Positions 1-37,982 of a DNA stretch of 37,982 nucleotides are shown here, piece by piece. Position 1 is the stretch's first letter, and each line of letters begins with the position of its first letter. The notes under the pieces were generated by a model. That model made no database searches, had not been told where the DNA came from, and saw only the letters and a program-made list of their open reading frames with translations. The DNA lies in the NCBI RefSeq assembly GCF_020618775.1, contig NZ_JAESVB010000027.1, forward strand, positions 1 through 37,982. Reading direction: 5' to 3'. The position numbers and the translations under genes are program-made. The DNA is from Acidisoma silvae. GTDB lineage: Bacteria; Pseudomonadota; Alphaproteobacteria; Acetobacterales; Acetobacteraceae.

Positions 1-66
1 GCTGCCTCCCCTCGCCCGCGCCGTTCGCAACCCGGTGGCCCACCCTGCCGGGATGGAGGGCCGCGG

Positions 67-708
67 ATGGGTGCTGAAACCGTAATCGAGGCTTGGTTGT
101 CCCGCTTCAAGCGCCGCCATGAAAGCGGCGTCTCGGTGGCCCAGGAGGATCAGCCTGACCGTGCAGCAGCCCTTGGCGCGCTGGGGGAGGCATTGGTCGC
201 CGGAGCGATCCGCGACATGGGCTGGGCAGTGTTGCGCAATGTCGTGCTCCGCGAGCGCGGAAGATCGGCTGAGATCGACGTGATCGCGCGGGCGCCGGGC
301 GCGCTGGTGGTGCTCGAGGTGAAGACCTGGTCGGGGTTTATCCAGGGCGCGGCGCAGGCCCCATCATGGACGCGGCACGGTCGAGGCGACGAGGCCGTGG
401 CGATGCCGAATGCGGTGGCTCAGAACCGCGCGCATGTCACCGCCGTCGAGCGGGCGATCGGCGATCGAGAGGTGCCGGTGTGGGGTTTGGTGGTGAGTGC
501 CGGGCACGCGCGCTTTGCCCCGGCGTTGCGGGCGCATATCGTGCCGGCGGCGGAGCTGTCCGGCGTGCTGCGGAATGCCGCGCGTGCCGACCATGGTGAA
601 GTGCGGAGGATCGAGCGGGCCTGGGCGTCGCTCGGACGCGAGGCTGCCCGCAGTCCCAGCAGGCTTGCGGCGCATATAGCCAGACTTCAGGCCCGCTACA
701 GGGACTGA
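67..708 (+). CDS. NERD (nuclease-related) domain protein
   Basis: A 213-residue soluble protein. Residues about 35-135 match the NERD domain, a PD-(D/E)XK-like fold: a GE pair at 40-41, EID at 69-71 and the VLEVK strand with E84 and K86 are the expected acidic and lysine positions. NERD proteins are presumed nucleases or DNA-processing factors and are often carried on plasmids; the substrate is unknown. The start is supported by GGAGGG seven bases upstream of the ATG. No signal peptide or membrane segment is present. The SRAP gene follows in the same direction after 49 bp, so the two may be co-transcribed. The C-terminal ~75 residues are Ala/Arg-rich and helical and match nothing I recognise. 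The family call is firm; the role is inferred. Confidence 0.8.
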   Translation: MGAETVIEAWLSRFKRRHESGVSVAQEDQPDRAAALGALGEALVAGAIRDMGWAVLRNVVLRERGRSAEIDVIARAPGALVVLEVKTWSGFIQGAAQAPSWTRHGRGDEAVAMPNAVAQNRAHVTAVERAIGDREVPVWGLVVSAGHARFAPALRAHIVPAAELSGVLRNAARADHGEVRRIERAWASLGREAARSPSRLAAHIARLQARYRD

Positions 709-757
709 AACTGCTATCGGGCTTAGTTGCCACCCACAGTCGTGCTACAAAAACGGC

Positions 758-1423
758 ATGTGTTCCAATTATCAGCGCACGAAAGCTTACCGGAGCTATG
801 TGGAGGAATTCACCCACATCCGACTGCCGCTGCGTTTTCCGGAGCCGCATGCGGCGCCAAATCTTGAGCCGCAGCCCGAGGTCCGGCCGACCGTCACAGC
901 GCCAGTGTTTCGCCGGCTAGAGGACGGGGTTGAGATGGTGAGCGCCAGGTGGTGGTTGGTGCCCTGGTGGCACAAAGGCGCTTTGAAGGAATTCAAGCTG
1001 GCGACCTTTAACGCGCGCGCCGAGACGGTCGCTAAAAGCCGCACCTTCCGAGACGCTTTCAAGCAGCGTCGGTGCCTGGTTGCCGCCGAAGGGTGGTATG
1101 AGTGGACTGGCGAGAAGGGTCAAAAGACCAAATGGCGCTTTACGCCGAAGGATGGCGAGCCGATCTGCTTCGCGGGGATCTGGGACCGTTGCAAGACGAC
1201 GGATGCCGGCGAGATCGAGAGCTTCACCATCATCACACAGCCGGCCGGATCGATGCTGAACGCTTACCATGATCGGGCGCCGGTCGTGCTTCGGCAGAGC
1301 GAGTGGTCAACATGGCTGGATTTGGAAGCCGATCCTCAACCGCTCCTTGGCCCTGAGAGCATCGACCAGTTCGATGTTGCCTATATCTCCGGCCCCGAGG
1401 TGCCATTTCGGCATGGCGTGTAA
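758..1423 (+). CDS. SRAP-family protein (YedK/HMCES-like abasic-site shield)
   Basis: A 221-residue SRAP protein. The family forms a thiazolidine crosslink with abasic sites in single-stranded DNA through Cys2, which becomes the N-terminus after Met removal. The key residues are visible: C2 in MCSNY, N85 in FNARAE, E111 in AAEGWYEW and H171 in the YHDR motif. The need for Cys at position 2 fixes the start at this ATG although the ribosome binding site is weak. Length is usual for the family. The DNA-damage link and the neighbouring NERD gene fit plasmid-borne DNA maintenance genes. Near the C-terminus the usual HDRMP reads HDRAP, a minor departure. Confidence 0.93.
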   Translation: MCSNYQRTKAYRSYVEEFTHIRLPLRFPEPHAAPNLEPQPEVRPTVTAPVFRRLEDGVEMVSARWWLVPWWHKGALKEFKLATFNARAETVAKSRTFRDAFKQRRCLVAAEGWYEWTGEKGQKTKWRFTPKDGEPICFAGIWDRCKTTDAGEIESFTIITQPAGSMLNAYHDRAPVVLRQSEWSTWLDLEADPQPLLGPESIDQFDVAYISGPEVPFRHGV

Positions 1424-1442
1424 TGACTATCCAGGGTGGTCT

Positions 1443-1485
1443 TGCGCGAAGCATCGTAACCGACGGGCCGAGACCGGCTGGGGCC
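1443..1485. repeat. Short interspersed repeat R, copy 1
   Basis: About 43 bp, beginning TGCGCGAAGCATCGTAACC and continuing through GGGCCGAGACC to GGGGC. It is roughly 83 percent identical to 9461-9503. Both copies lie in intergenic DNA in the same orientation. It looks like a dispersed intergenic repeat of the REP type; no hairpin or gene is assigned. The rest of the gap from 1424 to about 1803 holds nothing else I can support. Confidence 0.5.
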
Positions 1486-1803
1486 CGGTACGCGCCACGC
1501 GTATAGCAGCGGCATGAAAACCGTAATTCAGTTTGACAAATAGGTGACCACGGACGGGACCTCGCTGGTCGGCGTGGCGCCAATTGGTTGCATATTGCGC
1601 CAAGAACGCAATACCTGCCGAGCCATGATGAAAACCTGGCGACAATGCGCCAATCCCAGTCGTTCAAGCGGAAGGCACCGCATCTCAGATGCGGTCGTTC
1701 CAGGCTTTGGCGGTGAACAGTCGGGCGGGTCCACAGCGCCTATCCGCTGCGACGTGACCATGGGTAGCTGGGCACGCGACCGGCATCTGCTCGTGCCGAA
1801 AAC

Positions 1804-2040
1804 CTAGACTCGCCGGGCTCTAAAAAATCCCACAATCGTAAATAATAGCCACAACACTTGAGTGACGAAGGCTGCCAGATTGAAGCTCCACACGAGTGAA
1901 AATATGACGGCTAAGCCACCCAGACCATTCAAGATGGTGTAACGCACGTCCGCAAGCTCAAGTTTGCCGAGTTGCAGCCCAGCGTACGCTCCGACGTACA
2001 AGATAACACCGAAGAGCCCAACAACGTCAGGTATCGTCAC
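1804..2040 (-). CDS. Small membrane protein, CBU_0592-like
   Basis: About 78 residues with three hydrophobic segments: VVGLFGVILYVGAYAGLQLG, then a YTILNGLGGLAVIFSLVWSF segment, then AAFVTQVLWLLFTIVGFF. The pattern of GVxLYxxAY, LQxGxL, LNxxG, SL..FNL and QxxW matches the CBU_0592 family of inner-membrane proteins of unknown function. I place the start at a GTG (2040) because family members begin a few residues before the first segment; a TTG at 2073 in the same frame is possible. Neither has a good ribosome binding site. It is alone on this strand and about 125 bp downstream of the oxidoreductase gene. Confidence 0.65.
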   Translation of the reverse strand: MTIPDVVGLFGVILYVGAYAGLQLGKLELADVRYTILNGLGGLAVIFSLVWSFNLAAFVTQVLWLLFTIVGFFRARRV

Positions 2041-2164
2041 GGCGCATCGCCGATCAGTGCGCCTGGGCGGCAAGAGGCTAGCCGTTGTTCTTTAGTTTCT
2101 TCCATGTTTCCCAACATCTTGACTTTGTGACAACGCTCGTTACGGGCGGCGGCCCAGAATTTCA

Positions 2165-3121
2165 TCAGGGAACTAGGATCGGCAGGCCCGTTAGGAGCCT
2201 TCGCTCCTGATCGTGATGAGCTTGGGCGGCATCGGCCAGTGAATACCGGGACACGGCAAGGTCGCCAAACAGGTTTTCTCGTATAGCCTTGAATAGTTCC
2301 GCAGACGCAGTCGCTACCGTCTCATCATTCACGTATTGCGGCGTGCCACCGCCCTTTACCTCGACGTCGCGAACCGCTAGCGCTGCCGCATCGAACTGTG
2401 GCTTGCCGGATGCCGCGCCGATCGTGACGATCTTGCCCCCGTCGCGGACGCTTTGGACCGTTTGGGCGAAGGTTGCTTGACCGACCATATCATAGACAGT
2501 GTCGACGCCGTCCGGCGCGACGGCACGAACCTTGTCGTTGAAGAGCGGGTCTCCAGAACAAAGCGCGTGATCTGCGCCAGCCTGCACTTTGGGCAGCTTG
2601 TCCACCGAGCTTGCTACCCCGATGACGGTCGCGCCGATGACCCTGGCCCAGCGCGACAGGATGGAACCGACGCCGCCCGAAGCCCCTTGCACCAATACGA
2701 CCTCTCCGCGGCGGAGCTCATGCAAAGCGCGCAACCCCATCCAGGCGGTCAGGCCCTTGGCCAGGAAGGTCGCGGCCTGCTCCGTGGTAATGTCCTGCGG
2801 AAGGGCGATGAGCGCGTTCGCATCAATCACCCGCTCGGATGCGTATCCGCCTGCCGAGAAGAAATACCCAACACGGTCGCCGATCGAATAACCGGTGACA
2901 CCGGTACCGATGCTCGTGACGACACCGGCGCCCTCGAAGCCGAGCACAACGGGAAGAGGCAGGCCAAAACGACCGTCCCGCACCATCGTGTCGACGTAGT
3001 TAACACCAATTGCTTCCTGCCTCAGGCAAACCTCGCCATGCGCAGGCGCGCGGATATCTTCAGCCTCAAGGCGCATGACCGAGGGCGTACCATGTTCATG
3101 AATGCGTATGACGTTTGCCAT
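2165..3121 (-). CDS. Zinc-less MDR quinone/alcohol oxidoreductase (QOR-like)
   Basis: A 318-residue medium-chain dehydrogenase/reductase of the quinone oxidoreductase type. It has an N-terminal GroES-like domain (GVNYVDTMVRDG, LGFEGAGVV) and a Rossmann domain with the NADPH-binding LVQGASGGVGS motif near residue 148. The zinc-ligand cysteines of alcohol dehydrogenases are absent, as expected of QOR enzymes. The frame stays open far upstream to 3403, but there it overlaps the SnoaL-like gene; the ATG at 3121 preceded by GAGAAG starts the recognisable fold (MANVIRIHEHG). It is last in an SDR - SnoaL-like - MDR operon divergent from a LysR regulator. The likely role is NADPH-dependent reduction of quinones or enones; the substrate is unknown. 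Confidence 0.88.
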   Translation of the reverse strand: MANVIRIHEHGTPSVMRLEAEDIRAPAHGEVCLRQEAIGVNYVDTMVRDGRFGLPLPVVLGFEGAGVVTSIGTGVTGYSIGDRVGYFFSAGGYASERVIDANALIALPQDITTEQAATFLAKGLTAWMGLRALHELRRGEVVLVQGASGGVGSILSRWARVIGATVIGVASSVDKLPKVQAGADHALCSGDPLFNDKVRAVAPDGVDTVYDMVGQATFAQTVQSVRDGGKIVTIGAASGKPQFDAAALAVRDVEVKGGGTPQYVNDETVATASAELFKAIRENLFGDLAVSRYSLADAAQAHHDQERRLLTGLPILVP

Positions 3122-3180
3122 GATCTTCTCGCTATAGATTCGCTGCAGTGTGGGTGTGACGCCGTGGCCCCGGTGGCAGC

Positions 3181-3618
3181 TCAGCCGATGGCCGGTCCAG
3201 CTTCGCCTTTGATCTGTTGGACTAGAGCGTAAAGATTCCCGACGCCCCAATGATCGGTGATCGTCCCGTTCTGTACGCGCATGGCATCGACGGCTTCGAA
3301 AGCGATTTTGCGACCGGTCGGCTCGATCCCGAGAAACGTGCCGAGATGCGTCCCGTGGTAAATTTTGTAGGTCGTGACGAGACCGCCCTCGACCGCCTGC
3401 CAATGGATTTCGGCGTGGAGGTCGGGGAAGGATGCTCGCAACCCCTTGTAGAGCAGTCGCACGCCGTCCTTGTCAGCGCTGACGCCCGGCTGTGGTGTGT
3501 GATCGACGAAGTCGTCAGCGAAGAGCTCTTCGAAGAGTTCGAAGTCGCCCTTGCCCTGCACCTCCTCGGTATTGCGGCGCACGATCGCCTTGGCAGCTTC
3601 GCCAGCTTGATTCGTCAT
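3181..3618 (-). CDS. SnoaL-like / ester cyclase family protein
   Basis: A 145-residue NTF2-fold protein. The order AIVRRNTEEVQGKGDF, FADDFVDHTPQPG, FPDLHAEIHW, HLGTFLGIEPTGRKIAF and ITDHWGVGNL is typical of the SnoaL-like polyketide cyclase or ester-cyclase group. Length is normal and the start is supported by AAGGAGACC nine bases upstream. It sits between the SDR and the MDR gene with short gaps (27 bp upstream, 59 bp downstream to the next start), so the three are probably one transcript. Members of this family in accessory catabolic clusters are usually uncharacterised; isomerase or hydratase activity is only a guess. Confidence 0.85.
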   Translation of the reverse strand: MTNQAGEAAKAIVRRNTEEVQGKGDFELFEELFADDFVDHTPQPGVSADKDGVRLLYKGLRASFPDLHAEIHWQAVEGGLVTTYKIYHGTHLGTFLGIEPTGRKIAFEAVDAMRVQNGTITDHWGVGNLYALVQQIKGEAGPAIG

Positions 3619-3645
3619 TGATGGTCTCCTTCAAGTGCTTGAGGA

Positions 3646-4404
3646 TCAAGCGGATTGGCCACCGTCGACGTTGAGCGTTGCGCCCGTGATGTAGCCGGCT
3701 TCGGGTCCGACCAGGAAGGCGACCGCGGCGGCGATGTCCTCCGGCTGTCCGTAGCGGCCGAGGGACGCAAGGCCCGTGAGCGTCGCAGCGAAGGGGCCGT
3801 CCTCGGGATTCATATCGGTGTTGATCGCGCCTGGCTGCACGATATTGACGGTGATGTTGCGCGAACCGAGGTCCCGCGACCAACCGCGAGTGTAGGCGGC
3901 GATCGCCGCCTTAGAGGCAACGTAATCCGACGCCCCGGCGAAGGGAATGCGGTCCGCGCCCGTCGTGCCGATAGAGACGATACGGCCGCCATCGCCGAGT
4001 AGCGGCACCGCCGTCCGGACGGCAGTGACGACGCCTTTGACATTGATGTCGATCTGACGGTCGAAGCCTGCGGTATCCACGGCGGGGTCACCGACCATGC
4101 CTGTCACGAACACGCCCGCTGAATTGACCAGGATGTCGAGCCGGCCGAAAGCCTCGTGGGCTTGCCTTACGAGGCCCTGGACCTCCACCGCGTTGGCTTG
4201 GTCGGCCCGTATGGCGAGACCCCGCTGGCCGAGCGCCTCGATCTCCTCGACGACCCGGGCGGCCCGATCTTTCGATGCGGAGTAGCTGAACACGACGTTC
4301 GCCCCGTTCTGGGCCAGACGCCTGACGATTGCGGCGCCGATCCCCCGCGAACCTCCGGTGACGAGAGCGACCTTACCTTCGAGTGGTCTGCGATCAGTGG
4401 CCAT
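3646..4404 (-). CDS. SDR-family oxidoreductase
   Basis: A classical short-chain dehydrogenase/reductase of 252 residues. It shows the cofactor motif TGGSRGIG near residues 16-23, the NSAG motif (LVNSAGVF), the catalytic Ser in VSIGTTG and the YVASK Tyr-Lys pair, ending in the usual [12 protein letters not shown]. The start chosen is the second in-frame ATG, because GGAGG lies six bases before it. It is first in the operon with the SnoaL-like and MDR genes and is transcribed away from the LysR gene, a standard arrangement for LysR control. NADP(H) preference is likely from TGGSR; the substrate is unknown. Confidence 0.93.
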
Positions 4405-4506
4405 GATGTCCTCCATGTCGTTGATGGAGCGGCATATAGGCTCTTCATTCCTGTTGAATTAGGCGGTAGTGAGTTGTCCCAGCTTCAAGTAGAACTTGGG
4501 ATAGCA

Positions 4507-5448
4507 GTGGAAACTCTCGCCAATCTGGAGTCTTTCGTCCGCAGCGCGGAGGCGCGAAGCTTCTCGGGGGCCGCCCGGCGTCTGTCGCTCACGCCTGCGG
4601 CTGTCAGCCGGAACGTGGCCGTTCTTGAACGAAACCTCGGCATCCGACTTTTTCAGCGTTCGACCCGCCGGCTTGTGCTGACCGAGGCGGGCGAGCATTT
4701 TCTCACCAGTATCGGCGACACGCTCGAGACCCTCAGGACTGCGATCTCCCAGGCGTCAGGACATGCGGAGGATCCGGCCGGCACCCTGAAGATCAGCATG
4801 AGCATGAGCCTGGGTTTGAACTACATCCTGCCGGTCTTGCCAGGGTTCCTGCTGCATTATCCGGCGGTCCGCGTGGACTGGCATTTCGACAGCCGGCAGG
4901 TCGATCTCACAGCAGAGGGGTTCGATGCCGCAGTCGGCGGCGGGTTCGACCTCGCGTCCAGTATGATCGCCCGCACCCTGGCGCCCGCGCACATCATCGC
5001 CGTCGCGTCGCCCGCCTTTGTTGAACGGCAGATGCCTTTGAGACGGCCGAGCGACCTTGCCTCGCTCAACGGCATATCCATGCGCTCCACCACGACGGGG
5101 CGGATCCGCCACTGGACGATGCGCAACGCCGATGGCGAGGAACAGCCGGCGCGGCTAAAGGAGGCCATAACATTTAACGACGCGGAGCCGATCGTTCGGG
5201 CGGCGATTGCCGGGATGGGGGTGGCACTTCTCGCGGTCCCCGACGTTCTGGCACATATCGAACGCGGCGAACTCGTTCGTCTTTTACCGGACTGGCACGC
5301 GGACGCCGGAAATATCTCGCTCTACTACCCCAACAAAGTGCTGCAGCCGCGCAAGACTACCGCTTTCACCGAGTATCTGATCGACCATTTCCGACGCGAG
5401 CGTTTAGCGGCAAGGTTCGCAGGGAACATCCAACAGGGAATAAGCTAA
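4507..5448 (+). CDS. LysR-family transcriptional regulator
   Basis: About 313 residues. An N-terminal winged helix-turn-helix (FSGAARRLSLTPAAVSRNVA, then LERNLGIRLFQRSTRRLVLT) is followed by a type 2 periplasmic-binding-like sensor domain. The frame is open well upstream, but that part overlaps the divergent SDR gene; the GTG at 4507 gives the normal LysR start about five residues before ANLESFV and the usual length. A GGGAT lies just upstream. It is divergent from the SDR - SnoaL-like - MDR operon across about 100 bp, so it most likely regulates that operon and itself. The effector is unknown. Confidence 0.9.
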   Translation: METLANLESFVRSAEARSFSGAARRLSLTPAAVSRNVAVLERNLGIRLFQRSTRRLVLTEAGEHFLTSIGDTLETLRTAISQASGHAEDPAGTLKISMSMSLGLNYILPVLPGFLLHYPAVRVDWHFDSRQVDLTAEGFDAAVGGGFDLASSMIARTLAPAHIIAVASPAFVERQMPLRRPSDLASLNGISMRSTTTGRIRHWTMRNADGEEQPARLKEAITFNDAEPIVRAAIAGMGVALLAVPDVLAHIERGELVRLLPDWHADAGNISLYYPNKVLQPRKTTAFTEYLIDHFRRERLAARFAGNIQQGIS

Positions 5449-5706
5449 GTTGGCAGATCCGACGCCCCGGCCCCTGCTCTGTCAAATGACTTGCTCATCT
5501 GGGCCACGGACTCGTGGCGGCCTAAATGTTCGCTTTTCCATTTGGGCGCTCTATAGCGGTCAGTCCGCTCACGGCCAAACTCGGCCATTCAGACATCGTG
5601 GCGGCGTTCTCAGTCCGTCCCACGAACCGTGCTCTCCCACCCGTTCTATGTTGTACCCTTAGACCGGCCATAATTCGACGTCGGTAAAGGCGTAGCCCTC
5701 CCTGAC

Positions 5707-5810
5707 GCGCAGCGCCGGCATGCGAGGTAGCGGCGCCGGGCTGCTGTAGGCTGTGGGGCGAAGCCCTGCAGGCGAGCGGCCCTGCGCTGCGCACCCGAGC
5801 GTGCCTCACT
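5707..5810. repeat. Conserved non-coding block A, copy 1 (beyond the 3' end of ssb)
   Basis: 104 bp, about 90 percent identical to 17919-18022 and the same length without gaps. It begins GCGCAGCGCCGGCATGCGAG and contains GGGGCGAAGCCCTGCAGGCG. It lies 43 bp beyond the ssb terminator; the second copy lies 38 bp beyond the terminator of an unrelated gene. It has several short dyads but no convincing reading frame. The remainder of the gap from 5449 to 5850 shows nothing else. Confidence 0.8.
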
Positions 5811-5853
5811 TCCCTTCGAAGCAACCCAAAATCCCGGCCGAACCTGGAACGCA

Positions 5854-5882
5854 GAAAACGCCGGCCCCGTGAGGGACCGGCG
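5854..5882 (-). terminator. Rho-independent terminator of ssb
   Basis: Read on the minus strand, a GC-rich stem CGCCGGTCCC / GGGGCCGGCG with a TCAC loop is followed by TTTTCT, starting 18 bp after the ssb stop codon. Confidence 0.8.
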
Positions 5883-5900
5883 CTGCGGTGGCGACACCCC

Positions 5901-6353
5901 CTAGAAGGGGATGTCATCTCCGGAGAGGTCATCGACCGGCGGGCGGTTGCCGGCACCGACCAACTCGCGATCGTCCTCGCGGCGGCTCTGGCGAGAGGTG
6001 GAGGGTGCATCGAGCAGTGTCAGTTCGCCGGCGTAGTTTTCGAGGTGGATTTCGGTCGTGTAGCGTTCGTTGCCGGCGTTATCGACCCATTTGCGGGTCC
6101 GCAGCTTGCCTTCGAGGTCGAGCTTGCTGCCCTTGGCGAGGAATTTCTCGACGATCTTCACCAGGCCCTGGTTCCAGACCACCACGCGGTGCCATTCGGT
6201 GCGCTCGACCCGCTCGCCGCTGGTGCTGTCGCGCCAGCTATCGCTGGTGGCGAGCGAGAAGCTTGCGACGCGGTTGCCATTGCTGACGGTGCGGATCTCG
6301 GGGTCGATGCCGACGTGGCCGAGCAGGTTCACTTTGTTCTTCGATCCAGCCAT
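5901..6353 (-). CDS. ssb: Single-stranded DNA-binding protein
   Basis: A 150-residue SSB. The OB-fold occupies about residues 5-110 (NKVNLLGHVGIDPEIR, NGNRVASFSLATS, TEWHRVVVW, LDLEGKLRTRKW) and a short linker ends in the acidic tip DDIPF, which recruits replication and repair partners. The start is the ATG at 6353 with AGGAG nine bases upstream; the frame is open further but without support. The linker is short and charged, as in plasmid SSBs. It has its own terminator and is bracketed by blocks A and B, which also bracket an unrelated gene at 18095-18685. It probably coats single-stranded DNA during transfer or replication of the element. Confidence 0.95.
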   Translation of the reverse strand: MAGSKNKVNLLGHVGIDPEIRTVSNGNRVASFSLATSDSWRDSTSGERVERTEWHRVVVWNQGLVKIVEKFLAKGSKLDLEGKLRTRKWVDNAGNERYTTEIHLENYAGELTLLDAPSTSRQSRREDDRELVGAGNRPPVDDLSGDDIPF

Positions 6354-6450
6354 CTTCTTCACTCCTAAAAACCTTCGGAGGTGAGCCGGCGGCGCCGGTT
6401 CCAACCTCTCGGGGTGCGGTCGATGGGACCGGTGAGGAGCGTGCGGAAAT

Positions 6451-6588
6451 CCCTGAGAACGGCAGTGGTGCGGGAGCGCAGCGACCCGGTGCCGTTCGAA
6501 CCGGAGGCGCTTTGCCCGTCAGAACAGGCGCCTTGGCGCCTGGACGGCAAAGCGGGGATTGAAGCGCTAGCGACGGCCGGTCTAGACC
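6451..6588. repeat. Conserved structured block B, copy 1 (upstream of ssb)
   Basis: About 138 bp matching 18787-18925, nearly identical over the first 95 bp. It contains two nested dyads. One has arms GAACGGCA and TGCCGTTC (6457-6497). The second pairs GCTTTGCC..GTC with GACGGCAAAGC, enclosing CAGGCGC and GCGCCTG; its loop differs between copies (four bases CTTG here, three bases ATA in copy 2) while the stem is unchanged. The block begins 98 bp upstream of the ssb start. It could be a promoter/leader with a structured RNA or a protein-binding site. Transcription direction is not proven. Confidence 0.8.
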
Positions 6589-7027
6589 GCAGCACCCTCC
6601 CGAGAGGTCCAGAACCGCGTCACCGTCTCCCCTCCCGTTCGGTTCCAAAGGAGTGAGGTTGGGTGGTCTTCAGAAGACCGGGGTGCAGCCCGGCCCCTTT
6701 GTTGGCTCGACCGGACTCCGCCCGTCACCTTCAATGGGTCCGTGCAAGCGCCCTCCCTGCCACAAGCGCCGGACGCGAGAGACTGGGCACAGCGGCGCCG
6801 GGTGCCCCGAATGGCGATGGCGACCGTGGTCGTCCAGGGGCCGGAAGATTCGAGGAGAGAGAAACGCCGCGAAGGGCGACCGGAGCATGGAAGGCATGCC
6901 GGATACGGGGCGAGGGCGCCCCGGCCGAAAGGGGTTACGACCGAAGAAAGTCCTCGATCTGCGCTGTACGGCTGGAATCGATCGTGCGACTCTGCTGAAT
7001 CGAAAGTCGCGCGAGGGGATCGAGAGA
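6589..7027. other. Gap before the WGR gene, no gene supported
   Basis: Frames are open across this stretch in several phases, but none has a family signature or a good ribosome binding site. Its composition is like the neighbouring leader DNA. It probably holds the promoter of the WGR gene. Confidence 0.4.
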
Positions 7028-7324
7028 ATGCAGGATCGGTGCGTCATGCTACGGGCGGTGAACCCGGAACGGAACGTCAACCGTTCATGGGTGTGTCGCA
7101 TCGAGCGGGATCTGTTCGGGGCGTGCGTGGTGAGCGTGACGTTTGGCCGGGCGGGGACGCACGGACGGACGATCCGACGTATGGTTTCGGATGACGCCGC
7201 GGCCGACCGGTTTTTGGCGAGCGCGCTGGTGCGCCGCAGAGGTTCGACGAAGCGGTGCGGCGCGGCCTACCGCGTGATTGAGGCACTTGGCTTTGATGAG
7301 CTACTCACATGGCTTGGTGCGTAA
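7028..7324 (+). CDS. WGR-domain protein
   Basis: About 98 residues, essentially one WGR domain: RSWVCRIERDLFGACVVSV, then FGRAGTHGRTIRRMVSDDAAADRFL, then a conserved Tyr near RCGAAYRV. WGR domains bind nucleic acid, as in PARP enzymes, and free-standing ones are common on alphaproteobacterial plasmids and often neighbour single-stranded DNA proteins. The frame is open upstream to 6653, but that part has no WGR similarity; I use the ATG at 7028 with GAGAGA before it, and 7046 is an alternative. A role in DNA repair or plasmid maintenance is inferred from the domain and from the nearby ssb. Confidence 0.75.
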   Translation: MQDRCVMLRAVNPERNVNRSWVCRIERDLFGACVVSVTFGRAGTHGRTIRRMVSDDAAADRFLASALVRRRGSTKRCGAAYRVIEALGFDELLTWLGA

Positions 7325-7382
7325 TCACGCAGGATAATCGTGTTGTAGGTGCAACAGCGCAAAACGCGAGCAAAACGCCCAG

Positions 7383-8540
7383 CTAAACCGCGGGCGTCAT
7401 TAGCATCTGAAACGTGAACCGGGTCTCTTCGGCCGTAGAGCTAGCGGTCAGCGTGCCCCCATGAGCCTTGGCAATCTCAGAAGCGATATGCAATCCGAGG
7501 CCCAAGCCTTGCTGGCTAGCCCTAACCTCGCCGCGGAAGAACGGCTGGAACAGACGCTCGACTGCGGCAGGCGGGATTGGATCGCCGCCGTTGGAGACCC
7601 AGATGGTCAATACCGCCTCGGTTTGATCAGCATGTAGGCTGATCGGCATTGTTGTATCACCATGGGTCAAGGCGTTGCCGAGCAGGTTGGATACGAGTTG
7701 CTCAATTCGGGATGGATCGCACCGAACGGGCGCTGGTAAGTCCAGATCGATTTCGATGACCCGGTCAGGGGCCCCCAAGCGTAGCTCGGCGACGACGTGT
7801 TCCAGCACAGGGTTCAGCATCACATCCGGTCTAAACTCGACTGGAATACCCGCGCCCAGACGCCCACGTGCGAAGTCCAGCACGTTGTCAATCAGGACCG
7901 CCATTCGGGTGACACTGCCTGCGAGCGCATCAAAGATAAGCTTTCGGCGTTCGGCGGGTTGGTCTTTCTGTATTAATCTCAGGCCACCGGAAATCGAAGC
8001 GAGGGGATTTCGAAGGTCGTGGCCGAGCACCGCAATGAACTGCTCGCGCAGTTCGGCCGTCTCCCGCTCGGTATCGAGAAGCCCTTGCGTCGTTCGCTCC
8101 CGTCCCTCGAGCTGGCTATGGGCATCGACGATCTGTCGCTCGTAGCGGCGTCGCTCGGTCGCCATGAAGAACGCCAGGCGGATCGAAAGCGGCTGCCCGC
8201 TGGCATCCTTGCGAACCTGACCGCTCGCGGACACGGCGATTTTTTCCCCGGTCGAGGTGCGCAGGTCGAACGACATCTCGTCGCAGGCACCGTTGAGGCT
8301 CAGCTGCGGGGCGAAACTGGTCTCGTAGAAGATCCGGGTGCCGACCGTCAGCAGGTCATGGAGCCGCTTGCCGACAAGCTGCTCCGCCGGCTGGCCGATC
8401 CAGGTCGCGAGCCGTAGGTTGGCGCGGGTAATGCGCCCATCGAGCTGCATGACGAGATACCCGCAGGGAGCGTTATCGAAAAGGTCCTGGAAGCCGTCTT
8501 CCGGTGCAACGGATACTTGGTCCGCGCCGGGTTCAAACAT
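7383..8540 (-). CDS. PAS-domain sensor histidine kinase
   Basis: 385 residues, no membrane segments. A PAS domain spans about 17-130 (FDNAPCGYLVMQLDGRI ... LVGKRLHDLLTVGTRIFYET), followed by a coiled coil about 130-168 and a HisKA dimerisation domain with phospho-acceptor H174 in GHDLRNPLASI. The ATPase domain shows the N box NLLGNALTHG and the glycine box GLGLGLHIASEIAKAHGG. The PAS domain is of the type found in RsbP and its relatives. The gene overlaps the preceding RsbQ-like hydrolase by 8 bp, so the two are translationally coupled. No response regulator lies nearby, so its partner must be elsewhere. Confidence 0.92.
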   Translation of the reverse strand: MFEPGADQVSVAPEDGFQDLFDNAPCGYLVMQLDGRITRANLRLATWIGQPAEQLVGKRLHDLLTVGTRIFYETSFAPQLSLNGACDEMSFDLRTSTGEKIAVSASGQVRKDASGQPLSIRLAFFMATERRRYERQIVDAHSQLEGRERTTQGLLDTERETAELREQFIAVLGHDLRNPLASISGGLRLIQKDQPAERRKLIFDALAGSVTRMAVLIDNVLDFARGRLGAGIPVEFRPDVMLNPVLEHVVAELRLGAPDRVIEIDLDLPAPVRCDPSRIEQLVSNLLGNALTHGDTTMPISLHADQTEAVLTIWVSNGGDPIPPAAVERLFQPFFRGEVRASQQGLGLGLHIASEIAKAHGGTLTASSTAEETRFTFQMLMTPAV

Positions 8541-9321
8541 AGGCGCGGATCGCTTTGATTACTTCTGCAGGGGCGCTGAGATTGGGACAATGTCCGGTTG
8601 CCCGAAGCTGCAACAGTGTGCTGCCTTCGATTTGGCTATGTACGTACTCGCCGACGGCCGCTGGCGCGATGATGTCATCGCTGCACTGGAGGATCAGAGT
8701 CGGCGTCGTGACACGTGCCAAGTCGGCGCGATTGTCGGAGGTAAAGGTGACGCGAGCGAACTCTTTTGCGATTGCGGGGTCCATTCGGCAAAAGCTGTCT
8801 TTCAGTTCCTCGCCAAGTTCAGGACGTTCGCTGTTTCCCATGATGGCGGGGGCGACGGCTGCTGCCCAACCCATGTGGTTGTTGCCGAGGAACTCGAGCA
8901 GCTCCTCGATCTGGTCCGTCGAGAAGCCGCCGACATAGTCGCCGACGTCAATATATCGGGGAGATGGCCCAACCAAGACCAACTTCTTAAACAGCGCCGG
9001 CGCCTTGATGGACGCCAGAATGCCGATCATTGCACTTACCGAATGGCCGACGAACACGGCGTCCCGCAGTTGTAAGTCCTGACAGATTTCGATCAGATCG
9101 TCGGCATAGCCTGATAAGTGCGCATATTTCACCGGATCGTAGGCCGAAAGTTGCGACTGACCTGCACCGACCTGGTCGAACAGTATTGTTTTGAATTTGT
9201 CTTCAAAAGCGGGCGCTACATGGCGCCACATATTTTGGTCACACCCGTAGCCATGGGCGAAGATTATCGCTTCCTCACCATTTCCATGAACGCGAACGTT
9301 GTTTCGACTTCTGGCTGACAC
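8533..9321 (-). CDS. RsbQ-like alpha/beta hydrolase
   Basis: 262 residues of the RsbQ/KAI2/D14 group: VRVHGNGEEAIIFAHGYGCD and QNMWRHVAPAFED are near-diagnostic. The triad is visible as Ser94 (GHSVS), Asp215 or 216 (CSDDIIAP) and His244 (GHCPN). In Bacillus subtilis RsbQ activates RsbP through the PAS domain of RsbP, probably by supplying or modifying a small hydrophobic ligand. Here the partner is a PAS histidine kinase in the overlapping next gene, so the same sensing logic probably feeds a two-component pathway. The start is a GTG at 9321; an ATG-initiated longer form is not available. Confidence 0.9.
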   Translation of the reverse strand: MSARSRNNVRVHGNGEEAIIFAHGYGCDQNMWRHVAPAFEDKFKTILFDQVGAGQSQLSAYDPVKYAHLSGYADDLIEICQDLQLRDAVFVGHSVSAMIGILASIKAPALFKKLVLVGPSPRYIDVGDYVGGFSTDQIEELLEFLGNNHMGWAAAVAPAIMGNSERPELGEELKDSFCRMDPAIAKEFARVTFTSDNRADLARVTTPTLILQCSDDIIAPAAVGEYVHSQIEGSTLLQLRATGHCPNLSAPAEVIKAIRAYV

Positions 9322-9460
9322 ATAGGCCCCGGTAACGGAAATGTTACCATCACTATAGAACTTAGACGAGGATCATTCTAGGCCCCCCTCCTGTTCCAGT
9401 GCTCAGGTGCTCAGTAAGCCCTTTGGCATGAATTAAATTGTGTTTGATGACGCGGTTGTC

Positions 9461-9503
9461 TGCGCGAAGGATCGTCACCCGAAGGGCCGAGACCCGCAGG
9501 GGC
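9461..9503. repeat. Short interspersed repeat R, copy 2
   Basis: About 43 bp beginning TGCGCGAAGGATCGTCACCC, matching 1443-1485. It continues into GC-rich DNA up to about 9555. The gap from 9322 to 9609 otherwise holds only the presumed divergent promoters of the RsbQ-like and VOC genes. Confidence 0.5.
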
Positions 9504-9609
9504 TCGGTGAGCGCAGCGAATAGAGCCTGACCCGAAGCGTAGCGTAGGGGCGCGCCACATAGTATTGGCTTTGATGCAAAATCGCGGACGATGGTCGTCG
9601 GAGATAAAC

Positions 9610-10032
9610 ATGAAGCGCAATTGGACGATCATTGGGGTCACTGACGTAAGTCAAAGCATGAAGTGGTATCAGTCGCTTCTTGGCCTACCCGAGACCGCTC
9701 CTGCCCATGATTATTTCGGGCAAGTTCTCGATAGTGATGGCACGGTGTTGCTCTGTCTCCACGCATGGGGTCCTCACGGACATCCCACGCTAACAAGTCC
9801 CGATCTCGCCGCGCCTGGCAATGGGTTGCTCTTGTTCTTTCGCGTGGACAACTTTGATGAGGCGCTGCCGGTGGCCCGCTCTCTGGTCGGTCGGTTGGAA
9901 GAAGAGCCGCATCTGAATCCGAGCACAGGGACGAAGGAGTTCTCGCTCCGCGATCCTGATGGATACTATGTGAGCGTCAGTGCGCTTGAGGGGAAACCAG
10001 AATACGGCCTCGAATACGTGGCGCCTGAGTGA
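9610..10032 (+). CDS. VOC-family (glyoxalase/bleomycin-resistance fold) protein
   Basis: 140 residues. Features of the VOC fold are visible: VSQSMKWYQSLLGLPE, FFRVDNFDEALPVARSL, and EFSLRDPDGYYVSVSA with the C-terminal metal-ligand region. The start is the ATG at 9610, with GGAG about nine bases before it; an upstream ATG in the same frame lies inside repeat-rich DNA. The GFA-family gene begins 15 bp after its stop, so the two formed an operon before that gene was broken. The function (dioxygenase, glyoxalase-like or resistance protein) cannot be read from sequence. Confidence 0.85.
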   Translation: MKRNWTIIGVTDVSQSMKWYQSLLGLPETAPAHDYFGQVLDSDGTVLLCLHAWGPHGHPTLTSPDLAAPGNGLLLFFRVDNFDEALPVARSLVGRLEEEPHLNPSTGTKEFSLRDPDGYYVSVSALEGKPEYGLEYVAPE

Positions 10033-10047
10033 TGGGAAGGAGAGCCG

Positions 10048-10284
10048 ATGGACGGGTCTTGTCATTGCGGCACGGTGCGCTGGCGCTTCGAGGGCGTGCC
10101 GACCTCTGCGACGAGCTGCAATTGCAGTATCTGCCGACGGCACGGCGCGTTATGGGCGTATGGCTTTGAAGGCGAGGCTATTTCAGTCTCCGGTGAAACT
10201 GGCACCTATGTCTGGAACAACAAAGCGCTCGCGTTTCATTTCTGCGCCCGGTGTGCGTGTGTCGTCGCTTGGCTCGCCACAAGT
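10048..10284 (+). pseudogene. GFA-family protein, 5' half (interrupted by the 7.47-kb insertion)
   Basis: Codons 1-79 of a GFA (glutathione-dependent formaldehyde-activating-like) protein: GSCHCGTVRW, CNCSICRRHGALWAYG and FHFCARCACVVAWLATS carry the zinc-binding cysteines. After the codon for Ser79 the frame runs into the inserted DNA and would end at 10395 with 36 unrelated residues. The missing C-terminal half is at 17766-17918. Joining the two at one copy of CCACAAGT restores an uninterrupted frame of 129 residues ending DGRCVAAVWF, the normal length and end for this family. AAGGAGAGCC precedes the start. Confidence 0.9.
10277..10284. repeat. 8-bp target-site duplication CCACAAGT, left copy
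   Basis: Identical to 17758-17765. Eight base pairs is the usual duplication size for IS66-family transposition. It marks the left boundary of the unit 10285-17757. Confidence 0.88.
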
Positions 10285-10806
10285 GTGAGCGTCGGCGGGA
10301 AGCATAGTGTCCATCGCGCCTGCTCGAAACAGCTCGTGTGCAGCGCCGGGATCAGCCGCGATCGTGGCGTGCATCTCTCGCTCGTCATCCGTTAGTTCGT
10401 GTTCGAATTCGCCGGCGATGTAGCGAGCATGCTGCGCCTCGATGAAGCGCAGCGTTTCCAGGTTCCGGAGCTGGAGGTGCCGCGCGAAACCGTAAAGCGG
10501 CATCCGATCACTTCCGTCGAGGCCGGCGCAATTGCCGTCACGAATTTTCAGCCAAGTCTCGCTCTGGGAAAATGGAGCCTCGATCGTCTCGTTCAAATGG
10601 CGCTCGATCGACGCGGGCGCGCCACTGTCGTCAAAGTCGTGAAGGCGCTCCTCATAGCCGATGCCGTGGACTGACTTGCGTTCGGTGACCACAACATCGC
10701 GATGGCGCTCAAGGACCATGACCTTGTTCTCATCGCCGGCGCAAGCGAAGCGACGCATGTAGAACTGCGGCACATAGTGGTGCTTCTTCGGCTCGTTTGC
10801 AGTCAC
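10285..10806 (-). pseudogene. DUF4238 protein, 3'-truncated at the transposition boundary
   Basis: The N-terminal 174 codons of a DUF4238 protein; the start KKHHYVPQFYMRRFA is diagnostic. The start is GTG at 10806 with AAGGA upstream. The frame stays open to 10183, but from 10284 downward it reads antisense through the GFA gene, so the last ~34 residues are not native. Intact family members are considerably longer. The imitation IS66 end (10285-10299) falls in the codons for PADAH. The function of DUF4238 is unknown. Confidence 0.82.
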
Positions 10807-10916
10807 GTTCAGCCGTCCTTTTCCGTGAGATCGAGTCTCTGCGCCCGTACGGCCGTGACGAAGAGCACTTGAGCGCTCTAGCGGTCGTCGGGCGCGGCGC
10901 AGGAAGGGCCATTGAC

Positions 10917-11312
10917 CTATGTGTCGTCCTGCGCTTCAGACTGATCGAAGGCCTTGCGCGCCTCCTCGACAGAGGTTCGATTGGTTTGGACCCATCCAGC
11001 AAGCACCTCTAGTGGGGGCCTAAGAGAGTGGCCGAGCTTCGTGAGTTCATAATCTACTCTCGGCGGTACCGTTGCAAACACGGTGCGCTTTACCAAACCA
11101 TCGCGTTCGAGACCGCGTAATGTCAGCGTCAGCATGCGGTGCGACACGCCCGCGATGGCGCGCTGCAGTGCATTGAAGCGCATGGGGCCGTCCGACAAGT
11201 TCCCAACGACCATAACGGTCCACTTATCACCTACCCTGTCGAGAATGTTTCCAAGAGCCTTGCAGGTGTCCGCATCTGGCCTGCCCGGAGCGGCGATTTT
11301 GGCTGCTGGCAA
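10917..11312 (-). CDS. HxlR/DUF24-family redox-sensing regulator, QorR-like
   Basis: 131 residues from a TTG start, chosen because AAGGAGG lies eight bases upstream; the frame is open to 11426 but the extra residues are not like the family. The winged helix is clear: WTVMVVGNLSDGPMRFNAL, then SHRMLTLTLRGLERDGLVKR. With this start there is a single cysteine, Cys17 in DADTCKALG, at the position used for thiol-based sensing by QorR and YodB. It is divergent from the qorB-like gene, the same arrangement as known qorR-qorB pairs, so it probably represses that gene until oxidised or alkylated by quinones or aldehydes. Confidence 0.88.
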   Translation of the reverse strand: MPAAKIAAPGRPDADTCKALGNILDRVGDKWTVMVVGNLSDGPMRFNALQRAIAGVSHRMLTLTLRGLERDGLVKRTVFATVPPRVDYELTKLGHSLRPPLEVLAGWVQTNRTSVEEARKAFDQSEAQDDT

Positions 11313-11341
11313 CTTGGAGTCCTCCTTCGTTAGGCACACTC

Positions 11342-11357
11342 GTGTTCGCACGAACAC
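11342..11357. promoter_or_regulatory. Palindrome, candidate HxlR operator
   Basis: A perfect dyad GTGTTCG-CA-CGAACAC between the TTG start of the HxlR gene and the divergent qorB-like start at 11438. A weaker related element, GCACGTACATTTTGTGC, lies at about 11399-11415. Placement suits autoregulation and repression of the divergent operon. Confidence 0.55.
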
Positions 11358-11437
11358 TTGCGTGCGTTCTTGCGGCATACCGAAATCTAGAACACTTTGC
11401 ACGTACATTTTGTGCGTAACGAACAAATGGAGTTCAC

Positions 11438-12295
11438 ATGAAAATCGGTATCAGCGGCGCTAGCGGTAATCTGGGAAGGGCCGTCCTGGCGGAAATTGCG
11501 ATCCGCAATGCGGGCGCAGAGGTGGTTGCGATTTCACGCACGCCCGATTCACTTGGGAGCGGGGTTGAGGGCCGGCTAGGCGACTATGACCGCCCGGAAA
11601 CCCTGGCCTCTGCCTATGCCGGGATAAATCGCCTGGTCATTATCCCGAGCGCCGATTTGCGGAAGGGAATCAGGGGCAAGCAGCTCATCGCGGCGATCGA
11701 CGCCGCAGTCGCCGCCGGCGTCGAGCAAGTTGTGCTGGTGTCAGCTGTGGGCACACGCAAGCAGGAAGAACCCCACATCGGCGCCGCGTATTGGGCCGGC
11801 GAGCAACATCTCATCAAGGTCGCGCCGGCCTGGACGGTCGTGCGAATGAGCTACTATGCCGAGGCCTTTGCAGGCGATGCGCAGATGTCAGCAGGCATGG
11901 GCGTGCTTACCGGCCTGAATGAAAACCGGGTGGCTTACGTATCGCGCGACGACGTGGCAGCAGCGGTCGTCGGTGTACTGATCGGTGACGGGCACGAGGG
12001 GGCGATCTATTCAGCAACAGGTCCGAAGAGCTTCACCGGCGCGGAGCGGGCGGCAACCGCGACAGCGTTTGTAGGCAAGCCTTTCGGCTTCGTCGTCGTG
12101 ACTGAAGAACAGTTGCGCGGCGGCCTGGCGCAAGCGGGACTACCGGATGACGTAGTGAACGCCGTCGTCAGCATCCAGAGCGACTACGCCAGGGGGGCGT
12201 TCGATATCGTTACCGGCGACGTTGAGCACCTGTCTGGCCGCGCGCCCAGGGCACTGGAAGACGTCCTTAACGCTCTTGCCTCCAGCGGGAGCTGA
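11438..12295 (+). CDS. qorB: NAD(P)H quinone reductase, QorB/NmrA-like SDR
   Basis: 285 residues of the atypical SDR (NmrA-like) type. The Rossmann motif GISGASGNLGRAV opens the protein, and the body follows QorB (YtfG): RLGDYDRPETLASAYAGI, LVIIPSADLRKG, VLVSAVGTR. The YxxxK pair is not conserved, as is normal in this group. GGAG lies eight bases before the ATG. It starts a three-gene run, followed after 3 bp by the DsbA-family gene and then an EthD remnant, and is divergent from a QorR-like repressor. The reaction is probably two-electron reduction of quinones with NADPH. Confidence 0.85.
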   Translation: MKIGISGASGNLGRAVLAEIAIRNAGAEVVAISRTPDSLGSGVEGRLGDYDRPETLASAYAGINRLVIIPSADLRKGIRGKQLIAAIDAAVAAGVEQVVLVSAVGTRKQEEPHIGAAYWAGEQHLIKVAPAWTVVRMSYYAEAFAGDAQMSAGMGVLTGLNENRVAYVSRDDVAAAVVGVLIGDGHEGAIYSATGPKSFTGAERAATATAFVGKPFGFVVVTEEQLRGGLAQAGLPDDVVNAVVSIQSDYARGAFDIVTGDVEHLSGRAPRALEDVLNALASSGS

Positions 12296-12298
12296 GAC

Positions 12299-12946
12299 AT
12301 GAGCACTTTAAAGATCGACCTCTACGGTGACACCGTTTGTCCGTGGTGCATCATCGGCCAGCATCGGCTCGACAAGGTCCTGAAGGAGCGTTTTCCCGGC
12401 CTCGCCGTCGATATTGAGCACCATCCGGTTCTGCTGATGCCCGACACCCCCCCGGAGGGCTCCCGTATCCCTGATCTGTTGAAGGCTCGGTACGGCGTCA
12501 CCGATCCCTCGGTCGCTTTTGCCCGCCCACATGCTGAGGCAAAAGCATCGGGGCTTGACCTAGATCTCAACCGTCAACCGTATGCGTACCCCACCCTGGA
12601 CGCTCATACTTTGATCCGACTGGCCCGCGCGCGCAGAACCCAACATGCGCTCGCCAATGCCATCTCGCACGCCTATTTCATGGACGCGCGAGACATCTCT
12701 GATGCGGACGTGCTGGCCGATATCGCCGTTCAGCATGGGTTTAGTCGGGACGAGGTGATCGCCTTGTTGGCCGACGAGAAAGAGCGGGCGGAAACCCGCC
12801 GTGAAGTGGCCCGGTCGGCCGCGGCCGGCGTGAAGTCCATTCCTCACTTTGTGTTCAACGGACGCCTCGCGATCAACGGCGGTCGCAGCGAAGCCGAATT
12901 GGCCGAAGCTATCCGCTCCTCGCAAACAGGGCCTGAGGCCCAATAG
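12299..12946 (+). CDS. DsbA-family (FrnE-like) oxidoreductase
   Basis: 215 residues, cytoplasmic with no signal peptide. A thioredoxin fold with active site CPWC at 14-17 has a helical insertion and the cis-proline loop GVKSIPHFVFNG near 177, matching the FrnE/2-hydroxychromene isomerase-like branch of DsbA proteins. It begins 3 bp after the qorB-like stop, so the genes are co-transcribed. A thiol-disulfide role alongside a quinone reductase and a thiol-sensing repressor makes an electrophile or disulfide stress unit plausible (inference). Confidence 0.9.
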   Translation: MSTLKIDLYGDTVCPWCIIGQHRLDKVLKERFPGLAVDIEHHPVLLMPDTPPEGSRIPDLLKARYGVTDPSVAFARPHAEAKASGLDLDLNRQPYAYPTLDAHTLIRLARARRTQHALANAISHAYFMDARDISDADVLADIAVQHGFSRDEVIALLADEKERAETRREVARSAAAGVKSIPHFVFNGRLAINGGRSEAELAEAIRSSQTGPEAQ

Positions 12947-12982
12947 GGCATCGGAGCTTGGGTCGAAAGCAAAGAGGAAAAC

Positions 12983-13147
12983 ATGACTAAGATGATCGTA
13001 ATGCTAAAGCGCCGCGAGGGCATGACCCATGCCGAATTCGTGAAGCACTACACAAACACGCATCGACCGTTGCTTGAGTCGATTCCGGAAACGCAGCGCC
13101 TTGTGAAGGGTTTTGTCGTTTCTTTTCCCGTGGCAGCACCACAGTAA
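12983..13147 (+). pseudogene. EthD-domain protein, 3'-truncated by IS66
   Basis: 54 codons beginning MTKMIVMLKRREGMTHAEF and continuing KHYTNTHRPLLESIPE, the N-terminal half of the EthD/dimeric ferredoxin-like fold. AAGAGGAAAAC precedes the ATG. Native sequence stops at 13143; the last codons are made by the IS66 left end and its TAA. Intact members are about 100 residues. The missing half is not found beyond the right end of the IS66, which shows that the IS66 did not insert here in the present molecule by a simple event. Confidence 0.75.
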
Positions 13148-13160
13148 GCGTCAGCCAGTC

Positions 13161-14688
13161 CTTTTAATTACCCACAATTTTGATACCCATCGTAGCACCC
13201 AGTTCGATATCGGTGAGGCGGGAGAGTCCGCGCCACATAACCATGTTACCAGGCGGCGGATCATTAGTTCGGGCGAGATAACCGCCGAGCCTGGCGAGCT
13301 TCGTCAAGTAATGCGACAGCGTCTTCAGCTTTGGGGCGCATTGGCCTTTGTCTTTCACCAATTGGTCAAGCAGCGCGATCTCGGTTTTGGTCAAGGCTAT
13401 GTCCGGTGGCGCGGCCGGGGCTGTACGATTAAGCATCGTCATCCAGAAGATGCGCCAGCTCAAAATACAAAAGACTGCAATGAGATTTGCCAGTCGCCCA
13501 GCAGTCCGCAATCTTGAATCTTCCGCTTTGCAACCGGATTTGAGGATTTTGTGGAACACCTCAATTTTCCATCGCAAGGCATACCACTCGAGTTTTTGAA
13601 TGGCGTCTTTACGTGACGTTACCGACAGATTGGTCAGCAGCTTCCAATCGATCTTCTTTCTGTTTTTCGGGGCCCCTTGCTCCTGTGCGTGGATGACCGT
13701 CAAAGTCAAAGCAGGGTATCGCTTCTGTTTGCCGATCGGCGGCAAGACACGAAGCCTGCGATATCGGATTTCAAGAACAGCCTCGTCCGGCTCGCCATTC
13801 TCGTCCCGAACCTCGATCCGATGCAAACCCCTGATCGCCACCTCATCCATTTCGTCGGCGACCGTGTGACCACCGTTTCCGGCAAGGCGATTAACGCAGG
13901 TTCTCACCAGGAAATGCGTTCCAATCTCTTCCGCAGTGCAGAATAGCTCATAGATATCACTCTCCCGGTCGCCGATGTGGATGCATCGGCTTGCATCATC
14001 CAGAAGTTCGGTGGACTGCTTGAGATTTTCGAGCCACCGGATACTTTCCTTCTCTTCGATAGGGACCCGTGTCGGATTGATCTTTCTTTTGAGAGCTGCC
14101 GTTCCCTTGAATTTGTCCCGGGTCCAGAATTTGACCGCCCCGAGACCCAGCGGCAACCCGTCGGTCGTAACCGCAAGACTTGAGTGCATCAATATTCCAC
14201 ACGCTGTGTATGATCTCGGTTTACCCGCCAAGTCCCGTCGGCTGTTGGTAATGAGTTTGGTGATCCCGATCAGCTCGGGCCTATCCCTCTGATATGTGAA
14301 CTCTGTTGTATCGTGAAGCACGAGGATCGGGCCGCCCGCGGCCGCAATGCGTTCACGTGTCGACTGGAAATGCCCTGAGAAAATATCCGCCTCGCTGACC
14401 CGATCGTTCGAGAAAAAGCGATAAGCAGCCTTCGTGTTCGCCCAATCCTGGCAAACCAATGGAATGCTTTGTCCCACAGCACCTCCCATCTGTGTCAACA
14501 GCTTGCAAAACCGCGTCTTCAGACGTTCATCCGAAAAATGACAGCCAGATATTTCCCGGTCAAACCATGAACCATCACACTCAACCATCGCACCGCCCCC
14601 GAATCGGTGCCAGACAAGGAATCACAAGAGATTCGCGCTGCGCAATATGCCTCGCTCAGAAAAGCCTATATTTGTGGGTAATTAAAAG
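13161..14688 (-). mobile_element. IS4-family insertion sequence nested in the IS66 left end
   Basis: 1528 bp with terminal inverted repeats CTTTTAATTACCCACAA (13161-13177 and the complement at 14672-14688). It is flanked by the perfect 9-bp duplication CAGCCAGTC (13152-13160 and 14689-14697). It lies only 17 bp inside the left end of the IS66 element, separating the outer from the inner part of that inverted repeat. Confidence 0.92.
13164..14588 (-). CDS. IS4-family transposase (IS50-like)
   Basis: 474 residues, apparently intact. The N-terminal Tn5-like domain includes DERLKTRFCKLL and CQDWANTKAAYRFFSN. The catalytic DDE domain shows VLHDTTEFTY (first Asp), a second Asp in IHIGDRESDIYELF, and the YREK signature YALRWKIEVFHKILK with its Glu. 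It occupies almost all of the element. Its stop codon lies just inside the left terminal repeat. Confidence 0.93.
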   Translation of the reverse strand: MVECDGSWFDREISGCHFSDERLKTRFCKLLTQMGGAVGQSIPLVCQDWANTKAAYRFFSNDRVSEADIFSGHFQSTRERIAAAGGPILVLHDTTEFTYQRDRPELIGITKLITNSRRDLAGKPRSYTACGILMHSSLAVTTDGLPLGLGAVKFWTRDKFKGTAALKRKINPTRVPIEEKESIRWLENLKQSTELLDDASRCIHIGDRESDIYELFCTAEEIGTHFLVRTCVNRLAGNGGHTVADEMDEVAIRGLHRIEVRDENGEPDEAVLEIRYRRLRVLPPIGKQKRYPALTLTVIHAQEQGAPKNRKKIDWKLLTNLSVTSRKDAIQKLEWYALRWKIEVFHKILKSGCKAEDSRLRTAGRLANLIAVFCILSWRIFWMTMLNRTAPAAPPDIALTKTEIALLDQLVKDKGQCAPKLKTLSHYLTKLARLGGYLARTNDPPPGNMVMWRGLSRLTDIELGATMGIKIVGN

Positions 14689-14712
14689 CAGCCAGTCAGC
14701 GCGTTCTCGTGT

Positions 14713-15159
14713 TCAAGAGATGCGATGAAGAAGGGCCGAACTGCGCTCCTGTATCGGCTCGCCAGGCATCGCCCACGAATACCCGTGGAAGAGTTCTCCA
14801 CCACTCTCCAACCGAAAAGTGATTACCTCTCGGAAGGAGTCCTCATCGTCAATGTTTCCTAAGGTCAGCAGCAAGGATTGGGTTGTCGGCTGTGTTGCCG
14901 AGAAGGATGCCAAGCCGGGGATATTGTTGCTCACGCTGAATGCAGCGGTTGTACCGTTGGACTGCATGCCGATCATTAATGTTTCACGATGATACAGCGT
15001 GCCGTCGGAGCCTTCAGCAGCGAAATGAATGAGCATCGCCAAGCTATTGATTTGCGGATCGAGGATCAGTTCGCCGGTGTAGCTCTGTCCTTCATGATTG
15101 AGCCCTGATCCCTCCCATTTGCCGCATAGCTTAGCCAGGAAGGCAATGTAGTCTGACAT
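14713..15159 (-). CDS. Unknown 148-aa protein, passenger of the IS66 element
   Basis: The protein starts MSDYIAFLAKLCGKWEGSG; the ATG at 15159 has AGGAG ten bases upstream, while the longer open frame to 15252 overlaps tnpC and lacks support. The pattern of alternating strands with an early GKWEGSG resembles small beta-barrel (lipocalin/FABP-like) proteins, but I cannot assign a family. It has no signal peptide. It lies between tnpC and the left IS66 end, in the same direction as the transposase genes and 67 bp after tnpC, so it travels with the element. A role in transposition is not implied. Confidence 0.6.
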   Translation of the reverse strand: MSDYIAFLAKLCGKWEGSGLNHEGQSYTGELILDPQINSLAMLIHFAAEGSDGTLYHRETLMIGMQSNGTTAAFSVSNNIPGLASFSATQPTTQSLLLTLGNIDDEDSFREVITFRLESGGELFHGYSWAMPGEPIQERSSALLHRIS

Positions 15160-15226
15160 TAATCGTCTCCTAGTGAGGGATTGAAACAGGTTAGTCGCTG
15201 ATCCGGAAGTTAGCTTAATATCAGCT

Positions 15227-16837
15227 TCAACTCGCAGGCAAAATTGAGACATCCAGCGTCAATGGTTCGATCTTGGTTTCCTGCTGTCTCCTGTTCCATG
15301 GCAACAATTCGCTAAGTCTATTGATAGGGTGGCCCTTCGCCATGCGGTCGATGATGTCGGCAAGATAGGCTTCCGGATCGAGGCCATTGAGCTTTGCAGA
15401 TTCCAGGACGGTATAGATCACAGCGGCACGTTCACCGCCGGTGTTAGAACCCAGGAACAAAAAGTTTTTGCGGCTTATGGCGATGGTTCTTAAGGAACGT
15501 TCGGCTGGATTGTTGTCGATGCCGAGCCGACCATCTCCGGTATAGAGGCACAAAGCATCCCAGCGTGTAAGCGCATATTGCATTGCCTTCGCCAAGCCAG
15601 TTTTCGAGGACAACCGCCGGCGCTGTTCCGATAACCAGGTTTTGAGATCGGTCAGGAGTGGCAGCGCTTGTTCGCGTCGAATCTTTTGCCGTTCATCGGT
15701 CGTCTTGCCGGTGATCTCGGCCTCGATCGTGTACAACTCGCCGATGCGTCGAAGTGCTTCCTTGGCAATGGGTGATTTGGTCCGCTCGAATTCATCGAAC
15801 AGCTTTCTACGTGCATGAGCCCAACACGCGGCATGCATGATGCGAGGTACATTGACACCTGGCGGACCAACCTGCCGCGTCAACGCCTCGTAGCCGCTGA
15901 AGGCATCGGCCTGGATCACGCCATGGAAGTTGGCAAGATGCTCGCGCGGCCGCTCGCCTTTGCGATCCGGACTGAACCGGTAGTAGGCGGCTGGGGCGCG
16001 GGTTCCCTGCCAGGGCCGCTCATCAACCAGGTAAATCCAGATGCGCCCGGTTCGTGTCTTTCCATTGCCGGGCGCCAGCACCGCGATAGGCGTGTCATCG
16101 GTGTGAATTACCGATGCCGCCATCACGAACGCACCGATCATCGCTGCCAGTGGTGCCACCCACCAGGCGGCATGACCGACCCAGTCGGCCAGCGTGGCAC
16201 GTTCGATCTCGACGCCCTCGCGCGCCAGGATTGCGGATTGGCGGTAGAGTGGCAGCCCATCAAGATATTTTGACACCACGACATTGGCGAGAAGCCCTGA
16301 GCCTGGGCGGCCCTTCTCTATCGGCAGGTCTAGCGCTGAAGCCTGGATAATGGTCTCGCACGCCCGACAGGAGAGCTTTGGACGGATATGCCGGATCACT
16401 TTCAGCCGCGCTGGGATTTTTTCCAGCACGTCGGTGATATCCTCGCCCAACTTGGAGAAGTGCGTGCCGCCGCAGCTAGGACAAACATCGCCTGCAGGAT
16501 GAGTGATCTCCTCGCGCGGCAGATGTTCGGGCAAAGGCCGGCGTACCGGCTGACGCCGCTGCGGCCTGGGAAGATCAAATGTAGTATTCTTTGCTCCCGC
16601 AATACGTGCAGCCTCACTCTCTTCGAGGTCTTCAAGCTTTAATTCGAGCTGGTGGATTTGCCGGTCCAGCGCTTCGGATGAATGGCCAAACTTCATCTTG
16701 CGGAGCTTGTGCAGCTGGGCCTTGTATTGCTCGATCAGAAGATGAGCGCCGGTCAGTTCGGCGCGCGCCGTTGCTAGTTCAGCATCACGTTCGCTAAGTT
16801 GGGCACGGAGAGTGGCGATCTCTGAAGCAGCATCCAT
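15227..16837 (-). CDS. tnpC: IS66 transposase TnpC
   Basis: 536 residues. In order: an N-terminal coiled coil (1-75), a zinc-finger-like segment CPSCGG ... CRAC near 118-160, and the DDE core with IHTDDTPIAVL, IQADAFSGYE and IDNNPAERSLR. The C-terminal IS66 domain is FLFLGSNTGGERAAVIYT and following. Full length for the family with no stops, so probably active. It is preceded by tnpB after about 70 bp. Confidence 0.95.
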   Translation of the reverse strand: MDAASEIATLRAQLSERDAELATARAELTGAHLLIEQYKAQLHKLRKMKFGHSSEALDRQIHQLELKLEDLEESEAARIAGAKNTTFDLPRPQRRQPVRRPLPEHLPREEITHPAGDVCPSCGGTHFSKLGEDITDVLEKIPARLKVIRHIRPKLSCRACETIIQASALDLPIEKGRPGSGLLANVVVSKYLDGLPLYRQSAILAREGVEIERATLADWVGHAAWWVAPLAAMIGAFVMAASVIHTDDTPIAVLAPGNGKTRTGRIWIYLVDERPWQGTRAPAAYYRFSPDRKGERPREHLANFHGVIQADAFSGYEALTRQVGPPGVNVPRIMHAACWAHARRKLFDEFERTKSPIAKEALRRIGELYTIEAEITGKTTDERQKIRREQALPLLTDLKTWLSEQRRRLSSKTGLAKAMQYALTRWDALCLYTGDGRLGIDNNPAERSLRTIAISRKNFLFLGSNTGGERAAVIYTVLESAKLNGLDPEAYLADIIDRMAKGHPINRLSELLPWNRRQQETKIEPLTLDVSILPAS

Positions 16838-16910
16838 TGCTCAGGATTCTACCAGAAACCTTAAGGTCACGCACGATAATTTTGATATTTACCAACAGGT
16901 TTTGTGGGCC

Positions 16911-17258
16911 TTAGCAGGCCACTTCCGGTGCCCATGTCCGTACCGGTGCACGCCAATCTATGCCTTCGAGTAACATCGAGAGTTGTGCCCTCGTCAGTGA
17001 AACAGAGCCGTCCTTGGCTTGCGGCCATAGAAATTTGCCGCGCTCCAATCGCTTGCTAAACAGGCAGAGACCTTGCCCATCCCACCATAGAATCTTGATC
17101 AGATCACCCCGCCTGCCGCGGAACGCATAAAGCGAACCATTATGGGGATCAAAGCTCAGCATTGTCTGAACCTGGGCAGCCAACGTATCGAAACCCTTCC
17201 GCATGTCGGTGACACCGCAGGCGATATAGACACGGACATTCCCCGCCGGGCCGATCAC
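16911..17258 (-). CDS. tnpB: IS66 accessory protein TnpB
   Basis: 115 residues with the TnpB (Orf2) signature: GVTDMRKGFDTLAAQVQ, YAFRGRRGDLIKILWWDGQG, CLFSKRLERGKFLWP. It overlaps tnpA by 4 bp (ATGA), the usual translational coupling in IS66. It is required with tnpA for transposition in characterised elements. Confidence 0.94.
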   Translation of the reverse strand: MIGPAGNVRVYIACGVTDMRKGFDTLAAQVQTMLSFDPHNGSLYAFRGRRGDLIKILWWDGQGLCLFSKRLERGKFLWPQAKDGSVSLTRAQLSMLLEGIDWRAPVRTWAPEVAC

Positions 17259-17680
17259 GATAAGGCCGACAAAATCCGCCGCAACGCAACTTCATCGACA
17301 TCATAAGGGATGCGCAGCTTTATTCCGTTCGGCAGGTCCACCTCAATCGAACTGGCAGCTGCAATAGTCGTTAAGGGCAGTGCCTCCACCACGGGATCAG
17401 GTGCTGGCAACACCGGGGGCTCCTGCGCGATGGATACCGGGACAAACCCGGTTAGATCGCCCCGGCGAAATTGCTTGCGCCAGGTATAAAGCTGGCCGCT
17501 GCTGATGCCATGCAGTTTACAAGTCAACGTCGGAGATGACCCCGGCGCCACGCTCTGCGCCAAGATCCGCAACTTCTCCTCCATGCTCCACCGACGTTTG
17601 CGCTCCAGGCCCGGCATAATCTCGCCAAATACCTCCGGAGCCCTCAGGAGGTGCCTCTCACCTACCGTGTCATCGTCCAT
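17255..17680 (-). CDS. tnpA: IS66 accessory protein TnpA
   Basis: 141 residues from the ATG at 17680 (MDDDTVGERHLL); the frame is open 10 codons further. A helix-turn-helix of the transposase-8 type is present (RRWSMEEKLRILAQSVAPGS, then CKLHGISSGQLYTWRKQFRRG), with a C-terminal tail IEVDLPNGIKLRIPYDVDEV typical of IS66 OrfA. It is first in the tnpABC operon; the promoter must lie in the 77 bp to the right end. Confidence 0.92.
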   Translation of the reverse strand: MDDDTVGERHLLRAPEVFGEIMPGLERKRRWSMEEKLRILAQSVAPGSSPTLTCKLHGISSGQLYTWRKQFRRGDLTGFVPVSIAQEPPVLPAPDPVVEALPLTTIAAASSIEVDLPNGIKLRIPYDVDEVALRRILSALS

Positions 17681-17757
17681 GAAAGCACCGCTCAAATTGA
17701 ACGGGTACAATCGCCCTTAAGCAAAACGCCACAAGACGCCGATCGGCTGACGCTTAC

Positions 17758-17918
17758 CCACAAGTCGCGGACAGGATGGTCGCGTTTACGGTGCGGTGAA
17801 TTTGCGCCTCGCCGTCGAACCGGAGGCTGTTGCCGCGGTTCCGATCGTCCGCCACGATACCGAGACTATGAAAGATCTTCCGGGCGACGGGCGATGTGTC
17901 GCGGCCGTGTGGTTTTAA
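17758..17918 (+). pseudogene. GFA-family protein, 3' half (right of the insertion)
   Basis: 17758-17765 is the right copy of CCACAAGT; 17766-17918 continues the GFA frame: RGQDGRVYGAVNLRLA, EPEAVAAVPIVRHDTETM, then KDLPGDGRCVAAVWF and TAA. It completes the protein begun at 10048. There is no start or ribosome binding site here, so this half is not expressed alone. Block A copy 2 begins immediately at the stop codon. Confidence 0.88.
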
Positions 17919-18022
17919 GCGCAGCGCCGGCATGCGAGGCAGCGGCGCCGGTCTCGCGCAGGCTGTGGGGCGAAGCCCTGCAGGCGAGCGGGCCTGCGCT
18001 GCGCACCTGAGCGTGCCCCACT
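17919..18022. repeat. Conserved non-coding block A, copy 2
   Basis: 104 bp, the partner of 5707-5810. It starts at the first base after the GFA stop codon and ends 38 bp before the terminator of the 196-aa gene. Differences from copy 1 are mostly single substitutions, with one cluster of changes around 17953-17960. Confidence 0.8.
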
Positions 18023-18059
18023 CCCTCTCCGCCTCCCGAACCGCCGTCGAGAACACGAG

Positions 18060-18087
18060 AAAAGGCGGGGACCTTTCGGTCCCCGCC
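18060..18087 (-). terminator. Rho-independent terminator of the 196-aa gene
   Basis: On the minus strand AGGCGGGGACC-GAAA-GGTCCCCGCCT is a perfect 11-bp stem with a GNRA loop, followed by TTTTCT. It begins 8 bp after the stop codon. Confidence 0.92.
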
Positions 18088-18094
18088 TGCCTTC

Positions 18095-18685
18095 TCAGCC
18101 CAGGGCGTCCATCTGGGCGGCTGTGGCCTGGGCGCTGACGCTGCGGGATGGGGCGGCGGGGGCCACGTAGGGCTTCCACTCTTCGCCGGTCAGCTCCTTG
18201 AAGGCGTGAACGGCGCCGTAAGCTGCGGCGTAGAGGGCGAAGGCGGTGAGGCCGGTCTGGGCGGCAAACTCGCGGGCGCGGGCGGCTCTGCTGTCGAACC
18301 CGGACACGCCGTCCCGGTCTTCGTCCCGATCCTCGTTGGCGAGCTTCATGGTCATCTCGCGGGCGACGGTGACCTTGTTGGAGTAGAAGGTGGCGGCGCC
18401 GTGGGCGGAACCGACAAAGGCCCCGACGATGCGCTGGAGGTGGATGCGCAGGGCCGTCTCGTTGACGTTGGGTTCCAGGGTCTTGGCGGACTGGGTGAAC
18501 TGCTCTTGGGTGGCATCGCAGACGCCTTCGAAATCGACCGGCTCAAGGCCGAAGGCGGTGCTCAGCTTATCGGCTTGGCCGGGTGTGGGGGTGAGGAGGG
18601 CGACGAGTTCGAGGGTGATCGGCTGTTGCGTCTTCTGGGCGCGAGCGGGCTGGGGTGCGGACTTCGGAGCGTTCTTCTGGGCCAT
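18095..18685 (-). CDS. Conserved unknown protein in an A/B-flanked module
   Basis: 196 residues. I do not recognise a family. The N-terminal ~25 residues are Ala/Pro/Lys/Gln-rich and probably disordered. The middle (30-125) is predicted helical: LELVALLTPTPGQADKLSTA, FEGVCDATQEQFTQSAKTL, ALRIHLQRIVGAFVGSAHGA. The C-terminal part contains GLTAFALYAAAYGAVHAFKE, then LTGEEWKPYV and an Ala/Ser tail. No signal peptide or clear membrane span. A GAGAGATCAG precedes the ATG. The gene sits between blocks B and A at nearly the same distances as ssb, so the two are probably regulated or were acquired the same way. Confidence 0.75.
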   Translation of the reverse strand: MAQKNAPKSAPQPARAQKTQQPITLELVALLTPTPGQADKLSTAFGLEPVDFEGVCDATQEQFTQSAKTLEPNVNETALRIHLQRIVGAFVGSAHGAATFYSNKVTVAREMTMKLANEDRDEDRDGVSGFDSRAARAREFAAQTGLTAFALYAAAYGAVHAFKELTGEEWKPYVAPAAPSRSVSAQATAAQMDALG

Positions 18686-18786
18686 CTGTCTGATCTCTCT
18701 ACAAAAGCCGGGGGATCGCAGAACCCGATGTCCTGCTCTTCCGCCTCGGTGCGGATCGACAAGGCCGGGTAAGGTGAGGGCTGCAC

Positions 18787-18925
18787 CCCTGAAAACGGCA
18801 GTGGTGCGGGAGCGCAGCGACCCGGTGCCGTTCGAACCGGAGGCGCTTTGCCCGTCAGAACAGGCGCATAGCGCCTGGACGGCAAAGCGGGGGTAAGCGG
18901 CCTGAGACGGCCGGCCTAGATCAGC
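18787..18925. repeat. Conserved structured block B, copy 2
   Basis: Matches 6451-6588 and begins 102 bp upstream of the 196-aa gene (98 bp for ssb). The stems are kept while the loop of the inner hairpin is ATA instead of CTTG, so the spacing between arms changes but not the pairing. Confidence 0.8.
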
Positions 18926-19550
18926 GCAACCGAAGGCCGGAAAGCAGAGGCATTGGGTCTGTGAATCCCATCCCCCGGCTGTTTGAGAGATGGGAGGTGG
19001 CCGTGCAACGCCCCGCGGTAGTCCGCTCCCCTGCCCGAGCCCAGATCAGACCGACAAGGTTGACACCACCCCGTGCTTGGCGCTCACCCCTGCCCCGACC
19101 TGGCTGAGATGGCACCGCCCCTTGAGGCCCGGCACGCGTCGATCGACGGCTCCGAAGCCCCTGGCCAGGACACCCCGCCAAGATACAACCCTTCAACGAG
19201 ACGGCTCTGCGCCCTCCCGCCGCCTGATGTCGGGGTATTCAACGCGGACGCCCAGAAACTGCCGCCACCCCCAATAAGGATATCGCGGCCGAGAGCCCGA
19301 AGCTCCCGGCGGTGGTATCGGGCTATCGGGAACGGGGGCTCGGGCGACATCGCTGCCGCATCGCCCAGCGGTGCCAAGGCCAGGATGGCCCACCGCTGCC
19401 CGTGCAGCCAGCACTGGGCGCCATTCCTCAAGGGGGCTGCCCAAAAGCGAAGAGAAGCCCTGAGGGCCCCTCGCCTGTTGCGCCGTCAGTGCCGGGTCCC
19501 GGACGCAGGCGGATGCCCTGGATGTGAAGGCTGCGGGGTTGGAGGTGTCT
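18926..19550. other. Gap of about 625 bp without a supported gene
   Basis: Open frames exist on both strands, but they have no family signature, no good ribosome binding sites and Pro/Arg/Ser-rich translations typical of GC-rich non-coding DNA. A short dyad CCCATC / GATGGG lies at about 18967-18996. It presumably includes the promoter for the 196-aa gene. Confidence 0.4.
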
Positions 19551-19598
19551 GACTTTTCGGGGAGCGACGGCCCAATCGAGGGCTGTCGGCGAAAAGTC
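19551..19598. other. Long near-perfect hairpin
   Basis: GACTTTTCG (19551-19559) pairs with CGAAAAGTC (19590-19598), and within it GACGGCCC pairs with GGGCTGTC (one G-T pair) around a 6-base loop. It lies between the gap and the stop codon of the 68-aa gene at 19655. It could be a bidirectional terminator or a protein-binding site; there is no T run long enough to prefer the former. Confidence 0.6.
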
Positions 19599-19654
19599 TG
19601 AAAGGAAATACCGACGCGGCATTGAGCCGCGCCGGTCGAGACCGGCGATGCCGG

Positions 19655-19861
19655 TCAGGCGCGCTTGCGCCGGGCGCGCCGGTTGTCGTTGGCCGGTGCG
19701 CTGGGCTTCTTGTAGTTGAACTCCATCTTGACGAAAGGCGGGATGGCGATGGTCAAACCGAACGACAGTTCGGCCTTCCGGAAGATGCGGCTGAAAAGGC
19801 GGTGAAAGTTGCGGGCGACGCGGCGGCTCAGTTTGGCGAGTGCTTCAACAGTCGTGGTCAT
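19655..19861 (-). CDS. Small basic protein, unknown
   Basis: 68 residues starting MTTTVEALAKLSRRVARNF and ending in a strongly basic tail NRRARRKRA. AAAGGAG nine bases before the ATG is an excellent ribosome binding site, which is the main reason to accept it. The middle (ELSFGLTIAIPPF) is hydrophobic but short. No family recognised. Its promoter and first codons are duplicated in inverted orientation at 19984-20100. Confidence 0.65.
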   Translation of the reverse strand: MTTTVEALAKLSRRVARNFHRLFSRIFRKAELSFGLTIAIPPFVKMEFNYKKPSAPANDNRRARRKRA

Positions 19862-19866
19862 GATCG

Positions 19867-20035
19867 GCTCCTTTGGGTGACTTGCGAATTGCGGAGGCGA
19901 TCAACGCACCGGACGAACCGGAGGCACCCGTCAGGGGCGCAACGAAGAGGAGCACCGCGAAGCGGTTGCCGCCGGCGAGCCGGTGCGTAGCCTCCCTGCA
20001 AATAGAATTCGCAAATCCGCCCAAAGGGGTCGGTC
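19867..20035. repeat. Imperfect inverted duplication around divergent starts
   Basis: The left arm (19867-19910) and the right arm (19984-20032) are imperfect inverted copies. CTCCTTTGGGTGACTTGCG on the left corresponds to CCCCTTTGGGCGGATTTGCG on the complement of the right; GGAGGC and CGCACCGG follow on both. The right arm has an extra 9 bp. Each arm ends in a ribosome binding site and ATG pointing outward, and similarity continues weakly into the first codons of both genes. Confidence 0.65.
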
Positions 20036-20143
20036 ATGACGATGCAGCACCTCGGCAAAGCTGAGTCGTTACAACGCCTTGCGCGCGACAGTTCAGTCGT
20101 TGATTCCGGAAGAATAGAAACAGTCGTTTTCAATATTTTGTAG
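20036..20143 (+). pseudogene. Short reading frame, inverted partial copy of the 68-aa gene
   Basis: 35 codons: MTMQHLGKAESLQRLARDSS and following. AAAGGGG lies seven bases upstream. The DNA around the start resembles the start of the 68-aa gene (ATGAC, CTCGGCAAAGCTGAG against CTCGCCAAACTGAG), so this is probably a decayed inverted duplicate. It could still be translated as a leader for the next gene, whose -35 element starts right after its stop. Confidence 0.35.
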
Positions 20144-20172
20144 TTGACATCTAGACTTTTTACAATATATAG
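20144..20172 (+). promoter_or_regulatory. Sigma-70-type promoter for the 192-aa gene
   Basis: TTGACA at 20144-20149, then either TATATA (16-bp spacer) or TATAGT (18-bp spacer) ending at 20172. The segment is markedly AT-rich against its surroundings. The gene start is 28-34 bp downstream. Confidence 0.65.
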
Positions 20173-20199
20173 TAGTTCTAACGGAAGGAGGACTTGCTC

Positions 20200-20778
20200 A
20201 TGGCACCCGACTTATTACCCGGAACGACCAACGTCGTACGCTTTCCAATCGAGGAGCGTGGTCGTCCGACGCTTGAACTGATGCGGATGCTTTCGCCCGA
20301 TGTGCGGACGCTCGACTTACTGGCCGAAGGCTACGGTCTGGAGTTGCCGGCGCCGGACTTCCGCGATCGTGTCGACGCGGAAGCCGCCGACCACATTCTC
20401 AACCATCTTGACCCCGAGGTCGGGGCGCGGCGCACCGAGCAGCTCGTGACACTGCTGGAACCGCTCGTGGTGACGGCCGTGGAAACGGCCCGGGCAGCGC
20501 GGGCGGCATGGACTTCGGTCGGCGAAGGCCGCCGGCAGATTGCCCAAGCGAAGCGGGAAGGCGGCTATTGGCTACAGGCGCTCGAAGACCGGTCGAACGG
20601 TCAAGAGCGGCAGGCGGCCGAGGCGACGATCGAGGCGCATCTTCGCGCCGAAGAGGCCGAGGGCGTGGCGCGGGCAGTCAATCTCGCGCGGCAGGGCGAG
20701 GTCTGGACGCCACGCAATGTGGCGACGGACCTAGACATGCTACTGGGCTATCAGCAAGGCAGCCGCGCCACCGCCTAA
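20200..20778 (+). CDS. Conserved unknown protein, helical
   Basis: 192 residues from the ATG at 20200, with GGAAGGAGGA eight bases upstream; a TTG two codons earlier is less likely. The N-terminal part carries FPIEERGRPTLELMRMLSPD; residues 65-170 are rich in Ala, Glu and Arg and probably form long helices or a coiled coil (ARAAWTSVGEGRRQIAQAKR). No catalytic motif recognised. It has its own consensus promoter and a strong terminator, so it is a single-gene transcription unit of the element backbone. Confidence 0.75.
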   Translation: MAPDLLPGTTNVVRFPIEERGRPTLELMRMLSPDVRTLDLLAEGYGLELPAPDFRDRVDAEAADHILNHLDPEVGARRTEQLVTLLEPLVVTAVETARAARAAWTSVGEGRRQIAQAKREGGYWLQALEDRSNGQERQAAEATIEAHLRAEEAEGVARAVNLARQGEVWTPRNVATDLDMLLGYQQGSRATA

Positions 20779-20810
20779 ATCCAAGCGCCATTCGCAAAAG
20801 ACGATGCGAA

Positions 20811-20842
20811 CCTCCCGCTATCAATGATGGCGGGAGGTTTTT
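20811..20842 (+). terminator. Rho-independent terminator
   Basis: CCTCCCGC (20811-20818) pairs with GCGGGAGG (20830-20837), followed by TTTTTCC. It ends the 192-aa gene; its 3' arm (GGGAGG) could also act as ribosome binding site for the next gene. Confidence 0.9.
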
Positions 20843-20848
20843 CCTATT

Positions 20849-22186
20849 CTGAAGGCAGCATTCAAGGGCGACATCGACGGCGCCCTGCCCCTCGACATCG
20901 AGGAGGATAGACTTATTCGCGCGGCGTTCGGCCGCTACGGCGGAACGGAGAAGGCGCGCGCCGATGCGATCCCGATCGTCCGTCGTCTGCAGACGACGGA
21001 TCGGGGTTATTGGGTCCATTGCGATTGTCGCCCTGGAATACCGTCACCGCCAGTGCTGGTGCCGGTCAGGGAGACTTTTCTGCGCCGGCACGTCACTGAC
21101 GAATGGTCGCAGCATGCCGAGGCATGCGAGTTTTACCGTGAACCTGTCGAGCAACGCGAGATCAGCGCGAGCTATCAGCCCAAACGGAAAAATATCCGCC
21201 TGGTGCGATCCTTCATGATCGCATCGGCGGCATCGCCGATGCGGCGTGAGATCGCATCCTCCGCCAATCGCCGGCCGCAGCTTGCGGCGTTGCTGATACG
21301 GCTGATGACGGAAGCAGGCTTGCAGCGGGTTGGGGCAGGCGGCTTCAAGCCGCCGCCCTTGACGGACCAGATGCGTCCGATCTGGCCGGTGGCGCGCGAG
21401 ATCCACCTCGATAAACGGGTGCGCCTGGCGGACGCGCTGTGCTTGAGCGTCGCCAAGCTACCGGCCTTGGCGGCGCAGATCGAGGCGGCGAGCGACGAGA
21501 CCTATCCGCACACGCGGCCGCATGGCGTGCTGCTGGTCCGCGTGCAATCCGTGCGAGCGGGCATGCTGCGCACGCTGAACGGCGAGGAGCTGCCGGTGAC
21601 GGGACGGATGGCGGTTTTCGGCGATCGTCCCGAGGACGAGCCGGGCATGGCCGTTGACGCCCGAGCGCCCTATCTCGCGCTGTGTATCGTCGCCCGGCCG
21701 TTGCCAGGCGACCGGGCCCAGATCACGGCAGCCTATGTGCATCCTTGCGCATCGCTCGATCGGCTGATGCTGGTCGATAGCGATGCCGAACGGCATACAC
21801 TGATGCTGTTGAAGAACTTCCAGTATGCGATGTTGAAGGGAAGCGGATCGACCGTCACGATCGACAAGCCGATGGATAGTCTGGTTTCGGACAAATGGCC
21901 GGATGGCCGATCACGGCCGCCGGTCATTCCGGACTTCATCGTGACGGTGCGGGATCGCGACGGGAGCGTGAAACGCGCCGTCATCGAGACGATGGGCTAT
22001 GCCGATGAGGGCTATCGGGAGCGCAAGGCACGGCTGCATCCCGAGATGCAGGAGGCCGCGGGCGCTGTGAGCGTGATCGAGCATGATTTTCAGATGCCGG
22101 CGCATTGGCAGCAGGAGTGGCGCGACAATCAGTTTCGGCGTGAGCTATGGCGTCAGCTCGGTACCTCAAAAAATGAAGAATTATGA
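20849..22186 (+). CDS. Large unknown protein with zinc-binding-like N-terminus and possible degenerate PD-(D/E)XK domain
   Basis: About 445 residues if initiation is at CTG 20849; the first GTG is 21053, but the sequence before it reads as coherent protein ([20 protein letters not shown], then [11 protein letters not shown]). Cysteines and histidines in WVHCDC, RRHV and [10 protein letters not shown] could bind zinc. The middle contains [20 protein letters not shown]. The C-terminal third has [13 protein letters not shown] ... [19 protein letters not shown]: an Asp, then Glu-x-Met on the next strand, the layout of a PD-(D/E)XK fold with the Lys replaced. I cannot name the family. It is convergent with arsH, overlapping it by 6 bp. 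Confidence 0.65.
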
Positions 22187-22918
22187 CGGGTGTAAGATCG
22201 ACCGAAGACCCGTCCGGGCTTCCAATTTTGCTGCGTCTTCTTTCCGCTCCGAATATCGATCGGTCATTTGCGTCACATGGGGGCGCAGCAGCACCGTGAA
22301 GCGCACCAGCTCCTCGACCACATCAACGATCCGATCATAGTACGGCGACGGTTTCATGCGCCCGTCTTCAAACTCGGTGAAGGCTTTGGCGACGCTCGAC
22401 TGATTGGGGATTGTGACCATGCGCATCCAGCGGCCGAGCAGCCGCAGCGTGTTCACGGCGTTGAAGCTTTGCGACCCGCCCGACACCTGCATGACGGCGA
22501 GCGTCCGTCCCTGCGTCGGACGCATGCCGCCCATAGAAAGGGGCAGATGATCGATCTGCGCTTTCATCAAGCCGGAAATCTGCCCATGCCGTTCCGGGCT
22601 GCACCAGATTTGCCCTTCCGACCAGATCGACATTTCGCGCAACTCGTGGATCGCCGGATGATCGTCGCCCTTCACCTGATCGGGGAACGGCAAATCGGAC
22701 GGGTCGAAAATACGCGGCTCCGCTCCGAAGAAGCGCAGCAGCCGCGCCGCTTCTTCGACCGCATGACGGGAATAGGACGTTTCCCGCAGTGAGCCGTAGA
22801 GCAGTAGGATACGCGGCGCATGCCCTTCCGGCCCAAGACCGAGCGCGGGCCGTTCAAGCGCATAGCGCCGATCAAGCGCGGGCAGATGATCCGGGTCCGG
22901 CAGCTCGCGTACCCTCAT
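22181..22918 (-). CDS. arsH: ArsH, NADPH-dependent FMN reductase-like organoarsenical oxidase
   Basis: 245 residues with the flavodoxin-like core: [20 protein letters not shown] (FMN phosphate loop), [40 protein letters not shown]. This is the ArsH subgroup, which oxidises trivalent organoarsenicals and reduces quinones with NADPH. The ATG at 22918 overlaps the ACR3 stop by 4 bp. It is last in the ars operon and convergent with the unknown gene, overlapping its 3' end by 6 bp. Confidence 0.95.
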
Positions 22919-23994
22919 GCCGATGCGCCCCGCTCGTACCAGCCGCGCGACGCTTTCACGATCTTGACGACCGAGAGCATCACCGGCACCTCGATCAGCA
23001 CGCCGACAACGGTTGCGAGCGCAGCACCCGACTGGAAGCCGAACAGCGCGATTGCCGTTGCCACGGCCAACTCGAAAAAGTTGGATGCGCCGATCAGCGC
23101 GGACGGTCCCGCCACGCACCATTCGACGCCGAGCCGACGATTGACGAGGTAGGCCAGCCCCGCATTGAAATAGACCTGAATCAGGATCGGCACCGCCAGC
23201 ATGGCGATGATGGCCGGTTGCCGCGTGATCTGTTCACCTTGCAAGCCGAACAGCAGCACGAGTGTCAGCAGCAGTGCGCCGAGCGACAGCGGCGACAGGG
23301 TTTGCAGCGTTCGGTCGAGCGCCGCCTGCCCGCCTGTGTTCAGCAGCGTGCGCCGCCAGAGCTGCGCTACGATCACCGGCACGATGATGTAGAGGGCAAC
23401 CGACAGCAGCAGCGTTCCCCACGGCACCGTAATAGCCGAGAGGCCAAGCAGGAGGCCGACAATCGGCGCGAACGCCACGACCATGATCGCGTCATTGAGC
23501 GCCACCTGTCCGAGCGTGAAATGCGGCTCGCCCTCGACGAGGTTCGACCAGACGAACACCATCGCCGTGCAGGGAGCCGCTGCCAGCAGGATCAGTCCCG
23601 CCGTGTAGCTGTCGATCTGATCCGCAGGCAGATAGGGCCGGAACAGATGTGCGATGAAGACCCATGCCAGCAGCGCCATCGAGAAAGGCTTGACCAGCCA
23701 GTTGATGCCGACCGTCGTCGCAATCCCTTTCCAATGCGCGCCAACTTTTCCAAGGGCCGCAAGGTCGATCTTGAGCAGCATGGGAATGACCATCAGCCAG
23801 ACCAGCACTGCGACCGGTAAATTGACTTGCGCGACTTCGGCCGTGCCGAGGACGTGAAACGCTCCCGGCACAAGTCGGCCGAGAACAATGCCCACGACGA
23901 TGCAGAGCGCGACCCATAGGGTCAGGTAGCGTTCAAACGTACCCATTGAGGGCGCTTTAACGGCCACGGCAGGACGGGCAATCGCTTCGCTCAT
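22915..23994 (-). CDS. arsB: ACR3-type arsenite efflux permease
   Basis: 359 residues with about ten hydrophobic segments. ACR3 hallmarks are visible: [19 protein letters not shown] with the essential Cys in the fourth/fifth span, [15 protein letters not shown], and [18 protein letters not shown] near the C-terminus. It exports As(III), and usually Sb(III), using the proton gradient. It overlaps arsC (4 bp) and arsH (4 bp), so the operon is translationally coupled. Although often labelled arsB, it belongs to the ACR3 family, not the unrelated ArsB family. Confidence 0.95.
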
Positions 23995-24440
23995 GGCCGA
24001 GGCTCCGGCGCGACACGTCGGCCGTGTGCGTCGATCACACGCTCGCCGTCTTCCTTGGTGAATGCCGCGCGTTGCGCCTGCGGCAGCAGATCGAGAACTG
24101 CTTCAGACGGGCGGCACAGTTTGACGCCCAACGGCGAGACGACAATCGGGCGGTTAATGAGAATGGGATGCGCTTCGATAGCATCGAGCAAGGAGGCATC
24201 CGTCAGCGTCGCGTCGGCAAGACCAAGCTCTGCGTAGGGTGTGCCCTTCTCGCGCAGCACGTCGCGCACCGACATGCCCGCGCGTTCGAGCAGCTTCACG
24301 AGCAGCCCCCGCGCAGGCGGGGTTTTCAGGTACTCGATCACATGCGGTTCGATCCCAGCATTGCGGATCATCGCCAGCGTGTTGCGCGACGTGCCGCACT
24401 CAGGGTTGTGATAAATCACGACATCGACAGGCGCGGTCAT
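23991..24440 (-). CDS. arsC: Glutaredoxin-dependent arsenate reductase
   Basis: 149 residues of the ArsC/Spx-like thioredoxin fold. The catalytic Cys15 is in IYHNPECGTSRN, and the substrate-binding arginine is in LINRPIVVSPLG. Length and motifs fit the E. coli plasmid R773 type. It reduces As(V) to As(III) for export by ACR3. It overlaps both neighbours by 4 bp. Confidence 0.95.
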   Translation of the reverse strand: MTAPVDVVIYHNPECGTSRNTLAMIRNAGIEPHVIEYLKTPPARGLLVKLLERAGMSVRDVLREKGTPYAELGLADATLTDASLLDAIEAHPILINRPIVVSPLGVKLCRPSEAVLDLLPQAQRAAFTKEDGERVIDAHGRRVAPEPRP

Positions 24441-24793
24441 GCGTGGGTTCCTTCAGGCGGGCAGCACGGGGCTGTCAGTTCGGCGATCAGCGGCGCGCAT
24501 AGCGCCGCGTTGCCGCCGCAGCAGTCCTTGACGAGGAACAGCATCACGTCGCGCAGCCGGGCTAGATCAGCGCGGTAGATGATCGACCGGCTTTGCCGCT
24601 CTCCCTTCACCAGGCCTGCCCGCGACAACACGGCTAGATGCGCCGACATGGTGTTGTGGGGCGTTGCCAGCTCGCGGGCCAGCTCGCCCGCAGGAAGGCC
24701 GTCCGGTTCGTGTGTCACCAGTAGGCGGAACACATCGAGGCGGGTTCCCTGCGCTAGCGCCGCCAACGCGGCTATCGTGCTTTCATTGTCCAT
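24437..24793 (-). CDS. arsR: ArsR-family arsenite-responsive repressor
   Basis: 118 residues from the ATG at 24793 (MDNESTIAALAALAQGTRLD); an in-frame upstream start at 24838 would overlap the operator. The winged helix is PAGELARELATPHNTMSAHLAVL then GLVKGERQSRSIIYRA. Cysteine pairs near the C-terminus (KDCCGGNAALC and APCCPPEG) are candidate As(III) ligands, unlike the classical CVC site in the DNA-recognition helix, so this is a C-terminal-type ArsR. First gene of the operon. Confidence 0.93.
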   Translation of the reverse strand: MDNESTIAALAALAQGTRLDVFRLLVTHEPDGLPAGELARELATPHNTMSAHLAVLSRAGLVKGERQSRSIIYRADLARLRDVMLFLVKDCCGGNAALCAPLIAELTAPCCPPEGTHA

Positions 24794-24821
24794 ATGTCCA
24801 TGATTCCAGACATACGGACAA
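24786..24821. promoter_or_regulatory. Inverted-repeat operator overlapping the arsR start
   Basis: TTGTCCATATGTC (24786-24798) and GACATACGGACAA (24809-24821) are inverted copies with 12 of 13 bases paired and a 10-bp spacer. The arsR start codon lies inside the left arm, a typical position for autoregulation. Confidence 0.75.
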
Positions 24822-24923
24822 AATGCAAGCCCGTGCATAAATCAAGAATAATGTCTCAATCGGCCGCGCCGTGCGCAAAACGCGCCGATAAGAGGATGGA
24901 GGAGCTGCTGGAGACGTGCCACG

Positions 24924-26357
24924 ATGATTCGAACGAAACGACCTTGGTTCGATTGCGACCGCGAAGCTGCCTTAATGGCAATGCTGTCGGCTGGCTTTGT
25001 CGCGCCATCGACGCCTGAGCCAAAGGGTCTGCGTCGCCATTTCATGCCGCGTCGCGTCCGCAATGGTGAGTTCGCGCTGTTCTCGTCCTGCTCGGGCATG
25101 CCGCTGCTGGACTGGGCGTATGAGACTTGCGACGCGCCCTATCAATACGTGATCAACGGCACGGATCGGCGCGACGTTGAGAACCTCCTGGCTGAACTGA
25201 AACGCCTCTTCCATGACAAGCTCTTGAAGGCGATCTCTGCGCCGCCGGGAACGGAATTGCTTGTGGCATCGTCGCCGGCGGATGCGTTTCGGATGGCGGC
25301 GATGCTCTTTGCGCTGGCATGCAATGGGGAGCCCATGCGCTGGCTGACGCCGAGTTTTGGCGAGCTGGCCAGCGACATCCCTGACGGCATGCGCGGGCGC
25401 GTCGTGCGCCCGGGCGCGGATCAGGGTGACGCGCTTCTGGCGGATAATGTCGAGGTCGTGGAAATCTCGCTGCGCGATGCGCGCGGCGGGTTTATCGACG
25501 ACGCCGAAATTGAGGCGACCTACCGCCGCCATCAGCAGGCGGCAGCGGGTCGATCCATCGGTCTTTTGACGTTTGGGGATGCGACGGGCGCTGCGGGTCC
25601 GCTTTCGATGCCGGCAGACATGATCGATGCGACGCAGATGCGGGTGCGGGCGAGCCGCATCGCCGATTATCTCAAGCTCGGATATCCGACCGTGATTTCT
25701 GGCTCGACGTTCCTTGGTGGGCCGTCGCCATCCGGCGCGCTCCTGGTGCCGCCAAATACGTTCGGCGAGGCGCTGATGAGCCAAGCGCGAGCACTTCTGG
25801 CCGAGGATACCGGGTTGACCTGGAAGACCGGTCGGGGGTTCTCAAAGGGCTTCGGGAACATGTTGCGTTGGATGCCCGGTCTTCAGGCCCTGGAGCACTT
25901 TGCGGATCTCGGCTCAAAGGCCGACATCCGCATGGCGCAAATGACAATGGAGCTGAAGGAATTTCTGGCCGAGTTTCCCGATTTCGAGGTCATCGAGAGC
26001 CGACATATTCACCATGTCGCGTTCTGTGGCCGGGATTCAGGCATCGTGCCCTTTGCGGTGCGAAGGGGCAAACGGGGATGGATGTCGATGCCTGAATTGC
26101 TTGGGCTGTACGACGTACTTGCGGCGCAGAATGTTCTGCTGGGATCCCCTATCATCATCGGCAATCGCGCCGCGTTACGGTTGTCTCTGGCGGCGCCCGA
26201 TATCAGCGTCGGTAGCATCACGCGGAACCTCGCGAGATTAGCGGATGCGCTGGAGACGGCCGGGTTCCGTCGGGGTCGCTGCGTCGGTGGGCAAGGCTTC
26301 CAGACCGCTCAGGCCAGGCGGCTCATGAGCCGCCCGGACGGCATTTGTCTGCAATAG
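24924..26357 (+). CDS. PLP-dependent transferase-fold protein, apparently lacking the Schiff-base lysine
   Basis: 477 residues resembling a fold-type I PLP enzyme family. ELLVASSPADAFRMAAMLFA occupies the usual cofactor-phosphate position, DATQMRVRASRIADYL carries the Asp that contacts the pyridine nitrogen, and SGSTFLGGPSPSGALLVPP matches the segment that in related proteins, as I recall them, reads GSKFFxGPPFSGALLVP. Here the Lys is Thr, and the glycine/threonine of the phosphate loop is SPAD. If right, the protein is a pseudo-enzyme or uses PLP differently. Ribosome binding site GGAG is rather far from the ATG. It is monocistronic and convergent with the TPP-regulated SDR gene. Family name uncertain. 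Confidence 0.65.
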   Translation: MIRTKRPWFDCDREAALMAMLSAGFVAPSTPEPKGLRRHFMPRRVRNGEFALFSSCSGMPLLDWAYETCDAPYQYVINGTDRRDVENLLAELKRLFHDKLLKAISAPPGTELLVASSPADAFRMAAMLFALACNGEPMRWLTPSFGELASDIPDGMRGRVVRPGADQGDALLADNVEVVEISLRDARGGFIDDAEIEATYRRHQQAAAGRSIGLLTFGDATGAAGPLSMPADMIDATQMRVRASRIADYLKLGYPTVISGSTFLGGPSPSGALLVPPNTFGEALMSQARALLAEDTGLTWKTGRGFSKGFGNMLRWMPGLQALEHFADLGSKADIRMAQMTMELKEFLAEFPDFEVIESRHIHHVAFCGRDSGIVPFAVRRGKRGWMSMPELLGLYDVLAAQNVLLGSPIIIGNRAALRLSLAAPDISVGSITRNLARLADALETAGFRRGRCVGGQGFQTAQARRLMSRPDGICLQ

Positions 26358-26438
26358 TGTGAATCGGCGTTGAACTGAGGGCCCTCAAGCAAACCTAATC
26401 CAACTCATTGATGCACGTAAAAGAATCGATGTTTAGCA

Positions 26439-26466
26439 GGGTCCCAATCGGCGCCGATCAGGACCC
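26439..26466. other. 28-bp near-perfect palindrome
   Basis: GGGTCC and GGACCC are the outer arms and ATCGGCGCCGAT the inner perfect dyad, with two unpaired bases on each side. It lies in the intergenic stretch between the PLP-fold gene and the 54-codon frame. It could be a remnant of an insertion-sequence end or a regulator site; no partner sequence was seen in the window. Confidence 0.5.
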
Positions 26467-26507
26467 CCATTGAATCGAAGTTTTATCTTTTAGGTCAACG
26501 CTTTGTA

Positions 26508-26672
26508 ATGGACTTCAGTACAGAAGGCTGGCTCGGTTTTGTCGGCGTTGGCATAGCTTACACCATAGGGCTATCGGCATTTTTCGTAGCAATCCCTGTT
26601 CTTGGTGCTGCTTTCGACACAATCTTAACGAACATCGAACCGCTGAGCGGAATTGGATTTGCCTTGTTCTGA
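26508..26672 (+). CDS. Possible 54-aa hydrophobic peptide
   Basis: A 54-codon frame: MDFSTEGWLGFVGVGIAYTI, then GLSAFFVAIPVLGAAFDTIL, ending IGFALF. Two hydrophobic stretches would suit a small membrane protein. The ribosome binding site is weak (AGGT 17 bases upstream), so it may be non-coding or a fragment. Confidence 0.3.
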   Translation: MDFSTEGWLGFVGVGIAYTIGLSAFFVAIPVLGAAFDTILTNIEPLSGIGFALF

Positions 26673-26712
26673 AAGCGGATTCGGATGGTGCGAAATAATC
26701 CAACATCATCGG

Positions 26713-27474
26713 CTAATTCCGTACCAAGCCGCCGTCTACAATAAGGTTTTGGCCTGTGACGGCGCGACTCCATGGGGACGCAAAGAATAACACTGAGTCG
26801 GCGAATTCCGCGGGTGTTGTGACATGGCCCAAAGGAGTTAGACCAGCGACGAAATCAAAGACTGCTTCGGGAGTGGCGGCACTTGCATCAGTAGTGCGTA
26901 GAAGACCGCCTGAAATCATATTCACTGTAATGCCGTGGGGACCAAGGTCGGCGGCGGCAGTGCGTGTGAGCGCCAAAAGCGCAGCCTTTGCCGCAGTATA
27001 ATCATGATATGGCACGACCGGGTTTTGGAACAGGTTTGTGCCAATATTGATGATGCGCCCGAATTTCAGTTTCGACATGGCGGGAGCTGCCGCCTGCATT
27101 ACATTGAGAGCACCGCGCAGGGATACATCAAGGTGGGCCCCGAAGTCAGTCCATGGGATAGATTGCAAGCGTTGCCGGTCGTCACCATTGAATTTGAAAT
27201 CGCTTAGTGCATTGTGGACGATGGTTGTAATCGGCCCGTAAAACTTCTGGTTTGCTTCTTCGACAAGACGATTTATCGCTTCTCGGTCGGTCACGTCCGC
27301 TTGCAGCGCAATCGTGCGATCGCCAAGACTGTCTGCAAGCCTTCGCGCGGTTTCCGCACTCCGGTTGTAATTGATCACAACGCGTGCCCCCTCGCGTGCG
27401 AATGCTGTGGCTATGGCGGCACCAAGACCGCGCCCCGCACCGGTAACAAGGACAATCTGTTCATTGATAAGCAT
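26713..27474 (-). CDS. SDR-family oxidoreductase in a TPP-riboswitch operon
   Basis: 253 residues of the classical SDR fold: VLVTGAGRGLGAAIA cofactor loop, a basic NYNRS suggesting NADPH, a degenerate NNAG (reads VHNALSD), IINIGT with the Ser position replaced by Gly/Thr, and YTAAK for the Tyr-Lys pair. It ends NLIVDGGLVRN. The start at 27474 is supported by AGGAG eight bases upstream and 14 bp after the thiD stop. Third gene behind the TPP riboswitch, so it most likely serves pyrimidine or thiamine metabolism. The altered NNAG and Ser motifs suggest an unusual substrate or reduced activity. Confidence 0.85.
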   Translation of the reverse strand: MLINEQIVLVTGAGRGLGAAIATAFAREGARVVINYNRSAETARRLADSLGDRTIALQADVTDREAINRLVEEANQKFYGPITTIVHNALSDFKFNGDDRQRLQSIPWTDFGAHLDVSLRGALNVMQAAAPAMSKLKFGRIINIGTNLFQNPVVPYHDYTAAKAALLALTRTAAADLGPHGITVNMISGGLLRTTDASAATPEAVFDFVAGLTPLGHVTTPAEFADSVLFFASPWSRAVTGQNLIVDGGLVRN

Positions 27475-27488
27475 TGCGACTCTCCTAG

Positions 27489-28292
27489 CTACCAAATCCC
27501 GTGAAAATGATGTAACGGACCGTGTCCTCTTCCCACATCAAGTTGCCCGCTTTGAACCAGCGCTTGCTGGACGTAATTCTTTGCGCCGCGAACCGCATCC
27601 TCAACGGAATGTGTCGGAAGCATTGAAGCTATCGCTGCTGAAAGCGTGCATCCCGTGCCATGGTCGTTGAGCGTCTTCACCCTAGGTGCGTGTAATTCTA
27701 GAATTTCTCCGGCTCCTAGAAGCATATCGGTGCTCTGCGCATCATCCATCATATGGCCACCCTTCAACATCACCCACTCAGAGCCAAGTGCGCGGAGAGT
27801 TTGCAGCTGTCGTCGCATTTCCTCTACGTCTCGCGCGGGTTCCAATCCCAGTAACACACCGGCTTCAGGCAAGTTGGGCGTTATCACTGTTGAAAGCGGT
27901 GCAAGATGGTCCCGGATCGCCGCGACCGCATCTGGCCTTAGGAGGTGATCGCCACTCTTGGCTATCATGACAGGGTCGAGGACAATATTATTGGCACCGT
28001 GGTAGTGCAGCCGATCAGCGACTATCTCCGCGATGCCAGCTGTGGCGATCATCCCAATTTTTACTGCATCAACCCGAACATCCTCAAACACGGCGTCAAT
28101 TTGTTGGGCCACGAAGTGCGGTGCCAGCTCAACAAAGGCGCGCACGCCTTGCGTGTTCTGTGCCACGACGGCGGTAATCACCGACATGGCGTATGTTCCA
28201 AACGCCGAAAAGGTTTTGATATCCGCCTGGATTCCGGCTCCGCCGGTCGGGTCAGTGCCAGCGATGGTGAGAATGTTGGGGATCACGCGCAT
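27489..28292 (-). CDS. thiD: Hydroxymethylpyrimidine (phosphate) kinase
   Basis: 267 residues of the ribokinase-like ThiD family: [22 protein letters not shown] at the N-terminus (HMP-binding), [24 protein letters not shown], and the ATP-site [15 protein letters not shown] anion hole. It phosphorylates HMP and HMP-P to HMP-PP for thiamine synthesis. It overlaps the Nudix gene by 10 bp. Located behind a TPP riboswitch, so expression should drop when thiamine pyrophosphate is plentiful. Confidence 0.95.
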
Positions 28293-28759
28293 TCTTCCCA
28301 GCCCAGCTTTTGAGCAAGCATGGCAGCTTCTTGAGCGACACGGACAACATCAAGGCTTAACGCTAGGCTCGTGCCGTCCAACTTGTCCAAGGCAAACCAG
28401 GCAGCCTCTAGTGCATCATCAGCCGCGACTGGTTCGCCTTTTACCCAACGGCAAAGCACGGCCGCCAAAATGAAGTGGTGCCGCAGTTTTCCCTCTTTGT
28501 CATGATCGAATACGTCAACGGCGGTAAACGTGCTCGTCGCGTCCGCCTCGATGCCGGTCTCTTCGCGCAATTCTCGCATGGCGCAGGCTTGGATGGTTTC
28601 GCCCAGCTCTGTTTTCCCCCCAGGAAATCCCCAGCGGCCGATGTCGGGAGAATTCGCCCGGCGGACGAGAAGGACCTCGTTTCCGCGTACGACAACGGCA
28701 ATTGACGCGGCAATCGGGCGATCGAGGGGCTTGCTTTTGGGAGTTTCTATGGCATTCAA
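28283..28759 (-). CDS. Nudix hydrolase, first gene of the TPP-regulated operon
   Basis: 158 residues. The Nudix box is complete: [18 protein letters not shown], then REETGI, with the catalytic glutamates in REETG. The start is TTG at 28759, with AGGGG eight bases upstream; an ATG at 28755 is out of frame. MutT-like in appearance, but its position before thiD behind the TPP riboswitch suggests a substrate in thiamine metabolism, such as HMP-PP, TPP or toxic analogues, as known for some bacterial Nudix enzymes acting on thiamine precursors. That assignment is inference. Confidence 0.9.
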
Positions 28760-28799
28760 TGTAACAGCCCCTAGTGGGGCCGGCGAGGGGCGATATTTC
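28760..28799 (-). promoter_or_regulatory. Expression platform between TPP aptamer and Nudix start
   Basis: On the minus strand GGCCCC-ACTA-GGGGCT forms a hairpin that would hide the AGGGG ribosome binding site. CCCCTCGCCGGC just before it can pair with GCCGGCGAAGGG in the 3' part of the aptamer. These mutually exclusive pairings suggest control of translation start rather than termination. Confidence 0.6.
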
Positions 28800-28897
28800 T
28801 CCGTCCCTTCGCCGGCATGATCCGGATCAGGTTCAAAGGGTCACTATGCTGCCTCTCGGCTGATAGTATCTCAGCCCCCTGTCGGGGCACCCCTCGG
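28799..28897 (-). ncRNA. TPP riboswitch (THI element)
   Basis: Read on the minus strand, the conserved parts appear in order: GGGGTGCCCC, GGGGGCTGAGATACTAT, CAGCCGAGAGG (P3 region), then ACCCTTTGAACCTGATC and CGGATCATGCCGGCGAAGGG. CTGAGA and the ACCTGATC segment are the TPP-binding bulges. It lies 40 bp before the Nudix start and controls Nudix-thiD-SDR. Confidence 0.97.
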
Positions 28898-29030
28898 TAA
28901 GGAAACCATAACAGCAGCCGGAGATTTGTCCACCACGGCACCGGTTGACGGTCGAGAACGCGGATGTTTCCCGCCTCACGCCGCCAATCAGCGTTTCGCG
29001 ACAGGCAGGAGAGCCGTGTCTGTCGCGGGG

Positions 29031-29240
29031 TCATGACAACTCCATGTGCATGAGGATTTCCTCGGCGCCGTAGACACTGGTCTCACCGCAGATTTCGCAT
29101 TTGTATTCCTGGGCATCGGGCTCGACGCCCTCGGCGTCAGCGCCGCAATGCAGACAGAACCCCGGATCGTCCAGGGTGGTCTGGCGGCGGTTCGCTGCGT
29201 CCATGACGCGTTTGAGCGTCACGGAGGAATGGATCTCCAT
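29031..29240 (-). CDS. Small zinc-ribbon protein
   Basis: 69 residues with two CxxC knuckles: FCLHCGADAEGVEPDAQ and YKCEICGETSVYGAEE, a treble-clef or zinc-ribbon arrangement. AAAGGAAA eight bases upstream of the ATG. It is the last gene of the ParB-led backbone run, 122 bp after the previous gene. A following ATG overlaps its stop (ATGA), but the frame there runs into the TPP riboswitch and is probably broken by the joining of the thiamine region. Function unknown; small proteins of this type are common on alphaproteobacterial plasmids. Confidence 0.78.
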   Translation of the reverse strand: MEIHSSVTLKRVMDAANRRQTTLDDPGFCLHCGADAEGVEPDAQEYKCEICGETSVYGAEEILMHMELS

Positions 29241-29362
29241 GAGATTTCCTTTCGGGAAAGAAGGACTGACAGCGCCTTGTTCGGACGCATGAGCACAGCT
29301 CGGTCATGCCGACGGTTAGCGCGGCGTGGTGCGAACGGCGCTGGCTGGGCTCGCAGGGGCTG

Positions 29363-29548
29363 TTATCGAGGTTTCAAAACCTCGATAATCTCGTGGCGAT
29401 GCACGATGAAATCCCGCCAGCCAGCGTAACCCACAAGCGGGCGGCCCCGGCTGTCGAGACCGCGCACGACTCTGGTCGCCACGCGATAGCTGTCGCGGGT
29501 CGCGGACTTGAACTTGATACGATGGCCGACCTTGATTCCCGTTGTCAT
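29363..29548 (-). CDS. Small basic conserved protein
   Basis: 61 residues, MTTGIKVGHRIKFKSATRDS ... GYAGWRDFIVHRHEIIEVLK. Start chosen at the ATG that overlaps the preceding stop codon by 4 bp (ATGA). The KVGHRIKFKSATR start and basic character suggest a small beta-barrel (SH3-like), but no family is recognised. Confidence 0.65.
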   Translation of the reverse strand: MTTGIKVGHRIKFKSATRDSYRVATRVVRGLDSRGRPLVGYAGWRDFIVHRHEIIEVLKPR

Positions 29549-29817
29549 CGCCGATCCGCCTCCCGCAAGCGCGCCCAAAACGCGGGGTCAGCCCCTGGAG
29601 TGTCCCAGCCCATAAGGGAGCCGTGCTTCATGGCATTGATCTGGGCCTCGGTCGGCGCGGGCGAAAGCTTCGCGTTGAGGCATTTGGGCGAGCACAGCGT
29701 TTGGGGAGACCGGTAGCCATCCTCGTTCCGAAGGATGGCGACGGTCTCGCCCGAAGTTGGGTGGCGGATGTAGCAGATGGGCGGAAGGCCGAGGGTTTCG
29801 GGGTCATGCTGCGACAT
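29545..29817 (-). CDS. Small conserved protein with CxxxC pair
   Basis: 90 residues starting MSQHDPETLGLPPICYIRHP. TLCSPKCLNAKLSPAPTEA contains two cysteines, with another near the start. The start overlaps the upstream gene by 14 bp and the stop overlaps the downstream gene by 4 bp, so it belongs to the tightly packed backbone operon. Longer in-frame starts up to 29988 are shadows of the upstream gene. Function unknown. Confidence 0.65.
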   Translation of the reverse strand: MSQHDPETLGLPPICYIRHPTSGETVAILRNEDGYRSPQTLCSPKCLNAKLSPAPTEAQINAMKHGSLMGWDTPGADPAFWARLREADRR

Positions 29818-30067
29818 GCTGCCCTCCCTCGATCTGCAGGAGGGTGCGCAGCTCGCCTGCGAGCTGGGACCGACCCTGTGCGGCCCCAGTCTTTTCCCCC
29901 TGGACGTGCCCTGCCTCGTAGGCAGAGGCCCATGACCCGATCGCTGCTCTTGGCGTGAGCATGGGGAATTCGCCGGCAATGACACCATGCCGGCGAAGGG
30001 TGACGCGGCCGTCCCGCTGTGTCTCGCTGGTGAAACCCTCCGGGAGGTCCCGGTCCTGCTCGATCAT
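29804..30067 (-). CDS. Small conserved protein
   Basis: 87 residues starting MIEQDRDLPEGFTSETQRDG. It contains HGVIAGEFPMLTPRAAIGSW and a charged C-terminus. Start overlaps the upstream stop as ATGA. No family recognised. Operon position argues for a backbone function shared with its neighbours. Confidence 0.65.
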   Translation of the reverse strand: MIEQDRDLPEGFTSETQRDGRVTLRRHGVIAGEFPMLTPRAAIGSWASAYEAGHVQGEKTGAAQGRSQLAGELRTLLQIEGGQHVAA

Positions 30068-30441
30068 GCGACCCTCCGGGAATTGGTGGGCAGCGGATCG
30101 GCCAGCAATTCCAGCCGGGTGACTTCGCCATAGAGGCGGCGCAGGCGCGGCATGAAGGCGTCCTGGCAGTCTCTGGCGGCGGACAGGTAGCGATCCCATG
30201 TCGCCCGGTCCCAGGTTTCACGCTCGCCGAGCCGCGCGGCGCCGCCGGCGGCGCGAGCGGCGGCGCGTTCCGAGGGGCTGCTCCATTCGAGTTCCAACGC
30301 CGCGATCTGCGCGCGTTTGGCGAGGATGGCATCGCGAATGCGATGCGGGTCGATGCCCATGGGGGCGCTGCGGGCGGAGAAATTTGGGGTGTGGATCGGC
30401 GCAGCCGGCCGCGACCCGAAATCAGGGCTGATCTGGTTCAT
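30064..30441 (-). CDS. Conserved unknown protein, helical
   Basis: 125 residues, with CTGGAG ten bases before the ATG. After a Pro-rich N-terminus (about 1-30) the rest is helical and charged: RIRDAILAKRAQIAALELEW, WDRYLSAARDCQDAFMPRLR. 73 bp downstream of the ParB-domain gene and overlapping the next gene by 4 bp. Function unknown. Confidence 0.7.
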   Translation of the reverse strand: MNQISPDFGSRPAAPIHTPNFSARSAPMGIDPHRIRDAILAKRAQIAALELEWSSPSERAAARAAGGAARLGERETWDRATWDRYLSAARDCQDAFMPRLRRLYGEVTRLELLADPLPTNSRRVA

Positions 30442-30513
30442 GATCGGTCTCCAGGGTGGAGGGTTTGGGAAAGCGGCCCGGCCATCCGCTAGGACAGCCG
30501 GGCATGGCGATGG

Positions 30514-32187
30514 CTAGGCGGCTTCCGAATAGGTGGACTCGTCATCCACCTCGTCCTGCGCGCTACCGTCCTCACTCGGGTCGTCCACCCCGTCAGTCGG
30601 TTCGTCCTCGCCGGCAATGATCCCCGGCACCAACTGCCGCCGGCCGATGCCTTCCGCATCGCGCTCGGCTGTGCTGATCGCGAACACCGCATCGGGGTAG
30701 TGCCAGGTCGCCCCGGTGAAGTGCTTGACGACGCTTGCGCGGGTGTCCTTCACCCGGACCTCGACGCGGACCTGGTTGGCCCCCGCCTCCCGTTCCAGCG
30801 CCTGGCGGGAGAGGCAGGACAGGAACTCGTCCGAAGCCATGCTGGGCAGACGCAGCGACGCGCCGATGGTCTCGCCGGCGACGCGCGCGACAAGACCGCT
30901 ATTGGACATGTTCTCCCGGCAGGACAGCACTTGGGTCAGCATGTCGCGCGCGGCCGTGCGGATCACGTCGTCGTCGAGGGTCAGTGTGCCATCGGGCGAC
31001 AGACGCTCGCAGATCTCCGTGCGATCCGAGCCGCCCGCGTTGAGACCGCTCTGGACCATGACGTTGCGACCACCGAAGGCCAGCACCAACAGCCCGATCA
31101 GCTTGATGTCGTCGATCGGGTCGGCCTTCAGCGCCTCGTGCAGGGCATCGGTGCGCAGGTCGCCGATGATGGCCTTGCCCTTTTGGGTCACGTCCGGCCG
31201 TTGGGCCTTCTCCGGAGCCTCCACGGGCTCATCAGCTTGCACCTTGCCCTTGGCTGCCTTCTTGTCCTGGGGGATGCGGAAGGCAACGGTCCTGACCTCG
31301 GCGGTGCGTGGATCGATGAAATGCCCGATGCTGTCGCCCTTGCCGGGCTTTCCATAGACACGCTCGGCCTTCTTGGGCAGCGTGGCCTGGCCGGTTTCGT
31401 CAACCGGGATCACGACGCCGCCCTTGGGCAGGTTGTTTTCCAGCCACTCCTGCTGGGCGCCGAAAAAGCCATCGACATCGGTGGTGTAGCGCGATTCCTC
31501 GCCGGCCGGCGCGAAAAGATCGTCCAGCCAGGTGACGCCATATTGAGCAGCAAGGGTCTCATCGAACTTTGCGTCCGAGAACGAGATGCGTCGCTTCGCG
31601 AGTGCTCGTGCGATGGCGTACCACGCAGCGTCTTCGTTCTTCTTCGGTTTGTATTTCTTCCAGACCTGCGCCTGTTCTTCCATCGAGGCGTTGGCGATGG
31701 TGGCCATTTCCTCCGGCCTGGGAATGCGCCCGCCCGTCATCGCCTTGAGCATCGGCTCGTAAAGATGGCTGAGGTGCTTGAATTGCCGCACAACCCGCGT
31801 GGGAATGGCCAGTGCATCCGAAATGGCCTGCTCATTCCAGCCGAGACCCTCGAGCTGTTCTACAGCCTTCCAAACATCGACCGTATCCATCGGAGCCCGA
31901 ACCATGTTTTCCGAAAGGGATTCCATCTGGGTGATGGTCTCGTCGGCGTCTTTCACCAGAACCTCGATGGTGGCGAATTCGGCCAGGATGGAGGCTTTCA
32001 CGCGGCGGTCACCCGCCTTGACGATGAGCACGCCTTCGAGTTCGCGCACGACCGGCGGCTGGATGATGCCGATTGCCTTGATCGATGCCAGCAATACGGC
32101 ATCCATCTGGGGGTTTGACGGGATTGTCCGCGGATTATTGGGATTGAGTTGAAGGCTGCGCGGATCGACTGTGCGAAGTTCGGTCAT
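30514..32187 (-). CDS. ParB/sulfiredoxin-fold N-terminal domain protein
   Basis: 557 residues. The ParB N-terminal domain covers about 5-100 (LNPNNPRTIPSNPQMDAVL, IGIIQPPVVREL, IVKAGDRRVKASI, LSENMVRAP), where AGDRRVKA is the nucleotide-binding box. A helix-turn-helix follows around 118-150 (NEQAISDALAIPTRVVRQFK). The large C-terminal part is unlike chromosomal ParB and ends in an acidic tail. AAGGA precedes the ATG. Proteins of this layout are frequent on integrative elements and plasmids of this group, where a partner ParA is often absent, as here. A partition role is therefore doubtful; DNA processing or regulation is possible. Confidence 0.85.
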   Translation of the reverse strand: MTELRTVDPRSLQLNPNNPRTIPSNPQMDAVLLASIKAIGIIQPPVVRELEGVLIVKAGDRRVKASILAEFATIEVLVKDADETITQMESLSENMVRAPMDTVDVWKAVEQLEGLGWNEQAISDALAIPTRVVRQFKHLSHLYEPMLKAMTGGRIPRPEEMATIANASMEEQAQVWKKYKPKKNEDAAWYAIARALAKRRISFSDAKFDETLAAQYGVTWLDDLFAPAGEESRYTTDVDGFFGAQQEWLENNLPKGGVVIPVDETGQATLPKKAERVYGKPGKGDSIGHFIDPRTAEVRTVAFRIPQDKKAAKGKVQADEPVEAPEKAQRPDVTQKGKAIIGDLRTDALHEALKADPIDDIKLIGLLVLAFGGRNVMVQSGLNAGGSDRTEICERLSPDGTLTLDDDVIRTAARDMLTQVLSCRENMSNSGLVARVAGETIGASLRLPSMASDEFLSCLSRQALEREAGANQVRVEVRVKDTRASVVKHFTGATWHYPDAVFAISTAERDAEGIGRRQLVPGIIAGEDEPTDGVDDPSEDGSAQDEVDDESTYSEAA

Positions 32188-32339
32188 GTCTTGATTCCTT
32201 GTGGGTTGTTCCGTCTCCTTATTTTCTCAGGAGACCCCTCCCCGCGGCTGCGCCGGGCTCGCCCGGGGCAAGGGCGAAGCCGGCTTGCCGGACGCGCGCT
32301 TGCGCGCGACCCTTGCGGCGGGCGAACCGAGCGCGGCAT
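32184..32339 (-). CDS. Possible 51-aa Arg-rich leader peptide coupled to the ParB-domain gene
   Basis: 51 codons, starting MPRSVRPPQGSRASARPASR, with AAAAGGAGGAACGC directly before the ATG, a stronger ribosome binding site than that of the ParB-domain gene. Its stop overlaps the ParB-domain start as ATGA. The peptide has about 16 arginines. The DNA carries three tandem hairpins, so the region could instead be a structured untranslated leader. Confidence 0.4.
   Translation of the reverse strand: MPRSVRPPQGSRASARPASRLRPCPGRARRSRGEGSPEKIRRRNNPQGIKT
32253..32308. promoter_or_regulatory. Three tandem GC hairpins ahead of the ParB-domain gene
   Basis: Dyads CCGGGCTCGCCCGG (32253-32266), CCGGCTTGCCGG (32280-32291) and CGCGCGCTTGCGCGCG (32293-32308), each with a minimal loop. 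A fourth, CCCTGTTC-A-GAACAGGG, lies at 32371-32387. They would fold in the leader RNA of the backbone operon. Confidence 0.6.
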
Positions 32340-32376
32340 GCGTTCCTCCTTTTAATCTTTCTCCTTCTCACCCTGT

Positions 32377-32631
32377 TCAGAACAGGGTCGGTTGCTCAGG
32401 TGAGGATGCGCTGCGCGTGGCGCGCGGGACCGGTGTGGTCAGGATCACCGGCTGGCAAGAAGGGGGCTCGGCGGCGACGCCGTCGTATTGCGCCTTCAGG
32501 CGAGCTAGCGTCATGCGCTCGGCTTTCTCGATCTCTGCGGCGCGCAGCGCGCGCTACGATTCGAGCAGACCGGATTTCCGAAGCCGGGTGATGACCGCGC
32601 GCTCCAAATCGCAGAATGTGAAGGTGGGGGT
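32377..32631 (-). pseudogene. Gene remnant cut by IS21
   Basis: An open frame runs directly from the IS21 end: TFCDLERAVITRLRKSGLLE, an in-frame TAG at 32554-32556, then EIEKAERMTLARLKAQYDGV and a tail ending EQPTLF. No family recognised; the upstream part is absent beyond the other IS21 end, so DNA was lost or rearranged. Confidence 0.45.
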
Positions 32632-33213
32632 TGTTGGTTTTCACGCGGAACTGAGCCGGTTTTTTCACCGAGAAGTGAGCCACCTTTGAGTATGGTTTTC
32701 TGATCAGGGTTTGGTCAAGGGATTGGGTTTTTCTCCTCTCTTCTGTGCTGAGGCGGCTGAGCTGGCCTTGAAGCGGAAGCTGTCGTTCCCGGTTTCGAGG
32801 ATATGACAGCGGTGGGTCAGGCGATCGAGCAGAGCGGTCGTCATCTTGGCGTCACCAAAAACCGTAGCCCATTCGCTGAAGCTGAGGTTGGTGGTGATGA
32901 CGACGCTGGTCCGCTCGTAAAGCTTGCTCAACAGGTGGAAGAGCAGCGCCCCGCCTGAGGCGCTGAAGGGAAGATATCCCAGTTCGTCCAGGATCAGCAG
33001 ATCGAGGCGAACCAGGGTCTCTGCGATCTGGCCCGCCTTGCCTTTAGCCTTTTCCTGCTCGAGCGCATTGACCAGTTCGATCGTCGAGAAGAAACGGACC
33101 TTTCGGCGGTGGTGCTCAATCGCCTGGATGCCGAAGGCTGTCGCCATGTGGGTTTTGCCTGTGCCGGGCCCACCGATAAGCACGATGTTCTGCGCTCCGT
33201 CGATGAACTCGCA

Positions 33214-34706
33214 GTAATTGCTCACCCCGGCTGAGTTGCCTGGTTGGATAGCGGTGTGGCTAGCACGCGGCGGAGGTCATCGAGCACCGAGCGGTTATTG
33301 AGCTTGGCGGTGCTGACGACGGAGCGGAAAGCGGCATAGGTCTGGGCGCCCCACTCGGAGCGGAAGCCGTTTGTGACTTTGCGGAAGATTACGCTCGGGC
33401 GCAGCGCGCGCTCGCACGCGTTGTTGGTAGCGGCCACGTCACGGTCAGTGACGAACACGAACAGATGCTCGCGATCACGGGCGATACGACGACGCAGTTT
33501 CTCGGCGGCATCGCCATGCCGTGGCAGTGACAACACGCGGTCGAGCCTGCGGTCCAGATCAGCGTGATATTGCACCAACGTGGTGTCGCGCAGACGGTCG
33601 CGTCGCCGGCCGATGGCGATCGCCCGCAGCAGCAGCCGTTTGAACGCCGCGGCGAACCCGTCATCGCCGCAGTCGATTGAGTATTGGGCATCGCGGAGCA
33701 AATGGGCAAGGCAGACTTGCCAGAGTTCGGCGTGGCCGCGTTGACTGGCCAGACTATCGGAGATCCATACCCGCGGCCGCATTTGGCCGAACAACTCCCG
33801 CACCACGCGAGCGCCGCGGCTGGGGCGGATGATGTGCAGTACGCAGGCGGCGGTCACGAAAACCCACTCCCAGCAGGTCTTCTTCATGACACGCACTGAG
33901 GTTTCGTCCGACGCCACCACATCGGCAGCTGTGACCAGCGTGGCGATCGCTGACGCCGCGACGTCCAGCGGCGCCTGCGCGCGGGCGAGAATATTGCAGA
34001 TCGCCCCCTCGCTGATCGACAAACCGAACAACTCGCCGAACACCAGGCGCAGCCGCTCGATACCGATCGCTTGGCTATAGTGCAGGTAGATCGCGACGGC
34101 CTCGATCGACTTTCCAAACGGCGAGCCGGGCTCCAGGCCGGGCGGTGCCGACGCGACCGCGCGCTCGCCGCAACAGGAGCAACGTCCGCCGAATAGCCTC
34201 ACCCGGGTCACGTCCGGCCTGACAGGCGGCAGTTCAATGCGGTCATAGACCTGTTGCGGCATCTGTGGCTCGGTCGGCCAGGTGGTGGCGCAATGCGGGC
34301 AGGTGTCGAGCAAACGATCGACGGTGCGGTCGGGATTGGGTTCCAGCATACGGCCGAAGCCGGGGCGGCTCTTGCGAGGCGGCTTGCGGCCGTCAGGCGG
34401 CTGGCTGGTCTTTTGTCCCTTCGACGGCGGTAGCGACGAGTTGTCCGGCGTCTTGGGCGGTCTCTCCAACAAGGCCAGTCGTGCTTCCAGTTCGGCGATC
34501 CGGGCCAGCGCAGCCTGCAACTGGCTCACCAACGGCAGCAGAGACAGGATCAACGCGTCCTTCTCGGCGACGGTCAGCTTGCTGAGGTCGATCTCGGGTG
34601 CCACCCCAACGTTGAATCGACGCGCCCGTGATCGCGTCAACAGCCTTCGCGATTGGTTTCACACCCATCAAACGCGATGACCTGACCTACAGGGGTGAGC
34701 AATTAC
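33214..34706 (-). mobile_element. IS66-family element of the single-gene ISBst12 type
   Basis: 1493 bp. The ends are the perfect 15-bp inverted repeat GTAATTGCTCACCCC, flanked by the perfect 8-bp duplication AACTCGCA (33206-33213 and 34707-34714). It has a transposase gene only and lacks tnpA and tnpB, as in the ISBst12 subgroup. It is inserted in istB. Confidence 0.95.
33222..34640 (-). CDS. IS66-family (ISBst12-type) transposase
   Basis: 472 residues, intact. N-terminal coiled coil (about 35-60), [19 protein letters not shown] linker, two zinc knuckles (CPHCATTW and CSCCGE), then DDE core: [23 protein letters not shown] and [11 protein letters not shown]. Its stop codon lies inside the left inverted repeat. 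Likely active. Confidence 0.93.
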
Positions 34707-34988
34707 AACTCGCATCGATGCAACTGGCGCACTGTCGCTTCGTTGACCTCGCTGGCTGCAAAGTCGAAGCCGGAGAGGTCCTTATAGGCGGGGAAACGGG
34801 CAGCCTTCATGTGATAGGCAATGGACCGGACCTCGCGCTCGGCCATCTCGGCTTTAAGCAACTGGGATAGGATTGGCACGGCCGCATCAAAGGCGGGAGC
34901 ACCTTGCTCGATCAGGTCCGTGACGGCTTGAGACATGCCATACATCTTCAGGCTACGGAGCATGATAACGACTGCGGCGCTGGCAGGA

Positions 34989-36521
34989 TCATGACGCATG
35001 GCGACCTCCAACGATCCGGACACGCAGACCGTCATAGCGTTCGACGTTGGCCTTGGGTTCACGCAGCAAGGTCAGCGCCTGTGGCGTATCGACATCGGGA
35101 CCGTCGGTCGTCTTGCCGTCAATCAGCCGATGCAGCAGGTTCAACACATGCGTCTTGGTTGCCACCCCTTGATCCAGAGCTAGTTCCACGGCCCTGACGA
35201 CAGCCTGTTCATCGTGATTGAGGACAAGAGCAAGGATATCGGCCATCTCGCGATCACCGCCGGGGCGGCGGAGCATCTGGTCCTGCAGTTGCCGGAAGGC
35301 CAACGGTAACTCCAGGAAGGGCGCACCATTGCGCAGGGCACCGGGCTTGCGCTGGATGACGGTAAGGTAATGCCGCCAGTCGTAAATCGTTCGTGGTGGC
35401 TTGTCGTGACTGCGTTCTATGATCCGCGCGTGTTCGCATAGGATATTGCCCTCGGCCGCAACGACCAGTCGGTCGGGATAGATCCGCAGGCTGACAGGCC
35501 GGTTCGCAAAAGACGCAGGCACGCTGTAACGATTACGCTCGAAGGTGATCAGGCAGGTGGGCGAGACGCGCTTGCTCTGCTCGACGAAGCCGTCAAACGC
35601 GGTAGGCAATGCCATCAACGCTACCTGCTCATCAGCCCAAACATCTGTGATCGAACCGGATAAGGTGCCATGCGCCGTGTCCCGCCAAAGGTCCTGGCAA
35701 TGCTGTTCCAGCCAGTTATTCAACGTCGCCAGATCTGGAAAGTCCGGCATCTGTTGCCACAGCCGTGGTCGGGCATCCTGGACGTTCTTCTCGACCTGAC
35801 CCTTCTCCCAACCCGCGGCAGGATTACAAAACTCGGGCACAAAGACGTAGTGGTTCGTCATCGCAAGGAAACGGATGTTGACCTGTCGCTCCTTGCCGCG
35901 ACCAACGCGGTCGACCGCCGTCTTCATGTTATCGTAAATGCCACGACCAGGTACGCCGCCGAACACACGGAAGCCGTGCCAATGCGCGTCAAAGAGCATC
36001 TCGTGCGTTTGCAGCAGGTAGGCCCTGACCAGAAAAGCCCGACTATGCGATAGCTTGATGTGTGCGACCTGGAGCTTCGTACGCTCGCCGCTGATCACGG
36101 CATAGTCCTCACTCCAATCGAATTGGAATGCCTCGCCTGGTCGGAATGACAGCGGAACGAATACGCCGCGACCCGTCGTCTGCTGCTCACGCTGTCGATC
36201 AGCCCGCCAATCACGGGCGAAGGCGGCGACCCGGCCATAAGAGCCGGTGAAGCCGAGAGACACCAGATCCGCGTGAAGCTGCTTCAACGTTCTGCGCTGC
36301 TTGCGCGACTTCCCAGCTTCGGTCTTCAGCCAGCCAGCAAGTTTGTCGGCGAAAAGATCAAGCTTGCTCGGTCGTTCCGGTATCGTGAACGTCGGCTCGA
36401 TCGTGCCAGCGTTCAAATACTTCGTAATCGTGTTGCGTGATAGCCCAGTGCGCCGGCTGATCTCGCGGATCGACTGCTTCTCGCGCAGCGCCATCCGCCG
36501 GATGATATTTAAAAGTCCCAT
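34989..36521 (-). CDS. istA: IS21 transposase IstA
   Basis: 510 residues from the ATG at 36521 with CGGAG eight bases upstream; the frame is open 22 codons further. N-terminal helix-turn-helix IREISRRTGLSRNTITKYLN, then the catalytic domain FQFDWSEDYAVI (Asp), GIYDNMKTAVDRV (Asp) and GWEKGQVEKNVQ (Glu). The C-terminal beta-barrel includes NRYSVPASFANRPV. Appears intact. Confidence 0.95.
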   Translation of the reverse strand: MGLLNIIRRMALREKQSIREISRRTGLSRNTITKYLNAGTIEPTFTIPERPSKLDLFADKLAGWLKTEAGKSRKQRRTLKQLHADLVSLGFTGSYGRVAAFARDWRADRQREQQTTGRGVFVPLSFRPGEAFQFDWSEDYAVISGERTKLQVAHIKLSHSRAFLVRAYLLQTHEMLFDAHWHGFRVFGGVPGRGIYDNMKTAVDRVGRGKERQVNIRFLAMTNHYVFVPEFCNPAAGWEKGQVEKNVQDARPRLWQQMPDFPDLATLNNWLEQHCQDLWRDTAHGTLSGSITDVWADEQVALMALPTAFDGFVEQSKRVSPTCLITFERNRYSVPASFANRPVSLRIYPDRLVVAAEGNILCEHARIIERSHDKPPRTIYDWRHYLTVIQRKPGALRNGAPFLELPLAFRQLQDQMLRRPGGDREMADILALVLNHDEQAVVRAVELALDQGVATKTHVLNLLHRLIDGKTTDGPDVDTPQALTLLREPKANVERYDGLRVRIVGGRHAS

Positions 36522-36687
36522 GTGGATCACTCCGTTGCCCCCGTCGCTGACCGCGCTGGGGGAAGGGTCACATGGCTCAATTCTCAATGGAAATTATGCG
36601 CCTAACCGGCTCAGTTCCGCGTGGAAACCAACAGTTCAATCATCCTTACGATCAGCGGAATCACGTGCCGCAAGGCGAAAGGTTGCC

Positions 36688-36978
36688 ATGACACTGAGCG
36701 AGCGTTTTGTTGGCCGGCGCATTGACCAGGCCTTGGAAAAAAACATTCTGGGTTGGGTTGAACGTCTACGCGGGCGTGGTGTGGAGATCACGAAAGCGTT
36801 TCAGGCGGTTGCTGGATTGGTCGAACGCTTCGTTGACACTACTCGGTGCTATAAGGGCAAACGTAAGACGGAATCGGAATACTGGCGGCATGGGCAACGG
36901 CGTGCAGATAAGGGTGCAGCGACGTCGGACCTTAACGATATATTGGAGCAAACCGGGAAACGAACTCCGCGCCGCTAG
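36688..36978 (+). CDS. Possible 96-aa protein, unknown
   Basis: MTLSERFVGRRIDQALEKNI, then ITKAFQAVAGLVERFVDTTR and a basic C-terminus. AAAGG lies six bases before the ATG. The frame is open upstream into the IS21 end, so the true gene could have been longer and cut by the insertion. No family recognised. The following 36979-37386 is comparatively AT-rich and shows no gene I can support. Confidence 0.4.
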   Translation: MTLSERFVGRRIDQALEKNILGWVERLRGRGVEITKAFQAVAGLVERFVDTTRCYKGKRKTESEYWRHGQRRADKGAATSDLNDILEQTGKRTPRR

Positions 36979-37386
36979 GGCGGCTTCGTTCATGCCAATA
37001 CGAGAATTGCGAAAACGAAAATTTAGCTTTAAGAGAAAGTAGAAGTTGATCTTCCTTTGTCGCCTCTTTGCTCCCTAACGATGATAGTGACATTCCAAGC
37101 GAATGCCCTTGAGATCGGAAAGATCGGTTCAAGTAATGAAAAGTTGAATTGCTCCAATTGTTTATATTTTTTGATGCCTGCGTTTTGAGCCCGACTTCAC
37201 GTAAATCTATTGAAAGTCGGCATATTTGAGCTTAAGGAAGACTGTGCGCCCGCGTGTGGCGGCTGATTCGCAGTATTGCCAGACTTTTTAATAAGCGACC
37301 CGGGCGCATCGCGCACGCCTCAAAGGTCGCGAGGTCTTCAGGAAAAGCATTCTCGGCACCGATAGATTTGTTATGGAATTTCAAGT

Positions 37387-37971
37387 CTAATTCCGCACGC
37401 CAAAGCGCAGTCCGTCAATGAAAAGAGCGACCATCCGTCCTGCGTGATCGGGGCGGTCTTCATGAATGGACATGGATAAGCTGCGGACCGCATTTAGAAG
37501 CTCGTCGGCATCAATGCCCGCCCGGACCTCGCCAGCCGCGACTGCGGCATCGATGAGGGATCGGAAAGCGGGCCGAAGTCGCTGTTCAAAGCGCCCGCGC
37601 AGGACCTCGAATGCTGGATCGCCTGAGTGCAATGCTTTTGCGAGGCCGCGCTTGGTAGCTACAAGGGCGGCAAATCTCTGCATCCATTTCGCTAAAGCAT
37701 CAAATGGCGAATTCTGGCTTGCCAGGATCGCGGCAGCATCGGCGCAGGCGTCCATTTCTTGACGGAAGACTGCAGCGATAAGATCGGCGCGGGAGGGAAA
37801 GTGGCGATAGACGGTTCCCAGGCCGACGCCGGCGCGGGCGGCAATTTCCCGGACAGGGGCGTCCACGCCGAATTCCGCGAACACGTCCCTAGCCGATCGA
37901 AGCAGCGCATCGAAGCTGCGCCGCGCATCAGCGCGAGCTCGCCGCTGACCCGGTGCCAGAAGCTGGTCCAT
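37387..37971 (-). CDS. TetR/AcrR-family regulator
   Basis: 194 residues. N-terminal helix-turn-helix VREIAARAGVGLGTVYRHFP preceded by LRSARDVFAEFGVDA; the rest is a helical ligand-binding domain. AAGAAGGAA directly precedes the ATG. The regulated gene is not in the window; it may be divergent beyond the right edge. Ligand unknown. Confidence 0.93.
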   Translation of the reverse strand: MDQLLAPGQRRARADARRSFDALLRSARDVFAEFGVDAPVREIAARAGVGLGTVYRHFPSRADLIAAVFRQEMDACADAAAILASQNSPFDALAKWMQRFAALVATKRGLAKALHSGDPAFEVLRGRFEQRLRPAFRSLIDAAVAAGEVRAGIDADELLNAVRSLSMSIHEDRPDHAGRMVALFIDGLRFGVRN

Positions 37972-37982
37972 TTCCTTCTTTT

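Follow-up and report, generated by a model that had tools for sequence, protein, structure and literature searches.

The 37,982-bp stretch of Acidisoma silvae DNA analysed here (the window) carries a GFA-family gene interrupted by a 7,473-bp unit (10285-17757) that is bounded by exact 8-bp repeats (CCACAAGT) and is present as a single copy in the draft genome. Within the unit lies one IS66 element, whose span (13144-17757, minus an inserted IS4-type element) includes tnpA, tnpB and a DDE transposase gene, tnpC; to its left are cargo genes that end in a truncated DUF4238 gene at the outer boundary.

10048-10284, plus strand: GFA-family gene, 5' part including the left CCACAAGT (Pfam GFA and the empty site at L027)
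10277-10284, plus: 8-bp target duplication, left copy CCACAAGT (exact repeat count)
10285-10296, plus: putative surrogate (imitation) IS66 left end GTGAGCGTCGGC (end match, DUF4238 alignment, matrix ranks)
10285-10806, minus: DUF4238 gene, truncated after residue 174 (Pfam PF14022; full homologues ~296-319 aa)
10917-11426, minus: HxlR-type regulator, cargo (Pfam PF01638, E 9.1e-27)
11438-12295, plus: NAD(P)H-binding oxidoreductase-like protein, cargo (Pfam PF13460, E 5.7e-16)
12299-12946, plus: DsbA-like thioredoxin-fold protein, cargo (Pfam PF01323, E 1.7e-25)
12983-13143, plus: ethD, cut short by the true IS66 left end (Pfam EthD, E 7.8e-6)
13144-13160, plus: outer 17 bp of the true IS66 left end, GTAAGCGTCAGCCAGTC (exact end match)
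13161-14688, minus: IS4/Tn5-type insertion sequence in the IS66 left end (transposase Pfam; NCBIfam NF033590, E 2.3e-95)
14713-15159, minus: additional ORF lying between the left end and tnpC, perhaps a passenger gene (sub-cut-off Pfam match only)
15227-16837, minus: IS66 tnpC transposase (Pfam PF03050, DDE_Tnp_IS66, E 9.3e-94)
16911-17258, minus: IS66 tnpB (Pfam PF05717, TnpB_IS66, E 2.1e-40)
17255-17710, minus: IS66 tnpA (Pfam PF01527, HTH_Tnp_1, E 1.6e-12)
17745-17757, minus: true IS66 right end GTAAGCGTCAGCC (exact end match)
17758-17765, plus: 8-bp target duplication, right copy CCACAAGT (exact repeat count)
17758-17919, plus: GFA gene, 3' part (aligns collinearly to L027 and further GFA homologues)

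The truncation of both DUF4238 and EthD, described in the initial annotation, is borne out by their Pfam families, by the greater length of DUF4238 homologues and by the end of ethD at 13143. From the QorR/QorB/DsbA cluster that it named, DsbA stands by its Pfam match, and the names QorR and QorB find no confirmation, their NCBIfam matches lying far under the cut-offs.

The interrupted GFA gene and its empty site

Fusing the GFA halves, which had been read as split at 10284/17766, at one CCACAAGT restores a single 129-aa frame, and the ORF at 10048-10395 matches Pfam GFA (E 1.3e-9). At three other loci (L148, L149 and L151), GFA homologues with open frames align collinearly across the joint to the end at 48-51% identity. 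We found the uninterrupted GFA sequence with a single CCACAAGT that the initial annotation had proposed as a check in a same-genus genome (G003, locus L027), at 80% identity to the joined GFA sequence over 409 bp; this homologue contains the joined sequence, whose absence had been named as evidence against the insertion. The one gap in the alignment, a single base at position 19 beyond the repeat, puts the G003 copy out of frame, so L027 represents an empty site and perhaps no working gene. Together, the exact flanking repeats and this empty site support the earlier proposal that 10285-17757 entered as one unit. The window contains exactly two copies of CCACAAGT (10277-10284 and 17758-17765), and at least two copies arose in 12 of 100 shuffled windows; the repeat therefore has weight only through its position.

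Genuine ends and the look-alike at 10285

Judged by its genes and ends, the element is a member of the IS66 family, despite having no duplication at 13144. IS66 ends begin GTAAGCG, and exact matches to GTAAGCGTCAGCC at 13144 (+) and 17757 (-), which agree over 13 bp, bear out both the claim that the right end is genuine and the claim that the genuine left end is at 13144, 2.86 kb inside the unit, where it cuts ethD. The 8-bp duplication borders the right end and the outer boundary, with none at 13144 (preceding 8 bases GCACCACA).

At that outer boundary the sequence from 10285 (+), GTGAGCGTCGGCG, matches 10 of the first 12 IS66-end bases, a score that a single fixed site would reach or exceed by chance with probability 4.5e-5. 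Five sites in the window reach at least 10/12, namely the two true ends, 10285, 9970 and 11122, the last of which lies in the cargo and, at 11/12, stands above 10285 by simple count. With matrices built from duplication-flanked IS66 ends, 10285 ranked 6th (38 ends), 8th (28 ends) and 11th (20 distinct ends, a set that omits the same-genome GTG element at L142) among ~76,000 window positions; it was the best look-alike in the cargo under the 38- and 28-end matrices, and 12580 scored higher under the 20-end matrix. The coincidence of look-alike and boundary thus stays strong, at 11th of ~76,000 at worst. Its likeness to an IS66 end spans only ~12 bp, whereas the similarity between the genuine ends continues further inward. 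Repeats and end likeness falling by chance around an unrelated insertion or an assembly join might draw on the shuffled-window counts and on 10/12 look-alikes not being rare across the whole window; we find this scarcely credible, as the repeat, the restored frame, the empty site and the resemblance to an end meet at one base position and the joint is internal to one contig.

The initial annotation had placed this 10/12 match within DUF4238 coding sequence, a reading that homologues running through the boundary confirm. On the minus strand, GTGAGCGTCGGC encodes the DUF4238 codons Ala-Asp-Ala-His. Five homologous DUF4238 genes (L029, L030, L031, L071 and L007) run through the 10285 boundary; homology reaches to within 3 bases of it in all five and to the boundary itself in L071. 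The terminal triplet encodes Ala or Ser in four and, as at 10285, His in L071 only, the homologue on Sphingopyxis plasmid pDB-1; one of the five shares Asp-Ala-His at the boundary. These alignments show bases 4-12 of the apparent end to be native DUF4238 coding sequence, with bases 1-3 backed by one homologue, and the outer left boundary does not visibly contain an IS66 remnant. Because DUF4238 relatives share 57-80% protein identity and four of the five homologues encode a different residue at bases 1-3, we infer the donor's own triplet. Base 3 is A in 37 of 38 reference IS66 ends and G at 10285. A G fits a native CAY codon, given the His at the L071 terminal triplet, and it is also tolerated by IS66, since one duplication-flanked end in the same genome (L142) begins GTGAGCG, reading GTGAGCGTC.

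The unit shows two features of a transposable module, one IS of the mobilizing family (it contains neither another IS66 gene set nor any additional exact end) and an IS-like outer end with target duplication at 10285 (10/12, CCACAAGT); the two flanking IS copies of a composite transposon are absent. A left IS66-like copy with a GTGAGCGTC end, deleted to its last 3-9 bases, could nonetheless have left a composite-transposon remnant, in keeping with the same-genome IS66 at L142, which has a GTGAGCGTCCGGT end and flanking duplications, and with the missing His in four of five DUF4238 homologues. We judge this very improbable: it requires a mixed composite and a deletion that stopped no more than 9 bp short of the outer end, and DUF4238 homology across bases 4-12, plus 1-3 in L071, leaves a few bases at most to IS66.

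Proposed capture route and its precedents

We consider it highly probable that the IS66 transposase used its true right end together with a surrogate on the left, making the unit a single-IS transposable module; the earlier proposal that IS66 moved 2.86 kb of neighbouring DNA through an imitation end is supported by the repeats, the empty site and the native coding sequence at the boundary. In the donor, IS66 would have lain in ethD, beside dsbA, the NAD(P)-binding oxidoreductase gene, hxlR and the DUF4238 gene, which we take to have been contiguous. The transposase, presumably the IS66 enzyme that did the cutting, would then have joined the genuine right end with the DUF4238 look-alike, 2.86 kb past the genuine left end, and the whole stretch 10285-17757 would have inserted into the GFA gene, duplicating 8 bp of the target as usual.

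An ordinary IS66 could instead have entered the GFA gene first and later recombined with DNA carrying DUF4238-ethD-IS66; the IS66 side would have undergone homologous exchange, and a joint at short homology (AGCGTC) would have formed on the left, with incoming DNA or in a deletion after plasmid integration. This course of events predicts identical anatomy and 8-bp repeats, and AGCGTC is indeed common to the IS66 end and DUF4238. We hold it to be improbable, because base 3 is G, as in the DUF4238 gene with His (L071), whereas an AGCGTC joint would leave A; the exchange point is thereby forced into the element's first two bases, or base 3 must have mutated later. A short-homology joint is free to fall at any point of the element.

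Searches of 147 relatives, 299 family genomes and plasmids returned no donor locus. Matches to 10285-13143 occurred in 21 of the 147 genomes, including its own, the best non-self matches being 70% over 359 bp, 74% over 214 bp and 66% over 440 bp, with the rest shorter; 11400-13143 matched 41 of the 299 genomes, including its own, and non-self matches were weak. Plasmid matches came from 61 of 72,556 records (the top one at 64% over 43% of the query), and a near search of plasmids with 9500-18100 found one record, matching in the IS4-type element. The whole unit had no match among phages in near mode. For DUF4238, 6 genomes among the 299 of the family and 4 among 385 of the class gave matches, both counts taking in its own genome; matches also came from 3 loci in genome_contigs and 7 of 72,556 plasmids, and none from viral_contigs. 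In no genome searched did 10285-13143 occur together with IS66 elsewhere, nor did any show the two arriving separately, which the initial annotation had named as contrary evidence.

Surrogate-end mobilization is already known, from the available portions of the literature, for IS1380 elements (ISEcp1, ISPme1). Transposable modules (TMos) of that family, such as those of ISPme1, consist of an IS and adjacent DNA ended at an end-like region (excerpts of PMC3281130 and PMC9330008), and as there described share with our unit one IS copy plus neighbouring DNA up to a look-alike end; the present unit differs in its IS66 family, its three transposition genes and its 8-bp duplication, the TMos covered by those excerpts being of IS1380 and possibly one IS3 member (ISPpy1). 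Similarly, the accessible text of PMC12116815 describes ISEcp1/ISEc9 mobilizing blaCTX-M via imperfect right ends, with an imitation end in an unrelated gene and the duplication adjoining both the true and the imitation end, as here; in that account the element belongs to the IS1380 family, its duplication is 5 bp long, and imitation ends agree with the true end at 3 to 12 base pairs. One-ended transposition occurs in the IS91 family, for example in IS801 (PMC3189936, in part), and likewise carries adjacent DNA when the terminator end is missed; by the available part of PMC9330008, IS91 elements use a rolling-circle-like route without target duplication, in contrast to the 8-bp duplication here.

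Among the literature matches listed, largely from outside subscription journals, no printed case of surrogate-end use by IS66 appeared, and the literature search found no paper combining the IS66 family with one-ended transposition. The available portions of PMC12888890, PMC12116815, PMC3281130, PMC7371123, PMC5216076, PMC3925955, PMC3606827, PMC6209633, PMC6896180, PMC9330008, PMC7643977, PMC3189936 and PMC12971918 show no use of a surrogate end by IS66. In its accessible sections, PMC12888890 reports IS66 passengers, including a fosfomycin-resistance gene, as captured and gives no capture route. The present locus, in which the former end, the newer one and the target duplication can still be read, looks like a capture intermediate and suggests a possible way in which IS66-type elements pick up passenger genes. 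If so, capture through a surrogate end extends beyond IS1380 and its few parallels, and annotation should watch for IS66 copies that lack a duplication at one true end and have one further out.

Related IS66 copies and the interrupted left end

Sixty regions, hand-picked from a longer list, were surveyed (59 used plus the window; L146, which overlaps L101, was dropped), yielding 61 tnpC copies in 54 of 60 regions. Duplications of 8 bp flanked GTAAGCG ends in 14 of the 61 copies (13 exact, 1 with one mismatch), and 5 of the remaining 47 copies (L094, L114, L115, L142 and L118) had exact 8-bp duplications at variant or displaced ends. Four copies (L093, L100, L101 and L103) had both GTAAGCG ends without a duplication or an outer match, so a duplication missing at a true end has other causes too. 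A scan for outer ends beside the right-flank 8-mer copy retrieved the window's own surrogate end (10/13). There was no second surrogate-end unit among the 61 copies, of which ~41 were not judgeable owing to unrecognized ends, contig edges or partial copies; these ~41 include L093, L100, L101 and L103. Outer-end matches at L111 and L121 (5/13) were attributed to chance, and L118 was rejected as a second case on account of its long matching inverted ends and what appear by eye to be three tyrosine recombinase genes.

Two features near the left end are absent from the initial annotation. The IS4/Tn5-type element, with 17-bp perfect inverted ends (read by eye) and a 9-bp duplication CAGCCAGTC (13152-13160 and 14689-14697), interrupts the true left end after its outer 17 bp; it may have preceded the capture event, weakening that end, and may have forced the choice of a surrogate. 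The second is an extra ORF (14713-15159) adjoining tnpC, which matched THAP4_heme-bd below the cut-off (Pfam, E 0.2), had no confident NCBIfam family and found no homologue among plasmids. In the available text of PMC12888890, IS66 elements with passenger genes (tIS66; for example, ISPa75-fosZ) likewise carry an additional gene, placed downstream of the DDE transposase on the side where the ORF lies here; their passenger is inside the element's two ends with no inner old end described there, whereas the original left end here is still visible inside the unit. Tentatively, damage may drive capture: once the Tn5-type element had split the left end, the transposase would have taken an outer look-alike, and repeats of such events would gather IS66 passengers on the tnpC side, ORF 14713-15159 possibly being an earlier catch. 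An older left end near 15238, with the extra ORF captured in the same way, was considered from relative L039, whose left end is 58 bp from its tnpC match, and set aside because the alignment was too weak for a claim. Among 18 relatives with both GTAAGCG ends, the distance from left end to tnpC match was 43-110 bp in 13 and 165-793 bp in 5, so the wide gap is not unique to the window's IS66.

Insertion of a 7,473-bp unit into a GFA-family gene

A 7,473-bp unit at 10285-17757 splits a GFA-family gene in the window and is bordered by exact CCACAAGT repeats (10277-10284 and 17758-17765). Fusing the two gene halves at a single CCACAAGT produces one 129-aa frame, confirming the proposal of the initial annotation that the gene was split by one unit between 8-bp repeats. 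The uninterrupted GFA sequence with one CCACAAGT that it suggested seeking is present in a same-genus genome, G003 (locus L027; 80% identity to the window over 409 bp), where one base present in the window is missing; this deletion, the alignment's one 1-base gap, falls on the 19th base after the repeat and shifts the GFA frame. Three further uninterrupted GFA homologues, L148, L149 and L151, keep open reading frames and remain collinear up to the end; the alignments of L150, L152, L153 and L157 are less full. The draft genome from which the window comes (82 contigs) contains a single copy of the unit.

Features of the unit, from right to left
17757: genuine IS66 right end, forming the right boundary; followed leftwards by tnpA, tnpB and tnpC
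14713-15159: extra ORF between tnpC and the genuine left end
13161-14688: IS4/Tn5-type element bounded by perfect inverted ends of 17 bp and a clean 9-bp duplication, CAGCCAGTC (sequence inspection); transposase assigned by family match
13144: genuine IS66 left end, interrupted after 17 bp by the IS4/Tn5-type element
10285-13143: cargo beyond the genuine left end (2,859 bp), comprising truncated ethD, dsbA, an NAD(P)-binding oxidoreductase gene, hxlR and truncated DUF4238

The gene names QorR and QorB, used previously for the cargo, are supported by no analysis. The single near match to the IS4/Tn5-type element among plasmids is 75% identical and lies on a Bradyrhizobium plasmid; because no second copy was found among matches in its own draft genome, the element may have arrived together with the unit. 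The extra ORF shows a sub-cut-off likeness to a THAP4-type heme-binding barrel (E 0.2), and a search for a plasmid homologue of it found none.

Origin and quality of the left boundary

The left boundary, GTGAGCGTCGGC, agrees with the IS66 end at 10 of the 12 outermost positions, and five DUF4238 homologues continue unbroken across it for more than 100 further residues.

Terminal DUF4238 codons at the boundary
Window: GCC GAC GCT CAC
L031 (Aureimonas): GCA GAC GCT AGC
L029 (Novosphingobium): CCT GAC TCT GCC
L030 (Sphingopyxis): GAC GAT GCC GCC
L007: GTT GAC GCA AGC
L071 (Sphingopyxis plasmid pDB-1): CCC GAT GCT CAT

Judged by alignment, bases 4-12 of the imitation end are DUF4238 sequence rather than part of a worn IS66 end, because the homologue codons align through the boundary. 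The codon covering bases 1-3 encodes Ser or Ala in four of the five homologues and His, like the window, in L071. With a CAY codon, base 3 reads G; the IS66 end has A in that position, and the window's base therefore fits DUF4238. A recombination joint through AGCGTC, common to the IS66 end and DUF4238, would be expected to carry A at base 3, where the window has G. The crossing homologues and the identity of base 3 thus support the surrogate left end read in the initial annotation.

We scored the window with a matrix of 38 ends from 19 duplication-flanked IS66 copies; some of these ends are near copies of one another, and one is the GTG end of L142. Among ~76,000 window positions 10285 ranks 6th: the two true ends and three sites lying outside the unit score higher, and within the cargo it is the top non-genuine site. 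With only the 28 GTAAGCG-anchored ends it ranks 8th and is still top in the cargo. When the set is cut to 20 distinct ends excluding L142, it drops to 11th and cargo site 12580 scores higher. Counting matches alone, 11122 is closer (11/12), yet each of the three matrices places it lower than 10285. Of the 38 reference ends, 37 have A at base 3. The exception comes from L142 (4041-6839, contig C44), an IS66 of the same genome whose two ends differ, GTAAGCGTCCGGA and GTGAGCGTCCGGT, and which lies between copies of the 8-bp duplication GGAGTATC. Its right end, GTGAGCGTCCGGT, is a natural GTG end with G at base 3, so G is tolerated. Sites 9970, 11122 and 12580, in or near the cargo, also resemble an IS66 end in the same orientation.

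Proposed mechanism and known parallels

Surrogate-end use gives the simplest account: the transposase would pair the genuine right end with the same-orientation DUF4238 site, bypassing the genuine left end and moving all intervening DNA together. Use of an imitation left end by IS66 transposase is well supported as an interpretation, and we infer that this enzyme cut the surrogate end. Related tnpC copies carry 8-bp duplications at GTAAGCG ends in 14 of 61 cases, five further IS66 copies are also flanked, and the unit's duplication matches these in length. The IS4-type insertion cuts the left end in two, leaving its outer 17 bp apart from the inner remainder, and this split might explain the choice of surrogate; alternatively, rare misrecognition alone could be the cause.

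According to a review, transposable modules consist of a single IS and adjacent DNA, and they move when a stretch similar to the element's own end is accepted by its transposase; the makers named there are members of IS1380 and possibly one of IS3 (PMC9330008). ISEc9/ISEcp1, with an imitation end inside another gene, is a clear parallel (PMC12116815). Such modules are already known; the new point is that an IS66-family element is the probable maker of this one. Passenger genes are known in IS66 elements, which are then termed tIS66; in ISPa75, for example, fosZ lies downstream of the transposase (PMC12888890). The accessible text of the IS66 literature yielded no account of IS66 using a surrogate end, which does not prove its absence.

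No donor locus was found in the draft genome itself or in the relatives, family genomes and plasmids searched. The survey of 61 tnpC copies, about 41 of them not judgeable, found no second surrogate-end unit; four of those about 41 have both ends present without a duplication. Among the IS66-related loci, L118 contains a 6 kb IS66 (5580-11551, reverse complement coordinates) with an apparent trio of tyrosine recombinase genes adjoining tnpC; copies of an exact 8-bp duplication still border it. At L096, L097, L089, L093 and L133, the left end lies 165-793 bp from the tnpC match, leaving space for additional sequence.
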